Source of the DNA: Oscillatoria sp. FACHB-1406
GTDB lineage: Bacteria > Cyanobacteriota > Cyanobacteriia > Cyanobacteriales > Spirulinaceae
Direction: 5' to 3'
Assembly: GCF_014698145.1 (NCBI RefSeq)
Contig: NZ_JACJSM010000013.1
Location: 1-64,000 of the forward strand
Length of the DNA: 64,000 bases
Positions within the stretch are counted from its first letter, which is position 1, and every line of letters starts with the position of its first letter. Shown here piece by piece: positions 1 to 64,000 of this stretch. Position numbers and translations under genes: made by a program. The notes under the pieces were generated by a model. That model worked only from the letters and a program-made list of their open reading frames with translations, ran no database searches and had not been told where the DNA came from.

Positions 1-53
1 TGGCGTTGCTCGGGACTCAGTTTAATGCGATACTTAGCGTTGGGGTTGCTCAT
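1..53 (-). mobile_element. 5' end of probable IS630-family transposase (cut by window edge)
   Basis: Reading leftwards from an ATG at 53, the open frame gives MSNPNAKYRIKLSPEQR and runs off the window. This matches the usual N-terminus of IS630-type transposases, which open with a short helix-turn-helix region after a '...LSPEER/EQR...' motif. Only 17 codons are visible, so the family call is tentative. The 140 bases between this ATG and the metal-transport permease hold no other gene, and I could not identify the IS end. Confidence 0.5.
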
Positions 54-194
54 CGGCGCGATCGATAAACTCTTACCCACGATTTTAAGCTTGTCAATGT
101 ACTACTTCTACTTCACTAAGAATTTATTACGATGCAAGCACAATAAATCTATCAGTTCGTTATCATTGTGGTGAAATTTTGGGCAAAAGGTCAG

Positions 195-1103
195 TTAAGA
201 AGGAAAACGACCTTTGCGTTTTCCCAACAACCCTTTTAACTCTCGCCACAGGGGAGACTCGCGCGGGGTTGCGGGGGTAGAAACGAGCAAACCTTGCGTC
301 GGACTGAAGAGGAAAGCAAGGATAAAAAATCCGGTTGCTACTAACACGATCGCAGGCCCGGAGGGCAAATATTGGACAAAAAAGCTGAGATACATCCCGC
401 TAATACCAGAAATCACCCCGATCGCAACTCCTAACATCATAACTTGATGCAGGCGCTTGACGAGTAAGTAAGCGGTGGCGGCGGGGGTAACGAGAAGCGA
501 TAGCACCAGGATCACGCCAACGGCTTTTAAACTCGCAACGATAGTCATCCCGATTAAAATCATCAAGCATAAATCGAGCAGATGAACGGGCAAACCCACG
601 GCTTGCGCGCCGAGTTTATCGAAAGTATAAAAAAAGAGTTCTTTGTAGAGAATTGTGACTGTAAAAATTACAATAATTGCAACAATGGTTGTATCGCGAA
701 CCTCTGCCGGTGTTACGCCGAGAATGTTTCCAAATAAGAAGTGATTGAGGTCGATTTTATTGTTTTTTTGAATCGTTGTAATGAGCGCAATTCCGAGGGC
801 AAAGAAGGCAGAAAAAACAATGCCCATTGCTGCATCTTCTTTGAGATTCGATCGCGTCCGGATTAGGTTAATGCAAACCGTGCTAAGAATTCCAGCGATA
901 AATGCGCCGATGAATAAGTTCGCGCCAGTAAAAAACGCGATCGCGAGTCCCGGTAGTACCGAATGACTAATCGCATCCCCCAGCAACGCCAACCGCTGCA
1001 CCATCAAGTAGCTGCCAACAATCGCACAAAGCGCGCCCACCATAATCGCCACCACCAGCGATCGCACCATGAAATCGTATTGCAAGGGTTCGAGCAAAAC
1101 CAT
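195..1103 (-). CDS. Zinc/manganese ABC transporter permease (ABC-3 family)
   Basis: This is the inner-membrane permease of a cluster 9 metal importer (ZnuB/MntB type), 302 aa. The sequence shows about eight hydrophobic segments. The family hallmark lies near residues 30-50 (YLMVQRLALLGDAISHSVLPG), with a GVILVLSLLVTPAATAYLL segment near residue 195. It is in the same direction as the ATPase gene 171 bp upstream. The gap between them is filled with degenerate heptamer repeats rather than a promoter that I can recognise, so it is presumably still an operon. Metal specificity cannot be read from the permease; the binding protein points to zinc more than manganese. Confidence 0.93.
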   Translation of the reverse strand: MVLLEPLQYDFMVRSLVVAIMVGALCAIVGSYLMVQRLALLGDAISHSVLPGLAIAFFTGANLFIGAFIAGILSTVCINLIRTRSNLKEDAAMGIVFSAFFALGIALITTIQKNNKIDLNHFLFGNILGVTPAEVRDTTIVAIIVIFTVTILYKELFFYTFDKLGAQAVGLPVHLLDLCLMILIGMTIVASLKAVGVILVLSLLVTPAATAYLLVKRLHQVMMLGVAIGVISGISGMYLSFFVQYLPSGPAIVLVATGFFILAFLFSPTQGLLVSTPATPRESPLWRELKGLLGKRKGRFPS

Positions 1104-1104
1104 T

Positions 1105-1274
1105 TGAATTATGAGTTATGAATGATGAATTATAAGTTATGGGGGGTGAGTTATGAATTATGAGGGGTGAGTTATGAGTTATGGGGGGTGAATGATGAAT
1201 TATGAATGATGAGTTATGCAGGCTATAACTCACACTTCTTCGTTATCCATTATCCATTGTCAATTATCAATTGC
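1105..1274. repeat. Degenerate heptamer array inside the metal-importer operon
   Basis: From 1105 to about 1217 the sequence parses into 7-base units such as gagttat, gaatgat, gaattat and ggggggt. From about 1245 to the ATPase stop it continues as ttatcca, ttgtcaa and ttatcaa. The array fills the space between the ATPase stop codon and the permease ATG, both on the minus strand. No coding is supported here; the small reading frames that appear are made by the repeat. Confidence 0.85.
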
Positions 1275-2030
1275 CTAAGCAGCGAGCGGCATATTGTCTT
1301 CTGAGAAAAATGCAACTTTCCCACCGTAAGCGCGGTAAAGATAATCTTCGCAGAGTACCCTTTGGCGGCGACCGGCGGCAATTAATTCGCGGTTGAGGAG
1401 GATTAAATCGTCGAAATTCGCGATCGATTCGCCGAGATCGTGGTTGACAACGAGAACGATTTTCCCAGCATCGGCGAGTTCTTTAAAGATATGGAAAAGA
1501 ATATTTTCGGTTTTGCGATCGACTCCCGCAAAGGGTTCGTCAAAGCAAAAAACGTCTGCTTCTTGGGCGAGGGAACGGGCAAGAAAGACGCGCTGCTGCT
1601 GTCCGCCGGAAAGCTGCCCGATCGCGCGATCGCTATACGCCCCCATTCCCACTCGATCGAGCGCTTCTGCGGCCTTACGACGACTCACCCCAGAAAAGCG
1701 CCGAAACCACCCCGTTTTGCGCACGCGCCCCATCATCACGACATCCCACACCGTCGCCGGATACGTCCAGTCTACTTGCGATCGCTGCGGCACGTAAGCT
1801 ACGCGATCGAGGCAATCGCTCAACGGCTCGCTTCCGTACAGTACCGACTCTCCTACCGTCGGAATCAGCCCCAACATCGCCTTAAGCAGCGTACTTTTCC
1901 CCGCCCCGTTCGGCCCAATAATCCCCGTCAACCGTCCCGGTTGCACGGTTAACGTAATATCTTTGAGGGCTTCGACTTGGCGGTAGCCCGCGCTGAGATG
2001 ATGAACCGCGATCGCCATACTGTCTTCCAT
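1275..2030 (-). CDS. Zinc/manganese ABC transporter ATP-binding protein
   Basis: This 251-aa cytoplasmic ATPase energises metal uptake with the permease just downstream. Walker A is GPNGAGKST (residues about 39-47). The Q-loop region PQRSQVDW, the signature LSGGQQQRV (about 139-147), Walker B DVFCFDEPFAGVD and the H-loop VNHDLG are all intact. Length is normal for ZnuC/MntA-type subunits. A nearby ATG five codons downstream (MAIAVHH) could be the real start. It is transcribed away from the substrate-binding lipoprotein gene, so the three subunits are controlled from the shared 77-bp region at 2031-2107. Confidence 0.94.
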   Translation of the reverse strand: MEDSMAIAVHHLSAGYRQVEALKDITLTVQPGRLTGIIGPNGAGKSTLLKAMLGLIPTVGESVLYGSEPLSDCLDRVAYVPQRSQVDWTYPATVWDVVMMGRVRKTGWFRRFSGVSRRKAAEALDRVGMGAYSDRAIGQLSGGQQQRVFLARSLAQEADVFCFDEPFAGVDRKTENILFHIFKELADAGKIVLVVNHDLGESIANFDDLILLNRELIAAGRRQRVLCEDYLYRAYGGKVAFFSEDNMPLAA

Positions 2031-2085
2031 TTCACTCTTCCCTTTGCTTCACTCTTCCCAGCTTAATGTAAAAATGAAAAGATTA

Positions 2086-2100
2086 TGATAACAATTATGA
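2086..2100. promoter_or_regulatory. Candidate Zur-type operator between divergent importer genes
   Basis: The 15-mer TGATAACAATTATGA is a dyad, TNATAA-NNN-TTATNA. It differs at one arm position from the cyanobacterial Zur consensus as I remember it (TGATAAT-N-ATTATCA type). It lies 8 bp before the binding-protein ATG and 56 bp from the ATPase start, where a repressor could control both promoters. It is AT-rich and short, so chance is possible; I have not scored it against a matrix. Confidence 0.4.
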
Positions 2101-2107
2101 CAGAATT

Positions 2108-3103
2108 ATGAAAAAAATGATAGCTGTTACTCGCACCTCCCTATTATCAGTTCGCCGACTACCCGCGTTCTCCCTCATCCGAGGGATATTAATCCTCGCC
2201 CTCGCCGGTTGCAGCGCCCGCACCGCGCCCAACATTTCCCCCGACGGCAAACCCAACGTCGTCGCCACCAGCACCATCCTCGCCAACCTCACCCAAGATA
2301 TTGGCGGCGACGAAATCCACCTCACCAGCATCCTCAAACCCGGAAGCGATCCCCACGTCTACGAACCCATCCCCGCCGACAGTATCGCCTTCGAGAAAGC
2401 CAACCTGATTCTTTACAACGGCTACCATCTCGAACCGGGGCTGATTCGCCTGATGGATGCAGCCGGACTCAAAGCCAAAAAAGTTGCCATCGGCGAAGTC
2501 GCAACGCCCATCCAAACCCAGCGCGCGCCCGATCCTCACGTTTGGGGTAGCGTCCAAAATTCTATCCTGATGGTGCAGGCGATTCGCGATACACTTAGCG
2601 AACTCGCACCCGAAGATCGAGAAATATTTACTCAAAACGCCGCCCAACTCATCGCCGAACTGCAACGCCTCGACAGTTGGATTAAAATCCAAATTGCCAC
2701 GATTCCCCCCGCCCAACGCAAACTCATCACAACCCACGATGCGTTCGCTTATTACGCTCGGGACTACGGTTTAGAAATCTCTGGAACTCTGATTGGGATT
2801 AGCACCGAGGAACAACCCAGCGCCCGCACCGTCAAACGCCTCGCCGACACTATCAAATCCGCAGGCGTACCCGCAATCTTTGCTGAAACTACAATTAACC
2901 CGCAACTGATTACTGCTGTGGCGCGAGAAGCAGGAACAAAAATCGCGCCCCAATCCCTCTATGCGGACTCCATCGGCGCGCCCGGAAGTGACGGCGATAC
3001 CTATATTAAGATGCTAGCGGCGAATACTCGCGCGATCGTCGAAGCGTTAGGCGGAACTTATACACCATTGCCCCAAGCCGAAAAAATTAACGTTCCAAAT
3101 TAA
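2108..3103 (+). CDS. Zinc/manganese ABC transporter substrate-binding lipoprotein
   Basis: This is a cluster A-I metal-binding protein of 331 aa. A basic n-region and hydrophobic stretch end in the lipobox LAGC (Cys35), so it should be lipid-anchored on the periplasmic side. Expected metal ligands are visible: His83 in DPHVYEP, His144 in DPHVWGS, His210 in TTHDAF and Asp287 in YADSIG. A His at the third position is the ZnuA/TroA pattern, while MntC/PsaA proteins have Glu there. No His-rich loop is present, unlike many ZnuA. I therefore favour zinc, with manganese possible. It is divergent from its ATPase and permease. Confidence 0.9.
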   Translation: MKKMIAVTRTSLLSVRRLPAFSLIRGILILALAGCSARTAPNISPDGKPNVVATSTILANLTQDIGGDEIHLTSILKPGSDPHVYEPIPADSIAFEKANLILYNGYHLEPGLIRLMDAAGLKAKKVAIGEVATPIQTQRAPDPHVWGSVQNSILMVQAIRDTLSELAPEDREIFTQNAAQLIAELQRLDSWIKIQIATIPPAQRKLITTHDAFAYYARDYGLEISGTLIGISTEEQPSARTVKRLADTIKSAGVPAIFAETTINPQLITAVAREAGTKIAPQSLYADSIGAPGSDGDTYIKMLAANTRAIVEALGGTYTPLPQAEKINVPN

Positions 3104-3189
3104 GATGCGGCCCGCTCTCGGATGCGTTCGAGGTACATTATAGAGATGGTTAAATGCTCTAGATCGCTGTGAGTATGTAAAACTGAGGA

Positions 3190-3390
3190 ATGGTTAAAGT
3201 TGGAAGTTGGGTTCGGGTGCTGTACCCTGCATATGCAAAAGGGACGCGGGGATATATCGAAGCGCAGGAAGAGGAATCGGGACGTTGGATTGTTCGCTTA
3301 GAAGAAAACCCAACTCGAGACAGTGCAGAACCGTTACTTTTGTCTTTAAAGGAGTCAGAATTTGAAGTTTTGGGTTCTCATTTTGCCTAA
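3190..3390 (+). CDS. Small conserved KOW-like hypothetical protein
   Basis: A 66-aa acidic protein beginning MVKVGSWVRVLYPAYAKGTRG. The 'G-x-x-V-R-V...G-T-x-G' start followed by alternating beta-type segments resembles a KOW or SH3-like fold seen in small cyanobacterial proteins. A GAGG element directly precedes the ATG. It stands alone, 86 bp after the metal-binding lipoprotein gene. Function is unknown. I regard it as a real gene because of its composition and start context, without a firm family assignment. Confidence 0.6.
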   Translation: MVKVGSWVRVLYPAYAKGTRGYIEAQEEESGRWIVRLEENPTRDSAEPLLLSLKESEFEVLGSHFA

Positions 3391-3710
3391 TCTTTCTTGT
3401 GCAATGTTCGACGATTGGGAGGCTGGGATTGCTGCGCGAAATTCAAAATTCAAGACTAACAGTTGGTTCCCTTAATCCCTTTGCGTCATTTGAAAGGGGA
3501 GCCGGATAATTGCCAGAGGGGGCTAGCGTTAGCTCGGATAAGGCGATCTGTTGCGATTTTTCAAGCCTTTAAAATCAACTGCATTTCCAGTATTTTCTCT
3601 CAAAAAATAAAAGTCATTGTCCGAGTAGTTTCCGCTCTTGGATAGCCTAGATAAGCTCGATTAGAGTCGATTCCCTCTAGTCATACCGTTTGAGTTTTTG
3701 ATAAACTGGA
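3391..3710. other. Intergenic stretch, no gene seen
   Basis: These 320 bases contain a possible 60-codon reading frame (3463-3645). Its composition and lack of a ribosome binding site do not support a gene. No repeat, RNA or strong hairpin was recognised. It presumably carries the promoter of the FkbM-glycosyltransferase pair. Confidence 0.5.
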
Positions 3711-4658
3711 GTGGGATTGTGCAATCTTATTGTTAAAAGCATCCGGATGCCAGCGCTCGAATATTTTAACCGCCCCGAATATTTACTACGACCGAGACAA
3801 ATTTATCGCCGCCTTCTTCATCCCCCACAGCAATCAATTGAAGAATTAGTAAAGATCGTTTTACCCTGGAAGGCGAGTTTAAAGATTCATCCTTATCCTC
3901 GAGAAGTTGTCGAGCGCTCTTTATTCATCTTCGGGATCTACGATCTCTGTCTTTCAGAAACACTTTGGCGATTGATCGATCCGGGTGAAATTACGATTGA
4001 TGTTGGGGCAAATATCGGCTATGTCGCCAGTCTGATGGCGGCGCGAGTGGGGGAGAAAGGAAAGGTGATTTGCTTTGAACCCAATCCAGAAGTGTATCGA
4101 GAACTAGAAGAAAATGTCAAAAACTGGCAAGAGACGCAGGGTTGGCAGCATCTTCAGTTATCTCCTTTAGCGTTGTCCGATCGCGCCGGTTCGAGTACGC
4201 TGAAAATCCCGAAGTACAATCGTTCTGCTGCGGCCTTAGCCGACGCGATCGCGCCCGCCGATGAAGAAACGTTACAAAGCTACACCGTCGATCTGATGCG
4301 ACTCGACGATTTTTTTGCAGGTACGAAGCCCGAGATCGGCGTTCTGAAAATCGATGTCGAAGGGCATGAGTTTAATGTCTTTCAAGGAGCGGAACAAATT
4401 TTAAGTCAACATCGGATTCGCGATATTATCTTTGAAGAGCATCAATCTTATCCGAGTGCGGCGATGCAATTTTTGGAGCAAAAAGGGTACTCGATTTTTC
4501 GGCTGTGGAAAGGATTTTGGAAACCCGTTCTCTACCCTTCAAGCTATGACAAAAATCACCCTTGGGAACCGCCGAATTATTTAGCAACTCTCGAACCCGA
4601 TCGCGCTGTGACTCGACTCAAGCAGCGTGGGTGGAAAATTTTTAAACATGAATTGTGA
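3711..4658 (+). CDS. FkbM-family SAM-dependent methyltransferase
   Basis: A 315-aa methyltransferase of the FkbM type, which usually O-methylates sugars of surface glycans or glycolipids. The SAM-binding motif I is IDVGANIGYVASLMA (about residues 98-112), followed by the acidic VICFEPNPEVY. The FkbM signature VLKIDVEGHEFNVFQGAE lies near residue 210. The given start is GTG; an in-frame ATG at 3747 (MPALEYFN) is equally plausible. It overlaps the next gene, a glycosyltransferase, by 11 bp, so the two are translationally linked and probably act on the same glycan. Confidence 0.85.
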   Translation: MGLCNLIVKSIRMPALEYFNRPEYLLRPRQIYRRLLHPPQQSIEELVKIVLPWKASLKIHPYPREVVERSLFIFGIYDLCLSETLWRLIDPGEITIDVGANIGYVASLMAARVGEKGKVICFEPNPEVYRELEENVKNWQETQGWQHLQLSPLALSDRAGSSTLKIPKYNRSAAALADAIAPADEETLQSYTVDLMRLDDFFAGTKPEIGVLKIDVEGHEFNVFQGAEQILSQHRIRDIIFEEHQSYPSAAMQFLEQKGYSIFRLWKGFWKPVLYPSSYDKNHPWEPPNYLATLEPDRAVTRLKQRGWKIFKHEL

Positions 4659-5835
4659 AGCGAGAAAGTACAAAGTTTTATTAGTGGCGGCAAAGCCTAT
4701 GCCGTATATGACTCCTGTCTACCGATTGCTAGCACAACAGCCCAATCTAGAAATTTTGGTGGCTTTCTGCAATTTACAGGGCGCACAATTAGGGCTGGAT
4801 GATGAGTTTGGGGTGCAGGTAGAATGGGATATTCCCTTACTGGCGGGATATCCTTGGGTAGAACTGGCGAATGCTTCCCCCAAACCCGGTTTAAATCGAT
4901 TTTGGGGGCTGGTGAATTGGGAGTTATGGGATTTAATGAAGCGCGGCAATTTTGACTGCGCGATTACTTATACGGGTTATGTTTATGCGAGTTTCTGGAT
5001 TTTAGCAGCGGCGACAAAGTTGCGCGGGAAACGATTTATTTTTAGTACGGATATGAGCAGTATTGCACCGCGCGATCGCGCTTCCTGGAAATCGCGCCTC
5101 AAGCCCAAAATTCTCCCCTATCTTTACCGTCTCGGCGATCGCATCGTTGCCTCTAATCGTTTGGGCAAACAAGTCCTAGAGAGTATTGGCGTAGAAGAAG
5201 ATCGCGTCGTTCTTACGCCCTCCTGCGTCGATAACGATTGGTGGCGTTCCGCAGCAGAAAACATCGATCCCCTCGCCGCGCGCCAACAGTGGGAAATTCC
5301 CCCCGATGCTTCCGTTGTTCTCTTTTGCGCCAAATTTCAGCCTTGGAAGCGCCCCCTCGATCTTCTGCGCGCTTTTGCTCGCGCTAGCGTCCCGAATAGC
5401 TATCTTTTGTTCGCGGGGGACGGGCCGCAGCGCCGAGAGTTAGAAAATGAAGCAGAAGCCCTTGGAATGCGCGATCGCGTCAAATTCCTCGGATTTCTCA
5501 ATCAAAGCCAGTTACCGGCGGCGTATCGTGCCGCAGATTTGTTTGTTTTGCCCTCGGAATACGAACCTTTTGGGATGGTTGTGGCTGAGGCGATGTTGTG
5601 CGGTTGTCCGGCGGTAGTGAGCGATCGCGTTGGAGCTAGAGCCGATTTAATTATCCCCGATCGCACTGGCTTTATTTATCCCTGCGACGATATCGAGGCA
5701 TTAGCAAACCTTCTTGCTAAATACTTACCGCAGCGCGAAAAATTGCGCGAAATTGGCATCGCCGCCCGCGATCGCATGGAAACTTGGTCGCCGAGAGAAA
5801 ATGTAGCTGCCTTAGTTAGCGCGATCGTTTCTTAA
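4648..5835 (+). CDS. Glycosyltransferase family 4-like protein
   Basis: A GT-B fold sugar transferase, about 395 aa from the ATG at 4648, which overlaps the FkbM stop. The C-terminal donor-binding domain shows FCAKFQPWKRPLDLLRAF, a GDGPQRREL loop and the family E-x7-E element in SEYEPFGMVVAEAM followed by GCPAVVSD. The N-terminal half is divergent, as expected for the acceptor side. Together with the methyltransferase upstream it suggests assembly of a methylated surface polysaccharide or glycolipid. Substrate cannot be inferred. A GTG at 4627 would add seven residues. Confidence 0.88.
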   Translation: MNCEARKYKVLLVAAKPMPYMTPVYRLLAQQPNLEILVAFCNLQGAQLGLDDEFGVQVEWDIPLLAGYPWVELANASPKPGLNRFWGLVNWELWDLMKRGNFDCAITYTGYVYASFWILAAATKLRGKRFIFSTDMSSIAPRDRASWKSRLKPKILPYLYRLGDRIVASNRLGKQVLESIGVEEDRVVLTPSCVDNDWWRSAAENIDPLAARQQWEIPPDASVVLFCAKFQPWKRPLDLLRAFARASVPNSYLLFAGDGPQRRELENEAEALGMRDRVKFLGFLNQSQLPAAYRAADLFVLPSEYEPFGMVVAEAMLCGCPAVVSDRVGARADLIIPDRTGFIYPCDDIEALANLLAKYLPQREKLREIGIAARDRMETWSPRENVAALVSAIVS

Positions 5836-5856
5836 AATTACGAATTAACTAAGAAT

Positions 5857-5888
5857 GGCACTGAAAGAAACATTATTCCTTCAATGCC
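5857..5888. terminator. Imperfect hairpin downstream of glycosyltransferase
   Basis: GGCACTGAAAGAA and TTCCTTCAATGCC can pair over 13 positions with two mismatches around a six-base loop, starting 21 bp after the glycosyltransferase stop. No T-run follows, so this is a weak terminator candidate. Confidence 0.35.
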
Positions 5889-5992
5889 ACTCATGAATTT
5901 TCCATTGTCCAGCCGGAAAGCGGCAACTCGTAATTGAGAATTCTAAATTCGTAATGACTTGTCCGAATCGCGAACTACGAACTCCCAATTGG

Positions 5993-6110
5993 TAATTACG
6001 AATTACGAATTACGAATTACGAATTACGAATTACGAATTACGAATTACAAATTACGAATTACGAATTACGAATTACGAATTACGAACTACGAATTACGAA
6101 TTACGAACTA
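5993..6110. repeat. AATTACG heptamer array (about 17 units)
   Basis: Near-perfect tandem AATTACG units with a few variants (AATTACA, AACTACG) run up to and include the TAG stop codon (minus strand) of the Gfo/Idh gene. On the minus strand the unit reads CGTAATT and contains TAA; on the plus strand it contains no stop triplet, so a spurious plus-strand frame stays open through it. Confidence 0.95.
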
Positions 6111-7190
6111 CTTCGAGGACAAAGTTAGTACCGGCGTTTCAATCGGCGAATAAGTATTGGACTGCCAAACTTTGCCATCTAGCGCTATCTGTTCGACCAA
6201 ACTTGCCAATTTCAGTGCTTTAAGGGCTTGTTCGCCGCCGACGGATGGCTGATTGCCGCCGCGCACGCAACTGACAAAGTGGTCTAGCTCGGCATGGAGT
6301 GGCTCGATGTTGCTGGTATAAACTTTCTCGATAATGCCATCCTGGCGATACATGAGTTTGCCAAGATTGCCCGCACCGTTATCTTCGATTTGTCGGTGGA
6401 TGAGAATTTCGTTATTGAGAAAATCGGCTTCTGTGAGCGAGTTTTTGCAGTGGGCGGAGATGCGCCGAATTTTGCGATGGGTGACTTTACTTGCAGTTAG
6501 GGTGGCAACCATACCATTCGCGAATCCCAAGGTTGCTGTCACGTAGTCGAGGTATCCCGCCCCCGAACCGCTGCTACCACTGGCGGTTAATTTCACGACA
6601 GGAGAAGCAGCTAGCTCCATTAAAAGATCGATGTCGTGAATCATTAAGTCCAGCACCACAGAAACATCGTTCGCTCTCTGTGAGTAAGGACTCATGCGAT
6701 GGGCTTCTAGGGCGAGTAATTCCTCGGTTTTGAGAACTTTGGTGAGTTCTTGGAAGGCGGGGTTAAAACGCTCGATATGCCCGACTTGGAGGATACAGTT
6801 GGACTCGGCAGCAGCATTGACAAGGGCTTCGGCTTCAGCAATACTAGCCGCGATCGGTTTTTCGATGAGGGTATGAACGCCAGCTTTGAGGCAGTTCATG
6901 CCGACTTGATAGTGCAGGCGCGTCGGTACGATAATACAAACGGCATCGATATGCGGTAAGAGATCGAGATAGTTCTCATAAAAACGTACTCGATACTTAC
7001 TTGCGATCGCTAAACCTCGTTCGACATTGATATCCGAAATTCCAACTAGCTCGACATCTTTGAGAAGACTCAGTACGCGCGCGTGGTGTTGTCCCATATT
7101 GCCCACCCCAATTGCGCCGATGCGAATCGGCTTGGGTTGACTGCGCTGTCCTGTCGCTTCGTCGCGGCTTGAAGGCATTCTATTTTGCAC
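6108..7190 (-). CDS. Gfo/Idh/MocA-family NAD(P)-dependent oxidoreductase
   Basis: A 360-aa dehydrogenase with an N-terminal Rossmann domain: GAIGVGNMGQHHARVL near residue 25, then the typical EKPIAASIAEAE motif near residue 115. The C-terminal substrate domain contains GHIERFNPAF and MIHDIDLLMEL, whose His and Asp are the usual catalytic positions. The HIERFNPA variant is common in nucleotide-sugar dehydrogenases of the WlbA type, so a role in sugar metabolism near the glycan genes is plausible but not proven. The stop codon sits in the last unit of the heptamer array, so the final residues may have been set by that repeat. Confidence 0.88.
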   Translation of the reverse strand: MQNRMPSSRDEATGQRSQPKPIRIGAIGVGNMGQHHARVLSLLKDVELVGISDINVERGLAIASKYRVRFYENYLDLLPHIDAVCIIVPTRLHYQVGMNCLKAGVHTLIEKPIAASIAEAEALVNAAAESNCILQVGHIERFNPAFQELTKVLKTEELLALEAHRMSPYSQRANDVSVVLDLMIHDIDLLMELAASPVVKLTASGSSGSGAGYLDYVTATLGFANGMVATLTASKVTHRKIRRISAHCKNSLTEADFLNNEILIHRQIEDNGAGNLGKLMYRQDGIIEKVYTSNIEPLHAELDHFVSCVRGGNQPSVGGEQALKALKLASLVEQIALDGKVWQSNTYSPIETPVLTLSSK

Positions 7191-7509
7191 TCCCTACTCC
7201 TCTACCACTTCTGAATTCAATGAATGAATCATTCCGAGTCCTCTCGAACTGTTCAGCAGAATAGTACCACAGTCGCTCCCAATGTAAAGAAATTTGAAGT
7301 TCAGTCTGCTGTTATCGAGCCGAGCGAGTTCGTTGAAAATCTCAAGAATGTTTATTTTTGTTTACATTTTCAAGGGGAGGACGAATTTTGCGTAACTTTG
7401 TGTGTCAGTTTCTCTGCTGTCCATTTGACAAAATTCACAAAATTTGCACAAGCGGGGTGAATGGTGAATTATGAATGGTGAATGGTGAATGGTGAGTGGT
7501 GAACTACGA
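7191..7509. other. Divergent intergenic region with a heptamer tail
   Basis: This is the promoter region between the oxidoreductase (-) and the phosphorylase (+). A 78-codon frame at 7224-7460 is low-complexity and unsupported. From about 7458 to 7507 the sequence is a heptamer array (gaatggt, gaattat, gagtggt, gaactac) ending directly at the phosphorylase ATG. Confidence 0.6.
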
Positions 7510-8292
7510 ATGAAAGTGAAACAGTATCACATTGGCTTCAGCCGCGAGGACTTGGGCGACGTTCCTCCGAGGCTGGCTTTTTTATCGGGCGATCGCAACC
7601 GCACCCGCTCCATCGCCGAATCCTATCTCCAAGGGGCGCGTCCGCTTGCTGTCAATCGAGGACTGGACAGCTATTTAGGATTTTTGAGCGATGGTTCGCC
7701 CGTTCTCTGTGCTACCAGCGGCATGGGCGCGCCTTCGTTAAGTATTGTTGCAAACGAGTTAGTCCAAGTCGGTATTAATCAGATCGTTCGTATCGGGACT
7801 TGCGGTTCGATTCAACCTTACATCCGCACCGGCAGTATCGTGATTTCCCAAGCGTCCCTCTGTCGCCAGGGAGCCGCTAACGATATCGCCCCGATTGAAT
7901 ATCCTGCTGCTGCCGATCCGTTTTTAACCGTCGCTCTGGTTCGCGCGGCGGAATCTCTGGGAATTGATTATCATCTCGGTATTACTGCTTCCGTGGATAC
8001 ATTCTACGAAGGGCAGGAACGCAGCGAGTCTTCCGCTAACCCTCATCTATTGCGGCGGCTCCGGGGAATTACGGAAGAGTATCGGAATTTACGGATATTG
8101 AACTACGAGATGGAGTCGGGGACACTGTTTAAAATGGCGGGAGTTTATGGCTTTGCGGCGGCTTGCGTTTGCGCGGTGGTTGCCGATCGCGTTGAGGCGG
8201 AAACTGTGGTGGTTGAGGAAAAAGAAAAAGCGGTGGAACGGGCAATTCGCACGGCGATTGAGGCAGTAGAAGAATTAGGAATTAGAAATTAA
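7510..8292 (+). CDS. Nucleoside phosphorylase (uridine phosphorylase-like)
   Basis: A PNP/UDP-family phosphorylase of about 260 aa that cleaves nucleosides with phosphate for pyrimidine or purine salvage. Visible motifs are FLSGDRNRTRSIAE (phosphate-binding Arg region), ATSGMGAPSLSIVANEL, RIGTCGSIQP, and NYEMESGTLFKMAG, which carries the Glu-Met-Glu ribose-binding set of uridine phosphorylases. An upstream in-frame GTG (7489) would add seven residues encoded by heptamer repeats, so I take the ATG. The stop TAA falls at the start of an AAAATTR heptamer array. Substrate preference (uridine or other) is inferred from family resemblance only. Confidence 0.85.
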   Translation: MKVKQYHIGFSREDLGDVPPRLAFLSGDRNRTRSIAESYLQGARPLAVNRGLDSYLGFLSDGSPVLCATSGMGAPSLSIVANELVQVGINQIVRIGTCGSIQPYIRTGSIVISQASLCRQGAANDIAPIEYPAAADPFLTVALVRAAESLGIDYHLGITASVDTFYEGQERSESSANPHLLRRLRGITEEYRNLRILNYEMESGTLFKMAGVYGFAAACVCAVVADRVEAETVVVEEKEKAVERAIRTAIEAVEELGIRN

Positions 8293-8350
8293 AAATTAAA
8301 AATTGAAAATTGAAAATTGAAAATTGAAAATTGGAAATTGAAAATTAAAA
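8279..8350. repeat. AAAATTA/GAAAATT heptamer array
   Basis: About ten 7-base units (aaaatta changing to gaaaatt) begin over the stop codon of the phosphorylase gene. A further short set (ttatcaa-like units, about 8394-8421) leads into the start of the next gene. Confidence 0.9.
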
Positions 8351-8422
8351 AATACGCTTGATGTAGCAGTTTTCACAGGGATAGCGTTATATCAGTTATC
8401 AATTATTCATTATCAATTGCCA

Positions 8423-9466
8423 ATGGAACTGTTATTTGAACCTTTTACCGTTCGCAAGCGCTTTCCGTTAACGATTAGTCGCGGTACGACGGCTGAAAAT
8501 ACAAATTTGTGGCTGAGAGCTCGAGAAGACGGGATTGAAGGTTGGGGGGAAGCTTCGCCGTTTTCGGTGCGTCAGGGCGTATTGCCTTCGACAGCGGCGC
8601 TAGTGGAGGAGGTTAACGCGATCGCGCCCTTACTCGCATCTTATCATCCCCTCCAACATCAGGACATTGAAGAACAATTGCACCGAGAACGGGTATCATC
8701 GGCGACGCGCGCTGCTATCGATACGGCGTTGCACGATTGGTTGGGAAAACGTGCCAATCTTCCTTTGTGGAAACTGTGGGGACTCAACCGCGATCGCATC
8801 GTCCCGATTTCCGTTACCATCGGTATTAGCTCCCCAGAGGCGGCGCGACAGCGGGTGCGCCAGTGGCAAGATTTTATGGGGGCAAAGATTCTTAAAATAA
8901 AGTTGGGCAGTCCTGAAGGATTGGAACGCGATCGCGCTATGTTTCTGGCAGTGCGAGATGAAGCGCCCGATGCCGAACTTACCGTCGATGCGAACGGCGG
9001 TTGGACGCTGGCTGAGGCGTTGCAAATGAGCGAATGGCTGGCGGAATGGGGCGTGAAGTATCTCGAACAACCCTTACCCGTGGGCGCAGAAGCGCAGTTG
9101 TCGGAGTTGCTGGCGACATCGCCTTTACCTATTTTCGTCGATGAAAGCTGCTTTCATTGCCAAGATATTCCCCATTTAGCCCACTGTACCAGCGGCGTTA
9201 ACCTCAAACTGATGAAAACAGGCGGTTTGAGCGAAACGCTACGCGCGATTCATACGGCTAAAGCGTGCGGTTTGCAACTGATGTATGGGTGCTACTCCGA
9301 TAGCAGTTTGGCGAATACGGCAATGTCCCACCTCTCGCCCCTCGCCGACTTTTTAGATTTAGACAGCCATCTCAACCTACTCGACGATCCTTTTATCGGC
9401 GCGCAATTGCAGGACGGGCGCTTGGTTCCGAACGATCTGCCCGGATTGGGGGTAGAACGGCGTTAG
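8423..9466 (+). CDS. Dipeptide epimerase (enolase superfamily)
   Basis: This muconate-lactonizing-type enolase superfamily protein (347 aa) most resembles L-Ala-D/L-Glu epimerases, which recycle murein dipeptides. The catalytic KxK is in KILKIKLG (near residue 160). Metal ligands are in TVDANGGW, EQPLP and VDESC, and the second catalytic Lys is in GVNLKLMKTGGL. The C-terminal YGCYSDSSLANTA loop is of the dipeptide-epimerase type rather than OSB synthase. I use the ATG at 8423. It follows the phosphorylase on the same strand with a repeat-filled 130-bp gap, so co-transcription is possible but unproven. Exact dipeptide specificity is unknown. Confidence 0.8.
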   Translation: MELLFEPFTVRKRFPLTISRGTTAENTNLWLRAREDGIEGWGEASPFSVRQGVLPSTAALVEEVNAIAPLLASYHPLQHQDIEEQLHRERVSSATRAAIDTALHDWLGKRANLPLWKLWGLNRDRIVPISVTIGISSPEAARQRVRQWQDFMGAKILKIKLGSPEGLERDRAMFLAVRDEAPDAELTVDANGGWTLAEALQMSEWLAEWGVKYLEQPLPVGAEAQLSELLATSPLPIFVDESCFHCQDIPHLAHCTSGVNLKLMKTGGLSETLRAIHTAKACGLQLMYGCYSDSSLANTAMSHLSPLADFLDLDSHLNLLDDPFIGAQLQDGRLVPNDLPGLGVERR

Positions 9467-9592
9467 GATGGGATGCGATCGAGCGATAAAACTCCAACGA
9501 GGGAGTATTGCATTAATTTTAAGAGAAGCGCGATCGCTCTCTGCTCGTACTAGAGTAGAGAAAAGACCGATCGCTTTGCGGAGTGAAGAACA

Positions 9593-10204
9593 ATGAATCA
9601 AACTCTCCCCCCCGAAACGGTAATTGCCCCCGACTATCTCAATATTATGGGCTATGTTGATGAGTCGGAAGTGAACGGCCCGGGCAGTCGCGCCGTCGTT
9701 TGGGTACAAGGTTGCGCCCGCGAATGTCCCGGATGTTTTAACCCTGCTTCTTGGTCGTTTGAAACCAATCAGTTAATCCCAATTTCCCAACTCGCCGAAA
9801 AAATCTTAAGCAACCCCAATAACGAAGGCGTAACCTTTTCCGGCGGCGAACCCTTCTGGCAAGCAATCGCTCTAGCAGAACTGGCTAAAATTTTAAAAGC
9901 TAAAGGATTGAACGTCATGTCGTTCACCGGCTTTACCTTACCGCAGTTGCAAGCCGCAGATGCACCTCCCGGCGCGGCAGAATTGCTCGAACAACTGGAT
10001 ATTTTAATCGATGGCCCTTATGTCGAATCTTTAGCGATCCATTCGCCCGATTCTCCCGTTTCTTCTCGCAACCAAAAAGTTCGCATTTTGAATCCTGCCT
10101 TCGCCGATCGCATTACTTGGGCAAGCGACCAAATGGAAATTCATATTCTCAAGGATGGCAGTCGAATTATTACGGGTTTTCGCGGTCAGATGGATTTGAT
10201 TTAA
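9593..10204 (+). CDS. Radical-SAM 4Fe-4S activating protein, NrdG-like
   Basis: A 203-aa protein with the radical-SAM cysteine triad in GCARECPGCFNP (C-x3-C-x2-C, about residues 42-49), the SAM-binding GGEPFWQ element and FTGFTLPQL. It belongs to the group of small glycyl-radical-activating proteins around anaerobic ribonucleotide reductase activase (NrdG, PflA). No nrdD or glycyl-radical enzyme is in the window, so its partner is unknown. The Fe-S cluster would be bound in the cytoplasm. The next gene on the same strand (10344) is a protein of unknown function and might be connected. Confidence 0.8.
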   Translation: MNQTLPPETVIAPDYLNIMGYVDESEVNGPGSRAVVWVQGCARECPGCFNPASWSFETNQLIPISQLAEKILSNPNNEGVTFSGGEPFWQAIALAELAKILKAKGLNVMSFTGFTLPQLQAADAPPGAAELLEQLDILIDGPYVESLAIHSPDSPVSSRNQKVRILNPAFADRITWASDQMEIHILKDGSRIITGFRGQMDLI

Positions 10205-10343
10205 TGTTACCCGTTCGGAAGCGCTCAAAAGACTTGGTTTTCCCTCTCTTATGTCTCTCCTAGGATTGGGCGACGGTATATTCTAACGGTAAAATGGGAG
10301 CGATCGCTGCTCGTTCACCTTCAGGGTGTAATTTTAGAAGCCG

Positions 10344-11006
10344 ATGGATTCTCTTGTTATCAATTCCTGCAAAAAACTCAGTTTTTTTTGGAGTCCGAAC
10401 CAACAGCGTTTTGCTTGCAACGACGTAGCGATTGAAGGCTTCGGGGAGATTTGTACCGATCCTTCTCACGATCTCGTGCATCTGATTATTGCGGCTAACG
10501 ATAATATGTTTTGGTTGCCGCGCGGCGAAAGAGATGCGGTTTGTTGGGCGGAATACAATGCCGTCTTTTTAGAAAATTTATTCGATAAAACTTGCAACGC
10601 GATCGCGTTTGGAACCTCGTCGAATCCCGACGCATTCGGAGAAACGGTTAAGTATATGGATTGGTTTGTTAACCAACACTACGCCCCTTTTCCCGTCTCT
10701 GCTACCCTAGCAGTACGGCACTTTTGCGAGCAAATCGATCCGTTTCTCGTTGCTTGTCTTTTTCCTTATTATCTCTACCTCAAAACCTACGAACGCACCC
10801 ACAGCAATTATCGTTCCGGTCAATACGAACTCGATTTTACCGCACGCGATCGCCCTCCCGCCGATGAATTGGGATGGTTGGCGCAATGGTCGATTTACCG
10901 ACAACTTAAAGCGGCTAAAACAGCGTTGGGCATTCCCTCAGCAGACCCCGATATCGGTTGGAAAATCGAGCAAGCCCTGACGAAAATCGATAATTTAGAT
11001 CGATAA
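10344..11006 (+). CDS. Hypothetical protein (220 aa)
   Basis: I do not recognise the family. The protein is soluble-looking, with an alpha/beta N-terminal half rich in aromatic residues (FWSPNQQRF, MFWLPRGERD, YMDWFVNQHYAPFP) and a helical, charged C-terminal third. There is no signal peptide, membrane helix or cofactor motif. It has four cysteines without metal-site spacing. The gene is 139 bp downstream of the NrdG-like gene in the same direction, and its codon use matches its neighbours, so it is likely real and chromosomal in origin. Confidence 0.6.
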   Translation: MDSLVINSCKKLSFFWSPNQQRFACNDVAIEGFGEICTDPSHDLVHLIIAANDNMFWLPRGERDAVCWAEYNAVFLENLFDKTCNAIAFGTSSNPDAFGETVKYMDWFVNQHYAPFPVSATLAVRHFCEQIDPFLVACLFPYYLYLKTYERTHSNYRSGQYELDFTARDRPPADELGWLAQWSIYRQLKAAKTALGIPSADPDIGWKIEQALTKIDNLDR

Positions 11007-11137
11007 TTTAGGGGGTGTTTCTTCGCTCGCTGCGGTTTCTTCTTCGGAAGGGACAGAGATTGAAAGTATCGAGGAATGCGCGATTTAAATCGCATTTTGT
11101 ACCACAGAACATTAAGAGTTCTATCGAGTTTATTTAA

Positions 11138-11983
11138 TTAACGCACGCCGCATAACAGCCCAAAACGAATCAATCCCCGCGCGTAACCCCGTTTCATCAG
11201 ATCGAGCGAGAGTGTGGCTTCTAGGGTTTCTTTGCCTGCTTGCAAAACACCGAGAATGGCAGCAGGCGCGATCGCGGATTCAATCACCTTATCCCAAAAA
11301 GGAGCCACCGCGATCGACCAATCATCGGCGCGTAACTCCCGAAAACCGCACTCTACCGCGATTTGTTCGTACTCGGGCAAAGAAATAACGTAAGGCAGGC
11401 AGTACACGCGATAAATCTCTGCTAAATGCCGTTGTTCGTCGGCGGTTAACTCCCCCGCGAGGGAAGTTGTCGGACGGTGGCACCACGTCGCAAAAATCAG
11501 CTTTCCGCCCGGTTTCAGCACCCGATAGCACTCCTGCAAAAACTGCCGTTTGTCGGGCATATGTTCGCCACTTTCTAGCGACCATACCAGGTCGAAACTT
11601 TCGTCAGGAAAAGGGGTTTGCTGCGCGTCTGCGACCTCAAATCGGACATTTTGAATTAAATTTGCCTCGCGCGCTCTTTCCGAGGCTCTAGCGGCTTGGA
11701 TGGGACTGAGGGTAATTCCGATCGCGTCAGCCTTGAATTTTTGCGCGAGATACAGGGTACTGCCGCCAATCCCGCACCCCGCATCGAGAATTTGAGTGGG
11801 GTTTTTAACGTTCGCCCAATCGAGGAGTTCTTCAATCAGATCGATTTGAGCTTGTCGGCGTTCGAGTTTGTAGTTGCCTGCCCTACCGTAATAGCCGTGG
11901 TGCATATGCTCGCCCCAAACTTGTTCCCACAATCCGCTTGAAGCATCGTAAAATTTTTGGATTTTTTGTTGAAGATCGGACAT
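11138..11983 (-). CDS. SAM-dependent methyltransferase, gamma-tocopherol methyltransferase-like
   Basis: A 281-aa class I methyltransferase. Motif I is ILDAGCGIGGSTLYLAQ (about residues 65-81), motif II ITLSPIQAARA, then SFDLVWSLESGEHMPDK and YRVLKPGGKLIFATWCHR. The substrate-end pattern (HHGYYG near residue 28, RGLIRFGLLCGVR at the C-terminus) is that of the tocopherol/plastoquinol and sterol C-methyltransferase group. A VTE4-like role in vitamin E synthesis is therefore likely, though a related quinone or carotenoid substrate is possible. The gap to the upstream CDF gene is a heptamer array. Confidence 0.75.
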   Translation of the reverse strand: MSDLQQKIQKFYDASSGLWEQVWGEHMHHGYYGRAGNYKLERRQAQIDLIEELLDWANVKNPTQILDAGCGIGGSTLYLAQKFKADAIGITLSPIQAARASERAREANLIQNVRFEVADAQQTPFPDESFDLVWSLESGEHMPDKRQFLQECYRVLKPGGKLIFATWCHRPTTSLAGELTADEQRHLAEIYRVYCLPYVISLPEYEQIAVECGFRELRADDWSIAVAPFWDKVIESAIAPAAILGVLQAGKETLEATLSLDLMKRGYARGLIRFGLLCGVR

Positions 11984-11989
11984 TTTAAA

Positions 11990-12068
11990 TAATGAATAAT
12001 GAATGATGAATGATGAATGGGGAAATTACGAATTACGAATTACGAATTACGAATTACGAATTACGAAT
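11990..12068. repeat. Heptamer array overlapping the end of the CDF gene
   Basis: Units change from gaataat/gaatgat (11990-12024) to AATTACG (12026-12066). On the minus strand the array supplies the last four codons and the TAA stop of the CDF transporter (I-R-N-S-stop), then fills the gap to the methyltransferase start. Confidence 0.93.
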
Positions 12069-12812
12069 AAGGCTTTCTAAGGAGGGAAATAGAAGCTTTT
12101 CGGCAACTTCGCGGCTTTCTTCTACTGCACTGCAACTCGGAGCGATGGGGGCGGGCGGAACGCCAGAAAGCAATAACCGCAAACTTTGGAACGTTAAAGG
12201 CACTGAAAGCAGTACGATCGCGCCGGAGACGAGCAAACCGATCGCGCCATCCGCCCAATCCCAATGCAACCAAGCGACCGCGATCGCAGCCAGAATCGTT
12301 CCCACCGAACCGACTAAATCCGCTACGACGTGCAAAAATGCTCCTCTCAAGTTGAGATCGCCGCAACTACAGCGATACAGCCCCAAAACGTTACAGCCAT
12401 TAATCCCCAATCCCAAAAACGCAATGACGAGCATCGGCAGTCCTTCGAGTTCCGGGTGAGGAGTATCGAGGCGCGCGATCGCTTCCCAACCCAGCCACCC
12501 CGCCAAGCCTAACAGCAGCAACGCATTAATCGAAGCCGCCAACAGTTCGGTTCGGGATGGAGTATTAGCGCGGCGGCGAGCGAGGCGCGTCGCCACCAAA
12601 GTAATGCTTAACGCCCCGACATCCGAGAGAACGTGACTGGCATCGGCAGCCACAGAGACGCTATGACTGAACCACGCCGCGATCGCTTCGGCAATAAAAA
12701 ACAGTCCGAGCAGCAACAGGGCAATTTGTAACTGTCGTACTGGACGCAAACGAGGCTCGAACATCTTACAACGGAGAGGACTTAAACGCATCTTAGCTCG
12801 ATCCGCCCCCAT
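12054..12812 (-). CDS. Cation diffusion facilitator transporter, C-terminal domain missing
   Basis: CDF-family divalent cation exporter, 252 aa with six predicted membrane segments. The two His/Asp metal-site helices are present: DASHVLSDVG in TM2 and HVVADLVGS in TM5. Family members usually run near 300 aa, with an 80-90 residue cytoplasmic metal-binding domain after TM6. Here the frame ends soon after QSLRLLLSGVPP, and the final residues are encoded by the heptamer array. The domain has therefore probably been cut off by, or replaced with, repeat DNA. Some naturally short CDFs exist, so it may still transport. It starts 19 bp after the response regulator stop. Confidence 0.8.
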   Translation of the reverse strand: MGADRAKMRLSPLRCKMFEPRLRPVRQLQIALLLLGLFFIAEAIAAWFSHSVSVAADASHVLSDVGALSITLVATRLARRRANTPSRTELLAASINALLLLGLAGWLGWEAIARLDTPHPELEGLPMLVIAFLGLGINGCNVLGLYRCSCGDLNLRGAFLHVVADLVGSVGTILAAIAVAWLHWDWADGAIGLLVSGAIVLLSVPLTFQSLRLLLSGVPPAPIAPSCSAVEESREVAEKLLFPSLESLIRNS

Positions 12813-12831
12813 CTTGGCAACTGCCTGCCCC

Positions 12832-13527
12832 TCAATGCGTCAGTCCGCGCTCGAGGGCAAAACGAACCAATTCGGTGCGGCTGTAAGTCCCTGTTTTGCC
12901 AAACAAGCGGCTGACGTACTTTTCGACATTACGAACGCTCGTGTTTAACTGTCGGGCGATTTCTTTGTTCATCAAGCCCTTAGCGACTAGATCCAAAACG
13001 CTTTGCTCGCGAGGCGTTAGCTCGATCTCGCTTTTGGCAACCGTCTGAGGCAGTCCCGATGCGCCGCCCAGCGTTACTAAAATTTCCTTAATCCCGCGTT
13101 CGATCTGTTCGAGCTTGATGTTATCGCTATCGGTAGCAGCAGCCGCGTTGCGACGAGCGAGCAAATTCCGAACAATCGCAACCAATTCTTCGGGTTCAAA
13201 CGGTTTGGGTAAATAAGCATCGCAACCCGCTTCGTAGCCGACAATGCGATCGGCTGTCATCCCTCGAGCGGTTAGAAAAATTACGGGGAGGGCTTGAAAA
13301 CGCGGATCGGCTCTCAAGCGATCGAGAAACTGATAGCCGCTAACTTGAGGCATCATAATATCTGAAATCACTAAATCTGGCGGTGATTTCTCCATCAGCG
13401 CCCAAGCTTCATCAGCACTGGCTGCGACTTGTACGGAAAATTCGTCATCATCTTCGAGATAGGCTTGAACGGCTATCCGCAAGCCGGGTTCGTCATCAAC
13501 TAAAAGGAGTTTTGGAGGCTCTGACAT
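12832..13527 (-). CDS. NarL/LuxR-type response regulator (Ycf29/Rre1-like)
   Basis: A 231-aa two-component regulator. The receiver domain has the acidic pair at residues 11-12, phospho-acceptor Asp56 in VISDIMMP, the T in FLTARG and the Lys in PKPF. The C-terminal LuxR helix-turn-helix (about 166-230) shows LTPREQSVLDLVAKGLMNKEIA and a recognition helix followed by VEKYVSRLF. The overall form resembles the Ycf29/Rre1 group conserved in cyanobacteria and some plastids and linked to stress sensing, but this is by memory of the family. No cognate kinase is adjacent. It is probably co-transcribed with the CDF gene downstream. Confidence 0.87.
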   Translation of the reverse strand: MSEPPKLLLVDDEPGLRIAVQAYLEDDDEFSVQVAASADEAWALMEKSPPDLVISDIMMPQVSGYQFLDRLRADPRFQALPVIFLTARGMTADRIVGYEAGCDAYLPKPFEPEELVAIVRNLLARRNAAAATDSDNIKLEQIERGIKEILVTLGGASGLPQTVAKSEIELTPREQSVLDLVAKGLMNKEIARQLNTSVRNVEKYVSRLFGKTGTYSRTELVRFALERGLTH

Positions 13528-13819
13528 TGCTATTTTGACTTGTCAATATACAACTCGTTATTGAAGGTTTTCAGTACAAACTCGGAAAGAGCGTCTTCCT
13601 TCATCAGTAATTTTATCTGCTAGATTTCTCTGATAACTTCGCTTCAGAATTTTCAAAAGAGTGAGGGAAGTAACAGTATGTTTTTTTTCTATATTCGATA
13701 ATAATTTAACCAATACATTGAATCATTTAAAGGTTGTAACTTTCGATTGAAAATCGGGAATTGTAGCAATATAAGCTTAGTATATCGTTTTATTCAACCT
13801 TTAGGATTGCAAATATCCT

Positions 13820-14575
13820 ATGCCCGAGACCGAAGCTCATCCTATGCTCGCAAATCTTTTACTTTCTGCATTGCCCGAAGCCGATCGCCAACGTCTTACA
13901 CCTCATCTCGAACAAACCTCACTGGTTCCAGGTCAAGTGTTGTTTGAAGCGGGACATCCCATATCAGAGGTTTATTTTCCGGCGGGAGCAGCCATTGCTC
14001 TACTCTCGCCAATGGAAAATGGGACGACTTCTGCGATCGCGACTGTCGGTCGAGAAGGTTTCGTCGGTCTCCCCGTGTTTCTCGGCGGTCAATCCACTGT
14101 CCATCGAGCCGTAGTTCAGACGGCAGGTTTAGCTTTTAAGGTCGATGCAACCGTTTTCAAGAACGAGTACGCTCGCAGCGAAAAATTCTCCCGACTCCTT
14201 CTGCTGTATACCCAAGCGCTTTTAACTCAAATTGCGCAAACAGCTTCCTGTCGCTCTCATCACGAAATCGACAAGCGACTCGCACGTTGGTTGCTGCTTC
14301 TCAGCGATTGTACCGGGCAACCGGAGTTGCAATTGACCCAGAAAAGAATCTCAGAAATGATGGGGGTACGTCGCGCTAGTATCACCGAAGCCGCGATCGC
14401 ACTCCAAGATTCTGGTATTATTCGCTACACTCGCGGTCGGATTTTAATTCTCGACCGTTCGGCTTTAGAAGCCAAAGTTTGCGAATGTTATCGGCTTACT
14501 AAATCTGAATTCGAGCGCTTATTACTGAAATCTACAACCCCTAACGATAACGAATACACTGCTATAATTACATAA
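13820..14575 (+). CDS. Crp/Fnr-family transcriptional regulator
   Basis: A 251-aa regulator with an N-terminal cyclic-nucleotide-type sensor barrel and a C-terminal winged helix (about residues 150-220: LTQKRISEMMGVRRASITEAAIALQ). The barrel lacks the cAMP-binding 'GE-x-ALL-x-xPRxA' cassette (it has GREGFVGLPVFLGG), so it probably senses something other than cAMP or has no ligand. The recognition helix with Arg-Arg and Ser/Thr is normal. It is followed by a close paralogue 177 bp downstream. Its targets are unknown. Confidence 0.85.
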   Translation: MPETEAHPMLANLLLSALPEADRQRLTPHLEQTSLVPGQVLFEAGHPISEVYFPAGAAIALLSPMENGTTSAIATVGREGFVGLPVFLGGQSTVHRAVVQTAGLAFKVDATVFKNEYARSEKFSRLLLLYTQALLTQIAQTASCRSHHEIDKRLARWLLLLSDCTGQPELQLTQKRISEMMGVRRASITEAAIALQDSGIIRYTRGRILILDRSALEAKVCECYRLTKSEFERLLLKSTTPNDNEYTAIIT

Positions 14576-14752
14576 ACTATTTCTTTCATTAAAGTATGAT
14601 TGGCTACATTCTTTTCAGTTTGAATGTAGGCCCGTCTTTTGCCTCGGACTGATGCACCCTACTCTTGTCAGATGTATGGCTTTTTCTGTACGATTGCGTA
14701 CTGAACGGCAATATTTTTGTCTGTCTCCAACCCTAAAAAATTGGTACCTACC

Positions 14753-15469
14753 GTGTCCGAAGGCGAGCGAATTCCAGTCAATCAGTTACTTGCAACTCTA
14801 ACGGCCGCCGAGTACGAACGCCTCGCGCCCTATTTAGAACGAGTAACACTTTCTGCCCAGCAACTTCTTCATGCACCGGGCGAACCTATTTCCGCTGTTT
14901 ATTTCCCGACAGCAGGATTAATTTCCCTCGTTACGATTTTGGAGAATGGAGCGACCAGCGAAACGGGATTAATCGGCCACGAAGGAGTTGTGGGCTTTCC
15001 CGCTTTTTTAGGCGGCAACTTGACAACCAATCATGCGATCGTGCAAATTGCAGGCAGCGCGCTGAGATTAGAAGCAGAATTCCTCAAACGGGAGTTCGAG
15101 CGCAGCCAACAATTACGACAGCGACTGCTCCTCTATACCCAAGCCTTTTTAACTCAGGTTTCCCAAACTGCCATTTGTAACGGTCAGCACGGCACGGAAC
15201 AGCGAGTCGCGCGTTGGTTGCTCTGGGCGCGGGATTGCGCATTACAAGATGAATTGGTTTTATCCCTGGACTTTATTGCCAATTTACTGGGAATCCAAAC
15301 TCAAAGCGCGATTATTGCCCTTCAATCCCTCCAACAGTGCGGTATCCTGCGCTATCAAGCCGATCGCATTGAAATTTTAGCAGTCTTAGGACTGGAAACG
15401 AAAGCTTGTGAATGCTATCGCCGAGTTCGGGATGAATATTATCGTTTGCTGGCTTTTCCTCAGCGATAA
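14753..15469 (+). CDS. Crp/Fnr-family paralogue with altered recognition helix
   Basis: A paralogue of the preceding gene in the same direction, about 239 aa from a GTG at 14753 (a TTG at 14717 is the alternative; there is no ATG). It shares the sensor barrel (PGEPISAVYFPTAGLISLVTILENG) and the helix 'LLLYTQAFLTQ'. In the DNA-binding domain the position equivalent to 'GVRRASITEAA' reads GIQTQSAIIAL: both arginines and the Glu expected to touch DNA are gone, while the scaffold length is kept. It may bind DNA differently or act as a partner or inhibitor of its neighbour. Confidence 0.8.
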   Translation: MSEGERIPVNQLLATLTAAEYERLAPYLERVTLSAQQLLHAPGEPISAVYFPTAGLISLVTILENGATSETGLIGHEGVVGFPAFLGGNLTTNHAIVQIAGSALRLEAEFLKREFERSQQLRQRLLLYTQAFLTQVSQTAICNGQHGTEQRVARWLLWARDCALQDELVLSLDFIANLLGIQTQSAIIALQSLQQCGILRYQADRIEILAVLGLETKACECYRRVRDEYYRLLAFPQR

Positions 15470-15716
15470 AAAACGCAGCATTTTCGGTCAGTTTGTTTGT
15501 CCCGGTTGAATGAAGCTAGAATAAAAGTTGAATAACTAATATTCTTAACTGCATTGCAGTAGCAATGCTCCGGCAGAGATGAAGTGTCCAACGATACACT
15601 GTTTCTCCGGCGCTCTGGTGCTGGTGCATTTACCAACGTGCGAACGCTTGGTCTCCCTAGGGAGAAAAGCATCGCACTTTTTAACTGAGTTCACTTTTAG
15701 CATACATCTAAAAAAA

Positions 15717-15986
15717 ATGATTCAAACATACCTATCCCGTGAAGATGCCGTTACCTCGAGTCGAGATTCTTTGCTCTGCTTCTATAGCAATCAGTCGCAC
15801 TCCGTCCAAGTGTTGCGAATTGCGAATATAAGCCATAACTACTGGGAACGAGTCGTATTTCCGGGTCAGCGCCTACTGTTTGAAGCAACCCGAGATGCGA
15901 AGTTAGAAGTTTACAGCAGTGAAAATTTTAATAATCTCTTAGCCGATGTTATTCCCTGCTATAAGCTCGAAGTGAAGGAAGAATAA
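15717..15986 (+). CDS. DUF1830 family protein
   Basis: An 89-aa cyanobacterial protein starting MIQTYLSREDAV. It carries the DUF1830 pattern: LLCFYSNQSHSVQVLRIANI, then YWERVVFPGQRLLFEA, then LADVIPCYKLEV at the end. The function of the family is unknown; it is small, soluble and widespread in cyanobacteria, often near regulators. A longer frame starting at 15579 is open, but the extra N-terminal part has no family character, so I choose the ATG at 15717. Confidence 0.82.
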   Translation: MIQTYLSREDAVTSSRDSLLCFYSNQSHSVQVLRIANISHNYWERVVFPGQRLLFEATRDAKLEVYSSENFNNLLADVIPCYKLEVKEE

Positions 15987-16046
15987 TCGATTGGGAGGGT
16001 TAATGACGGGAGAGCAGAAATCCCGCTTACCGTCCCATTGGTAAAT

Positions 16047-16082
16047 TCCGCGAAGCCGTCCATTAAGAATGTGCTTCGCGGA
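16047..16082. terminator. Hairpin between convergent DUF1830 and rpmB genes
   Basis: TCCGCGAAGC at 16047-16056 pairs perfectly with GCTTCGCGGA at 16073-16082 around a 16-base loop. It lies between two convergent genes and could end transcription from both, but neither side has a clear T-run. Confidence 0.45.
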
Positions 16083-16126
16083 GGGTTGCAAATTTTGTGT
16101 AAGGGTAGTGCCGTGCGAACGACCGT

Positions 16127-16363
16127 TTAATATTGATTGAGGTTAATTCCTGCCTCTTTCGCCATTGCTTGCAAACCTTTCTTCTCAATCGTTTTAATCG
16201 CTTTGGTAGAAAGTTTAAGTCTAACCCAGCGATTGCCCTCCGGCCACCAAACGCGCTTCCATTGCAGGTTAACTTGCTGGAGTTTGTGGGTACGGCGGTG
16301 GGAGTGGGAAACAGCGAAGGCGTTGTTTGCTTTTTTATCGGTTAATTGACATCTGCGGCCCAT
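16127..16363 (-). CDS. rpmB: 50S ribosomal protein L28
   Basis: The 78-aa ribosomal protein begins [21 protein letters not shown], the standard bacterial L28 start. It continues with [19 protein letters not shown] and ends with the basic helix ending INLNQY. The start at 16363 is chosen because an AGGAGG Shine-Dalgarno sequence lies six bases upstream; a longer in-frame start nine codons upstream would place that sequence inside the gene. It is a constitutive component of the large ribosomal subunit. It lies 117 bp downstream of the LpxB-like gene on the same strand. Confidence 0.95.
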
Positions 16364-16480
16364 GAAAAACCTCCTGTGCGATCGGGGCATGAACGATCTA
16401 TTGTACGCTTTTTTAGCGATCCGGGAAGCGGATTCTGCGATCGCGCGTTGCCCTTATCTGGCGATCGCGCGTTAAAATTT

Positions 16481-17803
16481 TTACCCGAGCAACTTCTGAG
16501 TAATTTCCGCTAACTTCCTAGCAGCCCCCGCTTCTCCCCGAACTTCTTGCAAAGCATTGCTCATCACTTGCAATCGTTCTGGATGTTCTAAGTATCCTCT
16601 GGCTAGCGCTGCCACTTCCTCTGCTTCCAATCGTCCCAACAATTCTGGCACAATTTCCCGCTTTCCCCAAATATTCGGCCAAGCATACAAGCGTTTGTGC
16701 TTTTGCGTTTGTCGAACGGCAATTCCGTTCACCACCCGCGCTATCGCCGAACCCACGCCGGGTAAATTAACCAGGATGCCGATAATTCCATCCCACGCTT
16801 TCATGGTATCCAGTTGTTGCGTGGGCAGCAAGACTAACATCGGGACGGCTAAGGCGGCGAGTTCTGCGGTATTAGCTCCAACGGTTGTCACACAAAGCTG
16901 ACAGTTTTTCAGGGCATCGTAAGCCGGAAATTCGGTTATTAAATCAATGCGAGTACCGCCTGCGGTTTTGAGATAAGGGATGTCATCTTTTGGGGTTATT
17001 AATTCGGCACTAATATTGCCTGCATTCGCAACGACGGGATTTTCTTGGGGGTTGGCGTAGCGGGCGAGGGTGGGTAAATCGATGGTTGGGGCGACGGGGA
17101 GAATAAAGCGAGTTTGAGGGCGTTTTTTGTTAAGATGTTCCGCGATCGCGCAGGTTAAAGGAACCCCAACTCGTAGTTTCATATCCTTCGATCCCGGCAG
17201 TAATCCGACAGTTTCGTTCGTAAATCGTGGATTGCGAATCGTGAAGCCTTGTTCAATTGCCTCGTCTCCCCATCTCCCCGTCTCCCCGTCCCCCAGTCCC
17301 CCATCTCCACCCCTCCCCGCTTCAGCCATTAAATCGCCGACTACCGTAACTTTCTGGCGATAGGGTTCGGGGACTTGCTGTTGGGTTTGTGCGTTCATTA
17401 CGCCGAAACTATCCGCCCATCGCCACCATCTCGCCTCCCATTCTGCATAGATAGCAATTTTGTAGCCCAAACGCTTGCCAACGATGACGGGAAAAAGTTG
17501 ATCGCCGCCTAAAAATAATATGACTCCTTGCTCTCGCCAATCCCAATTTTCGGCGGTTTTGCCCCAAAGCAGGAAGGGGAAAAAATGCTTAGCGCTTTGA
17601 ACGCGATCGATTTCTGAGTAAGAACGCGCGATCGCTTCTTCCTTTCCCGTCGCATTCGGACAAGGCGAAAGAATCAGCGAAATTCTCACCGCTTCTCGAT
17701 CTTCACCCAATTGCTGTCTTAAGGCTTTAACGGTCGGTCTGACCCAAGTGGTGAGTTCGCCGGGGCCGTTAGAAAGGATTAAAATATCTCGAGAGGTTGG
17801 CAT
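16481..17803 (-). CDS. Lipid-A-disaccharide synthase-related glycosyltransferase (LpxB-like)
   Basis: A 440-aa member of the cyanobacterial LpxB-like group (GT-B fold). It starts with ILILSNGPGELTTWVRPTVKAL and contains FLGGDQLFPVIVGKRLGYK, GLLPGSKDMKLR and a C-terminal TTVGANTAELAALAVPMLVLLP donor-site region. It is distinct from the lpxB of the lipid A operon, and its acceptor is unknown. Residues about 162-181 (gly/asp/glu-rich) are encoded by an octamer repeat inserted in frame between VVGDLMAEAG and the GLLPGSK segment, at a place where a surface loop would be expected. The rest of the domain is intact. Confidence 0.8.
   Translation of the reverse strand: MPTSRDILILSNGPGELTTWVRPTVKALRQQLGEDREAVRISLILSPCPNATGKEEAIARSYSEIDRVQSAKHFFPFLLWGKTAENWDWREQGVILFLGGDQLFPVIVGKRLGYKIAIYAEWEARWWRWADSFGVMNAQTQQQVPEPYRQKVTVVGDLMAEAGRGGDGGLGDGETGRWGDEAIEQGFTIRNPRFTNETVGLLPGSKDMKLRVGVPLTCAIAEHLNKKRPQTRFILPVAPTIDLPTLARYANPQENPVVANAGNISAELITPKDDIPYLKTAGGTRIDLITEFPAYDALKNCQLCVTTVGANTAELAALAVPMLVLLPTQQLDTMKAWDGIIGILVNLPGVGSAIARVVNGIAVRQTQKHKRLYAWPNIWGKREIVPELLGRLEAEEVAALARGYLEHPERLQVMSNALQEVRGEAGAARKLAEITQKLLG
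17264..17320. repeat. In-frame octamer repeat (RTCYCCCC type)
   Basis: Seven 8-base units such as gtctcccc, atctcccc, gtcccccc and agtccccc (the last ones degenerate) lie inside the LpxB-like gene. They add about 20 residues rich in Gly, Asp and Glu without breaking the frame. The same unit type recurs inside the TolC-like gene at 59262-59403. Confidence 0.85.
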
Positions 17804-17829
17804 AGGTACGGGGGCGGTAGGTAACGCTC

Positions 17830-18681
17830 CTACTTATTGTCCGCGATCGCGGCGATCGATTCTATCTCCAATCCCGTCATCCGCGCCACCGTTTCAATCT
17901 CCATCCCCGCTTGCAACAAATTGAGAGCGCATTCTCTGAGTTGAGCTTGGGCAATTTCCTTTTCTTGACGTTCGCTTTCTGCTCGTTGGCGTTCGAGTTC
18001 CGCGCGCTCGTCCCCAATCAACAGGAGATTGCCTTCGCTATCCCACCACCGCAACCAACATTGGCTTTGATTTTGATAACTTCCTTCCCAAAGTCCCAAT
18101 TCGACTCCCAAAGGAGAAATTTCGTAATGTCCCCTAGCATTTGCCGTTAAGCGCTGATAAGCAACATCGACTAAGCGATACACCTCCAAATTTTGCGTCG
18201 CAATTTCATAAATTCCGTAGTAAGGAATGCGAATAATTTGTTCGTAAACCCAGAATTTACCCGGGCGGAGAGTAACCCCATCGCGAACGGCTCCTAATGG
18301 CGTTCTGTCCCGCTCTTCAGCACCATTACCGCTGGCAAATTCTAAGGCAATCAAAGGAGTTCGATACTCTCGCCAAAAGACGTAAGAACGCCGAATTTCG
18401 CCATTGAGAAGGGGCGGCACTCCAGGAACATAAAACCAATCGGGCGCTTCGGCTCCTTTTTCTGGGGGGTCAGTTTCGCGCCAATAAATCCCGCAATCTT
18501 GACCTATTGCATATTGTCCGTCCGGATGCTGCTGTTGCAGGAGCGGGCCGATTGAATCGGTAAGAAGCAAACTTTGGGGATGTTCTTGGAAATTTTTCAC
18601 AAATGTACCGTCTTCTTCAGGAAGTTGGGTATGGTCGGGAAACGGCGGGGGAAGCTCGGTTTTTGAGGAAGTTTGAACCAT
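17830..18681 (-). CDS. Uma2-family putative nuclease with C-terminal coiled coil
   Basis: A 283-aa Uma2 (DUF820) protein, a PD-(D/E)xK-fold family greatly expanded in cyanobacteria and of unknown role. Family features are the APDWFYVPGV segment (catalytic Asp), PLIALEFASGNGAEERDRT with the Glu of the E-x-K core replaced by an E-F-A arrangement, and YEQIIRIPYYGIY. After residue 225 there is a charged Glu/Arg coiled coil and a short helical tail, common in this subgroup. No methylase or restriction partner lies nearby. It stands at the left border of the accessory region. Confidence 0.78.
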   Translation of the reverse strand: MVQTSSKTELPPPFPDHTQLPEEDGTFVKNFQEHPQSLLLTDSIGPLLQQQHPDGQYAIGQDCGIYWRETDPPEKGAEAPDWFYVPGVPPLLNGEIRRSYVFWREYRTPLIALEFASGNGAEERDRTPLGAVRDGVTLRPGKFWVYEQIIRIPYYGIYEIATQNLEVYRLVDVAYQRLTANARGHYEISPLGVELGLWEGSYQNQSQCWLRWWDSEGNLLLIGDERAELERQRAESERQEKEIAQAQLRECALNLLQAGMEIETVARMTGLEIESIAAIADNK

Positions 18682-19062
18682 TATCGGTTTTTGGGAGTTG
18701 GACGTTGCTTCAGTTAGGAATCATTAGGGGCGAGGGATAACCCGCGATCGCTTTATCTCTGCTTTATATATTTAATATTTTAGAAAAACTACCCCAATTA
18801 TTGCAAAAACCTTGACGATCGTGGAGTCGGTAAATTTATAATGAGTAACAGCGCATTGTGATGAGTCCAATCGTTCCATTAAATGCTCCGTAATAAGCGT
18901 CAGTATTGACTTCCAGCGATTGCTTTGGCGAAGTCAGAATAAAGTACGAAATTTCTTTCGATGACAAAAAATAGCTCGGAGTTTCAATAGAGTAATATTA
19001 CTCAGTCTGGGCATGGCAGATCGCAATAACCGACGATGTGCATTTATTTGAACGAGCCGATT
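18682..19062. other. Intergenic stretch before the small-peptide cluster
   Basis: These 380 bases are AT-rich with no gene, array or strong hairpin that I can support. Promoters for the Uma2 gene (-) and for the small secreted protein (+) must lie here. Confidence 0.5.
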
Positions 19063-19287
19063 ATGCAAACAATTAAACGAATCCTTCTCTGCGTTATTGC
19101 TGGTTGTCTAATCTGGACAATTGCTCAGCCCGCACTGGCTACGAAAGCGGTAGGAGAGCCAAGTCATGGCTATTATTGGTTACTGACAGATAATGGTCGT
19201 TGGCAATGTCGATCTACCACCGATTCGCAGATACAATCTCACAAAAAATGTCTCAAAGCTGGAGCCATCAAGCCTCAGCAAAGTTAA
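19063..19287 (+). CDS. Small secreted protein (74 aa)
   Basis: The reading frame from the ATG at 19063 has a clear Sec signal peptide: MQTIKRILLC, then a hydrophobic core, ending in AQPALA, where signal peptidase I should cut. The mature part of about 50 residues contains GYYWLLTDNGRWQCRS and two cysteines (QC and KC) that could form one disulfide. I know no family. It is followed 20 bp later by another small hydrophobic protein and then by an SH3-type secreted protein and the NACHT gene, all on the same strand. An ATG nine codons upstream is less likely. Confidence 0.6.
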   Translation: MQTIKRILLCVIAGCLIWTIAQPALATKAVGEPSHGYYWLLTDNGRWQCRSTTDSQIQSHKKCLKAGAIKPQQS

Positions 19288-19306
19288 ACATCTCATTCTG
19301 AAATCC

Positions 19307-19675
19307 ATGAATCTATTCTATTTGCCTCATTTGACTTTCTTCCTTGCTGAATCTGAGACTTCAGCAGCGTTAATGTGCAAGCCCATTGGTGCAGCAGAAT
19401 TGACTTTAATTATCGGTATATTAGGGGGACTGGTTGTCTTAATTTCAACCGCTGGATCGACTGCAATTACTTTGGGAACCGGAGGGCTTCTCGCGAAAGT
19501 TGCCTTACCCAGCGCTATTACTGGTATCGTTACTAAAGTTATTGCTGGTCTAGGGATAGGAGCTTCAATCACAGGCATTACAATTCCTTTACAGCCATTT
19601 CTTGAAATAGCAGCCGTTAAGGGAGCCGTAGACAGTGTTAAAGCAATCTTAGAGTGTCATTCACCTTATGGCTAA
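19307..19675 (+). CDS. Hydrophobic Gly/Ala/Ile-rich small protein
   Basis: A 122-aa protein from the ATG at 19307; a shorter 100-aa form from 19373 (MCKPIGAAEL) is possible. After a short leader-like part it is almost wholly hydrophobic helices with Gly zippers (LTLIIGILGGLVVLISTAG, TKVIAGLGIGASITGI, KGAVDSVKAILE). It has no transporter or enzyme motif. The helix pattern with small residues and few charges resembles membrane-active peptides, including circular bacteriocins, but no processing or immunity genes are adjacent. It could equally be a small membrane protein of another kind. It sits 20 bp after the secreted-protein gene. Confidence 0.5.
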   Translation: MNLFYLPHLTFFLAESETSAALMCKPIGAAELTLIIGILGGLVVLISTAGSTAITLGTGGLLAKVALPSAITGIVTKVIAGLGIGASITGITIPLQPFLEIAAVKGAVDSVKAILECHSPYG

Positions 19676-19693
19676 GTTTGTTCGCCGATCGCG

Positions 19694-19731
19694 GATAGTA
19701 TTACCATGAAAAGATAGTATTACCATGAAAA
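19694..19731 (+). repeat. 19-bp tandem duplication of a translation start region
   Basis: gatagtattaccatgaaaa occurs twice in direct succession (19694-19712, 19713-19731). Each copy has an ATG. The first ATG is followed by AAA AGA TAG, a three-codon frame; the second opens the SH3-domain gene. Confidence 0.9.
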
Positions 19732-20084
19732 GACACGCCAGAACTATTCTGAGTCTCACCACAAGTGCGCTCGCAACTCTGAGTTTAACTACTACTGCAA
19801 CAGGTACTCAAGCCCGATCGCAAACAGAATTCAATCAAACTATTGCCCAAGCTAATCCAGTTGTTCATTGTTTAGTTGTAGGAATTGAACGGGGACAGTT
19901 AGCAGTTCGCCGTAGCCCGAATGGACAAGCAATAGCTGGGCTAAATAATGATAATGTAGTTCGGTTTATTCGCAGTCAAGATACTTCTTGGTATTATGTT
20001 CGCGTAGTTCGCGGTCCTAACCAGCGAGTCAATGGCATTGAAGGATGGGTCAACAGTCAGTATCTTGAATGTGGTTGGGATTAA
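19725..20084 (+). CDS. Secreted SH3-like domain protein
   Basis: A 119-aa exported protein. Its signal peptide begins MKRHARTILSLTTSALATLSL and ends near GTQA. After a short linker, the mature domain (about residues 45-119) has bacterial SH3 features: LAVRRSPNGQAIAGLNNDNVVRFI, WYYVRVV, IEGWVNSQYLEC. A conserved-looking Cys pair (Cys49 and Cys116) may form a disulfide. Such domains bind cell-wall peptides or polysaccharides. The start codon region is a 19-bp tandem duplicate. The gene lies 100 bp upstream of the NACHT gene on the same strand. Confidence 0.75.
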   Translation: MKRHARTILSLTTSALATLSLTTTATGTQARSQTEFNQTIAQANPVVHCLVVGIERGQLAVRRSPNGQAIAGLNNDNVVRFIRSQDTSWYYVRVVRGPNQRVNGIEGWVNSQYLECGWD

Positions 20085-20183
20085 TTTACAAAATTTACGC
20101 CGAACAGACATAAGGACGGACAAAATTGTTACGAGTGACTTCATGGCGAGCTAATGCAATGGATTGGTTAAATCCGGAACTTT

Positions 20184-23100
20184 ATGGAAATCGCGATCGC
20201 AAAACTCGCCAGTTCGGTAGCCAGTGCGGTGGCACCCCTTGCCGTTAAAACCGTACAAACCAAATTGAATCCGAGCGAAGTTGAAAAAGCCATTCGCGCC
20301 GGAATTGTTGCCGCCCGCGATCGCGAAGCCACTCTACCGCCCGAACAATCGCTCTTTTACCGCTCCGAACCGGATTTCGTCGATCGCTTCCTCCAGCAGT
20401 TTTTGAGTGGCGAAGGGGTGTTAAATGAGTTGGGCAAACCCTTGATCGGCGGCGATTTGCCCGATGTCGCATACTTGGCAAAAGAGTTCGCGCGATCGGC
20501 TGATAAAAACGACAAAATCGACTTACAAACTGCGGAAATCGAATCATGGCTCCAGGAATTTGTCAAGCATTATTTCCAGGGAACTAGCACTTACTTAAAA
20601 TTTCAGGTTGCAAAGGAAGACTATCTGCGGCAACTGTGCGAACAGTACGACGATGTAAAATTTGCCGGAATGCCCGTTGCCGGTCAAGAAAGCGAGAAAT
20701 GCGCCCAACTCGCCGAAATCTTCGTCATGCCTGATGTTATGGAGGAAGGGCGAGCGAACCGCTTCGAGCGCTTGTTAGAAACGTTTCCCGACCGTCAGGC
20801 GCAATTGTGGGAAGAACAGCGACAGCGCGCGATGCTCGAAAATCCCAGCACCGTAAAATATTCGGCGCGGGAACTCATTAAACGCGGCAGCAAAGCCGTT
20901 TTATTGGGTGCGCCCGGTTCTGGAAAAACGACGCTGACGGGGTATTTTGTCACCGTTTTTGCTCGCAATTGGCAGGATGAAATTAAGGAACTCGGATTCG
21001 ACCCCCAGCGCGATATCTTGCCCGTTCCCATTCGCATTCGCGACCTTGCACGCTTTCAAGACCTCAGCATCCTCGACTACCTCAAACAGAATGCCGAGAA
21101 AAGTTTGTGCGTGAAAACTTTGCCTGCCGGATTCTTTCAGCATTGGCTTGAGGACGGGCGCGCGTTGATTTTGCTCGATGGGTTGGATGAAGTCGCCAAC
21201 GAAGCGCAACGGTACAAAGTCGTGGAACGCATCGAGTGTTTTTTAAAGCAATTTGGCAGCAATCGCGCCCTGATTACCTCGCGTCCGGCGGGATATCGTC
21301 GCGACTTTTTTGGCACCGCAGAATTTCCCCACTTCGAGTTGCAGCCCTTCGATAAGGAAAAAATCGATGTCTTTATCGACCAGTGGTACAATAGCCGTTT
21401 TCCCGACCCGCGCGAAGCCGAACGGCGCAAAGCCAGCCTGCGGAAAGCGCTGGAAGAGAGCGAACGCCTGACGCGATTGGCAAGCAACCCCCTGCTGCTA
21501 ACGATTATCGTGCTGATTCACCGCTACCAGGCGATTTTACCGCGCGATCGCCACAAACTCTACGATAAAGCTGTCGAAACCCTGATAACCGCTTGGGATG
21601 CAAACAAAGAAATCAGCAGCGAAAAATCCCTGAAATATCTCAACTTAGACGACGTGCGGCGGTTGATGGAACGCCTCGCCTACTGGATTCACAGCCAAGG
21701 CGGAACCGGCGACGCAGAGGGCGGTACGCTGATTGACCGAGACGAGTTACTGGAGCAGTTGACCGCCGAAATCAAGCAGGTGGCGGGCGTGGAGCGGTAT
21801 AAAGCAGCGGAGGAAGCGAAGCGGTTTATAACTTTAGTGCGAGACAGAACCGGATTGCTCAACGAACAGGGACAAGATTGTTACGCCTTCGTCCATAAAA
21901 CCTTTCAGGAATATCTCTGCGCCCAAGAAATCCAGTATCGGCATGACGAGGAGGATTTTGAGGTCGTTATCGAACACATCCAAGAACACCTGCACGACCC
22001 GCACTGGCAGGAAGTTTTGCTTTTGCTCGTCGCCCAGCAGAAACCGAAGAAGGCAATTCGAGCGATTCGCGCGATTCTGGAACGGGGGAGCGAGTACGAA
22101 TGCTGGCTGCATCACGATTTGCTGTTTGCCAGTCGTTGTTTGGGAGAATTTTCCAAGGGATTGTTAGCGGCGGATGGGGCGTTGGTGGGGGAGATTTTGC
22201 AGCGTTTGGTGGCGTTGGAGGTGGATAAGCGAGTTGGGTGGAAGGTTGGAGGGCAGGTTTTTAAAGTTCTCTGCAAGTTGGGCGAGACGGAGTTGGAAGG
22301 ACAGGCGCTGAAGTTGTTGAAGGCGAGAAAAAGTGAGATTGGTAAGAGTAGATTGCAACAATATCAAGCCGCTCTTGGCGAAGAAGAGGTTGCTATTCAA
22401 GCCTTGCTATCCTGTTTCCAGGATAAGGATTCAAGCGTGCGCTGGAGGGCTGCGAATACTTTGGGGAAATTGAGAAACAGCAACCCTGCTGTCATCGAAG
22501 CCCTACTCAAATGCCTCCAAGATAAGGATCCAAGGGTGCGCTGGAAGACTGCGGAAGCTTTGCAGAATTGGGGAAACAGCAACCCTGCTGTCATCGAAGC
22601 CCTACTCAAATGCCTCCAAGATGAGCATCGACTCGTACGCTCGAGTGCTGCGGAAGCTTTGCGGAAATTGGGAAACAGCAACCCCGCTGTCATCGAAGCC
22701 TTACTCAAATGCCTCCAAGATGAGCATTCACTCGTACGCTGGAAGACTGCGGAAGCTTTGCAGAATTGGGGAAACAGCAACCCCACTGTCATCGAAGCCT
22801 TACTCAAATGCCTCCAAGATGAGCATCCACTCGTACGCTGGAAGACTGCGGAAGCTTTGCAGAATTGGGAAAACAGCAACCCCCCTGTCATCGAAGCCTT
22901 ACTCAAATGCCTCCAGGATAAGGATTCAAACGTGCGATCGAGTGCTGCGGGAGCTTTGGGGAAATTGGGAAATAGCAACCCCCCTGTCATCGAAGCCTTA
23001 CTCAAATGCCTCCAGGATAAGGATTCAAGCTTGCGCTCGAGTGCTGCGGGAGCTTTGGGGAAATTAGGAAATAGCAACCCCCCTGTCATCGAAGCCTTAC

Positions 23101-23465
23101 TCTCCTGCCTCCAAGATAAGGATTCAAGCTTGCGCTCGAGTGCTGCGGATGCTTTAGGGAATTTGGGAAACAGCAACCCTGCTGTCATCAAAGCTTTACT
23201 CTCCTGCCTCCAAGATAAGGATTCAAGCTTGCGCTGGAGTGCTGCGGAAGCTTTGGGGAAATTGGGAAACAGCAACCCCACTGTCATCGAAGCCTTACTC
23301 GAATGCCTTCAGGAGCCTTTATTGACCTCGAATGCTTTGGGGGAATTAGGCAAACAAAGCGATGTTATTCTTCCCGCCCTCGAACAGTGGTTGCAACAAT
23401 ACCAAGATACAGAATTTATCGGCGCTGGAATTGATGCGCTGTGGCAGTTGGTAGAGGAACAGTAA
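20184..23465 (+). CDS. NACHT NTPase with C-terminal HEAT repeats (NLR-like, probable defence protein)
   Basis: A 1093-aa STAND-type protein. An all-helical N-terminal region (1-235) has no recognised enzyme motif. The NACHT core has Walker A GAPGSGKTT (242-250), Walker B ALILLDGLDEVA (327-338) with the acidic NACHT extension, and the sensor ITSRPAGY (about 364-371). A helical winged region follows to about 735. The C-terminus holds about ten HEAT-like repeats; nine units of 33 residues beginning NSNP are almost identical. Bacterial NACHT proteins with such layouts are known in antiphage defence, where the repeats sense and the N-terminus acts, so the same role is inferred here. The effector type is unknown. 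Neighbours include a broken VapBC pair, XRE regulators and MITEs. Confidence 0.88.
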   Translation: MEIAIAKLASSVASAVAPLAVKTVQTKLNPSEVEKAIRAGIVAARDREATLPPEQSLFYRSEPDFVDRFLQQFLSGEGVLNELGKPLIGGDLPDVAYLAKEFARSADKNDKIDLQTAEIESWLQEFVKHYFQGTSTYLKFQVAKEDYLRQLCEQYDDVKFAGMPVAGQESEKCAQLAEIFVMPDVMEEGRANRFERLLETFPDRQAQLWEEQRQRAMLENPSTVKYSARELIKRGSKAVLLGAPGSGKTTLTGYFVTVFARNWQDEIKELGFDPQRDILPVPIRIRDLARFQDLSILDYLKQNAEKSLCVKTLPAGFFQHWLEDGRALILLDGLDEVANEAQRYKVVERIECFLKQFGSNRALITSRPAGYRRDFFGTAEFPHFELQPFDKEKIDVFIDQWYNSRFPDPREAERRKASLRKALEESERLTRLASNPLLLTIIVLIHRYQAILPRDRHKLYDKAVETLITAWDANKEISSEKSLKYLNLDDVRRLMERLAYWIHSQGGTGDAEGGTLIDRDELLEQLTAEIKQVAGVERYKAAEEAKRFITLVRDRTGLLNEQGQDCYAFVHKTFQEYLCAQEIQYRHDEEDFEVVIEHIQEHLHDPHWQEVLLLLVAQQKPKKAIRAIRAILERGSEYECWLHHDLLFASRCLGEFSKGLLAADGALVGEILQRLVALEVDKRVGWKVGGQVFKVLCKLGETELEGQALKLLKARKSEIGKSRLQQYQAALGEEEVAIQALLSCFQDKDSSVRWRAANTLGKLRNSNPAVIEALLKCLQDKDPRVRWKTAEALQNWGNSNPAVIEALLKCLQDEHRLVRSSAAEALRKLGNSNPAVIEALLKCLQDEHSLVRWKTAEALQNWGNSNPTVIEALLKCLQDEHPLVRWKTAEALQNWENSNPPVIEALLKCLQDKDSNVRSSAAGALGKLGNSNPPVIEALLKCLQDKDSSLRSSAAGALGKLGNSNPPVIEALLSCLQDKDSSLRSSAADALGNLGNSNPAVIKALLSCLQDKDSSLRWSAAEALGKLGNSNPTVIEALLECLQEPLLTSNALGELGKQSDVILPALEQWLQQYQDTEFIGAGIDALWQLVEEQ
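22400..23330 (+). repeat. 99-bp tandem coding repeats (HEAT units of the NACHT protein)
   Basis: Nine consecutive 99-bp units, each encoding NSNP-x-VI-x-ALL-x-CLQ followed by a variable loop (DKDSSLRSS, DEHRLVRSS, DKDPRVRWK and others). DNA identity between units is high even at silent sites, and variation is concentrated in the loop after CLQD and the following helix. Confidence 0.92.
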
Positions 23466-23479
23466 GTCACACCCAAACG

Positions 23480-23507
23480 GTAGGGACGTTGTATACAACG
23501 TCCCTAC
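23480..23507. repeat. 28-bp perfect palindrome (REP-like), copy 1
   Basis: The half-site GTAGGGACGTTGTA is followed by its exact reverse complement. It lies 15 bp after the NACHT stop codon. The same palindrome family surrounds the RAYT transposase gene at 30.7-31.4 kb. Confidence 0.95.
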
Positions 23508-23534
23508 AACGAAATCAGTAACCAACAAAATTAA

Positions 23535-23943
23535 CTACACTGGAATAATATCAAAAGTGTCGCGATCGCCAATTAAATAGAAGAAGAAATCCGAATCTAT
23601 TGTCAGAATTTTACGATATCCAGTTTTTTCTGCTGCTAAAACTAACGTCGCATCGGCTAAATCCATCGGGCGATCGCGATATTTTTCCATTAACTCAAAC
23701 AAGCGATTATAATCGCTGTTTTGAATTTCGTAAATACTTAGTAATCCGTTCAGTAACAGTTTTCCTAACTCATTTTGCAACACCCATCCCCCACGATGCA
23801 GCGCAAGATACATGGCTTCAGTCAAACAAGCCCAGGTTGTTATTAAGGGAGAACTCAGCGTTAGTATTTTGCTTTTGTAGGCTTCATGCTTAGGCTGAGT
23901 GCGATCGACCAGACAAAATAAAACACGCATCGCACAGAATCAT
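23535..23943 (-). pseudogene. Frameshifted PIN-domain toxin (vapC-like)
   Basis: The long frame (ATG 23930, 131 aa) has PIN-domain features: LVDRTQPKHEAY, the helix WACLTEAMYLAL with its conserved Glu, and DLADATLVLAAEKTG with the C-terminal acidic residues. It lacks the N-terminal 'hydrophobic-D' strand that carries the first catalytic Asp. That strand is present just upstream in another frame: an ATG at 23943, overlapping the antitoxin stop codon as ATGA, encodes MILCDA and then shifts into the long frame. A one- or two-base indel near 23925-23930 would rejoin them. The toxin is thus probably inactive, unless reading shifts or the sequence has an error. Confidence 0.7.
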
Positions 23944-24200
23944 AGCTCTAAGCCTTTTCCTCGATACTTATCCAGCACCAATTGACCGTAACTTATCGCC
24001 GAGCTTGGCGAAGAGATTTCAATTTTGTCTACTGATTCAAAGTATTTTATCCAGGTTTCTTTAACTCGATCTTGATTTTGGTGAAGAACTGAATTATTAG
24101 GCTGTCGATTTCGTAAAGAATCAATAAAATCGCTGACTTCTTGTAAAAATGATTCTGGGAGTTGATGGAGCTTCCTAATAGTGGTTTCGCGTAGCGTCAC
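23940..24200 (-). CDS. VapB-type antitoxin (DUF2281-like)
   Basis: An 86-aa protein whose N-terminal half (MTLRETTIRKLHQLPESFLQEVSDFIDSLR) matches the short DUF2281/VapB-like antitoxins that pair with PIN toxins in cyanobacteria. The rest is a toxin-binding-type tail ending YRGKGLEL. Its stop overlaps the ATG of the PIN gene (ATGA), the normal arrangement for translational coupling. It should repress its own promoter and neutralise VapC; with vapC frameshifted, it may now be an orphan. Confidence 0.68.
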   Translation of the reverse strand: MTLRETTIRKLHQLPESFLQEVSDFIDSLRNRQPNNSVLHQNQDRVKETWIKYFESVDKIEISSPSSAISYGQLVLDKYRGKGLEL

Positions 24201-24259
24201 GATCCGTCTTTCCTTATAAGTGTAAATCCTTCCTTATTTTACTCTAACGCTGTTGCAGG

Positions 24260-24365
24260 TATAGCGCTACGCAAATAGTTTAAGACATTGGGTAAGGTAG
24301 GCATCGCTCACCAGCCATAGCATTCGGCTTTTAGAGTTGTGTACTCTTAAGGAAGTAGCGCTATA
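24260..24365. mobile_element. MITE-like element with 11-bp TATAGCGCTAC inverted ends
   Basis: TATAGCGCTAC (24260-24270) and its perfect complement GTAGCGCTATA (24355-24365) bracket a 106-bp non-coding stretch between the antitoxin promoter and the XRE genes. No coding capacity. A clear target-site duplication was not seen. Confidence 0.6.
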
Positions 24366-24401
24366 ACTGAGCAAAATTAAATGGACGAAAAGTTTTCGCT
24401 C

Positions 24402-24647
24402 TTACTCTTCTAACACTTCAACAACTTCTTCAATCGCAACATCAAAAAGGCGAGCGAATTTCTGAAGCGCTGTATAGTCTACTGTCGAAAGCCGAGAAGA
24501 ACGCGAATAATTTTTAACTGTACTGTAAGGAATTCCCGATCGCTCGGACACTTCTTTGAGCGTCCAACCCTTCTCTTCTGCCAGTTCTTTTACCCTTAAC
24601 CGAATCGCGCCCATCTTTGAAGACTTGACAAAGCACAAGTAAGACAT
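24402..24647 (-). CDS. XRE-family helix-turn-helix regulator, downstream copy
   Basis: An 81-residue Cro/C1-type DNA-binding protein. The HTH is the region VKELAEEKGWTLKEVSERSG with the recognition segment IPYSTVKNYSRSS, followed by LQKFARLFDVAIEEVVEVLEE. It is a tandem duplicate of the gene immediately upstream; the two differ mainly in the recognition-helix flank (NYSRSSRLS against KYAQVSRLA). The ATG at 24647 overlaps the stop of the upstream copy; an internal start at 24614 (MGAIRL) is an alternative. It may be a stand-alone antitoxin-like regulator. Confidence 0.72.
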   Translation of the reverse strand: MSYLCFVKSSKMGAIRLRVKELAEEKGWTLKEVSERSGIPYSTVKNYSRSSRLSTVDYTALQKFARLFDVAIEEVVEVLEE

Positions 24648-24886
24648 CACTCTTCCAAAACTTCGACGACTTCTTCAATCGCAACATCAAAAAGGCGAGC
24701 GAGTTTCTGAAGTGCCGTATAATCTACCGTCGCTAGACGAGAAACTTGGGCGTATTTTTTAACTGTACTGTAAGGAATTCCCGATCGCTCGGACACTTCT
24801 TTGAGCGTCCAGCCCTTCTCCTCTGCCAGTTCTTTCACCCTTAACCGAATCGCTCCCATCTTATGCTTGACAAAAGCCATGAGCAT
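24647..24886 (-). CDS. XRE-family helix-turn-helix regulator, upstream copy
   Basis: A 79-aa Cro/C1-type regulator with the same domain as its downstream twin (VKELAEEKGWTLKEVSERSG, then IPYSTVKKYAQVS). It is the first gene of a two-gene tandem duplication of about 245 bp. Its stop codon overlaps the start of the second copy, giving translational coupling. Start choices are ATG codons at 24886, 24880 or 24859. No toxin gene is directly attached. Differences near the recognition helix suggest the pair could bind distinct operators. Confidence 0.72.
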   Translation of the reverse strand: MLMAFVKHKMGAIRLRVKELAEEKGWTLKEVSERSGIPYSTVKKYAQVSRLATVDYTALQKLARLFDVAIEEVVEVLEE

Positions 24887-24990
24887 GGCTTTTAATATTT
24901 TTATTCAAACAAGCAATCGCCCTCCGACCTCAGAAATCAAGGGCGACTGCCGTTCTTTAACCATCCACAAAACGTGGAAAGAATAGCTCT

Positions 24991-25182
24991 ATGATACCAA
25001 CACAACCGACTTATCGCGAACAACTTCAACCGTGGTGTATCGTGCGGCAATTACCCGAAATGCAGCGCATCGTCGTCGCTCGCTTCCGTCGCCGTCCTGA
25101 AGCTGAAGCCTATCTCGCCGTATTGCGGCGTTTGCTCCCCGCCGCCCCCCATGTCATTTTGTTTGGGGAACAGTTAGGATAA
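24991..25182 (+). CDS. Small conserved cyanobacterial protein (63 aa)
   Basis: A short basic protein with the pattern LQPWCIVRQLPEMQRIVVARFRRRPEAEAY, then LRRLLP. I recall similar small proteins of unknown function in many cyanobacteria, where a W-C-I-V-R start and an R-F-R-x-R-x-x-A-E-A helix recur. A GAAAG sequence lies 10 bases before the ATG. It may be an RNA- or protein-binding adaptor judging from its charge, but no function is known. It stands alone between the XRE pair and the long chlH leader region. Confidence 0.6.
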   Translation: MIPTQPTYREQLQPWCIVRQLPEMQRIVVARFRRRPEAEAYLAVLRRLLPAAPHVILFGEQLG

Positions 25183-25893
25183 CGCCTCTACCGCTCGCGC
25201 TTCGTGTCTTGAGTCGGGGATAGTGCTGCTATGCCCGACCTTGCACCAATTACAGCCAGTAGCGAATCTTTCACCTTAGATTCGATTTTAATACCAATTC
25301 TCCGAGTTTGGACGACACATCTTGATGCTGAAACCTATAATATATCTAGGTTTCTTCATTTTTAATTTTGAATTGGTATAAGTTTAAGATTGTTCGCGAT
25401 CGCGAGCGTATTTTCAGCTAAATAATCTCATCGTTCCACCCACTTATCCTCTTACCCTTGACCTCGTAACCAAAATTTGATATAGAGGCTAACTGAATTT
25501 TAACTATTTTTAAAGCACGAACTCGATCGCGCGATCGCAATTCTCCCAATCTTGCTGCTCGGTATCGCCCCACCTTCTCCCCGAACACCATCCCGCAAGG
25601 CTTCCACTGGATATTAAAGAAAATTTGTCAAGACTATAATTGTTTGAATTTTGTTAAGGGTTCTTGCTGTAGATACTCGCAAAAATGTAAATTATTCGTT
25701 ACAGATTTATATCAAATTGTGTCAAATTGGGGGGTTTGGCGAAATTGGGGTGACGTTTTTTGTTACAAAAAGCTAATGTTAATCCCCCGTCCGTTATCAT
25801 CCGATCGCGAGTTTGGCAACTGCCCCTTGAATTGGATAATGGACTGACGAGCCTGTCCCCTAAAGTAACGCCCAGTTAAGGAGAAGCATCTTT
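25183..25893. other. 711-bp non-coding region upstream of chlH
   Basis: This contains a MITE-like element (25291-25379), HIP1 sites and otherwise AT-rich sequence. A 67-codon frame at 25644-25847 shows no coding character. The chlH ribosome binding site AAGGAG is at about 25880. Such a long leader is compatible with light- or nutrient-responsive control, but I cannot identify a specific operator. Confidence 0.6.
25291..25379. mobile_element. MITE-like element with ATACCAATTC inverted ends, copy 1
   Basis: ATACCAATTC at 25291-25300 and its perfect complement GAATTGGTAT at 25370-25379 enclose 89 bp without coding capacity. A second copy with the same ends is at 32830-32929. Internal sequences differ, as in decayed MITE families. 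Confidence 0.7.
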
Positions 25894-28800
25894 ATGTTCA
25901 CTCACGTCAAGTCCACCATTCGCAGCATTGCACCCGCAGAACTGAACAATCGTTCGCTCATGAAGGTGGTCTATGTCGTGTTGGAGTCTCAGTACCAAAG
26001 CACGCTATCGGCAGCCGTCCGAGAGATTAACGACAAAAATCCGAACCTCGCGATTGAAGTGAGCGGTTACTTAATCGAAGAACTGCGCGACCCGGAAAAC
26101 TACGAAAACTTCAAGCGAGACATGGCAGAGGCAAACATCTTCATCGCCTCGCTCGTCTTCATCGAAGATCTCGCCGATAAAGTCGTCGCTGCGGTGGAAC
26201 CTTACCGGGACTCCCTTGATGTTGCCGTCGTTTTCCCCTCGTTACCCAAGGTGATGCGCCTGAACAAGATGGGACGCTTCACGATGGAGAACTTAGGGCA
26301 AAGCAAAAGTGCGATCGCACAATTCATGCGCAAACGCAAGGAAAAGAACGGTTCTTCCTTTGAAGACAGTATGCTCAAACTCCTGCGCACCCTGCCCAAA
26401 GTCCTGAAATATATGCCCATCGACAAGGCGCAGGATGCCCGTCACTTCATGATGAGCTTTCAATACTGGCTGGGCGGTTCCCCCGACAACATCGAGAATA
26501 TGCTCTTGATGTTAGCCGATAAATATGTCTTCAAAGACAGCAATCTTCACAGCCAAGATTACGCCGAACCCGTCGTCTATCCCGATATGGGCATTTGGCA
26601 TCCCCTCGCGCCAAAGATGTTTGAAGATGCGAAAGAATATTGGCAGTGGTTTAACAACCGCGACGACATCTCCGCCGATATTCGCGACCCCCTCGCCCCC
26701 TGCGTCGGCTTAGTCTTGCAACGCACCCACCTCGTCACCGGCGACGATGCTCATTACGTGGCAATGGTGCAAGAACTCGAAGCAATGGGCGCGCGCGTCA
26801 TTGCCGTATTCTCCGGCGGTTTAGACTTCTCCAAACCCGTCGATGAATATTTTTGGACTGATTCTAACGCTGCTGCCGTCGATGTAATGGTTTCTTTAAC
26901 CGGATTCGCCCTCGTCGGCGGTCCCGCGCGGCAAGACCACCCGAAAGCGATTGAATCCTTAAAGCGCCTCAACCGACCCTATATGGTCGCTTTGCCCTTG
27001 GTGTTCCAAACCACCGAAGAATGGGAAAAGAGCGATTTAGGCTTGCATCCGATTCAAGTCGCGCTGCAAATTGCGATTCCGGAATTGGATGGTGCGATCG
27101 AACCGATTATCCTCTCCGGACGCGATGGTAACACGGGACGCGCGATCGCATTGCAAGATCGTATCGAAGCGATCGCGCAACGCGCCATGAAATGGGCGAA
27201 CCTCCGCAAAAAACCCAAACTCGACAAAAAAGTCGCCATCACCGTCTTCAGCTTCCCCCCCGACAAAGGTAACGTCGGCACCGCCGCTTACCTCGATGTC
27301 TTCGGATCCATTTACGAAGTGATGCGCGCCCTACAAAACAACGGCTACGACATCCAAGGCCTGCCCGACTCCCCCAGCGCCCTCATGGAAGCCGTCATCC
27401 ACGACGCGCAAGCCCAATACGCAACCCCCGAACTCAACATCGCCTACAAAATGTCGGTGATGGAATACGAGCGCCTCACCCCTTACTACGAGCGCCTGAA
27501 CGAAAACTGGGGCAACCCTCCCGGACACCTCAACACCGACGGCGAAAACCTCCTGGTTTACGGCAAACACTTCGGCAACCTCTTTATCGGCGTACAACCC
27601 ACCTTCGGCTACGAAGGCGACCCGATGCGGCTCCTATTCTCCCGCTCCGCCTCGCCCCACCACGGTTTCGCTGCCTACTACACCTACCTCAGCGAAGTCT
27701 GGAAAGCTGATGCCGTCCTTCACTTCGGCACTCACGGTTCCCTCGAGTTTATGCCCGGGAAACAAATGGGGATGAGCGACGAATGCTACCCCGATAGTTT
27801 AATCGGTACCATTCCCAACCTCTATTACTACGCCGCTAATAACCCTTCCGAAGCCACCATCGCCAAGCGTCGCAGCTACGCCGAAACGATTTCCTACCTC
27901 ACGCCGCCCGCCGAAAATGCCGGGTTATATAAAGGGTTGAAAGAACTCAGCGAACTCATCGCCTCCTACCAAACCCTGAAAGATACCGGACGCGGCGCGC
28001 AAATCGTATTGACGATTATCGACAAGAGCATCATGCTTAACCTCGATAAAGATATCCCCGAATTGCTGGATGCCGAGGCGCTGAAAACCAAAGTTGAAAA
28101 TCCCGAATCGCGGGAAGATTGGGATAATGTCGTCGGTTCGGTGTATCGCAAGTTAATGGAAATCGAATCGCGCCTTTTACCTTGCGGCTTGCACGTCATC
28201 GGCAAACCGCCCACCGCAGAAGAAGCCGTCGCTACCTTAGTCAACATCGCCAGTCTCGACCGCGAAGATGAGGGAATTAAGAGCCTGCAACGGATTATCG
28301 CCGAGAGTTTGGGACGGGAGATTGAGGAAATTTATCGCAACAGCGATCGCGGCATCCTCGCCGACGTAGAATTGCTGCAAAACATCACGATGGCAACCCG
28401 TGCCGCCGTCGCTGCCCTCGTCAAAGAACAAACCGATGCCCAGGGGCGCATCTCCAAAGTCACCGGCCTCAACTTCTTCAATATGTTGAAGAAAGTCCCT
28501 TGGATTGAAAGCCTCCACCAAGCCGGATACAACAAAGTCAACGCCGACGAAATCAAACCCCTGTTTGAATACCTCGAATTCTGCCTCGAACAAGTCTGCG
28601 CTGACAACGAACTCGGCGGACTCCTGCAAGCCCTCGAAGGCGAATACGTCCTACCCGGCCCCGGCGGCGACCCCATCCGCAACCCCGCCGTTCTACCCAC
28701 CGGCAAAAACATCCACGCCCTCGACCCCCAATCGATTCCCACCCTCGCGGCAGTCAAATCCGCTAAAATCGTTGTCGATCGCCTGTTAGAACGGCAACGT

Positions 28801-29889
28801 CTCGACAACGGCGGGAACTATCCCGAAAGCATCGCCCTCGTACTGTGGGGAACCGACAACATCAAAACCTACGGCGAATCCCTCGCCCAAGTCCTGTGGA
28901 TGGTCGGCGCAAAACCCGTCCCCGACGCATTAGGGCGCGTTAATAAAGTCGAACTGATTCCCCTCGAAGAACTCGGTCGTCCCCGCATCGATGTCGTCGT
29001 CAACTGTTCGGGAGTATTCCGCGACCTGTTCATCAACCAAATGAACCTCCTCGACAAAGCCGTGAAAATGGCAGCCGAAGCCGAGGAACCCTTAGAGATG
29101 AACTTCGTTCGCAAACACGCCCTGCAACAAGCCGAAGAACTCGGTATCGGACTGCGCCAAGCCGCCACTCGCGTCTTCTCCAACGCCTCCGGTTCTTACT
29201 CCTCCAACGTCAACCTCGCTGTGGAGAATAGCACCTGGGAAAACGAATCGGAATTGCAAGAGATGTACCTGAAACGGAAATCCTTCGCCTTCAACTCCGA
29301 CAACCCCGGCATCATGGACGACAACCGCCAAGTCTTTGAAGCCGCGCTGAAAACCGCAGAAGTCACCTTCCAAAACCTCGACTCCTCGGAAATCAGCCTT
29401 ACCGATGTCTCTCACTACTTCGACTCCGACCCAACTAAGGTCGTCGCCACCCTGCGCAACGACGGCAAACAGCCCGTCGCCTACATCGCCGACACCACCA
29501 CCGCCAACGCCCAAGTCCGCACCCTCTCTGAAACCGTCCGCCTGGATGCGCGCACCAAAATGCTCAATCCCAAGTGGTACGAAGGAATGCTGAGTCACGG
29601 TTACGAAGGCGTTCGCGAATTGTCCAAGCGCTTGGTGAATACGATGGGTTGGTCGGCAACAGCGGGCGCGGTTGATAATTGGGTGTATGAAGACGTGAAT
29701 ACCACCTTCATCAACGACCCGGAAATGTGCAAGCGGTTGATGGATTTGAATCCAAATTCCTTCCGCAAAATGGTTGGGACGTTATTGGAAGTGAACGGAC
29801 GCGGTTACTGGGAGACTTCTGAGAGTAATTTAGACCGTTTGCGCGAGTTGTATCAGGAGGTGGAAGACCGAATTGAGGGGATTGAGTAA
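25894..29889 (+). CDS. chlH: Magnesium chelatase subunit H
   Basis: The 1331-aa porphyrin-binding subunit of magnesium chelatase, which with ChlD and ChlI inserts Mg2+ into protoporphyrin IX, the first committed step of chlorophyll synthesis. The length is normal for ChlH/BchH. The CobN/Mg-chelatase signature runs through [20 protein letters not shown] and [20 protein letters not shown] (about residue 620), with the [22 protein letters not shown] segment later. An AAGGAG site precedes the ATG. It is monocistronic in appearance, with a long upstream region and a strong terminator after it. chlD and chlI are not in the window. Confidence 0.98.
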
Positions 29890-29910
29890 ACTTTAGTCAT
29901 AGTTAAGATA

Positions 29911-29950
29911 CAAAGAGAGACGCGCCCGGGTGCGTCTCTCTTTGTTTAGA
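29911..29950 (+). terminator. Rho-independent terminator of chlH
   Basis: CAAAGAGAGACGC (29911-29923) pairs perfectly over 13 bp with GCGTCTCTCTTTG (29932-29944) around an eight-base loop, followed by a short T-rich tail. It starts 22 bp after the chlH stop. Confidence 0.88.
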
Positions 29951-29963
29951 TTGTTAGAATGTT

Positions 29964-30218
29964 ATGGGCAAGCTCAGTAAACTTATCGCCAAATTTCTCA
30001 CCTATCCTCCAGAAGTCCGTTTTGATGAAGTGCGCTATCTCTTAGAAGCTTTTGGATATTGGGAAGCTCGTTCTAAAGGTAGTCATCACGCTTTTGAAAA
30101 TGAGGTAGGAGATGTAATTATTATTCCTAAAAAGGGAGGTAAAAAAGTCAAAAGAACATATGTGATAGAAGTCGTTCGCTTATTAGATTTAGAGAATTGG
30201 CAAGATGACTCAGAGTAA
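29964..30218 (+). CDS. HicA-like mRNA interferase toxin
   Basis: An 84-aa toxin-type protein with the HicA dsRBD-like fold. The helix EVRYLLEAFGYWEARSKGSHHAF carries the conserved GSHH catalytic histidine region, followed by the strand pair VIIIPKKGGKKVKRTYV and a final helix. HicA proteins cleave mRNA when not bound by HicB. It overlaps the following hicB by 14 bp, the usual toxin-antitoxin arrangement. Its N-terminal 20 residues are longer than in minimal HicA. It lies in a mobile patch between the chlH terminator and a RAYT transposase. Confidence 0.8.
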   Translation: MGKLSKLIAKFLTYPPEVRFDEVRYLLEAFGYWEARSKGSHHAFENEVGDVIIIPKKGGKKVKRTYVIEVVRLLDLENWQDDSE

Positions 30219-30456
30219 AGAAGTTAAACGCAAACCCTTAGAATTTTACCTGTCGTTAAAGTATCCAATGTCCCTTTATCCTGAAGAGGATGGAGGATAT
30301 ACCGTTACAATTCCCGATTTACCTGGATGTCTTGCACAAGGCGATAGTCTTGAAGAAGCAATTGAAAATATTAATGAAGCCAGAGAGTTATGGATAGAAA
30401 CGGTTTATAGAAGTGACAAAAAAACGATTCCTTTGCCGTCGAGAACAATACGTTAA
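30205..30456 (+). CDS. HicB-like antitoxin 1
   Basis: An 83-aa HicB antitoxin. The partial RNase-H-fold core shows PMSLYPEEDGGYTVTIPDLPGCLAQGDSLEEAIENINEARELWIE, the standard HicB_like pattern, with a short basic tail in place of the DNA-binding helix of longer HicB proteins. It starts within the 3' end of hicA and should bind and inhibit that toxin. A second HicB-domain gene follows 16 bp later, so the locus encodes one toxin and two antitoxin-type proteins. Confidence 0.82.
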   Translation: MTQSKEVKRKPLEFYLSLKYPMSLYPEEDGGYTVTIPDLPGCLAQGDSLEEAIENINEARELWIETVYRSDKKTIPLPSRTIR

Positions 30457-30472
30457 ACCTCAGATTTCGGAA

Positions 30473-30757
30473 ATGAAACTTCATTATGAAATCATTCTCT
30501 ATTGGAGCCTAGAAGATAGTGCTTACATTGCAGAAGTCCCAGAGTTGCCAGGTTGTGCTGCTGATGGGGACACCGATCGAGAAGCTTTACAGAATGTAGA
30601 AATTATCATGCAAGAATGGATAGAAACGGCAAAAGAGTTAGGACGAAAAATTCCAAAACCTCAAGGGCGTTTGATATCTGCTGAACTATTCGAGTCGGGT
30701 TATTCCTCCTGTAGAGACGTTGTATACAACGTCTCTACAGATACAACGTTGCTATGA
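30473..30757 (+). CDS. HicB-like antitoxin 2 with palindrome-encoded tail
   Basis: A 94-aa second HicB-domain protein: MKLHYEIILYWSLEDSAYIAEVPELPGCAADGDT, then EALQNVEIIMQEWIETAKELGRKIPKPQGRLI. The usual end of such proteins is a few residues after 'PxPxGRL'. Here the frame continues into the REP-like palindrome at 30709-30740 and reads CRDVVYNVST before a stop 17 bp beyond it. The tail is thus of mobile-repeat origin. Whether it still binds HicA or another toxin is open. An upstream in-frame ATG at 30413 overlaps hicB-1 and is less likely. Confidence 0.75.
   Translation: MKLHYEIILYWSLEDSAYIAEVPELPGCAADGDTDREALQNVEIIMQEWIETAKELGRKIPKPQGRLISAELFESGYSSCRDVVYNVSTDTTLL
30709..30740. repeat. REP-like palindrome, copy 2 (left flank of transposase, in hicB tail)
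   Basis: A 32-bp perfect palindrome; the half-site is CTGTAGAGACGTTGTA. It is read in frame by the second hicB gene and ends 37 bp before the RAYT start. Confidence 0.95.
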
Positions 30758-30777
30758 TGCTTTGAATTTAGTGCGCC

Positions 30778-31341
30778 ATGACAAAAACGATTCGGTTGCA
30801 GAATTGGGATTACCGAAATAATGGCTGGTATTTCGTCACGATTTGTACGCGCGATCGCGTTTGTTATTTTGGGGATATTGTGGATTGTAAAATGGAGTTA
30901 TCCGCGATCGGTAAAATAGCTCGGGCTTTTTGGCAAGAAATTCCTCAACATTCTCGTTATACCAGCCTTGACGCTTATGTTCTTATGCCCAATCATATCC
31001 ACGGAATTGTGATTATCGATCGCCCAGATAACAGTGGTAGGGACGTTATATATAACGTCCCTACCGAAATCTCTGCCGATCTTACTGAAGACGATTTTTA
31101 CCAGAAAATGTCGAAATTATCTCCAAAAGCGGGTTCTCTCAGTGTCATTATGCGCTCTTACAAAGCAGCCGTAAGTCATTCTTATCGTGAGAACGGCTAT
31201 AGTAATTTTGCGTGGCAGCCCAGATTTTATGAAAGCATTATTCGCAGCGAACGCGATTTAGAAAACATACAAAACTACATTGTCAATAATCCTGCTAACT
31301 GGTCGGAAAGTAAGGATAATCCGATAAACTTTGAAATGTAA
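30778..31341 (+). mobile_element. REP-associated tyrosine transposase (RAYT) gene
   Basis: A 187-aa single-strand DNA transposase of the Y1/TnpA-REP family. The N-terminus RLQNWDYRNNGWYFVTICTRDR is typical. The HUH motif lies in VLMPNHIHGIVII (about residues 68-80), and the catalytic tyrosine is one of those in RFYESIIRSERDLENIQNYIVNNP near the end. Residues GRDVIYNVPT (about 86-97) are encoded by a complete copy of the REP-like palindrome inserted in frame between the HUH region and the C-terminal helices. Palindromes also sit on both flanks. RAYTs are thought to mobilise such palindromes, usually as single-copy domesticated genes. Confidence 0.9.
31036..31065. repeat. REP-like palindrome, copy 3 (inside the transposase gene)
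   Basis: A 30-bp perfect palindrome with half-site GGTAGGGACGTTATA, inside the RAYT coding sequence and in frame (reads G-R-D-V-I-Y-N-V-P-T). Confidence 0.95.
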
Positions 31342-31349
31342 AAATACTC

Positions 31350-31377
31350 GTAGAGACGTTGTATACAACGTCTCTAC
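31350..31377. repeat. REP-like palindrome, copy 4 (right flank of transposase)
   Basis: A 28-bp perfect palindrome with half-site GTAGAGACGTTGTA, starting 8 bp after the RAYT stop codon. It is identical in sequence to the core of copy 2. Confidence 0.95.
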
Positions 31378-31408
31378 AGGGTTGTACAAAAGGGACTATC
31401 ATACCTTG

Positions 31409-31456
31409 AGGATGCGATCGCGTCCGCGAACAGGGACTCGCGTATCCTTTTTTTAT
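31409..31456 (+). terminator. Rho-independent terminator after the transposase patch
   Basis: AGGATGCGA pairs with TCGCGTATCCT (two-base bulge), enclosing a GC-rich loop with further internal pairing. A run of seven T follows. It would isolate egtD from upstream transcription. Confidence 0.72.
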
Positions 31457-31606
31457 TAGGAGTAAATTCATTGAGGGTAAGCAATAGTCGAGGCAGAAAG
31501 GAATCGCCCCTTTTCAGATTGCCCGATCGTCTTTTATGGTAGGGAAAGTTATGCCCGTCTCACACCGGGGATAATTTCCTTTATCGCTAACCACACACAA
31601 GTTATT

Positions 31607-32629
31607 ATGTCAACGCCTTCTGCAACAATTGAGGGAAATTTTAGCATCTACGGCGATCGCCTGCGCGTCAAACATCTAGCGTTTTCCACCGCCCCCGACG
31701 ACGGTAAAGACGTTATTGCAGGCTTGATACGCTCGCCAAAATCGCTCCCGCCCCGCTACTTCTACGACGAGCGCGGTTCCCAGTTATTCGAGCAAATTTG
31801 CGAACTGCCTGAATACTACCCGACGCGCACGGAAGCAGCAATTTTACAGCAAATTTCCCCCGAAATTGCACGGCTGACAGGCGCTTGCGAATTAGTCGAA
31901 TTCGGGAGCGGGAGTTCGAGCAAAACGCGCCGTTTGCTCGATGCGTACCGAGATTGTAACTATCCCCTTTACTACGTTCCGATTGACGTAAGCGCCAGTA
32001 TTTTGGAACTGAGCGCCCAGCAGTTATTGCTCGATTATCCGATGCTAAAAATTCAAGCTTTAGTCGGAACTTATGAAGAAGCGATCGCGCATCTTCCAGT
32101 TTCGCACCTACCCGCGCGTCTGATGTTCTTTCTGGGCAGTAGCTTGGGTAATTTTACCCCAACCGAGTGCGATCGCTTCTTCGAGCAGATTTCCTGCGCT
32201 CTCGAACCGGGCGATTACTTCCTGCTTGGAACCGACTTACAAAAACCGAAATCCGTTCTCGAAGCCGCTTATAACGATAGCCAAGGCGTAACCGCAGCGT
32301 TCAACCTCAATATGCTCTCGCATCTCAACGCGCGCTTCGACGGTAACTTTAACCTCGATCTTTTTTCACATCGCGCTATCTACAACGAAAGCAAAGCCCA
32401 AATCGAAATGTATCTCGATCTTAAAGAAGCTTGCACCGTTACTTTAAATGCTCTCGATTTCACTATTTCTTTTGAAAAAGGAGAAAGTATTTTAACCGAA
32501 ATTTCTCGTAAATTTAATCTCGATCTGATACAAGAAGAATTGCAAAAACGAAACTTTGAAGTGTTACAAACCTGGACGGACCCAAAACAATGGTTTGGAT
32601 TGAGCCTTGCGCGCCTTGGCGATGCTTAG
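31607..32629 (+). CDS. egtD: L-histidine N(alpha)-methyltransferase (EgtD)
   Basis: A 340-aa SAM-dependent enzyme that trimethylates histidine to hercynine, the first step of ergothioneine synthesis. Family features are LPPRYFYDERGSQLFEQICELPEYYPTRTE at residues about 45-74, SAM-binding ELVEFGSGSSSKTRRLLDA, YVPIDVSASIL, and FFLGSSLGNFTPTE. The C-terminal half has the histidine-binding region including FNLNMLSHLNARFDGNF. Length is standard. EgtB or another sulfur-inserting partner is not next to it; the following gene is a different methyltransferase-like protein. Confidence 0.92.
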   Translation: MSTPSATIEGNFSIYGDRLRVKHLAFSTAPDDGKDVIAGLIRSPKSLPPRYFYDERGSQLFEQICELPEYYPTRTEAAILQQISPEIARLTGACELVEFGSGSSSKTRRLLDAYRDCNYPLYYVPIDVSASILELSAQQLLLDYPMLKIQALVGTYEEAIAHLPVSHLPARLMFFLGSSLGNFTPTECDRFFEQISCALEPGDYFLLGTDLQKPKSVLEAAYNDSQGVTAAFNLNMLSHLNARFDGNFNLDLFSHRAIYNESKAQIEMYLDLKEACTVTLNALDFTISFEKGESILTEISRKFNLDLIQEELQKRNFEVLQTWTDPKQWFGLSLARLGDA

Positions 32630-32961
32630 CCAATCAATAAAAAAACTACCCTGCTTAAGTTTGAGTGATTTTTAATCTGCCGACTGATGTAGCGTTTTTC
32701 CTGGGCGCAAGCTACGCTTCTCATGAAAATTTTAGCGATCGGGTGGGCCTTACCATTTTGGGATAAAATCTAAAGAAATGTAGGGGCGAATCGCTTTTCG
32801 CCCTTACAATCGGTAATCAATATTTAGTTATACCAATTCTCATTGATTTTGCACGATTTCAGAAGAGGGCATAACATTGTTATGCCCCTACAGCACAAAA
32901 TTTAGTGCATTGCGATTGGGAATTGGTATTAGTCTGTTTTGGGTTATTTTGTCAAAATCCG
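32630..32961. repeat. Repeat mosaic between egtD and the next gene
   Basis: These 332 bp hold several elements in a row. GGTGGGCCTTACC-type sequence (about 32750) is related to the element at 41360. An inverted repeat GTAGGGGCGAA/TTCGCCCTTAC (32780-32807) has one mismatch. The MITE-like element at 32830-32929 contains a nested inverted repeat GGGCATAACA/TTATGCCC. No gene is supported. Confidence 0.75.
32830..32929. mobile_element. MITE-like element with ATACCAATTC inverted ends, copy 2
   Basis: ATACCAATTC (32830-32839) and GAATTGGTAT (32920-32929) are perfect 10-bp inverted ends, the same as at 25291-25379. The element ends 32 bp before the ATG of the following gene. Confidence 0.7.
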
Positions 32962-33636
32962 ATGAAACTGAATGAAGTCGTACCTTGGGGCAGAACGTTA
33001 GGCGAGTATCAAACCATGTTTTCGCTCTCAGAAGCCGAGCTAAAGACCCAAATTTTGGGCTGCGGCGATGGGCCGGCTAGTTTTAATGCTGAAATGAAAC
33101 AAAAGGGATATTCCGTTATCTCTATCGACCCAATTTATCAATTTTCTACCGAACAAATTCGTCAGCGCGTTTGCGAAACCTACGATCCCATTATTTCTCA
33201 AGTCCAGCAAGATGAAAAACGCTATGTTTGGCAGAATTTTCGCAATGCAGAAGCGTTAGGAAAAGCGCGACTGGCGGCAATGGAAGCTTTTTTATTAGAT
33301 TATGAATCGGGCAAAAAAGAAGGACGTTACTTGTTTCAAGCTTTGCCCGTATTAGAGTTTTCAGAGCGTGCTTTTCAATTATGTTTGTGTTCTCATTTAT
33401 TGTTTCTGTATTCGGAACAATTATCGTTAGAATTTCATCTTAATTCTGTTTTGGAACTGTTGCGAGTTGCAGAGGAAGTGCGAATTTTCCCTTTATTAAA
33501 GCTCGACTGCGAACCCTCTCCTTATCTCGAACCCGTTCTTCAGGAATTAGATAAACGCGGCTATCGTTGGGGAATTCATACAGTTGCGTATGAGTTCCAA
33601 AAAGGGGGAAATCAAATGTTGCGAATAGTCGGTTAA
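32962..33636 (+). CDS. SAM-dependent methyltransferase-like protein
   Basis: A 224-aa protein from the ATG at 32962 (MKLNEVVPWGRTLGEY). ILGCGDGPASFNAEMKQKGYSVISIDPIYQ is a class I methyltransferase motif I plus acidic loop. The C-terminal part (EFSERAFQLCLCSHLLFLYSEQ, then EEVRIFPLLKL) matches motifs IV-V of the same fold. I recognise the group as a conserved bacterial and cyanobacterial protein of unknown substrate. A start 19 codons upstream would lie partly in the MITE-like element and is unlikely. Confidence 0.72.
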   Translation: MKLNEVVPWGRTLGEYQTMFSLSEAELKTQILGCGDGPASFNAEMKQKGYSVISIDPIYQFSTEQIRQRVCETYDPIISQVQQDEKRYVWQNFRNAEALGKARLAAMEAFLLDYESGKKEGRYLFQALPVLEFSERAFQLCLCSHLLFLYSEQLSLEFHLNSVLELLRVAEEVRIFPLLKLDCEPSPYLEPVLQELDKRGYRWGIHTVAYEFQKGGNQMLRIVG

Positions 33637-33698
33637 CTCCAACTTGCGATCGAGAAACTAAGAATCCAAATCAAAAAAACTCGCTCGATTATCGCTTG

Positions 33699-35084
33699 CT
33701 AAAGTCCCAGAATTAACCGCGCGAGGTTAAAGTAAATTAAAACGCCGATCGCGTCTACTGCTGTGGTAATAAACGGAGCCGACATCAACGCCGGATCTAA
33801 CCCCAAAGAACGGAACAAAAACGGCAGCGACGAACCCGCCACCGAAGCCAGCAGAGAAATCACAACCAAGCTCAAACCGACCGCCAAACAAACCAAGAAA
33901 TCTTGTTGAAACGAGAAATAAATCGTTGCTACCGTTCCCAATAAAATCCCTAATAATAGCCCTGCCATCGCTTCGCGGAGAATCACTTTAGCGACTCCTA
34001 AATCGCGAATTTCATCGGTATTCAAACCGCGAATGACAACAGTAGAAGACTGCGCGCCGACATTACCGCCCGTCCCCGTAAGCAGGGGAATAAAAGCAGC
34101 CAGGGCAACGACTTTTTCGAGCAATTCCGATTGAGAGCGGATAATTTCGCTGGTAATGGTATTCGTACCGAGCAAGACGAACAACCATACAACTCGCTTG
34201 CGGGCGACAGCGAGAAGATTAGTTTGAAAGTAATTATCCCCATCAGATTGCAAACCGCCGAGGGCATAGATATCTTCGGTTGCTTCTTGTTCGATAATAT
34301 CAATTACGTCGTCAACGGTAACAACACCCACTAATCGTTCCTCGCGATCGACGACGGGAAGAGCTAGTAAATCGTAGCGTTGAATGAGGCGTGCCACTTC
34401 CTCTCGATCGGTATTTGTAAAGACGCTAACGGTTTCGCGAGTTGCAATTTCTGCAAGTATTTTGTCGGGGGCGGAAATGATTAAATCGCGCAGGGAAACA
34501 ATCCCGATTAAACGTCGCTCCGCATCCGTGACATAAAGGTAGTAGATGACTTCAGAGGCATTGGCTAAACTGCGAATGCGATCGAGGGTTTGCGTAACGG
34601 TTAGACTCTCCTTAAGCGAGATATACTCCGGAGTCATAATCCGTCCGGCGGTGTCCTCTTCGTAACCGAGCAACAAAGCCGTCATTTGGCGTTCTTTGGG
34701 ACTCAGTTGCGACAGCAGTCGCCGCACGACTTTAGCGGGGAGTTCGTCAAAAAGTTTAGCGCGATCGTCGGGAGACATTTGATCGACGATATCGAGAACT
34801 TCTTGATGCTTGAATTTTTGAATAAGATTTTGTTGAACGCTAGAATCGAGATGTTCGTAAACTTCGATCGCTTCTGCTTTAGAGAGTAAGCGAAACGCGA
34901 TCGCTTGTTGGGACTCTTCTAATCCTTCAATTGCTTCAGCAATATCAACAGGTTGTACGGGAACTAATAGATCCTTTGCTCCTTGCAGGTTGCCCCGTTC
35001 TAAAAGGATTTCTAGTTGCTGCCGCACCAGTTGGCGCAGTTCGCTGCGCGCGAGCATTGGGATAGGTGGAATATTCTCAGTCAC
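33699..35084 (-). CDS. mgtE: Magnesium transporter MgtE
   Basis: A 461-aa Mg2+ channel. The N-terminal helical MgtE domain (about 20-130, SPDDRAKLFDELPAKVVRRLLSQL) is followed by two CBS domains (about 140-270, including GIVSLRDLIISAPD and LPVVDREERLVGVVTVDDVIDII) and five membrane helices. The pore region LTGTGGNVGAQSSTVVIRGL and the PALMSAPFITTAVDAIGVLIYF segment with its conserved Asp are present. The cytoplasmic domains close the channel when Mg2+ is high. Its presence near chlH (Mg chelatase) is 3.8 kb away and on the other strand, so a functional link is only suggestive. Confidence 0.95.
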   Translation of the reverse strand: MTENIPPIPMLARSELRQLVRQQLEILLERGNLQGAKDLLVPVQPVDIAEAIEGLEESQQAIAFRLLSKAEAIEVYEHLDSSVQQNLIQKFKHQEVLDIVDQMSPDDRAKLFDELPAKVVRRLLSQLSPKERQMTALLLGYEEDTAGRIMTPEYISLKESLTVTQTLDRIRSLANASEVIYYLYVTDAERRLIGIVSLRDLIISAPDKILAEIATRETVSVFTNTDREEVARLIQRYDLLALPVVDREERLVGVVTVDDVIDIIEQEATEDIYALGGLQSDGDNYFQTNLLAVARKRVVWLFVLLGTNTITSEIIRSQSELLEKVVALAAFIPLLTGTGGNVGAQSSTVVIRGLNTDEIRDLGVAKVILREAMAGLLLGILLGTVATIYFSFQQDFLVCLAVGLSLVVISLLASVAGSSLPFLFRSLGLDPALMSAPFITTAVDAIGVLIYFNLARLILGL

Positions 35085-35187
35085 TTGCTTTTCGGTTAGC
35101 GAGGCGTGGATTGCAGATAGTCCGACAGCGAAATTTGTGGATTTTAGGCAGACTGTCTAGATCCCTCAATCGGTCAGTCGTTAGAGT

Positions 35188-36036
35188 TTAACCGCCCCGT
35201 CTGCGTCGGCCGCGATTGTGACGACTGGTGGATACGTCGTATTCTAAAGCAGCACCCAGGCCGAAGAGAACCCCGCTAAAAACGAAGAAAACTTCGAGCA
35301 AATTTCCACTTTCGTAATTGGGGATAAACTTGTAAGCGTATTTGCCCCACATATCGGCAATGTACAGGCAAAAGGTCGCCGCCGCAATCATTCGCCAAGA
35401 TTGGGAAAATCTGCCGCCCCAAAATGCAAGGAGGAGGGTGGTTGCAACGATAAGCAGGCAGATATCCGCAATCACGTAAAAAAGGTTGACGGGTTCTGAA
35501 AATTGACTGAGAAATTTGTCCATTGTGCCTAACCAAGCAGGACGTTCGATTTTTTCGAGTTCCTCCGGCTCGAGTTTGGGCGCAGGTTGGTTTTTCTTGG
35601 ATGGCGTGGAGGTTTTATCCGCAGCCACTTTGACGGGCGGTGGCGATGCGCTTTCGGTTTCCTCGGGTACGGGGGCGAAGGTAATCGTTAAGGCCAAGAG
35701 AATGCCCGCGAGCGCGATTCCACCGACGACGAACCACTGCCGCAGTTCTAAGTTCAGCCGTCGCGGTAAAACCGCTAAAATCATTCCCCACCCCAGAGAG
35801 AAATAAAAGGCGATGTAGAAGAAGTCAGCGGGCGAAACATCCGGTTCGAGCTTGAAGTACAGTTCCCAGATCCCGTAAACGCAACTGCCGATAAAAAAGG
35901 AGAACATCCCTAAACCAATACCCAACCAAACGTTTCTGCCGCTCGCAATTTGGGGACTCTGCCAGTTGCGATAGCACAGTAACGATGCACTGAAGAAGGC
36001 TCCGAGTTCTAAAAGAATGGCGAACCCGTCTTCCAA
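35188..36036 (-). CDS. Multi-spanning membrane protein of unknown function
   Basis: A 282-aa membrane protein with about seven predicted helices. Four lie in the first 130 residues and three after residue 175. They are separated by a hydrophilic Pro/Lys/Glu loop (about 120-165) that is probably cytoplasmic or periplasmic and disordered. The C-terminus is strongly basic (RHNRGRRRRGG). No enzyme motif is visible; polar residues within helices (YIAFYFSLGWG, YIADMWGKYAYKF) are conserved-looking. Similar proteins occur in cyanobacteria without known function. It lies upstream of mgtE on the same strand, 103 bp away. Confidence 0.7.
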   Translation of the reverse strand: MEDGFAILLELGAFFSASLLCYRNWQSPQIASGRNVWLGIGLGMFSFFIGSCVYGIWELYFKLEPDVSPADFFYIAFYFSLGWGMILAVLPRRLNLELRQWFVVGGIALAGILLALTITFAPVPEETESASPPPVKVAADKTSTPSKKNQPAPKLEPEELEKIERPAWLGTMDKFLSQFSEPVNLFYVIADICLLIVATTLLLAFWGGRFSQSWRMIAAATFCLYIADMWGKYAYKFIPNYESGNLLEVFFVFSGVLFGLGAALEYDVSTSRHNRGRRRRGG

Positions 36037-36210
36037 AATCGCGGGCGCGTCGGGACTTTAGTCGAAGTTCCACCCGGTATTAGCGATTTTGAGTTCCGCG
36101 TTACCGTTGCTGAAGATCAACCCGCCCCCCTACAACTCAAGCAATTTAAAGCCGCTGGATATACCAACCGCGTGCGTCCTTTCTACTACGACGATTCAGA
36201 AGAAGAATAA
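36013..36210 (+). pseudogene. 3' remnant of an unidentified gene, coupled to pmbA
   Basis: A 65-codon frame with no start codon is open from 36013 and ends with TAA overlapping the pmbA ATG (TAATG). It reads ...GRVGTLVEVPPGISDFEFRV... and ends in an acidic YYDDSEEE. The composition and coupled stop look like the real C-terminus of a protein whose 5' part has been lost. The first 24 bases overlap the 5' end of the membrane-protein gene on the other strand, which may mark the deletion junction. Family not recognised. Confidence 0.45.
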
Positions 36211-37550
36211 TGGTACAAGTTCGAGAACTCGCCAACACCACCGCAGAAATTGCCCAAAAACTCGGCATTCAAAAATACGACATTTACGGTTCCTCTAGCG
36301 ATTCGATTGGAGTCGAAGTCGAGCGCGGCGAACCCAAACAAGTTAAAGCCTCGAATCGCTCTAGCGTTATCGTCCGAGTCTGGAACGCTGAAGCGAAAAT
36401 GGGCGTAACCTCCACCACCGATGTCGATCCGCAAGGGATAGAACTCGCGCTCAAAACCGCCAGCGAAGCGAGTGCCTTTGGGGTAAGCGAACACGCCCCC
36501 GATTTTAGCCCGGAAGCTACTGCACCGGCTGCGGAAATCGATCGCGAACTCGTCGCCCCTGCTGAAGTCCCCACCTTAATCGATACCCTCCTCGCTGCGG
36601 AAAACGAGCTAATTGCCGCTCATCCTGCCATTGAAAGCGTTCCTTATAACGGCCTTTCTCAACGCAACATCGATCGCTTCTATCTCAACAGCGATGGCGC
36701 GCTGCGCGATGAAGCTTGTTCCTACAGTTCCATTTATTTATACGCCAAAGCCGAACAAGAGGGGAAAAAACCGCGCAGTGCGGGCAGTTATAAAGTCAGC
36801 ACCAGCTTAGGCGAACTCGATGTTAAAGGCTGCATTCAAGAAACTGCGGCCAAGACGATTAGCCATCTCGATTACCAGAAAATTAAAACGGGCAAATATT
36901 GCGTTGTTTTTTCTGGGGAAGCTTTTTTAAGTTTGCTCGGAGCGTTTTCTAATTTGTTTAATGCCCAAAGTATTTTGGACAATCAAAGCCTATCGACTCC
37001 CGAATCTTTAGGGAAGGTAATTGCTTCGCCTTTACTTTCCGTTTGCGACGATGCGCTGCATTCGGCTAATGTCGGGGGCGAAACCTTCGATGGGGAAGGA
37101 ACGCCGACGCGCCGCACGCCGCTGATTGAGGAGGGGGTTTTAACTCATTTTCTCCACAGTGCGGGAACGGCAAAGCGCATGAACGCTCAACCAACGGGAA
37201 ATGCCAATTCGGGGGCAAAGGTAACGGTCAGTCCGAATTTTTACCATGTTTTTCCCGGTAAAGCGGGCGATCGCGAGTATGCGTTGGAAACGGCGGAAAA
37301 TGTCATTCTCATCGACGATTTGAGCGCACTCCACGCGGGAGTAAGCCCGCTGCAAGGGTCGTTTTCGCTGCCGTTTGATGGTTGGTTGGTGAATAAGGGC
37401 GATCGCACCAGCATCGATTCGGCTACCGTCGCCGGGGATTTTTGCGAGGTGTTGAAATCGATTATTTACGTGGAATCCGAGCCAGATATCACTCCGGGCG
37501 GCGTTTGTCCGCGCATCTGGGTTGAGGGTCTCTCAATTACGGGAGAATAA
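36210..37550 (+). CDS. pmbA: TldD/PmbA-family metalloprotease subunit (PmbA/TldE)
   Basis: A 446-aa member of the TldD/PmbA family, which acts with TldD in proteolytic processing of peptides such as modified leader peptides and CcdA. The TldE type is indicated by the lack of an HExxxH zinc site and by the family segments VEVERGEPKQVKASNRSSVIVRVW, VSVCDDALHSANVGG-like SVCDDALHSANVGGETFDGEGTP and SGAKVTVSPNF. A tldD gene, usually adjacent, is not in the window. The start overlaps the stop of an upstream remnant frame. A terminator follows at 37583. Confidence 0.87.
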   Translation: MVQVRELANTTAEIAQKLGIQKYDIYGSSSDSIGVEVERGEPKQVKASNRSSVIVRVWNAEAKMGVTSTTDVDPQGIELALKTASEASAFGVSEHAPDFSPEATAPAAEIDRELVAPAEVPTLIDTLLAAENELIAAHPAIESVPYNGLSQRNIDRFYLNSDGALRDEACSYSSIYLYAKAEQEGKKPRSAGSYKVSTSLGELDVKGCIQETAAKTISHLDYQKIKTGKYCVVFSGEAFLSLLGAFSNLFNAQSILDNQSLSTPESLGKVIASPLLSVCDDALHSANVGGETFDGEGTPTRRTPLIEEGVLTHFLHSAGTAKRMNAQPTGNANSGAKVTVSPNFYHVFPGKAGDREYALETAENVILIDDLSALHAGVSPLQGSFSLPFDGWLVNKGDRTSIDSATVAGDFCEVLKSIIYVESEPDITPGGVCPRIWVEGLSITGE

Positions 37551-37927
37551 ACGCGCTTCTTACAATTAATTCTTTCTTATTTATCCGAGTAATCGCGCAC
37601 TCGGATTTTTTTGGTAAAATTAACTCAGTAATATTATTTAAGTATATATTTAAAAATTAGCGTTTGAGTTATTCAATTTTGGGCTCGACTTTCGTAGAAG
37701 TTGCGTAAAAATCGCCCAGACGTTTTGGCTCAATCCCTCAGATAGGCTCGCAACCTTTCCGAGAGCGATTGTAGAAAGACTACACTTTACGAGAAGAAAA
37801 GTTAGACTGGCAAAGGAAGCAAGCCGCGTTTAATCGAAAGACGGGGGCGCGCGATGAAGTTCGGGGTGTCACAATAAGAAAAATTCAACAATTACCATCG
37901 TTGAGTGAGGAGAAAGCTAAAATCGCC
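37551..37927. other. Intergenic region after pmbA
   Basis: It contains the pmbA terminator (37583-37612); the remaining 300 bp show no gene or repeat. It must hold the promoter of the AMIN-protein gene. Confidence 0.5.
37583..37612 (+). terminator. Rho-independent terminator of pmbA
   Basis: ATCCGAGT (37583-37590) and ACTCGGAT (37599-37606) form a perfect 8-bp stem with an eight-base loop, followed by a run of T. Confidence 0.85.
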
Positions 37928-38470
37928 ATGAGGCAACAGAACTTAAAATTCCCAAGGGTGCAGTGGCACAAAGTCGGAGGGATGCTAACCGGAGCAATTC
38001 TCGCGATCGCGCTTTATCCGAACGCCCGAGCCGCTGCCCTAACCGACTGGAAGTTCGATCCGAGCAGCCATCAACTCGAACTCAATCTCGGAGCGGGAAG
38101 CGTGCCAACCTACTACATTGAAACCGACCCGCCGCGCATTGTCATCGATCTGCCCGATACTCCCCTCAATACCGCCGATCGCGATCGCAGCTATCCCGGT
38201 GCAGTGCGTCATATTCTCCTCTCCCCCCTCCCCGCAGGCGGCACTCGCATCGTTCTCGAACTCACCCCAGAGATCGCCTTATCCCCTCAACAAGTACAAC
38301 TGCAAAAAATCGCCAGTGAAAACGCGAGCGATCGCTGGATTCTCTATCCCTCCATCATCTCCCTCCCCGCATCCGTTCCTGCCAGTCCCCCCGCAGTCCC
38401 TCCCCTAACCATACCCAAGATTGAATTCGGTCAGCCCTGGCCCGAATCCCCGAAACCTCCCCAAAGCTAG
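37928..38470 (+). CDS. Exported AMIN-domain protein
   Basis: About 180 aa from the ATG at 37928 (a TTG at 37901 would add nine residues). A basic start and hydrophobic core end at ARAAA, a Sec signal. The mature part is one AMIN domain (about residues 35-140: WKFDPSSHQLELNLGAGSVPTYYIETDPPRIVIDLP), as found at the N-terminus of AmiC amidases and type II/IV pilus secretins, where it binds the cell wall. No catalytic domain follows, only a Pro-rich tail. It probably works as a cell-wall-targeting accessory protein in the periplasm. Confidence 0.82.
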   Translation: MRQQNLKFPRVQWHKVGGMLTGAILAIALYPNARAAALTDWKFDPSSHQLELNLGAGSVPTYYIETDPPRIVIDLPDTPLNTADRDRSYPGAVRHILLSPLPAGGTRIVLELTPEIALSPQQVQLQKIASENASDRWILYPSIISLPASVPASPPAVPPLTIPKIEFGQPWPESPKPPQS

Positions 38471-38610
38471 CGCGATAAACCTTTTACAGCCTAACGCCAT
38501 TCAAAGTCTTGCTCTGCGACATTTAAGAACCATTTTGCCCAAAAACCGACTTTTCTAACCCAAATCTGGCAAGACACGCCTCGCACACCTCCCCTGTGAG
38601 ATTACCTATC

Positions 38611-40227
38611 ATGACTGAGTTACAACTGCGCATTCATATTGAGGGACAAGCGGAAAGCACAGTTAAAGTCGCAAAAGATGAATTTATTATCGGTCGTTTG
38701 CCAGAATGCGATTTGTGTTTGCCCTACTCCGAAATTTCTCGCCACCATACCCGCGTCTGGAGCGACAAAGAAAAGCGCTGGCACGTTGAAGATCTCGGCA
38801 GCACCAACGGCACCTTATTAAACCAACAACCGTTGAGAGCGCCGCAAAGATTGTATCCCAACGACTTCCTTCAAATCGGGAATGCCATCTTAATTGTCAA
38901 TCTGCCCCAAAATACCCATGTTTCTTTAGGACAACGGCCACTTTCTAACGACGGACAAACAATTTTGCGCAGCGCCGAGGAGTTGCGCGAAGAATGGATT
39001 GAAGCCGCTCAAAGCGGCGATGCTTACAGCGATAGCCAACAAGCCATCTCTCGCCTCAAATACCTCGTCGAAATCGCTAAAAACCTTAACTCCGCCGAAT
39101 CGATTGAAGCAATTTTCGCGCAGGTTCAAGCGGTCGTGTTTCAGGAGTTGCCCAGCATTCAGCGTCTAGCCTTGCTCGTTGATGTTAAAGGAGACGGGCA
39201 TTTACGCGCGATTGAAGTTGCCGCCCGCCACGCACTCCCCGAAGGAAAATCAACTTATACCAATGGCTGGATTGGCCGCACGATTTGCGAGAAAGTCTTT
39301 AACGAAAAAGTAGCCATTAAAACAGTGGACGCTCAAAGCGACGCACGCTTTGAAGGCGAAAATAGCATTGTTGCCAAAGGTATTCGCGGCGCGTTCGCCG
39401 TGCCGTTATGGGATGCCAATCAAGTCGTCGGCGTATTGTATGCAGATGGCAACGTGACATTGACGGGTTCGGGATCGGCAGACGATGAAGAACTCAGTTT
39501 CTTTTCGACTTTAGCTAACCTCGTTGCTTATAGCATCCAACGCTGGCGGTTGACAGAAAAACTAAAAGATGAAGCGCGCATTCGCCATCAACTCGAACGC
39601 TATCATTCGCCCTCAGTCGTCCAACATTTAATGGCAGCCGGAGCGTTAGAACGAGGCTGTCTGGAACCTTTGGAAGCAGATATCAGCATTCTTTTTGCCG
39701 ATTTGGTGGGGTTTACGGCGCTTTCCGAGCAGTTAAGTCCGGGGGAAATTTCTCAGTTGCTCAACCGTTTTTTTGAAGAGATGCTGAAGTTCGTCTTTGG
39801 GACGGGCGGCACGCTGGATAAGTTTATCGGCGATTGTATCATGGCATTTTTTGGCGCGCCCGAACCGCAACGCGATCATGCCGATCGCGCTGTGGCTGCG
39901 GCAATGGGAATGTTGGAACATCTCGATCGCCTCAACGCCCAGCAAATTTGGCCGCAACCCTTGCAGTTGCGTATTGCTATTAATAGCGGACGCGCTGTAG
40001 CTGGGGATGTGGGGAGCGCTCAACGAGTGGACTACACGGTTTTGGGGGCGACGGTCAATCTTGCCGCTCGCATGGAGAGCGTTTGTGCGCCGGGAGAATG
40101 TATCATTTCGGAGGCGACCTATCGAAATTTGAGGAAGCGGGATCGATTTGTGTTGATCGGTCAGAAGCAGTTTAAGGGGATCGATCGCTCGGTGATGATT
40201 TATCAAACGCAACGGCGGAAGAAGTGA
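38611..40227 (+). CDS. FHA-GAF class III adenylate/guanylate cyclase
   Basis: A 538-aa signalling enzyme from the ATG at 38611. Residues about 1-95 are an FHA phosphothreonine-binding domain (FIIGRLPECDLCLP, ISRHHTRV, LGSTNGTLLN). A GAF domain follows (about 150-310), then the class III cyclase domain (about 350-535): ISILFADLVGFTALSEQ with the metal-binding Asp, GGTLDKFIGDCIMAFFGAP with the second Asp, RIAINSGRAVAGDVGS, and VLGATVNLAARME with the transition-state Asn/Arg pair. Substrate-defining Lys is in DKFIGD; this suggests ATP. cAMP from it could act on the Crp-like proteins and the cNMP-binding protein in this window, by inference only. Confidence 0.92.
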   Translation: MTELQLRIHIEGQAESTVKVAKDEFIIGRLPECDLCLPYSEISRHHTRVWSDKEKRWHVEDLGSTNGTLLNQQPLRAPQRLYPNDFLQIGNAILIVNLPQNTHVSLGQRPLSNDGQTILRSAEELREEWIEAAQSGDAYSDSQQAISRLKYLVEIAKNLNSAESIEAIFAQVQAVVFQELPSIQRLALLVDVKGDGHLRAIEVAARHALPEGKSTYTNGWIGRTICEKVFNEKVAIKTVDAQSDARFEGENSIVAKGIRGAFAVPLWDANQVVGVLYADGNVTLTGSGSADDEELSFFSTLANLVAYSIQRWRLTEKLKDEARIRHQLERYHSPSVVQHLMAAGALERGCLEPLEADISILFADLVGFTALSEQLSPGEISQLLNRFFEEMLKFVFGTGGTLDKFIGDCIMAFFGAPEPQRDHADRAVAAAMGMLEHLDRLNAQQIWPQPLQLRIAINSGRAVAGDVGSAQRVDYTVLGATVNLAARMESVCAPGECIISEATYRNLRKRDRFVLIGQKQFKGIDRSVMIYQTQRRKK

Positions 40228-40260
40228 ATAATGAATAGTGAATAATGAATAATAATTCTT
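40223..40260. repeat. GAATAAT heptamer array
   Basis: About five units (gaataat, gaatagt) start over the cyclase stop codon TGA and lead towards the plsC start. Confidence 0.85.
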
Positions 40261-40284
40261 TAATCTTTGATTTTAAAATTCAAA

Positions 40285-40932
40285 ATGTCTTTAGAAAGTC
40301 GCAAGCGGGAACCGCGATCGAGTTTAATTCTCTACCGCCTCTTTAAATGGTCGGTGGTCAGTCCGATGCTTCATACTTATTTTCGCGGACGCATTTATGG
40401 AGCAGAAAAAGTGCCGCACGAAGGCCCGTTGGTGGTAACGTGCAATCATGCGAGTTACTTCGATCCGCCCCTTCTGGCAAGTTGCGTCGGTCGTCCGGTG
40501 GCGTTTATGGCGAAAGAAGAGTTGTTTGAAGTGCCGGTATTGAAACAAGCGATTCGATTGTACGGCGCGTATCCGGTGAAGCGAAGTGCTGCCGATCGCA
40601 ACGCCATTCGTGCGGCAACGACAGCATTAAAAGAGGGCTGGGCGGTTGGGATTTTTTTGGAAGGGACGCGCACGCCGGATGGGAGGATTACAGAACCAAA
40701 ATTAGGCGCGGCGACAATCGCAGCGAAGTTGCAAGCGCCGATGCTGCCGGTGAGTTTGTGGGGGACAGAGAAGATTTTGGTTAAAGGTTCTTCTATTCCG
40801 CGATCGGTTCCCATCACCGTTCGGATTGGGGACGCGATCGCGCCGCCCAGCGCCGTGAAGAAAGAAGAGTTACAAACTGTAACCCACCGCTGTGCTGCTA
40901 TCATTAACGCCATGCACGACTTAGGGCGATAA
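40285..40932 (+). CDS. plsC: 1-acyl-sn-glycerol-3-phosphate acyltransferase
   Basis: A 215-aa membrane-associated acyltransferase that makes phosphatidic acid from lysophosphatidic acid. The HX4D active-site motif is in NHASYFDPPLLA (about residue 58), the second block in FMAKEELFEVPVL, and the phosphate-binding EGTR in FLEGTRTPDGRI (about residue 125), followed by PMLPVSLWGTEK. The start ATG at 40285 is preferred; a TTG at 40267 would add six residues. The gap to the cyclase gene upstream is a heptamer array, so co-transcription is possible. Confidence 0.88.
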   Translation: MSLESRKREPRSSLILYRLFKWSVVSPMLHTYFRGRIYGAEKVPHEGPLVVTCNHASYFDPPLLASCVGRPVAFMAKEELFEVPVLKQAIRLYGAYPVKRSAADRNAIRAATTALKEGWAVGIFLEGTRTPDGRITEPKLGAATIAAKLQAPMLPVSLWGTEKILVKGSSIPRSVPITVRIGDAIAPPSAVKKEELQTVTHRCAAIINAMHDLGR

Positions 40933-40988
40933 CGGTACTCTCGATCGCCATTCTCCCTCGCATCTAGCCTTTTCACTTCCTAAATCCC

Positions 40989-41288
40989 GTGACTGTAGAA
41001 CTCAGAGAAGAAATCGCCCAATCCCTTGACGAAGCACAGTGGGATTGGATTATGCCTCATGCGAAACGCGATGCCGCGATCGTCGTCTCGCCGGAGTTAG
41101 ACTTGTTGGATGTTGGCGTTGCGATCGCTAATAACGAAGTCTCTCGCGTCCAAGATTGGATCGAACGTCAGTTAATCCAAAAGCCTTCCCTCGACCAATT
41201 GAGCGAGTGGAATGAGAATCCGAGTAAGCGCTTCAAAGCGATTATCGTACAGCCCTACGTCGCGATTCAAGAAATGGGTGAGAATTAA
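40989..41288 (+). CDS. DUF2288 family protein
   Basis: A 99-aa soluble protein with a GTG start. It shows the DUF2288 pattern: LREEIAQSLDEAQWDWIMPHAKRDAAIVVSPELDLLDVGVAIANNEVSRVQDWIERQLI, then a short tail ending FKAIIVQPYVAIQE. Function unknown; the family occurs in cyanobacteria and gamma-proteobacteria. Its stop codon lies in the first unit of a heptamer array. It is 56 bp after plsC on the same strand, a probable operon. Confidence 0.83.
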   Translation: MTVELREEIAQSLDEAQWDWIMPHAKRDAAIVVSPELDLLDVGVAIANNEVSRVQDWIERQLIQKPSLDQLSEWNENPSKRFKAIIVQPYVAIQEMGEN

Positions 41289-41322
41289 AAATTAAAAATT
41301 AAAAATTAAAAATTAAAAATTC
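41284..41322. repeat. AAAAATT heptamer array
   Basis: Five perfect AAAAATT units begin over the TAA stop of the DUF2288 gene. Confidence 0.9.
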
Positions 41323-41630
41323 TTTACCCTAGCCTCTCTAAGCTTACCAATGTTAGTAGGGTGGGCATTGCCATTTCTGGGATTGAACCTAAAAAAAAGG
41401 GTATAAAGTCGGCAATGCCCACCAGCGTAATTGTGTCAAGACTGAGTAGTTGACCGGCTTTCTAGTCAACAAACACATCGATGAGGACAATCCGATCGGT
41501 AGAAAACCGGGCGAATGCCATTCGCCCCTACCCAAATTTGTCCTAACTGCCTTGGCGATGGCTATAGTCAACAAACAGCGAATAGCAAATCGGGCTACTC
41601 ACTGTTCGCTGTTCGCTCGCCATTAACCCT
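41289..41630. other. Repeat-rich convergent intergenic region
   Basis: Between the DUF2288 gene (+) and the phosphoketolase gene (-). Beyond the heptamer array it holds an inverted repeat GGTGGGCATTGCC (41360-41372) / GGCAATGCCCACC (41411-41423), 64 bp overall. A smaller palindrome GGGCGAAT-GCC-ATTCGCCC is at 41509-41527. No gene is supported. Confidence 0.7.
41360..41423. repeat. 64-bp element with 13-bp inverted ends
   Basis: A perfect 13-bp inverted repeat, GGTGGGCATTGCC and its complement, around a loop containing an A-run. The left part resembles the sequence at about 32750-32785, so it belongs to a dispersed family. It may also serve as a terminator for either convergent gene. Confidence 0.65.
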
Positions 41631-44045
41631 TTAATACGGCCACTTCCAGTTGACAATCTCCGGCTTATCAACGCCGTGCGAGCGTGCATAGTTGCGATGT
41701 TCGATGATGTTGTTTTTCATGCGTTCCTTCACGTAAGCAGCGGCGGATTGCAACTTAGGAACGCGATCGATAACGTCAATAACTAAGTTAAAGCGATCGA
41801 TTTCATTATTAATCGCCAATTCCAACGGCGTATTAATATTCCCCTTCTCCTTATAACCGCGAACGTGAATTCGGTCTTGATTCATATGGCGATAAACCAA
41901 TTTATGAATCAACCAAGGATAGCCGTGGAAATTAAAAATAACCGGCTTATCGGGCGTAAATAAAGTCTCGAAATCGCGGCGACTCATTCCGTGAGGATGT
42001 TCGCGTTCGTCTTGCAATCTGAACAAATCGACCACATTAATAAACCGCACCTTCAAATCGGGAAATTCATCGCGAAGAATTGCCGTAGCTGCCAGAGATT
42101 CCATCGTCGGAATGTCGCCGCAGCAAGCCATGACTACATCGGGAATATCCGGATCTTTGCCGCAGTCATCGTTGCTAGCCCATTCCCAGATGCCGATGCC
42201 CTTGGTACAATGCGCGATCGCATCTTCTATTGGCAAATACTGCAAGTGCATCTGCTTGTCGGCGACAATCACGTTGACATAATCGGAACTCCGCAAGCAA
42301 TGATCCGCAACCGACAGCAAACAATTTGCATCCGGCGGTAAATAAACCCGCACCACATCAGCACTCTTATTCGTAACTAAATCGATAAAGCCCGGATCTT
42401 GGTGGGAAAAACCATTATGATCCTGCCGCCAAACCACGGAAGAAAGTAAGATATTTAACGACGAAACCGGCGCGCGCCAAGGGACGTGATTCTTAGCAAT
42501 ATCCAACCATTTCGCGTGTTGGTTAAACATCGAATCGATAACGTGGGCAAACGCTTCGTAAGTGTGGAACAAGCCATGTCGCCCGGTTAATAAATACCCT
42601 TCCAACCAACCTTCGAGGGTGTGTTCGCTCAACATTTCCATAACGCGGCCGTCGGGCGAGAGCAAAGAACCGCCTTCGTCTTCCGGTAAATACTCAGCTA
42701 ACCACGTTTTCTTAGTGACTTCAAAGATTGCACCGAGGCGATTAGATGCTGTTTCATCCGGGCCGAAGACGCGGAAATTGTGCATATTCTTCGCCATCAC
42801 ATCGCGCAAAAATTTGCCGAGAATGGCGGTATTTTCCACTTCAATTTTGCCCGGTTCTTTCACCGCGATCGCGTAATCGATAAAGTTAGGCAGTCGCAAT
42901 TTTTTGCGAACGAAACCGCCATTCGCGATGGGATTGGCACTCATACGACGAACGCCGACGGGGGCTAACTCCTTCAACTCCGGAATTAAGGTTCCATTTT
43001 CGTCGAAAAGTTCTTCGGGTTTGTAACTCTTCATCCACTGCTCGAGCAGTTTAACGTGGTCGAGGTTGCTGTGCATTTCGCCCATCGGTACTTGGTGGGC
43101 GCGCCAGAACCCTTCAACCTTGCGCCCGTCTACGGAATCCGGTCCCGTCCAACCTTTGGGACTTCGCAAAACAATCATCGGCCAGTGCGGGCGTTTGGGA
43201 TTGCCGGTACGTCGCGCTTCTTCTTGGATGGTGCGAATCTCTTCGATGCAATGTTCCATCACCGCTGCCATCTGTTGGTGCATGGCTTCAGGTTCGGAAC
43301 CTTCGACGAAGTAAGGGGTATAGCCGTAGCCTTTAAAGAGGGCTTCGAGTTCGTCGTGAGAAATGCGCGCTAAAAGAGTGGGATTGGCGATTTTGTAACC
43401 GTTGAGGTGGAGGATGGGGAGAACGGCACCATCGCGAATGGGGTTGAGGTATTTGTTGGAATGCCAAGAGGTCGCTAAGGCTCCGGTTTCGGCTTCGCCA
43501 TCGCCGACAACGCAGGTAACAATTAAATCGGGATTGTCGAAAGCTGCACCGAAGGCGTGGGAGAGACTGTAGCCGAGTTCGCCGCCTTCGTGGATGGAAC
43601 CGGGGGTTTCGGGGGTGACGTGACTGCCGATACCGCCGGGGAAGGAGAATTGTTTGAAGAAGCGCTGCATCCCTTCTTCGTCTTCGCTTTTGTCTGGATA
43701 GGTTTCGGAGTAAGTGCCTTCGAGGTAGACGGGTGCGAGGATTCCGGGCGCACCGTGGCCGGGACCGGCGATGTAGATGGCGTTGAGGTCGTATTTTTTA
43801 ATGAGGCGGTTGAGGTGGACGTAGATGAAGCTCAAGCCGGGACTGGAACCCCAGTGTCCGAGGAGGCGGTATTTGATGTGTTCGGGTTTGAGGGGTTCTT
43901 TGAGGAGGGGATTGGCACGCAGGTAAATCATGCCTGCGGCGAGATAGTTGCAGGCGCGCCAGTAAGCGTTAGTTTTGTGAAGTTCGTCTTCTGATAGAGG
44001 CGCGTGCTGGTTAAGGGAAATTTGTTTTTCTGGAGCGGAAACCAT
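41631..44045 (-). CDS. xfp: Xylulose-5-phosphate/fructose-6-phosphate phosphoketolase
   Basis: The 804-aa thiamine-diphosphate enzyme that cleaves xylulose 5-phosphate or fructose 6-phosphate with phosphate to acetyl phosphate. Signature regions are [21 protein letters not shown] (about 94-114), [20 protein letters not shown] (about 153-172) and the ThDP site GDGEAETG (181-188). The C-terminal XFP domain has [15 protein letters not shown] and [13 protein letters not shown]. Length is normal. It supports carbon flux to acetyl-CoA in darkness or mixotrophy. It is alone on this strand, with a 236-bp AT-rich upstream region. Confidence 0.97.
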
Positions 44046-44281
44046 AATTCTCCAAATTTTTTATGGATTATTTTTATTTAAAAAACACTTTTTGGAGAGG
44101 CTAGGTATTTTTATACTTTTCTTAAGCTTTTAAATGAGTTTTATGAATTGAAAGCCCCAGATAGGAAGGTTTCAAGGATTATGAACGAGTTTAAGAATTT
44201 TAATTAAGTTTCTGAAAATATTTTTTTGAAGGCGATCGCGATTGCTGAAAAAATAGTTTTTTGTTCTAGATAATCTTAAAA

Positions 44282-45010
44282 TTAGGCGTTGGGATTAGTC
44301 TCTTTTCCGGAGGAGTAACGGCTAGAAATTTCGAGGGTGAGAATGCAGGCAATGAGCCAAACGAGTCCGGTGGCGTAACCGGCAATGACATCGGTGGGCC
44401 AGTGTACGCCGAGATAGAGGCGACTGAAGCCGATCGCGCTGACGAGTAGAACGGTAATCGTTGCAATAAGCTTTTGCCAAGCGGGAAATTGGCGCGCTAA
44501 TCCGTAGCCGATCGCGCCGTAAACGACGAGGGACATGGTAGCGTGACCGCTGGGAAAGCTTTTAAAGCTGACATCGACGATGCGATCCCAGAGTTCGGGG
44601 CGGGCGCGATTGAAAGCGGCTTTGAGCGCGAAGTTGAGGGCGAGTCCTCCCCCAGAGGCGATCGCGAGCATTAAGGCTTCGCGGCGTTCTTGTACTGCCA
44701 GTAAGACGATCGCTAAAATTAAGGCCAGAACGAGCAAAACTGTGGGTTCCCCAATCGTCGTGATGAAAATCATGATGCTATTGAGAACCGGAGAATGGAA
44801 ACGCGCGATCGCTTCTAAAATGCTCGTATCAAAGGCTTGAGTTTCCTGTTCCATGACTTCATCGGCAATCTTGCCAAACCCCCAAAGCGCGATCCCGGCA
44901 ATCCCCAAACCTGCGATTTCAATCGCCGTAAATAGGGGAAATAGTTGAGCGCTAACGTACTTTTTCCAGAGATGAACGAGTTGTTTGCTGAAGTTACGAA
45001 GTACGGTCAT
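44282..45010 (-). CDS. PAP2-family membrane phosphatase
   Basis: A 242-aa phosphatidic acid phosphatase type 2 protein with about six membrane helices. The three PAP2 motifs are present: KAAFNRARPE (motif 1, about residue 130), SFPSGHATMS (motif 2, about 150) and SRLYLGVHWPTDVIAGY (motif 3, about 200), including the catalytic His pair and Asp. Such enzymes dephosphorylate phosphatidate, lysolipids or undecaprenyl pyrophosphate; the substrate here is unknown. It is 236 bp upstream of xfp on the same strand, without clear linkage. Confidence 0.9.
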   Translation of the reverse strand: MTVLRNFSKQLVHLWKKYVSAQLFPLFTAIEIAGLGIAGIALWGFGKIADEVMEQETQAFDTSILEAIARFHSPVLNSIMIFITTIGEPTVLLVLALILAIVLLAVQERREALMLAIASGGGLALNFALKAAFNRARPELWDRIVDVSFKSFPSGHATMSLVVYGAIGYGLARQFPAWQKLIATITVLLVSAIGFSRLYLGVHWPTDVIAGYATGLVWLIACILTLEISSRYSSGKETNPNA

Positions 45011-45034
45011 TTTTTCTGAAACTGCTGGAGTATT

Positions 45035-45062
45035 GTAGGGGCGAATAACCCTTCGCCCCTAC
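45035..45062. repeat. Palindromic repeat GTAGGGGCGAA type
   Basis: GTAGGGGCGAA (45035-45045) and TTCGCCCCTAC (45052-45062), a perfect 11-bp inverted repeat with a six-base loop. Related copies are at 32780-32807 and 41509-41527. Confidence 0.85.
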
Positions 45063-45236
45063 CTTGTTGAGATTCGAGCTAACCCAAACCAATACCACTC
45101 TAAGACAGAAATCTCGTTCGAGAATCGAACCACAATACGTGCTTTTTGTCAAGCTATCCTACTGAACTAGCTCTCCAAATTACAAATCCTTAGCTACATC
45201 GGATTGCCAGAGCGAAAATTTGACAGGGGTCAGCGA

Positions 45237-46025
45237 TTAAAAGTGACTGTGAACGAACGCTTCCGTTTTCTCACTGTCGTGCCAATGCTTGAGGCTTTCC
45301 TTTTCAGGATCGTTAACCTCAAAGGTGAGAGGTTCGTCATCAATGCGGGGATAACCGCGATCGTGTAGGGGATTATAGATCGTATCGTTTTCGTAAACGT
45401 AGGCCCAGCTTTCGGTGCGACTCCAGTTTGCCAGAGGATTAATTTTCAATCGTCCTTGTTTATCCCATTCAAAGATCGGAAGGTTGGCATGAGTCGGCGC
45501 GCAATCTTGGAACGTTCCCCGCAGGGGCGTGCGCTGCCGTCCGCTAATCCAAGCAACCGCTTCGAGGTCATCCAATCCGCGTTGTAAGGGTTCCACCTTA
45601 GTGAGATAGTGGAACTTTTCCCAATCGTTTTCCCAAAGCATTCCGCCATATTTAGCAGCAAAGGTTTTACGAGAAGAACAATCTTTGGTCTTGTAAACGT
45701 GCAAGTCGAGATCGTATAGGTGCTGTACTTGCTCGACAAAATCGAGAGTTTCCGAGAAATGATAGAGCGTATCGACAAAGAGAACCGGAATTCGAGCAAT
45801 GGGCTTAATCTGACGGTACAGTAAGTCAGCGATCGCCACATCTTCGAGGTTAAAATTGCTAACCTGCACCAAGCCTTCGGGGATATTAAGCGCGCACCAA
45901 GTGAGGATTTCTTTCGGGTAAGCGCGATCGAATTTGCGATTGAGCGAGGCAAGGTCGAAACCCAGAGTTTGAGCGAGAGGCTGGGCTAAGTAAGTCATTT
46001 TGCTCTTCACGCTGATATCTATCAA
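45237..46025 (-). CDS. CysH-like (PAPS reductase family) protein lacking the catalytic cysteine
   Basis: A 262-aa member of the adenosine 5'-phosphosulfate/PAPS reductase family. Family parts are clear: EILTWCALNIPEGLVQVSNFN (nucleotide loop), VLFVDTLYHFSETL, FAAKYGGMLWENDWEKFHYLTKVEPLQRGL, and LKINPLANWSRTESWAYVYENDTIYNPLHDRGYPRIDDEPLT. Canonical enzymes end with an arginine-rich '...RW...KTECGLH' whose Cys forms the thiosulfonate intermediate. Here that part reads HWHDSEKTEAFVHSHF, so the Cys and nearby arginines are absent. It may be a paralogue with another activity or a non-catalytic form, so I withhold the symbol cysH. An alternative start is ATG 45998. Confidence 0.78.
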   Translation of the reverse strand: MIDISVKSKMTYLAQPLAQTLGFDLASLNRKFDRAYPKEILTWCALNIPEGLVQVSNFNLEDVAIADLLYRQIKPIARIPVLFVDTLYHFSETLDFVEQVQHLYDLDLHVYKTKDCSSRKTFAAKYGGMLWENDWEKFHYLTKVEPLQRGLDDLEAVAWISGRQRTPLRGTFQDCAPTHANLPIFEWDKQGRLKINPLANWSRTESWAYVYENDTIYNPLHDRGYPRIDDEPLTFEVNDPEKESLKHWHDSEKTEAFVHSHF

Positions 46026-46118
46026 GACAAGTTGGGGACATAGTAAATTTTAACGGATCGCAGTCCCCTAATGCAGACTGAATCAATAGTTGCTTCCACT
46101 ACGAACATCCTCTAAAGA

Positions 46119-46141
46119 AGCGCGCGCAAGCATCGCGCGCT
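46119..46141. terminator. GC-rich hairpin between ilvH and the CysH-like gene
   Basis: AGCGCGCG and CGCGCGCT form a perfect 8-bp stem around CAAGCAT. On the minus strand it lies 41 bp beyond the ilvH stop and before the CysH-like start, followed by TCTTTAGAGG, a weak T tract. Confidence 0.45.
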
Positions 46142-46181
46142 CCAAAGTACGGATTTCCCCCTAAGCAATTTCCCTTGAAGT

Positions 46182-46700
46182 TCAGACTTTCGCCTCCAAA
46201 GATTTCAGATATTCGGTGTTAACGCCAGACTCGCGAGCCAGAACAATTTTACCAGTGCGGGCGACTTCTCGAATACCGAACTTGTTTAGCATTTGTACGA
46301 TCGCGACCATTTTACCCGGATCCCCGACCACTTCAATTGTCAATGTTTCTTCAGAAATATCAACAATGCGAGCGCGGAAGACGTTGGCCAGTTCGATCGC
46401 TTCGGCGCGATTCGAGGCAGTAGCATTCACTTTGAGGAGCATTAATTCGCGTTCGACGCAGGGCGTAAGCGTGAGATCTTGAACTTTAAGAACGCTGACT
46501 AATTTATAGAGTTGTTTGATCAATTGTTCGATGACAGCTTCATCGCCGGGAACGACCATTGTAATGCGGGAAATTCCCACCTGTTCGCCGGGGCCGACCG
46601 CTAAACTTTCAATATTGAAACCGCGACGGGCAAACAAGCCAGCGATGCGACTGAGAACGCCAGCTTCGTCTTGAACGAGAACGGAGAGGGTATGTTTCAT
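46182..46700 (-). CDS. ilvH: Acetolactate synthase small (regulatory) subunit
   Basis: A 172-aa regulatory subunit that makes acetolactate synthase sensitive to valine, for branched-chain amino acid synthesis. The N-terminal ACT domain starts [36 protein letters not shown], the family signature, and includes the valine-binding Gly/Asn region. The C-terminal domain is [30 protein letters not shown] through [21 protein letters not shown] place the start at the ATG 46700; the upstream extension (to 46733) is not typical of the family. ilvB/ilvI is not in the window. Confidence 0.94.
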
Positions 46701-46771
46701 AGTGCGGGTTTGAGGAAAGTCAAAGTTTTCCATTATAAGCGATATTCAGCAGTTGCTGGCGTGAATTTTTC

Positions 46772-47695
46772 CTACAATCCCACCGCCTTCAACCAGTCGA
46801 GTAGTAGGGCGTTGAACCGATCCGGACATTCATCGTGGGGACAGTGACCGGCGGCCTCGAGTTCGACAAACTCTAAACGGGGATTGAGTTCGAGGAAAGC
46901 TCGAGCCAGAGCGAAAGGAACCATGCGATCGCGCGTTCCCCACAGCAACAAAATCGGCAAATCCAGAGCGGGCAACAATTCCACCGTCGGCAGGGCAAAT
47001 TGCGGCTGGCGAACGGCTCGAAATAGCGATGAGAACGTATCGCCCGCGCCTTCATCGTAGGCAGGGGCAGAGAGAATCGAGAGTAATTCTTCGTCGATCG
47101 CGCTATTATCCTCGTAAGCAAACCCCGCCCAGCGTCGGATATTGACCGGACGACGCAAAACCCGCAGCAACAGCTTGAGAACGGTTGGGGACGCGATCGC
47201 ATTTTCCAACCCCGTAACGATAGGGGCCAGCCAAGCCGGAAGCGCCGCCTGACGCAGCGAGACATCCGGCACATTCAACAGCACGATTCCCGCCACCATC
47301 TCCGGATGGCGCGCCGCCGCCGCCAAACATACCAACGAACCCACCGAATTCCCCACCAATACCATCGGTTCGCCCACAAAAGTCCGCCAAAAATCGTAAA
47401 CCTGCGCCGCCCACAACTCAGTCCCGAAGTCCGCCGCCACCTTCCGACTCGCCCCAAAACCCAGCAAATCCAAAGCATAAACCGTATGCGTCCGGCTCAA
47501 AATCGGAATATTTTTACGCCAATGCTCGATCGCCGCCCCAAACCCGTGAATTAACAGCAACGGCGGACGAGTCGAACTCTGCGTTGCCCGCTGGAAACTA
47601 TAACGAGTCTGCCAACCGCGCCAGACCCAATCCCGTTGCTGTCCGATCCGTTGCGGCCAGTGCATAGATCGACTTGTGAATTCTTCTAACTTCAT
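46772..47695 (-). CDS. Alpha/beta-fold hydrolase
   Basis: A 307-aa hydrolase. The oxyanion motif LLIHGFGAAIEHWRKN is near residue 48, and the nucleophile elbow VGNSVGSLV places the catalytic Ser near residue 118. The acid is the Asp in LLWGTRDRMVPFALA, and the His is in AAGHCPHDECPDRF near the end. The HGFG / cap pattern is like cyanobacterial and plastid hydrolases of the epoxide-hydrolase or pheophytinase-like group. Substrate is unknown. It begins 995 bp downstream of ilvH's start and lies on the same strand, ahead of ilvH. Confidence 0.85.
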   Translation of the reverse strand: MKLEEFTSRSMHWPQRIGQQRDWVWRGWQTRYSFQRATQSSTRPPLLLIHGFGAAIEHWRKNIPILSRTHTVYALDLLGFGASRKVAADFGTELWAAQVYDFWRTFVGEPMVLVGNSVGSLVCLAAAARHPEMVAGIVLLNVPDVSLRQAALPAWLAPIVTGLENAIASPTVLKLLLRVLRRPVNIRRWAGFAYEDNSAIDEELLSILSAPAYDEGAGDTFSSLFRAVRQPQFALPTVELLPALDLPILLLWGTRDRMVPFALARAFLELNPRLEFVELEAAGHCPHDECPDRFNALLLDWLKAVGL

Positions 47696-47778
47696 GATGT
47701 TTTACCAGAAAAATGGGTTTAAAGCCCTGCCCTTCTAGGGCGGCTTTTCATCGTAACTATCCTCCGGATCATTTCTCG

Positions 47779-47965
47779 ACCCAGTGGCATTTCCAGAGCG
47801 TTTTCGAGCGATGCGGCGGTAGTGGTCTGTCAAAGAAATAATGGCGGATAATAGGATTTGATGAGTGTTAGCCAATTGACTCGATTATATCCGTCAATCT
47901 CAGCATGACAGACCAGTAGTTGGGGCTGAGGGTTTTTAGGGGCATTTTTGGATGGGGAAACGTTC
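47779..47965. repeat. Dispersed repeat, copy A (interrupted by a MITE)
   Basis: CCAGTGGCATTTCC-type sequence through GCGGCGGTAG, then, after the MITE, GTTGGGGCTG and GAGGGTTTTTAGGGGCATTT. The same order occurs in copy B (48698-48850) with extra internal segments of about 27 and 50 bp. It flanks one side of the 203-aa gene. Confidence 0.7.
47823..47915. mobile_element. 93-bp MITE with 10-bp TGGTCTGTCA ends and GTAG target duplication
   Basis: TGGTCTGTCA (47823-47832) and TGACAGACCA (47906-47915) are perfect inverted ends. GTAG flanks both sides (47819-47822, 47916-47919), while the paralogous copy B has a single GTAG at that point without the insert. Confidence 0.8.
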
Positions 47966-47979
47966 TTGAATTTTAGGGT

Positions 47980-48591
47980 TTAGTAGGGAATTTTTCCTCG
48001 ATTTGCTACGATCCGTAAATGCTCATTTACCTCATCGCGGACTTTTTCGGAAGAGTCTTCTTTCATCTGTAACAGTTCTTCATAAGCTTTTTTTACGAGT
48101 TTTGGATCGTCGGAATCAGTAATAAAATGCTGAAATCCATGAGGAACTAACGATCGAGGAGTTTCTGCTTCAGTCTTTTTGAGGCGGCACAGAATATTTA
48201 GAGCCGCTTCGTTTGCATAGCATTCTCCGAGCAACTCTGTAATTACGAAGCAAGACATCCAATCGGCAAATAAGCCATAGGAATTATTGAGAAGCGGTAA
48301 AAGTTCCTCTTTCTGTTTTTCAGAGATAGTGTGCCAGTTTCCTAACTCTAATATGAATAAAAAATGGTATGAGCTTTTAGCTTTCAAGAAAGCTTCTTTT
48401 TTGAGAAGATCGAGGATTAAATTGAAATATCGGTCGGGAAAGTAACTCAGGTGCGAGATCGTGGATGAAATTGCGTCAGCACACTCCCTCATCTGTATTT
48501 CTTGACCCGAACTAATAGCTTCTTCAATTTTTTCTTGAATTTCTATAATCATGACTGTCAAAAAAAACAATTTTTTGCGCTCTGATATCAA
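47980..48591 (-). CDS. Hypothetical helical protein (203 aa)
   Basis: I do not recognise it. It is an all-helical, acidic protein (EKIEEAISSGQEIQMRECADAISSTISHL, then LLLPLLNNSYGLFADWMSCFVITELLGE) with HEAT- or ARM-like helix spacing, and it ends with a charged helix. This profile is common among immunity proteins of polymorphic toxins and among small HEAT proteins. The gene is more AT-rich than its neighbours and sits between two direct copies of a dispersed repeat, which suggests acquisition. An internal ATG at 48552 (MIIEIQEK) may be the true start, as the first 13 residues are poor. Confidence 0.6.
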   Translation of the reverse strand: MISERKKLFFLTVMIIEIQEKIEEAISSGQEIQMRECADAISSTISHLSYFPDRYFNLILDLLKKEAFLKAKSSYHFLFILELGNWHTISEKQKEELLPLLNNSYGLFADWMSCFVITELLGECYANEAALNILCRLKKTEAETPRSLVPHGFQHFITDSDDPKLVKKAYEELLQMKEDSSEKVRDEVNEHLRIVANRGKIPY

Positions 48592-48697
48592 AATCGATTA
48601 ACTATACAGGGCGCTGGTCAATTAATCGAAGACCTAGTAGAGCAGCTATTCCAGGCAGAACAGCTAAACCCCACGCAGTCGGTTTAGGGGCGTTTGC

Positions 48698-48850
48698 AAC
48701 CCAGTGGCATTTCCAAAGCGTTTTCGGGAATCAGCAGGTTGAATTCGCCGAGCAGCAATGCGGCGGTAGTTGGGGCTGGTGGTGAGGGGGTGGGCTTGGA
48801 TGGCGGTGCCAAGCTTGAGGTTGAGGTTGAGGGTTTTTAGGGGCATTTTT
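48698..48850. repeat. Dispersed repeat, copy B (empty MITE site)
   Basis: Contains CCAGTGGCATTTCC, TGCGGCGGTAGTTGGGGCTG and GAGGGTTTTTAGGGGCATTT in the same order as copy A. A 60-codon minus-strand frame crosses it but has no recognisable protein features. It may be debris of a gene also present in copy A. Confidence 0.65.
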
Positions 48851-48903
48851 CAATAGGGTGGGGAGTTAATTAATTTGAAGCATGAGCAGGCTTATAGCAA
48901 TCT

Positions 48904-49545
48904 TCATTTCTTGAGTAAATCCTCCCATCCTACTTCTTTACAACCTTGTATGGGACAACCATGACCATGACTTAGGGAAAATTGCATTCTGAGAGGAATC
49001 GGTGGATTCTTGGGGACTTTCAGCATAATTTTTAGGTCGTAGGTTGCTGTGCTAGAAAATGGAATAACGAGATGCTGGTGGTGAGTCGCTAGGTAATATA
49101 GAGTACCTCCAAATATCAAACCCACTTGCGGCAAGTCAAGAACTTCTTGTCCATTTTCTCGAAGCTCAATAGCTATCTTTAAATCGTCTAGAAAATATGG
49201 GCTTGGCTGGTCTCCTCTAAATCGAATTTGTTGATTCGATTCAGAAAGAACGTACAATCTTGTAGTCAAGTTACCGGATTCTACTCCTCGAAAATGATAA
49301 TTCATAGTAATTTTTCCGGCTTTTAAAGGGAAGGGAGTGAAATATATTTCATAAATTGGATAAAAACTCAACTTTCGATTTTGCCCTAACTCTCCATCTC
49401 CTTGATAGATCGGGAAGCAATGCACGATTGTCAGAATAACAAATAAAAGCAAAAAGCAGAAAAAAGCTATTTTTATATTTTTCAGCATTTTATTTCCAAT
49501 CGAGTCATTTTTGTTTGACTCACTAGACTTGTTTGTATTTGTCAA
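48904..49545 (-). CDS. Hypothetical single-span membrane-anchored protein
   Basis: A 213-aa protein of unknown family. After a hydrophilic start (NKSSESNKND) there is one membrane helix (about 25-43: IAFFCFLLLFVILTIVHCF), so the rest is probably extracytoplasmic or periplasmic. The remainder looks beta-rich (KITMNYHFRGVESGNLTTRLYVL, TATYDLKIMLKVPKN). Two cysteines near the end (GCPIQGC) could form a disulfide. The base composition is lower in GC than the chromosome average, in keeping with the 48-50 kb acquired patch. Confidence 0.6.
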   Translation of the reverse strand: MTNTNKSSESNKNDSIGNKMLKNIKIAFFCFLLLFVILTIVHCFPIYQGDGELGQNRKLSFYPIYEIYFTPFPLKAGKITMNYHFRGVESGNLTTRLYVLSESNQQIRFRGDQPSPYFLDDLKIAIELRENGQEVLDLPQVGLIFGGTLYYLATHHQHLVIPFSSTATYDLKIMLKVPKNPPIPLRMQFSLSHGHGCPIQGCKEVGWEDLLKK

Positions 49546-49593
49546 AATATTTTTAATAACTTAGTCAATGTTGGCTCCGCTACGATCTTCAAA

Positions 49594-49806
49594 CTAAGTC
49601 CTGTTGTTGGAACTCGCTAATTGAGTTTGTAATTCTTCGTCAAACAGTTGATGACGAATTTGTCTGAGAAACAGGAAAAGCTTCGCTGTCCGTAGACCTC
49701 GAGCCACTTTTTGCTCGGTAGCAGATAAAGGGATAGAGGGATTCCAAGACGGTGGACGCATTGGACTGGCTTCTGGAGATGGAAGTTGACTTGTTGAAAT
49801 GTACAT
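49594..49806 (-). pseudogene. Possible N-terminal fragment of a DDE transposase
   Basis: A 70-codon frame whose later half reads SATEQKVARGLRTAKLFLF and RQIRHQLFDEELQTQLA. This resembles the '...KLF-x-FLR-x-HRHELFD-x-EFQ-x-EL...' opening of a group of DDE transposases as I remember them. It stops abruptly afterwards, so it would be a truncated relic. An alternative overlapping frame (49640-49825) has less character. The identification is weak. Confidence 0.35.
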
Positions 49807-49939
49807 AAACCTGCTCTTTTGTCAAGGCTTTTTACTTGACCGTCTCTCTAACGCGATCGCACCTTCTCCGACCCGCAGAACCCTCCCGAAAAACCAGACG
49901 TTTTGCTCTATTCTCGCAGAGAAAAGTTGAGCTACCATA

Positions 49940-49983
49940 ATGGAGTCTCAGGGAGTCGCACCCCGTTCGGGCGAAGGCTCCAT
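49940..49983 (+). promoter_or_regulatory. Structured leader hairpin upstream of infC
   Basis: ATGGAGTCT (49940-49948) pairs with AGGCTCCAT (49975-49983) with one wobble, enclosing a smaller CCCG/CGGG stem. It lies 58 bp before the infC start and may be a leader structure affecting translation or attenuation. Confidence 0.4.
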
Positions 49984-50041
49984 CAATAAACACCTTAACT
50001 TTAAAATCACCTAAAAACTACAGACTTCAAAATCTACGCCT

Positions 50042-50569
50042 GTGAAAGATAACAAAACTCGTCGCGATCTGCCTCAAATCAATGAAAGAATTCGTTATCC
50101 CCACATTCGAGTCATCGACACCGATGGCGGACAATTGGGAGTCATCACCTCCGAAGAAGCTCGGCGTTTAGCAGAAGAAAAAGGTCTCGATCTCGTCCTC
50201 GTCAGCGACAAATCGGATCCGCCCGTCTGCAAAATCATGGATTACGGCAAATTCAAGTACGAAAAAGAAAAAAAGGAGCGTGAAGCTAAAAAAAGACAGC
50301 ACAATGCTGATGTCAAAGAAGTTAAAATGCGATACAAAATCGACGACCACGACTATCAAGTCCGCGTAAATAGCGCGCGCCGCTTCCTCCAATCCGGCGA
50401 TAAAGTCAAAGCAACCGTAACCTTCCGGGGGCGAGAAATCCAACACACTAATCTCGCCGAAGATCTCCTCAAGCGCATGGCCGAAGATCTCCAAGAAGTG
50501 GCAGAATTGCAACAAGCACCCAAACGGGAAGGTCGTAACATGATGATGTTGCTTTCCCCAAAAAAATAA
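50042..50569 (+). CDS. infC: Translation initiation factor IF-3
   Basis: The 175-aa factor binds the 30S subunit and checks initiator tRNA and start codon. The N-terminal domain begins with [32 protein letters not shown], the linker helix is the highly charged [14 protein letters not shown], and the C-terminal domain ends MMMLLSPKK, as usual. The start is GTG; infC genes often use rare start codons for autoregulation. The common downstream partners rpmI and rplT are not adjacent. The upstream leader contains a hairpin. Confidence 0.96.
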
Positions 50570-50716
50570 ATCGACCGGGTTCGTGCATCGCGGGTTGGGC
50601 GGGTTTAGCGGTGCGGAGTCTTCGCTATTCCTTACCCAACAAGCAACAGCAAGAGCGCGGGATAGCCATTCCTAACAGCGAACAAACCGGGCAACCGACT
50701 CGCGATACCCTATCTT

Positions 50717-53707
50717 ATGAAGTCAAAGAGCGCACGCAGTAAAGCTACCTGGGAGCAAAAGCTTCTCAAAATCTTCAACCTCCGTCCCGAAGAAGGCGAA
50801 CGAACTTTACTTATGTTCGCCTTCTACACGGCAACCTCTGTCGGAATGCTATGGCTCGAGCAAGCCACCATCGCCCTTTTCCTCCAAAAATTTGGAGCCG
50901 AAGGGTTGCCGATTATCTATATCGCCAGCGCCCTCATGGGGTCTAGTTTGGGATTGCTCTACTCCTGGTTGCAAAATAACTTAGCTCTCAAGCGAGTCTT
51001 CGGCATCATCTCCCTGCTGATGACCATTCCCCTAATCTTTTTCCGCATCGGCTTTGAAATTAACGCCTTCAACGGACTCTTTGCGGTGGGAACCGCCTTC
51101 GCCCTGCGCTTGTGGATGGATGCCGAAGAAATCCTCAACGACCTTAACTCTCAAGTCGCGGCCAACCAACTCTTCAACATTCGGGAAATCAAACGAACCT
51201 ACCCGATTATCTCCAGCGGTTTGCTGGTAGGGGACGTAATTTCTGGGTTTTCCCTGCCGGTTATCGTCTTTCTGGTCGGTTTAAAAAATACGATTTTAGT
51301 GGCTGCGGTTACTATCTTGATTGGCGGCGGTTTATTGCAATTCTTAAGTCGGCGCTACAAACAAGCCTTTCCCGATACGCCCGTCCGAGAATTCGACGAA
51401 CTTCAGCCCGATTACGCCAATCGTCGCGGCAATCGGACGCTTCGCAAATACATTATTCCCCTGTTTGCCTTTTTTATCTTGGGGGAAATTTTATTTTTGC
51501 TGGTAGAATTCCAATTTTTTGGGGAACTGGAAACGGTTTATAGCGATGAAACGAAATTAGCCGCGTTTTTAGGGCTGTTCTCCGGTTCTTTGGGCATCTT
51601 TGAACTGACAGCCCAATGGTTTGTCTCGTCGCGCGCGGTGGAGCGCTTGGGAGTGTTTGTGGCGGCGATGTTTTTGCCGATCTCCCTGTCTACCCTGGGA
51701 TTTGCGATTGTCCTGCTCGATATGTCATCGATTTTGGAACTCGATAGCGCCCAAATTCTATTTTTAGGGGCGGTGGGCTTGAAGTTCTTCGACGAATTGT
51801 TGCGCTATACGCTGATTGCAGGGATCGAACCGTTTCTGTTTCAACCCCTACCGGCGGAGATTCGCAGCGCCGTGCAAGCGCGAGTGCAAGGAATCGCCGA
51901 ACCGCTTTCGACGGGGCTGACGGGGGTGAGTTTGGCCGCTGGAATCTGGGCAATTTCCCATTTCAATTTGGGTCGTCCCGAAACGGATCTCCACAAAATT
52001 CAAGGTGGGATTTTTATTGGTGCAATTATTCTGTTTTCGCTGTGTTGGGCTTCTTGCGCTTGGTTTTTGCGCGCGAGCTATGTGAGTTTGTTGGTGCAAA
52101 GCGCCGAACAAGGTCGATTGGGCTTCGCGAATGTGGATTTGAAAGCGTTTAAGCGGGCGATTATTGAATCGTTGGATCGGAAAACGACGGAAGAAGACCA
52201 GCGTTCTTGCGTGGAGTTGCTGGCGCGCATCGATCCGGCGAGTGCGGGAGAAATTCTCGCGCCGCGTTTGGCGGGGTTCTCGCCGGGATTGCAGCGGGAG
52301 AGTATGGAGGTGATGTTAAAGGCTCCGAATGCGGCTTATTTGGGGGATGTACAGCGGTTGCTGGAGCAAAAGCCGAGCTTGGAAGTGTTGGCAATGGCGC
52401 TTCGCTACGTTTGGCTGTCGCAGCCGGAGTTAGAGACGCGGACGCTTCAGCCGTATTTACACGATCGCGTTGATGCGATCGTGCGCGGAACGGCGGCGGG
52501 TTTGATTGTCGGGCGGGGCAAACCGTCGGAGAAGGCGCAAGCGCTGGCGACGTTGGAGACCATGTGGCGATCGCCGCGCGAACGGGAACGCACGATCGCG
52601 ACGCAAGCGTTGCAAAATACCGAGGCGGATGGGGAAGTGTTGCGGCGCTATATTAACGATTTATTGCAAGATGAGTCGGCGCGCGTGCGTTGTGCTTTGC
52701 TCGAAGCGATCGCGGCTAAGCGCTTGCAAGATTATTATCCATCTTTGATTAAAGGACTGTACTACAAATCGACGCGAGCGGCGGCTAAGCGATCGCTCGC
52801 CGCGTTGGGAGATGAAGCGCTACCGCTATTGGCGGCGTTAGTGGAGGATCCGCGCAAACCGGACTTCGTGCGATCGCAAGCCGGAACCGCGATCGCGGAA
52901 ATCGGCAGCGATCTCGCCCTCAATACCTTAGTTCCGCAAGTGCTATCGAGTTGGGGAACCAGCCGCCGCAACCTTTTACGGATTCTGTTAAAAGTCGCTG
53001 GCGATCGCGGCATTGAAGCCACCCTAGAACGCTTGGGACGCAGCGGGATCGAACAGTTAGTCGAGCAAGAAATGCTCCTGCTGGCGCAAGTTTTTGCCGC
53101 CTTCCTCGATTTCAGCCCGAAAGCCTTACCGGGACGCGAGGGAGATTTACTGCGAGCAGCCCTCGAGGGAATGCAAAAAGATATCTTCGATCGCTGCTTT
53201 TTGTTAATGCAGTTTCTCTACCCCTTTAATGCCATTCAAGCAGCGATTATTAACCTCGATTCGGAATCTGAAAACAGCGTCGCCTTGGGCTTAGAAATTT
53301 TGGATAATACCATCGACCTGCCTCAAAAACAGGTTCTCATTCGAGTGTTAGAAAGACGACCGATAAAAGAGCGGATTAAAGATTTAGCCGAACTCATGCC
53401 CTACCAGCCTCTAAGTCCCAGCGATCGCCTGCGCCGCCTTTTAGAGTTGCGTCACTTCCTCTCCGATTGGTCGGTGGCTTGCTGTTTCCACGCCGCGCGA
53501 TCGCAGCGTTGGCCGGTTGCCAAAGAAGCCATTTTAATCTGCTTGACCCACCCGAGCAGTTTCGTGCGCGAAGCCGTTCTCGCTTACCTCAAAGAAGCCA
53601 GTCCGAGAACCTGTTTGGAACTTCTGCCCCTGTTGAAAAACGATCCGGATCCCTTGGTTGCCGCCCAAGTCGATAACCTCAACGCAGAATTGGGGGCAGC
53701 CTCTTAA
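50717..53707 (+). CDS. NTT-type nucleotide transporter fused to HEAT repeats
   Basis: A 996-aa protein. Residues about 15-450 form a 12-helix transporter domain of the ATP/ADP translocase (NTT) or MFS-like type: EEGERTLLMFAFYTATSVGMLWLEQATIALFL, IREIKRTYPIISSGLLVGDVISGF, and GIEPFLFQPLPAEIRSAVQARVQGIAEPLSTGL. Residues about 465-990 are soluble HEAT repeats (DESARVRCALLEAIAAKRL, PSSFVREAVLAYLKEA). NTT domains joined to HEAT or cyclic-nucleotide domains occur in free-living bacteria, and their substrates are untested. The gene is followed 267 bp later by a cyclic-nucleotide-binding protein that may regulate it. Confidence 0.85.
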   Translation: MKSKSARSKATWEQKLLKIFNLRPEEGERTLLMFAFYTATSVGMLWLEQATIALFLQKFGAEGLPIIYIASALMGSSLGLLYSWLQNNLALKRVFGIISLLMTIPLIFFRIGFEINAFNGLFAVGTAFALRLWMDAEEILNDLNSQVAANQLFNIREIKRTYPIISSGLLVGDVISGFSLPVIVFLVGLKNTILVAAVTILIGGGLLQFLSRRYKQAFPDTPVREFDELQPDYANRRGNRTLRKYIIPLFAFFILGEILFLLVEFQFFGELETVYSDETKLAAFLGLFSGSLGIFELTAQWFVSSRAVERLGVFVAAMFLPISLSTLGFAIVLLDMSSILELDSAQILFLGAVGLKFFDELLRYTLIAGIEPFLFQPLPAEIRSAVQARVQGIAEPLSTGLTGVSLAAGIWAISHFNLGRPETDLHKIQGGIFIGAIILFSLCWASCAWFLRASYVSLLVQSAEQGRLGFANVDLKAFKRAIIESLDRKTTEEDQRSCVELLARIDPASAGEILAPRLAGFSPGLQRESMEVMLKAPNAAYLGDVQRLLEQKPSLEVLAMALRYVWLSQPELETRTLQPYLHDRVDAIVRGTAAGLIVGRGKPSEKAQALATLETMWRSPRERERTIATQALQNTEADGEVLRRYINDLLQDESARVRCALLEAIAAKRLQDYYPSLIKGLYYKSTRAAAKRSLAALGDEALPLLAALVEDPRKPDFVRSQAGTAIAEIGSDLALNTLVPQVLSSWGTSRRNLLRILLKVAGDRGIEATLERLGRSGIEQLVEQEMLLLAQVFAAFLDFSPKALPGREGDLLRAALEGMQKDIFDRCFLLMQFLYPFNAIQAAIINLDSESENSVALGLEILDNTIDLPQKQVLIRVLERRPIKERIKDLAELMPYQPLSPSDRLRRLLELRHFLSDWSVACCFHAARSQRWPVAKEAILICLTHPSSFVREAVLAYLKEASPRTCLELLPLLKNDPDPLVAAQVDNLNAELGAAS

Positions 53708-53974
53708 AGGGCGAAGCGAAGAAGCTAGAAGTTCCGAAAGATGGAGAAGAGGGATGAGGAGGCTCAAACGGCGTTTCACGGTCGTTTCTCATCGCCCTTT
53801 TCCGTTTAGCTGTTGCTGTTACCCTAATGCTATTATTTGCTGTATTGCGCTCCCGTGGAGGGCGATAGACCGACCCGTCATTCCGTTCTCCAAGGTGAAG
53901 TGGAGGCAGCCATGATTTGCCAGTCCCGCGAAAATAGAGCCAGACTCTTCCCATGAATCACGATTGAAATCAAA

Positions 53975-54427
53975 ATGCTAAGTAGCTTCGATCGCTTATT
54001 ATTTATCAGGCGCGTCTCCATCTTTCAGGATTTGCGGGATGAATTTTTAGTCAAATTAGCCTCGGCTATGGACGAACTCTCTTTTCCGGCCAACCACACG
54101 ATTTTCGAGCAAGGAGAAGAAGGGCGATCGCTCTATATCGTCGTTTCGGGACGAGTGCGCGTTCATGTCGGCGAACGCGACCTCGCTCACCTCGATAAAG
54201 GCACTTTTTTCGGCGAAATGGCCCTTTTCGATGCAGAACCCCGCTCTGCCTCCGTCACAACCACAGAAAACTGCGATTGTCTCACGCTCAATCAGTTGCA
54301 ATTAACCGACGCGATCGAAGAAACCCCAGAAATTGCCATCAATATTACTCGCAGTCTTTCGCGCCGCATTCGCGAACTCAACAGCAAAATTAATAGCTAC
54401 GAAGCCCAATTGAAAACCCGAGATTGA
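53975..54427 (+). CDS. Cyclic-nucleotide-binding domain protein
   Basis: A 150-aa stand-alone cNMP-binding domain with a C-terminal helix and no DNA-binding part. The phosphate-binding cassette GTFFGEMALFDAEPRSASVTT is complete, with the Glu and Arg that contact cyclic nucleotide and a Ser at the selectivity position, so cAMP or cGMP binding is likely. It has the same direction as the NTT-HEAT gene upstream. In related fusions the cNMP, HEAT and NTT modules are in one chain, so I infer that these two proteins work together. A class III cyclase is encoded in the window at 38.6 kb. Confidence 0.87.
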   Translation: MLSSFDRLLFIRRVSIFQDLRDEFLVKLASAMDELSFPANHTIFEQGEEGRSLYIVVSGRVRVHVGERDLAHLDKGTFFGEMALFDAEPRSASVTTTENCDCLTLNQLQLTDAIEETPEIAINITRSLSRRIRELNSKINSYEAQLKTRD

Positions 54428-54506
54428 GATGGGCTGACGAGGTGAGAGGGAGTATTAAACAGAGGTAGGGTAGCGTTGCCCTTCTTGGGTGAAATCTTAG
54501 ATAAAC

Positions 54507-55631
54507 TCAACAAACTCTAATTTTCCCCGCTTCCACCGAAAGAATTTGCGAATCCAACTGCCAATGCGCCCCAAAAGAATCGGCGTGAGTCGTCGTAATC
54601 AGCGTTTGAAATCGATCTTGAATCGCCTCTAGCAATTGATTCTGCCGTTTGAGGTCGAGTTCTGCCAGTACGTCATCAAGCAGCAATAACGGCGGTTCGC
54701 CGACAACTTCTTCAATCAGTTTTAACTCAGCTAACTTGAGCGCGAGAACCAAGGTTCGCTGCTGACCTTGGGAACCATAAAAGCGCGCTGGCGTTCGGTC
54801 AATGCTCAACTCGACTTCATCGCGGTGTGGCCCGACAACGGAAGTGCCGAGTTGTTGTTCGGCAATGCGACGCTGTTCGAGTTTCTCTAGGAACGACTGC
54901 TGAACGCTTTCGGGATGGTCTTGCGAGGAACGAACGTTGGGGAGATATTCGATTTCGAGAACTTCGGTTGCACCGCTGATGCTGGCGTGCCAAGCGCGCG
55001 CGAGGGGTGCGAGGCGCTCGATAACGCGGGCGCGCCGCCGCGTAACGCGAGAACCGCTTGCCGCTAACTGCACATCCCATAACGGAAGTTGGGCGATGAG
55101 TTCCTCTTTACCGGGACGGTCATCGCGAATTTTTTTGAGCAGGGCGTTGCGCTGGCGCAGCACTTGGTGGTATTGCTGCAAGATATGAGCGTAGATCGGT
55201 TCGAGTTGCACCAGGAGAGCGTCAAGCCAGTTGCGTCGGCTTTCTGGGCTGCCGCGCACGAGATCGAGGTCGAGACTGGAGAATTCGACAGCGTTGAGTA
55301 AACCGAGAAAATCGATTTGGCGGCGGAGTATTTCGCTATTGAGGCGAACGGTACGTCGTCCTTTTTTGCGCAGCGTTAGCGCGAGTTCTGCTTCGCCGTA
55401 AGCCCTCGCGACGGTGGCTTGGATGCGTCCTTCGCTGTCTTGTTCGCGCACTAAATCGCGATCGCGCGCCGTTCGATGACTTTTCAGGGTAGCGAGCAAT
55501 TCAATCGCTTCTAACAAGTTTGACTTGCCCTGTGCGTTATCCCCCACAATGATGGTTTTGCGGGACTCAAATTCAACCGTTTGGTCGCTGTAGTTCCGAA
55601 AACCGCGCAGATGCAAGTTTTTGAGGTACAT
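54507..55631 (-). CDS. recF: DNA replication and repair protein RecF
   Basis: A 374-aa SMC-like ATPase that helps load RecA at single-strand gaps. Walker A is VGDNAQGKSNLLEAIELL (about residues 30-47), the signature FYGSQGQQRTLVLALKLAEL (about 280), and Walker B PLLLLDDVLAELD. The N-terminus MYLKNLHLRGFRNY is the usual RecF start. Length is normal. It is not next to dnaA, dnaN or gyrB, as is common in cyanobacteria. It is convergent with the cNMP-binding protein gene. Confidence 0.96.
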   Translation of the reverse strand: MYLKNLHLRGFRNYSDQTVEFESRKTIIVGDNAQGKSNLLEAIELLATLKSHRTARDRDLVREQDSEGRIQATVARAYGEAELALTLRKKGRRTVRLNSEILRRQIDFLGLLNAVEFSSLDLDLVRGSPESRRNWLDALLVQLEPIYAHILQQYHQVLRQRNALLKKIRDDRPGKEELIAQLPLWDVQLAASGSRVTRRRARVIERLAPLARAWHASISGATEVLEIEYLPNVRSSQDHPESVQQSFLEKLEQRRIAEQQLGTSVVGPHRDEVELSIDRTPARFYGSQGQQRTLVLALKLAELKLIEEVVGEPPLLLLDDVLAELDLKRQNQLLEAIQDRFQTLITTTHADSFGAHWQLDSQILSVEAGKIRVC

Positions 55632-55681
55632 GGACGATGGACAGTTTACCGTCTAATAGTGTATCGCGAACTGCCGACCGT

Positions 55682-55711
55682 TATTCAGCCATCAGCCATC
55701 AGCCATCAGTC
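55682..55711. repeat. ATCAGCC heptamer repeat
   Basis: Four units of ATCAGCC (the first is ttcagcc) lie between recF and the hypothetical gene upstream. Short and probably of the same class of replication-slippage arrays. Confidence 0.8.
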
Positions 55712-55739
55712 GCAGGGGACGGGATAATGGAATTACGAA

Positions 55740-57053
55740 TTATGCGAGATAGCTTTCTGGAAAGTCGCGATCGCCGTTCGCCCTAAAAGCCTTAGCGTTC
55801 CAATATTCAAAACATTGAGAGTAAATATGGTATGAATCCAGAGCGGTTTCTTCAAACCAGCTATGAGGAGATGCGTTTTCTACTTTCATCCGAATCAGGT
55901 CGTACCGAACATCGTTATCGGCGTAAATCGCAAAGGCAATTTTAAAAATCTCGAAAAAATTGATCGCCCAAGCACAATCTTCTTCCGGAAGGTTTTGATG
56001 AATTTCAATTAATTCTGCAATGCGCGTTTCGAGGTGAGTGCGCGCGTTTGGGCAAATGAGAACTATTTTGAGGAGGAGAGTTACAAGCGTTAAAGGACTG
56101 CTTTCTAGCCACAAGTAATGAAAAATATCGGAGGGCGTTTTTCCGGATTCCGTCGTTAAAAAATCTATGGTGCGGTTGCACGTTCGGAGATATAAGGCTT
56201 TATCGATAATGTCGTCTTCGTAGTCGCTATAGATTTCCTGCATTTTTTGAGCTATTTTCTCCTGGAATCGTTCCATTTTAGGTCGAGAATCTAAGGCGAA
56301 GAAGAGATAGCGCTGTAATGCTTCTTTGAAAATTTTAAATTGACAATCTTGAGTTTGTCTTATAAAAATATTGGCTAAATTTGCGTAATTAAAATAGCCT
56401 TTTCTCAAAACAATTTTTTTGATAATTCTGAGGACATTTTCGCCCAGGTGGGTTGGATTTTTAAGGGATTTATTACGGTAGGTGGCTAACTGCGATCGCG
56501 TCGCATACATGGCCAGATCGAATTTGAACTTATTTTTTAAGGTTTGGGAGAGGGTTAAGGCGGCTTGTCGCTGTTCGGGGGAGTTGGTTTCGTTGGCGTA
56601 CTGAGCGACTAAGCGATAGGCGGTGTAGCGATCGCTCCAGTGTCGTTCGCTGACTTCTTTAACCTCACATTTACAGTATTTTTGGGTATAAAATCTTAAA
56701 TCTTCATAGTCTTTGCTGCTGCGAAAGGTGTTTATCCAAGCGTGCAAGCGGGCTTTTTTAGCAGAAGAGGCGGCCCGAAAATTGCGATCGCACTGAAAAG
56801 AATCAATTAACTGCTGGATGCAATCGGGGTCTCGCTTGGTTTCCCAGTTATTAATTAAGATATAGCAGCAGCGTTTGAGCGTGCCGAGAAACTCTTGTTG
56901 GTTGTTAGCAGCCAGCAGTAAAGAAAGCTCCTCGATCGCGTCAGCATTCTCCGCATTGACTCGATAATCAAAAAATAAGGTACAAAACTGCTGTAAGACT
57001 TCTTCAGGAGATCGTGTTTGAACCAGCGTTAATAGAAATTGGTAGATCGACAT
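55740..57053 (-). CDS. Conserved hypothetical helical protein (about 437 aa)
   Basis: A soluble, largely alpha-helical protein beginning MSIYQFLLTLVQTRSPEEVLQQFCTLFF. Segments such as RYTAYRLVAQYANETNSPEQRQAALTLSQTLKNKFKFDLAMY and CAWAINFFEIFKIAFAIYADNDVRYDLIRMK look conserved. I recall similar proteins of unknown function in many cyanobacteria. No catalytic motif or membrane helix is visible; cysteines are scattered. I choose the ATG at 57053; a longer start at 57095 adds 14 residues of different character. It is divergent from the TolC/HlyD pair. Confidence 0.7.
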   Translation of the reverse strand: MSIYQFLLTLVQTRSPEEVLQQFCTLFFDYRVNAENADAIEELSLLLAANNQQEFLGTLKRCCYILINNWETKRDPDCIQQLIDSFQCDRNFRAASSAKKARLHAWINTFRSSKDYEDLRFYTQKYCKCEVKEVSERHWSDRYTAYRLVAQYANETNSPEQRQAALTLSQTLKNKFKFDLAMYATRSQLATYRNKSLKNPTHLGENVLRIIKKIVLRKGYFNYANLANIFIRQTQDCQFKIFKEALQRYLFFALDSRPKMERFQEKIAQKMQEIYSDYEDDIIDKALYLRTCNRTIDFLTTESGKTPSDIFHYLWLESSPLTLVTLLLKIVLICPNARTHLETRIAELIEIHQNLPEEDCAWAINFFEIFKIAFAIYADNDVRYDLIRMKVENASPHSWFEETALDSYHIYSQCFEYWNAKAFRANGDRDFPESYLA

Positions 57054-57095
57054 CTGGAAACCGCTCGTGAGTGATAGGGAAAAGGAAGGCAGCAA

Positions 57096-57702
57096 ATTTT
57101 TCCTGGAAGTCCATTCCTGCGGAGGCTAGAGCCGTCGTAATTAAGTTCGATGGTTATAGAACTGAAAATATAACGATTGCACCCCGAACTAAACGCGCGC
57201 TGCTACTCCACGCGCAAGCAATCTCTTACCTACAAAATTCAGTCTCTCAATTCCGGAAATTCAGAGGCTTCAAGGAACAATAGAGATATTGAGTCGCTTT
57301 TCGAGTAGCAGGATTTTGGAGGGTAAGCCACTCTCCGAAAAGAGCGATTAGGGTCAAGCACCCTCCATAAGGACGGACAAGACCGTTAGCGATCGCGATG
57401 TTCGGTATCCTACGCAACACTTCGGACGGTGACAAGCAAGTCTTGCTCCCGTTCGAGTCGATGGATTCGATTGCGATGTAGTTCCTGCCTTACCAACGAC
57501 ATTTATACTCCAGTTAATGGCAGATTCATCCCAACTCGAGTTGGCGATCGCCGGTGCTAACTTTGGGCGATTAACTCTTGAAATAGCAGATTTGGTTGTA
57601 CTTAGACGAATTTGATGTCAAGATTAACCTGTCCGGTGGGACAGCGAAGCGCTAAAATGTCAAACTGTCTCGAAGTTGTAGAACGCGGAATCGGTAAACA
57701 AA
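57096..57702. other. 600-bp intergenic region ahead of the TolC-like gene
   Basis: No gene is supported; several short frames overlap here without coding character. A perfect 14-bp palindrome CCAACTCGAGTTGG lies at 57531-57544, about 160 bp before the TolC-like start, and could be an operator. HIP1 sites are present. Confidence 0.5.
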
Positions 57703-60700
57703 ATGCTTGCATTTCGTTTTTGTGTGGTGGTGAGTGCTGGGGCGATCGCGATTTTGGGCTACAGGGCAGACGCTTCAGCCCGGGAAATGCCTTTGGCGAT
57801 AAAAACGGAGTTCGCGCGCGCCGGAACTTCGGCGGCAGCACCGGAAGTTGCCTTAAAACCCGCAACCTCACTGGAATCCGAGCCATTCTCACGGGAAGCT
57901 GGAGAAGCGCCTCAGCCCGCCCTGTCAGTTTCCCCGCAAATCTCGCAGGGGAGCGCAGCAGAAGCAGAAGCGCCCGTTCTCGCTCAGCGTCCGGTGGATG
58001 CGATCGATACGGCTGCCCCTTCACCCGTTATCGAGCCAGCAGCCCGCCCGAACCCGACTGCGCCGGTCAATAGCGAAGTAATTCTCGATGCGTTTAAAAG
58101 TGCCTTGAACGAAGCGGGAACGGCTGCCATTGCCGAAGCGAAACCCGCGCCCTCAACGGCGACCCCAGAAGCGGTTTTAATGGTCGAAACGACTCCCGAT
58201 CGCGCGCCGAAGGTACTAGAAGTCTTTAAGAACACGATCGCGCGCTTTGAGGGCGTAGAACACGCGATCGTGACCGAAAACCCGACTGAACCCGATCGCC
58301 CCGTTTCCACAGCCGTTTCGCCCGCCTTCGCCAGCACCCAAGGCGTTCCCTTCGATCGCATCCTCGAACGCTTCCGCAACGCCACAAACGACAGGGCGAG
58401 CAACTCCGTTCTGCCCTCAGAGCAAGCAATTCCCGTCTCCGAACATCTCCTCAACCCAGAACGACGCGCGATCGAAGCCCCCGCCCCCGTTCCAGTCGCC
58501 GATGACAATCTCGCCGCTCAAACCGTTCTCGAAGCCTTCGCAGCGATCGCGCGCGATGCCGCTTCACAGCCAGTTCGGGAGCCAGCAACCGAACGTCCCG
58601 TTCTCGCCCAAACCCAGCCTTTTAACCCGTTTAATCGCATCCTCAATCGCGTCCGCCAAGTGACCTTGAGTCCGCCGGAAACCCAACCGAGCGCGGAGTT
58701 CTCCACGCCAGTTCCCGCACCGAGTCCATCCGCCGTTACGGTGGCAAGCTCGGAACCCCTACCCGCTGCCGCTTCGATTTTAGATGCCTTTACGCGCGCG
58801 GTGGAGCAGGAAACGCGATCGCCAGCCCCCCAAAATCCTCAAACCGTTACGCCGGTCGATCGAGCGCCAGAGACGACTTCCTTGGGAGCAACCCTCGATC
58901 GCATTGAAGCAGGGTTTGCGCAACTTTCACCCTCGAGTTTGGCAACCCCTGGAGCGGATTCAATCTCGGTTCCTGCCGCTGAAGCTCCCGCTCCGTCTCG
59001 GGAAAACGAGATCGCGCCCTCACCGCCCGCACTCCCTCAACAGCCTTTCGCTCCCTTCTCGCGCATTCTCGATCGCTTTAAAACCTATCAGCCCTCAGAA
59101 CTCTCAGAAACAACCATTACAGCGCGATCGACCGCGATCGCTCACAGCGAGGCAGACTTCAACGCCCCCAGCCCCCGTTCCGTTCTCAATGCCTTTCAAC
59201 AGGTCATTGTCAATCCGCCTGCACCCAACTCCACCCCCACACCAGAATTAGTCTTCCAGTCTCCCAGTCCCCCAGTCTCCCAGTCTCCCAGTCCCCCAGT
59301 CTCCCAGTCCCCCAGTCTCCCAGTCTCCCAGTCCCCCAGTCCCCCAGTCTCCCAGTCCCCCAGTCCCCCCCTCTCCCCCTCTCCCCCTCTCCCCCTCTCC
59401 CAGTCCAGCCCGCCCGCCGCCTCCCTGAGTGGCTTAGATTCCCCCGCCTACCTGGATGGAAGTCCCAATCCTCTCCTGTTTCCCGCCCGCCCGGAAGACG
59501 TACAGATTGACATTAATAAACCCATTAGCTTGCAAGAAGCGATCGAACTGGCGCGACGCAATAATCCCACGCTGCAAGGGGCGCGGATCGAACTCGATGT
59601 CGCCCGCGAACAGTTGCGCGAAGCCCTCGCTGCCGAATATCCCACCCTGAGTACGCAATTTAATCTGACTCGTACCGACTCCGCCCAACAAGACCTAAGC
59701 AATCAAAATCAAAATCCGCTGTTAAATCAAAACTCCGGTACGATTAATACCACCGCTGACGCGCGCTTGGAACTGAGCTACGACCTGTTGACGGGCGGGC
59801 GCAGAACGGCTCAGATTAAGGCTGCTGAAGAGCAAATTCGCCTGCGGCAACTCAATGCAGAAACGCTCGCCGAACAGACGCGCTTTGATGTCACCAGTAA
59901 TTACTACGACCTTCAGGAAGCCGATGCGCGAGTGGATATCGAACGAGCGGCAGTAGCGGATGCAACGCGCACCCTCCGTGACGCACAGTTACTCGAACAA
60001 GCGGGACTGGGGACGCGATTTGACGTGCTGCGCGCTCAAGTTGATTTAGCCAACAGCCAGCAAAACTTAGCAACCGCTCAATCGCAACAGGTGATTTCCC
60101 GCCGCACTTTGGCCAGTATATTGGGGATTAACCAACAAGCGAATATCTCGGCCGCCGATCCGATCGAACGGTCGGGACAGTGGGAACTGCCGCTGGAAGA
60201 TACCATCGTTCTAGCCTTCAGAAATCGCGCCGAACTCCAGCAACAAATCGTACAGCGCAATATCAGCGATCAACAGCGCGAAGTCGCTCTATCCGCTCTT
60301 CGGCCTCAAGTGAGTTTATTCGCCAACTACAATATGTTGGGGCTGCTGAACGACAATCGGGGCTTAGCAGACGGTTATACGGTTGGGGCAAGATTGCAGT
60401 GGACGCTGTTTGAAGGCGGGGCTGCGGGCGCGAGAGCCGCCCAACAAGAAAAGAATATGGAATTAGCGGCATCTCGCTTCGATGACCAGCGTAATAAAGT
60501 TCGTTTGGAAGTCGAACAAGCCTACAATAATATTCAGGCCAGCGAGACGAATATTCAAACTGCTAATGTTGCACTGCAACTCGCTCAAGAAAGTTTGCGT
60601 TTGGCTCGGTTGCGCTTTAGTGCGGGAGTAGGGACGCAAACTGAAGTGATTAACGCTCAAACTGAATTAACGAAAGCGCGGGGGAATTTACTGACGGCTA

Positions 60701-60792
60701 TTATCAATTACAATCGCAGTTTAGCGGCTTTACAACGAGCAGTGAGCAATTACCCGGACGATCGTTTATTCGACATCGAAAATAATTGGTAG
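57703..60792 (+). CDS. TolC-family outer-membrane efflux protein with a 550-residue N-terminal extension
   Basis: A 1029-aa protein. A signal peptide (MLAFRFCVVVSAGAIAILGY) precedes a Pro/Ala-rich region up to about residue 570, then a full TolC-type domain (about 590-1029: ISLQEAIELARRNNPTLQGARIELDVAREQL; TRFDVLRAQVDLANSQQNLA; LRLARLRFSAGVGTQTEVINAQTELTKARGNLL). The extension carries nine short motifs, alternating xLDAF and F-x-R-I-L-x-R-F forms, near residues 126, 170, 216, 274, 309, 358, 396, 451 and 492. It ends in an octamer-encoded Ser/Pro tract (520-567). It overlaps the following adaptor-like gene region and forms an export pair with it. Confidence 0.87.
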   Translation: MLAFRFCVVVSAGAIAILGYRADASAREMPLAIKTEFARAGTSAAAPEVALKPATSLESEPFSREAGEAPQPALSVSPQISQGSAAEAEAPVLAQRPVDAIDTAAPSPVIEPAARPNPTAPVNSEVILDAFKSALNEAGTAAIAEAKPAPSTATPEAVLMVETTPDRAPKVLEVFKNTIARFEGVEHAIVTENPTEPDRPVSTAVSPAFASTQGVPFDRILERFRNATNDRASNSVLPSEQAIPVSEHLLNPERRAIEAPAPVPVADDNLAAQTVLEAFAAIARDAASQPVREPATERPVLAQTQPFNPFNRILNRVRQVTLSPPETQPSAEFSTPVPAPSPSAVTVASSEPLPAAASILDAFTRAVEQETRSPAPQNPQTVTPVDRAPETTSLGATLDRIEAGFAQLSPSSLATPGADSISVPAAEAPAPSRENEIAPSPPALPQQPFAPFSRILDRFKTYQPSELSETTITARSTAIAHSEADFNAPSPRSVLNAFQQVIVNPPAPNSTPTPELVFQSPSPPVSQSPSPPVSQSPSLPVSQSPSPPVSQSPSPPLSPSPPLPLSQSSPPAASLSGLDSPAYLDGSPNPLLFPARPEDVQIDINKPISLQEAIELARRNNPTLQGARIELDVAREQLREALAAEYPTLSTQFNLTRTDSAQQDLSNQNQNPLLNQNSGTINTTADARLELSYDLLTGGRRTAQIKAAEEQIRLRQLNAETLAEQTRFDVTSNYYDLQEADARVDIERAAVADATRTLRDAQLLEQAGLGTRFDVLRAQVDLANSQQNLATAQSQQVISRRTLASILGINQQANISAADPIERSGQWELPLEDTIVLAFRNRAELQQQIVQRNISDQQREVALSALRPQVSLFANYNMLGLLNDNRGLADGYTVGARLQWTLFEGGAAGARAAQQEKNMELAASRFDDQRNKVRLEVEQAYNNIQASETNIQTANVALQLAQESLRLARLRFSAGVGTQTEVINAQTELTKARGNLLTAIINYNRSLAALQRAVSNYPDDRLFDIENNW
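59262..59403. repeat. In-frame CAGTCTCC/CAGTCCCC octamer array
   Basis: About 17 octamers inside the TolC-like gene. Because 24 bp is three octamers, they encode an eight-residue period (SPSPPVSQ). The unit type is the same as in the LpxB-like gene at 17264-17320. Confidence 0.92.
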
Positions 60793-60815
60793 CAATAGTA
60801 TTACGAATCACTTCC

Positions 60816-62231
60816 TTGCGGTTGAAACTTTACTGGACTACGGGCATTATGGGTTGCGTTGCCGCGATCGCAACCGGGTGCAGTCGCGGCCCTGCACAAG
60901 GGGGTGGCGAGCCGCCCAATCCCACCGTTCCCGTTAAAGTCCAAGTCGTGAAAACGACCGATATTCAAGAGAGTTCTGAGTTTGTCGGGACGCTGGAAGC
61001 GCGGCAAAAGGTGGAGCTTCGCCCTCGTATCGAAGGGCGGATCGAACGGATTTTTGCGCGTAGCGGCGATCGCGTCGCGGCAGAGACTGCTATTATCAGC
61101 TTGCAGCCCAATAAAGACCAAGCCCAATTGCGCGCTGCGACTGAAAATATTAACGTGCAGCGTGCCAATCTCAACAGCGTGCGCGCCGAACTCAGCGCCG
61201 CCGAAGCCCAACAATCCCAAGCTGAAGCTCGCGCCCAGAGCGCCCAAGCCCTCCTGCAAAGCCAAGAAGCAGAAATCAAACGCCAGCAAGCCGAGGTTCA
61301 AAGTCAGGAAGCGGAAGTTAAATTGCGCGAAGATGAATATCAACGCACGCTATTTCTCGTTTCCCAAGGCGTTCAGTCTCAGCAAACTTTAGATGAGAAA
61401 ACCCGCAACCTCGCTACGGCTCGCGCTTCTCTGGCTTCAGCGAGAGCTTCTCTCGAATCAAACTTTGCCCTTCGCAGTTCGCAAGCCGAAGCCCTCAATG
61501 CCGCCCGAAGTGCGGAGCAAGAATCAAAAGAGCGAGTTAAAGGAGCTTTAGCAGCATTAGACCGAGAAAAAGCCAGCATTAAACAAGCTGAAGCCCAGCA
61601 AGATTCGGCAACGCAGGACTTTCAGTTCACCCGCGTTACGGCTCCAATTGCGGGGACGGTGGGCGATATTCCGGTGAAAGTGGGCGATGTGGTAGACAGC
61701 AAGACCGTTCTCACCTCGATTACTCAGAACGATAACTTGGAGTTGCGTCTATCGGTTCCGATTGAATCGGCGACACGACTGCGGATCGGTTTGCCCGTTC
61801 AACTTGTTTTCGCGCCGCTTCGCGGATCCCTGCGGGATCGCCCCATTCAGATCGAAGGGAATATTAGTTTTATCTCACCGCAAGTCGATCGCACTGCACA
61901 GTCAGTTCTGGCTAAAGCGACTTTTCCCAATGAGGCGGGTAACTTGCGCGACGGGCAAACGGTGAAGGCAAAGGTGTTATGGTCGCAGAAAAAAGGCATC
62001 GCCATTCCGACAACCGCAGTTTCGCGAATTGCCGGTCAATCTTTCGTTTTTGTTGCCGTACCCGCCCAGGATGGAAAAGGCGGGACAATCGCCCAACAAA
62101 AGCCCGTCACGCTCGGTGCATTGCAAGGACAAACTTACCCCGTTCTGAAGGGGATTAAACCGGGCGATCGCATCGCCGTTGAAGGCGTTCTCAAACTTCG
62201 GAACGGCTCGCCTATCGAACCGAGTTTGTAA
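60816..62231 (+). CDS. RND/HlyD-type efflux periplasmic adaptor lipoprotein
   Basis: A membrane-fusion protein of about 470 aa. No ATG lies at the expected place; a TTG at 60816 or at 60786 (the latter overlapping the TolC-like gene by 7 bp) gives a signal sequence with lipobox ATGC. The biotinyl-lipoyl halves are VGTLEARQKVELRPRIEGRIERIF and FTRVTAPIAGTVGDIPVKVGD, on either side of a long Ala/Gln/Glu coiled coil (about 105-270). They are followed by the beta-barrel and membrane-proximal domains. With the TolC-like protein it spans the periplasm. No inner-membrane pump gene follows, so the pump is encoded elsewhere. The stop codon begins a heptamer array. Confidence 0.87.
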   Translation: MRLKLYWTTGIMGCVAAIATGCSRGPAQGGGEPPNPTVPVKVQVVKTTDIQESSEFVGTLEARQKVELRPRIEGRIERIFARSGDRVAAETAIISLQPNKDQAQLRAATENINVQRANLNSVRAELSAAEAQQSQAEARAQSAQALLQSQEAEIKRQQAEVQSQEAEVKLREDEYQRTLFLVSQGVQSQQTLDEKTRNLATARASLASARASLESNFALRSSQAEALNAARSAEQESKERVKGALAALDREKASIKQAEAQQDSATQDFQFTRVTAPIAGTVGDIPVKVGDVVDSKTVLTSITQNDNLELRLSVPIESATRLRIGLPVQLVFAPLRGSLRDRPIQIEGNISFISPQVDRTAQSVLAKATFPNEAGNLRDGQTVKAKVLWSQKKGIAIPTTAVSRIAGQSFVFVAVPAQDGKGGTIAQQKPVTLGALQGQTYPVLKGIKPGDRIAVEGVLKLRNGSPIEPSL

Positions 62232-62372
62232 TTTGTAATTCGTAATTCGTAATTCGTAATTCGCGGTCATTGAGACTTCGGCAAGCTCAGTCGAACGCTT
62301 GTCGAAATGTCGAAATGTAATTCATACTTCATCACTCATAATTCATCACTCATAATTCATAATTCATAATTA
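62228..62372. repeat. Heptamer arrays between adaptor and YdcF genes
   Basis: GTAATTC units (62228-62262) start over the adaptor TAA stop. After a 60-bp unique stretch, CATAATT/CATCACT units (62327-62371) lead directly to the ydcF-like ATG. Confidence 0.9.
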
Positions 62373-62374
62373 TT

Positions 62375-63007
62375 ATGAGCTTTTTGCAAGCAAGACCGTT
62401 CAAAATCGGTGCAATAGGGCTGGGAGTATCGCTGGGAATGCTTTTGATTGGGCTGGCAGCGACAATTTTAATCGGTAACGCGATCGCGCGGCAGCAAGCC
62501 CCCACTCCCCAAGCCATTCTCATGTTAGGGGGAAACCTCGATCGCGAAGCTTTCACCGCTACTTTTGCCCGCCAGCACCCCCAGCTAAAGATTTGGGTTT
62601 CTTCGGGCTTGCCGCGTTCCCAAGCCAGCCAAATCTTTAGCACTGCGGGAATTGCTAGCGATCGCGTCTACCTCGATTACCAAGCTGTCGATACCGTCAC
62701 GAACTTTTCTACCCTCGTCGGCGAACTGAAAAAGCACTCGATTCGTCACGTTTACCTCGTTACTTCCACGTACCATATGCGTCGGGCAAAAGCGATCGCA
62801 ACGCTCATTCTCGGCAGTCAAGGCATAGCCTTCACCCCCCTTGCCGTTCCCTCCCGCGATCCGGCAGAATCTTGGTTGCAAGTGGCGCGCGATACCGGAC
62901 GAGCCGCCCTCTGGGTTTTCACGGGAAGAACCGCCGCTACGCTCAACCCTAAGTATTATCACTTACGGGATGTTGCGGAGCGTGATTCTGAGGTTCGGTA
63001 TCAGTAA
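62375..63007 (+). CDS. YdcF/DUF218 family membrane-anchored protein
   Basis: A 210-aa protein with one N-terminal membrane helix (about 10-38) and a periplasmic DUF218 domain: AILMLGGNLDREAF, KIWVSSGLPRSQASQIF, VYLDYQAVDTVTNFSTLV, and VYLVTSTYHMRRAKAIATLIL with the conserved Thr-x-x-x-His-x-x-Arg. YdcF/SanA-like proteins are linked to envelope integrity, and some bind SAM in vitro; the activity is unknown. The C-terminal part (WVFTGRTAATLNP) is typical of the cyanobacterial group. It lies between repeat arrays and is convergent with the S1 gene. Confidence 0.85.
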   Translation: MSFLQARPFKIGAIGLGVSLGMLLIGLAATILIGNAIARQQAPTPQAILMLGGNLDREAFTATFARQHPQLKIWVSSGLPRSQASQIFSTAGIASDRVYLDYQAVDTVTNFSTLVGELKKHSIRHVYLVTSTYHMRRAKAIATLILGSQGIAFTPLAVPSRDPAESWLQVARDTGRAALWVFTGRTAATLNPKYYHLRDVAERDSEVRYQ

Positions 63008-63049
63008 GCCGTTATGGATTATTAGTTATTGGTTATTTCCAATAATTAA

Positions 63050-63105
63050 TAACCCTTCATTATTCATTATTCATTATTCACTATTCATTATTCATTATTC
63101 ACTCT
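63050..63105. repeat. ATTATTC heptamer array
   Basis: About seven units (cattatt, cactatt) end over the TGA stop codon of the S1-domain gene, read on the minus strand as gaataat. Looser units extend left to about 63015. Confidence 0.9.
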
Positions 63106-64000
63106 CTCCGGGCTGCTGTTTCTGCATGAAGCGTTCTTCCGCTTCCGCCATTACCTCGTCCATCTTTTCTAACAGTTCGCCGGGATAGCGCTCGAAGCCT
63201 TTTGTCGAAAGGGAAATACGGTTTTTGTATTCATCGATTTCGGCGATCGCCACCTTAATATTTTGTCCGATGCGGAACACCTGCTCGAGCGCCCCTACCC
63301 GCGAACCACTCACCTCTCGGATATGCAACAATCCCGAAACGCTGCCCAAATCGACAAAAACGCCGTAAGGCTTAATGCTGCTGACTCTTCCTTCGACTAC
63401 CGTTCCCGGTGCGAGGCGTTCCATCGCACTCGCTCGAATCGCATCGCGTTGGGAGAGTACCAGTTTATTGGTTTCCGGGTTGACTTCTAGGAACGATGCG
63501 GTTAAAGATTGACCGATGAGAGCGTCCATATCGTCTTTTTGGAGAAGATGCGATCGCGGAATAAATGCGCGCAACTCCTTGACTTCTCCCGTCACGCCAC
63601 CCTTATTAACGCCCGTCACGCGCACTCGCACCGATTTTCCTTCTGCGTGCAGCGCCTTAACTTCCTCCCACGCTTGCTTGATACGAACTTGACGGTAAGA
63701 CAGCAAAACCTGCCCGTTTTCGTCTTGTTCTCGCAGCACCACAAACTCTTGTTCCACGCCCAAGGGCAAAATTTCTGCTAACTTCGCATCACTCAAGCGT
63801 TCCCAGCTAATTTCCTTCTGGGGGATAAACCCTGGGGACTTACCGCCCATATCGACATATACCCCGTCAGAACTATATTCAAAAACTTTTCCCCGCACGA
63901 CTTTTCCCTTACTGAATTCATAGCTGTAGTCTTCGAGAGCTTTCTCGAAATCTTCCATCGAAAAGGGAGCGGTTGAGGATTGGGAGCGGGTAGAATCGGA
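63095..64000 (-). CDS. S1 RNA-binding domain protein (30S ribosomal protein S1 paralogue), 5' end uncertain
   Basis: An RNA-binding protein with three S1 domains: VVRGKVFEYSSDGVYVDMGGKSPGFIPQKE, then KSVRVRVTGVNKGGVTGEVKELRAFIPRSH, then GTVVEGRVSSIKPYGVFVDLGSVSGLLH with IDEYKNRISLSTKGFE. This matches the shorter S1 homologue (Rps1b type) of cyanobacteria rather than the main S1. The first ATG in view is at 63958, but the frame stays open to the window edge with a Ser/Thr-rich lead (STRSQSSTAPFS) before MEDFEKALEDYSYEF. The true start is therefore probably outside the window. It should act in mRNA binding by the 30S subunit. Confidence 0.85.
   Translation of the reverse strand, partial: SDSTRSQSSTAPFSMEDFEKALEDYSYEFSKGKVVRGKVFEYSSDGVYVDMGGKSPGFIPQKEISWERLSDAKLAEILPLGVEQEFVVLREQDENGQVLLSYRQVRIKQAWEEVKALHAEGKSVRVRVTGVNKGGVTGEVKELRAFIPRSHLLQKDDMDALIGQSLTASFLEVNPETNKLVLSQRDAIRASAMERLAPGTVVEGRVSSIKPYGVFVDLGSVSGLLHIREVSGSRVGALEQVFRIGQNIKVAIAEIDEYKNRISLSTKGFERYPGELLEKMDEVMAEAEERFMQKQQPGESE

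Follow-up and report, generated by a model that had tools for sequence, protein, structure and literature searches.

An in-frame REP inside a tnpAREP gene has already been published for TnpAREP subclass 2.4, according to the main text of that study (PMC6006769). In cyanobacteria, GTAG REPs of the GTAG-12, GTAG-15, and GTAG-16 families are dispersed, with some copies located within ORFs, and RAYT genes are flanked by REPs (PMC3733652). The spread of REPs, and the joint shift in specificity of a RAYT and its REP family, are open questions. A REP that is locked in the coding frame of its own transposase is an alignable copy, and its history can be followed. Here, we describe such a copy in a 64,000-nt stretch (hereafter, the window) of Oscillatoria sp. 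FACHB-1406 (contig NZ_JACJSM010000013.1, positions 1 to 64,000), together with its counterparts in related RAYT genes. At these RAYT loci, palindromes change pairwise and in concert with one another, in some cases contrary to the majority type of the genome.

The RAYT (TnpAREP) gene (30778..31341, + strand) encodes a protein of 187 aa, in which NHIH occupies residues 72–75, WQ residues 146–147, and the tyrosine of YIVNNP is Y167. The original prediction of a RAYT was supported by these HUH, WQ, and Y motifs, by a match of the ORF to PF01797 (Y1_Tnp), and by the structural match to 4er8: when the AlphaFold2 model of the protein (mean pLDDT 86) was searched using Foldseek, the top solved structure was this REP-bound RAYT. 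The score against the RAYT model NF047646 was 65.3 bits, which is under its cutoff of 80. The protein has the expected features, namely the HUH motif, one catalytic Tyr followed by N/Q at the fourth position after it, and the Y1 fold, and its NHIH, WQ, and YIVNNP motifs show no variation across 24 relatives. Two further RAYT-like ORFs, more distant from this one, are present in the same genome.

The pattern GTAGRGACGTTRYATRYAACGTCYCTAC matches the window at four sites (23480–23507, 30711–30738, 31037–31064, and 31350–31377), with a mean of 0 matches in 100 dinucleotide shuffles of the window, and the four perfect palindromes of the original prediction were thereby confirmed; they belong to one REP family. 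All four copies carry GTAG...CTAC at their ends (double foot). At the RAYT locus, the perfect palindromes span 30709–30740 (32 bp), 31036–31065 (30 bp), and 31350–31377 (28 bp). In the whole genome (5.47 Mb, 42 contigs), GTAGRGACGTN8ACGTCYCTAC is present in 89 copies and the reversed control pattern in none; together with the shuffles, these counts exclude a chance palindrome. The GTAG REPs flanking the RAYT gene belong to this dispersed family; the palindrome is probably cognate to the RAYT, as had been proposed. The copies had also been described as near-identical, but the in-gene REP is a GGG/ATATAT variant, whereas the flanking REPs are GAG/GTATAC.

A longer repeat, gaaattatct-REP-aggcgattttt...cttatttca, encloses approximately one-fifth of the genomic REP copies examined (L002, L003, L155, L156, L158, L168, L171, L179, L180, and L181), so that part of the REP copy number would derive from the spread of a larger element. 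In addition, three REPs are arrayed within 360 bp at G000:C2:194174-194530 (L010–L012), and an almost identical stretch of 25 bases, gcagggttaggaatttggtggagcg, follows each of them.

The flanking REPs bracket the RAYT gene at the predicted distances. The downstream copy (31350..31377, + strand; perfect 28-bp palindrome) lies 8 bp past the RAYT stop. The upstream copy (30709..30740, + strand; perfect 32-bp palindrome) lies 37 bp before the start, but not in a free intergenic gap: it is in frame in the tail of an ORF for a HicB-like antitoxin (30473..30757, + strand; 94 aa), which extends across the REP as CRDVVYNVST. The closest homologues of this ORF are open frames of approximately 70–81 aa, and the upstream REP is read in the same REP phase as the in-gene REP of the RAYT. 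A second HicB-like match is located just upstream, at 30256–30444. The fourth, dispersed copy (23480..23507, + strand) was found where it had been reported, after the NACHT gene, approximately 15 bp past the end of that ORF at 23465. This gene (20184–23465) encodes a protein with an N-terminal NNH2 domain and C-terminal HEAT repeats.

The in-gene REP (31036..31065, + strand) is a perfect 30-bp palindrome, GGTAGGGACGTTATATATAACGTCCCTACC, which is translated as GRDVIYNVPT. As predicted, it preserves the frame and is placed past the HUH motif but ahead of the C-terminal helices: the peptide corresponds to residues 87–96, after NHIH and before WQ and YIVNNP, and the frame is open throughout. At the nucleotide level, the element is predicted to fold into a hairpin of 13–14 bp. 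In the AlphaFold2 model, a strand (73–80) is followed by an unstructured segment (81–103) and a helix (104–114), with pLDDT values below 50 at residues 88–94. The insert is therefore predicted to lie in a low-confidence loop outside the folded core, a position where it would be tolerated. We surveyed the gene context of 49 of the 89 REP copies, all of them away from the RAYT locus, and none of the 49 was convincingly located inside a gene. A stop-free frame ran across the REP in 7 of the 49, 6 of which had no Pfam match; in the seventh, an AAA ATPase (L007), the conserved domain and its Met start lie approximately 20 codons past the REP. General insertion of REPs into genes is thus not seen among these copies of the same genome.

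Relatives were gathered from the same order and from other phyla, and 158 were compared with the window RAYT, giving a survey set of 159 distinct intact RAYT ORFs. A palindrome was present in the interval between HUH and W in 92 of the 159 ORFs, before HUH in 1, and after W in 2; a palindrome had to exceed a score threshold to be included, so that decayed copies are tallied as absent in these numbers, and because the sample was picked by similarity to the window protein, the fractions do not extend to RAYTs at large. The GTAG foot was in phase 0 in 50 cases, in phase 1 in 22, and in the phase that creates a TAG stop in none. Several loops showed further changes: in L023 and L054, the centre of the in-gene REP is broken by another in-frame insert; L091 has a second REP-derived segment ahead of WQ; and in L079 the left arm occurs in three tandem repeats.

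The clade around the window RAYT comprises 32 members, most of which contain a REP or a decayed remnant in the same loop. In eight relatives, GTAG lies exactly 34 nt past HUH in phase 1, compared with 31 nt, also in phase 1, in the window. The tree distances between these relatives and the window RAYT are 0.8–1.1, approximately one substitution per site in the proteins, and the same loop position and frame of the element are found in relatives of 55–60% identity. The suggestion of a private or recent self-insertion is contradicted by these relatives. Neither is the segment an ancestral peptide unrelated to the REP, since in most orthologues the corresponding peptide (e.g. CRDVPWNVST, CRDVACNVST, or RRDVACYVST) is encoded by palindromic DNA of other sequence, and L035, L072, L188, and L189 lack it altogether. 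L074 also codes for the peptide corresponding to GRDVIYNVPT. In the four members that lack the element, the loop is shorter, and the in-gene copies of L052, L054, L023, and L067 are decayed or interrupted; those of L052 and L054 are versions of the same segment. The element can thus be lost, or else was gained on more than one occasion. For L035, a fresh interruption of the RAYT by a REP was considered and rejected: its upstream frames belong to an unrelated gene, and it is only a truncated RAYT. Taken together, the simplest reading of these alignments is an old insertion in the subclade of the window, with some losses. Other subclades have the foot in phase 0 and at other offsets, and at least 10 phase changes are required on the tree; it is therefore likely that, across the whole RAYT family, a REP was inserted more than once.

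The arms of the in-gene elements change together. When 11 distinct in-gene elements from the window's subclade were compared, both sides had changed in 6 of the 13 stem pairs, whereas a one-sided change that keeps pairing was found in none of the 13; the pairing of these elements is 93.7%, compared with 79.9% after shuffling. In L020 and L055, the foot itself is doubly changed from GTAG/CTAC to GGAG/CTCC, a sequence that is not in the REP pool. Over the whole survey, the in-gene stems are at least as often perfect as the flanking stems (56/92 versus 54/116). G-T mismatches, which RNA stems tolerate, were not more frequent than A-C mismatches (13 versus 21), so that there is no sign of constraint on the sense-strand RNA; RNA-level covariation was rejected on these counts. 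This pattern favours paired change at the DNA level, for example by template switching, which has been argued to be able to create and keep stems (PMC8794818), over selection on an RNA hairpin. Selection on single-stranded DNA would be compatible with the same mismatch pattern.

The in-gene REP also tends to match the REPs that flank its own gene. In the inner arm, the identity to the own flank was 0.85 and 21 of 58 comparisons were perfect; when flanks were permuted between loci, which takes no account of relatedness, the identity was 0.56 and 1.8 were perfect. We also compared 23 disjoint nearest sister pairs, in place of per-site independent-pair tests on the tree, for which there were too few pairs. 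The own flank was the better match in 11 pairs and the flank of the relative in 2, the other 10 pairs being tied (p = 0.022), which lends modest support to flank matching. L049 and L051, which are 83–89% identical around the element, have three paired differences, and the same three are found in the gene and in the flanks. Few genomes showed a local match that departs from the genome majority: in G154, the type common to the in-gene and flank copies accounts for 3 genome copies, 2 of them at the RAYT, among 125 REPs, and the RAYT-locus type accounts for 3 of 19 copies in G281 and 3 of 12 in G095. The window itself runs counter to this pattern: four bases (two pairs) separate its in-gene REP from both flanks, and the in-gene REP is of a minority genomic type, whereas the flanks are of the majority type; flank matching is thus imperfect. 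The close relatives L217 and L219 look as if their variants had been swapped, since each has as its in-gene type the flank type found in the other.

The best explanation, which we consider somewhat more probable than not, is that the in-gene element is an old REP residing in a loop that tolerates it, and that its palindromy is preserved by paired DNA changes and by exchange with neighbouring copies at the locus of a cis-acting RAYT. According to this scenario, an ancestor of this cyanobacterial RAYT lineage would have acquired a REP in the surface loop that follows the HUH strand, in one of the two frames in which the GTAG foot is not read as a TAG stop. Single ancestry is proposed for the window's subclade, from the shared loop and the mostly shared offset and frame. 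Changes in both arms, through template switching in the hairpin and exchange with flanking or dispersed REPs, may then have maintained the palindrome. A RAYT that acts mainly in cis, on the single-stranded DNA of its own locus, would explain why REPs are found on both sides of the gene as well as within it. A different history, in which no part of the gene except the loop tolerates inserts and the loop is hit again and again by the cis-acting RAYT, so that each lineage has its own copy, fits the two frames, the many offsets, and the phase changes noted above, as well as the members without the element that are nested among members with it and the close relatives with different REP variants. 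The eight relatives from the window's subclade whose offset and frame are identical, and the elements of L020 and L055, which are off the REP consensus yet still palindromic, argue against it, and we regard repeated independent insertion as rather unlikely, though by no means negligible. The original prediction of a self-insertion that would change or regulate the transposase, taken as a recent event private to this genome, draws on the perfect palindrome of an 89-copy family, but is very improbable given the relatives that carry the element at the same loop position and in the same frame.

A regulatory role under selection is possible. The in-gene REP could be an operator, whose hairpin in single-stranded DNA or mRNA is bound by the RAYT and thereby limits expression or marks the gene, and which co-evolves with the specificity of the enzyme and with the flanks. 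Its wide occurrence at one site, its match to its own flanks, the quality of its stems relative to the flanking ones, and the strong predicted hairpin are all consistent with such a function, as is the binding and cleavage of REP hairpins by the E. coli RAYT (PMC3733652; structure 4er8). Nevertheless, several clade members with an intact RAYT ORF have lost the copy or contain a decayed one, the mismatches show no G-T excess, and the flanking REPs might already serve the purpose; we therefore find this explanation doubtful. Similarly doubtful is the proposal that selection maintains the in-gene REP, matched to its flanks, as a co-evolving part of the transposase gene, making the own gene or transcript a built-in substrate or operator, with locus and enzyme shifting specificity together. 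An in-frame copy whose history can be followed opens cis action and template switching, as well as gene conversion, at REP loci to direct tests.

Compared with known systems, the window REPs share with the GTAG-12, -15, and -16 families the GTAG-tagged, dispersed palindromes and the flanked RAYT (PMC3733652); they differ in being fully double-footed palindromes. Rickettsia palindromic elements (RPEs) are likewise palindromes of a mobile family that are translated in frame in proteins, but they occur in many unrelated genes (PMC3733652), whereas the only convincing internal copy of the window REP, among those examined, is in the gene of the RAYT itself. The E. coli RAYT (PDB 4er8) shares the HUH-Y1 fold, with REP-hairpin binding belonging to the E. 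coli protein; it is only approximately 20% identical, is shorter, and has no reported REP within its gene. The closest counterpart is TnpAREP subclass 2.4 (Bertels group 4), which, as described in the main text of PMC6006769, has the motifs NH[IFV]H, WQ, and YIxNNP, a length near 194 aa (187 aa in the window), a variable insertion between beta3 and alphaC (the unstructured residues 81–103 of our model), double-footed REPs with GT[AG]G and C[TC]AC at their ends (GTAG...CTAC in the window), and an in-frame REP between HuH and Y, as at 31036–31065. This subclass also occurs in Cyanobacteria, and nothing essential differs. By its motifs and length, its loop, its double-footed REPs, and the REP within the gene, the locus is a REPtron of the subclass 2.4 type, to which the fixed offset, the paired changes, and the flank matching described here add features beyond those discussed in the main text of that study.
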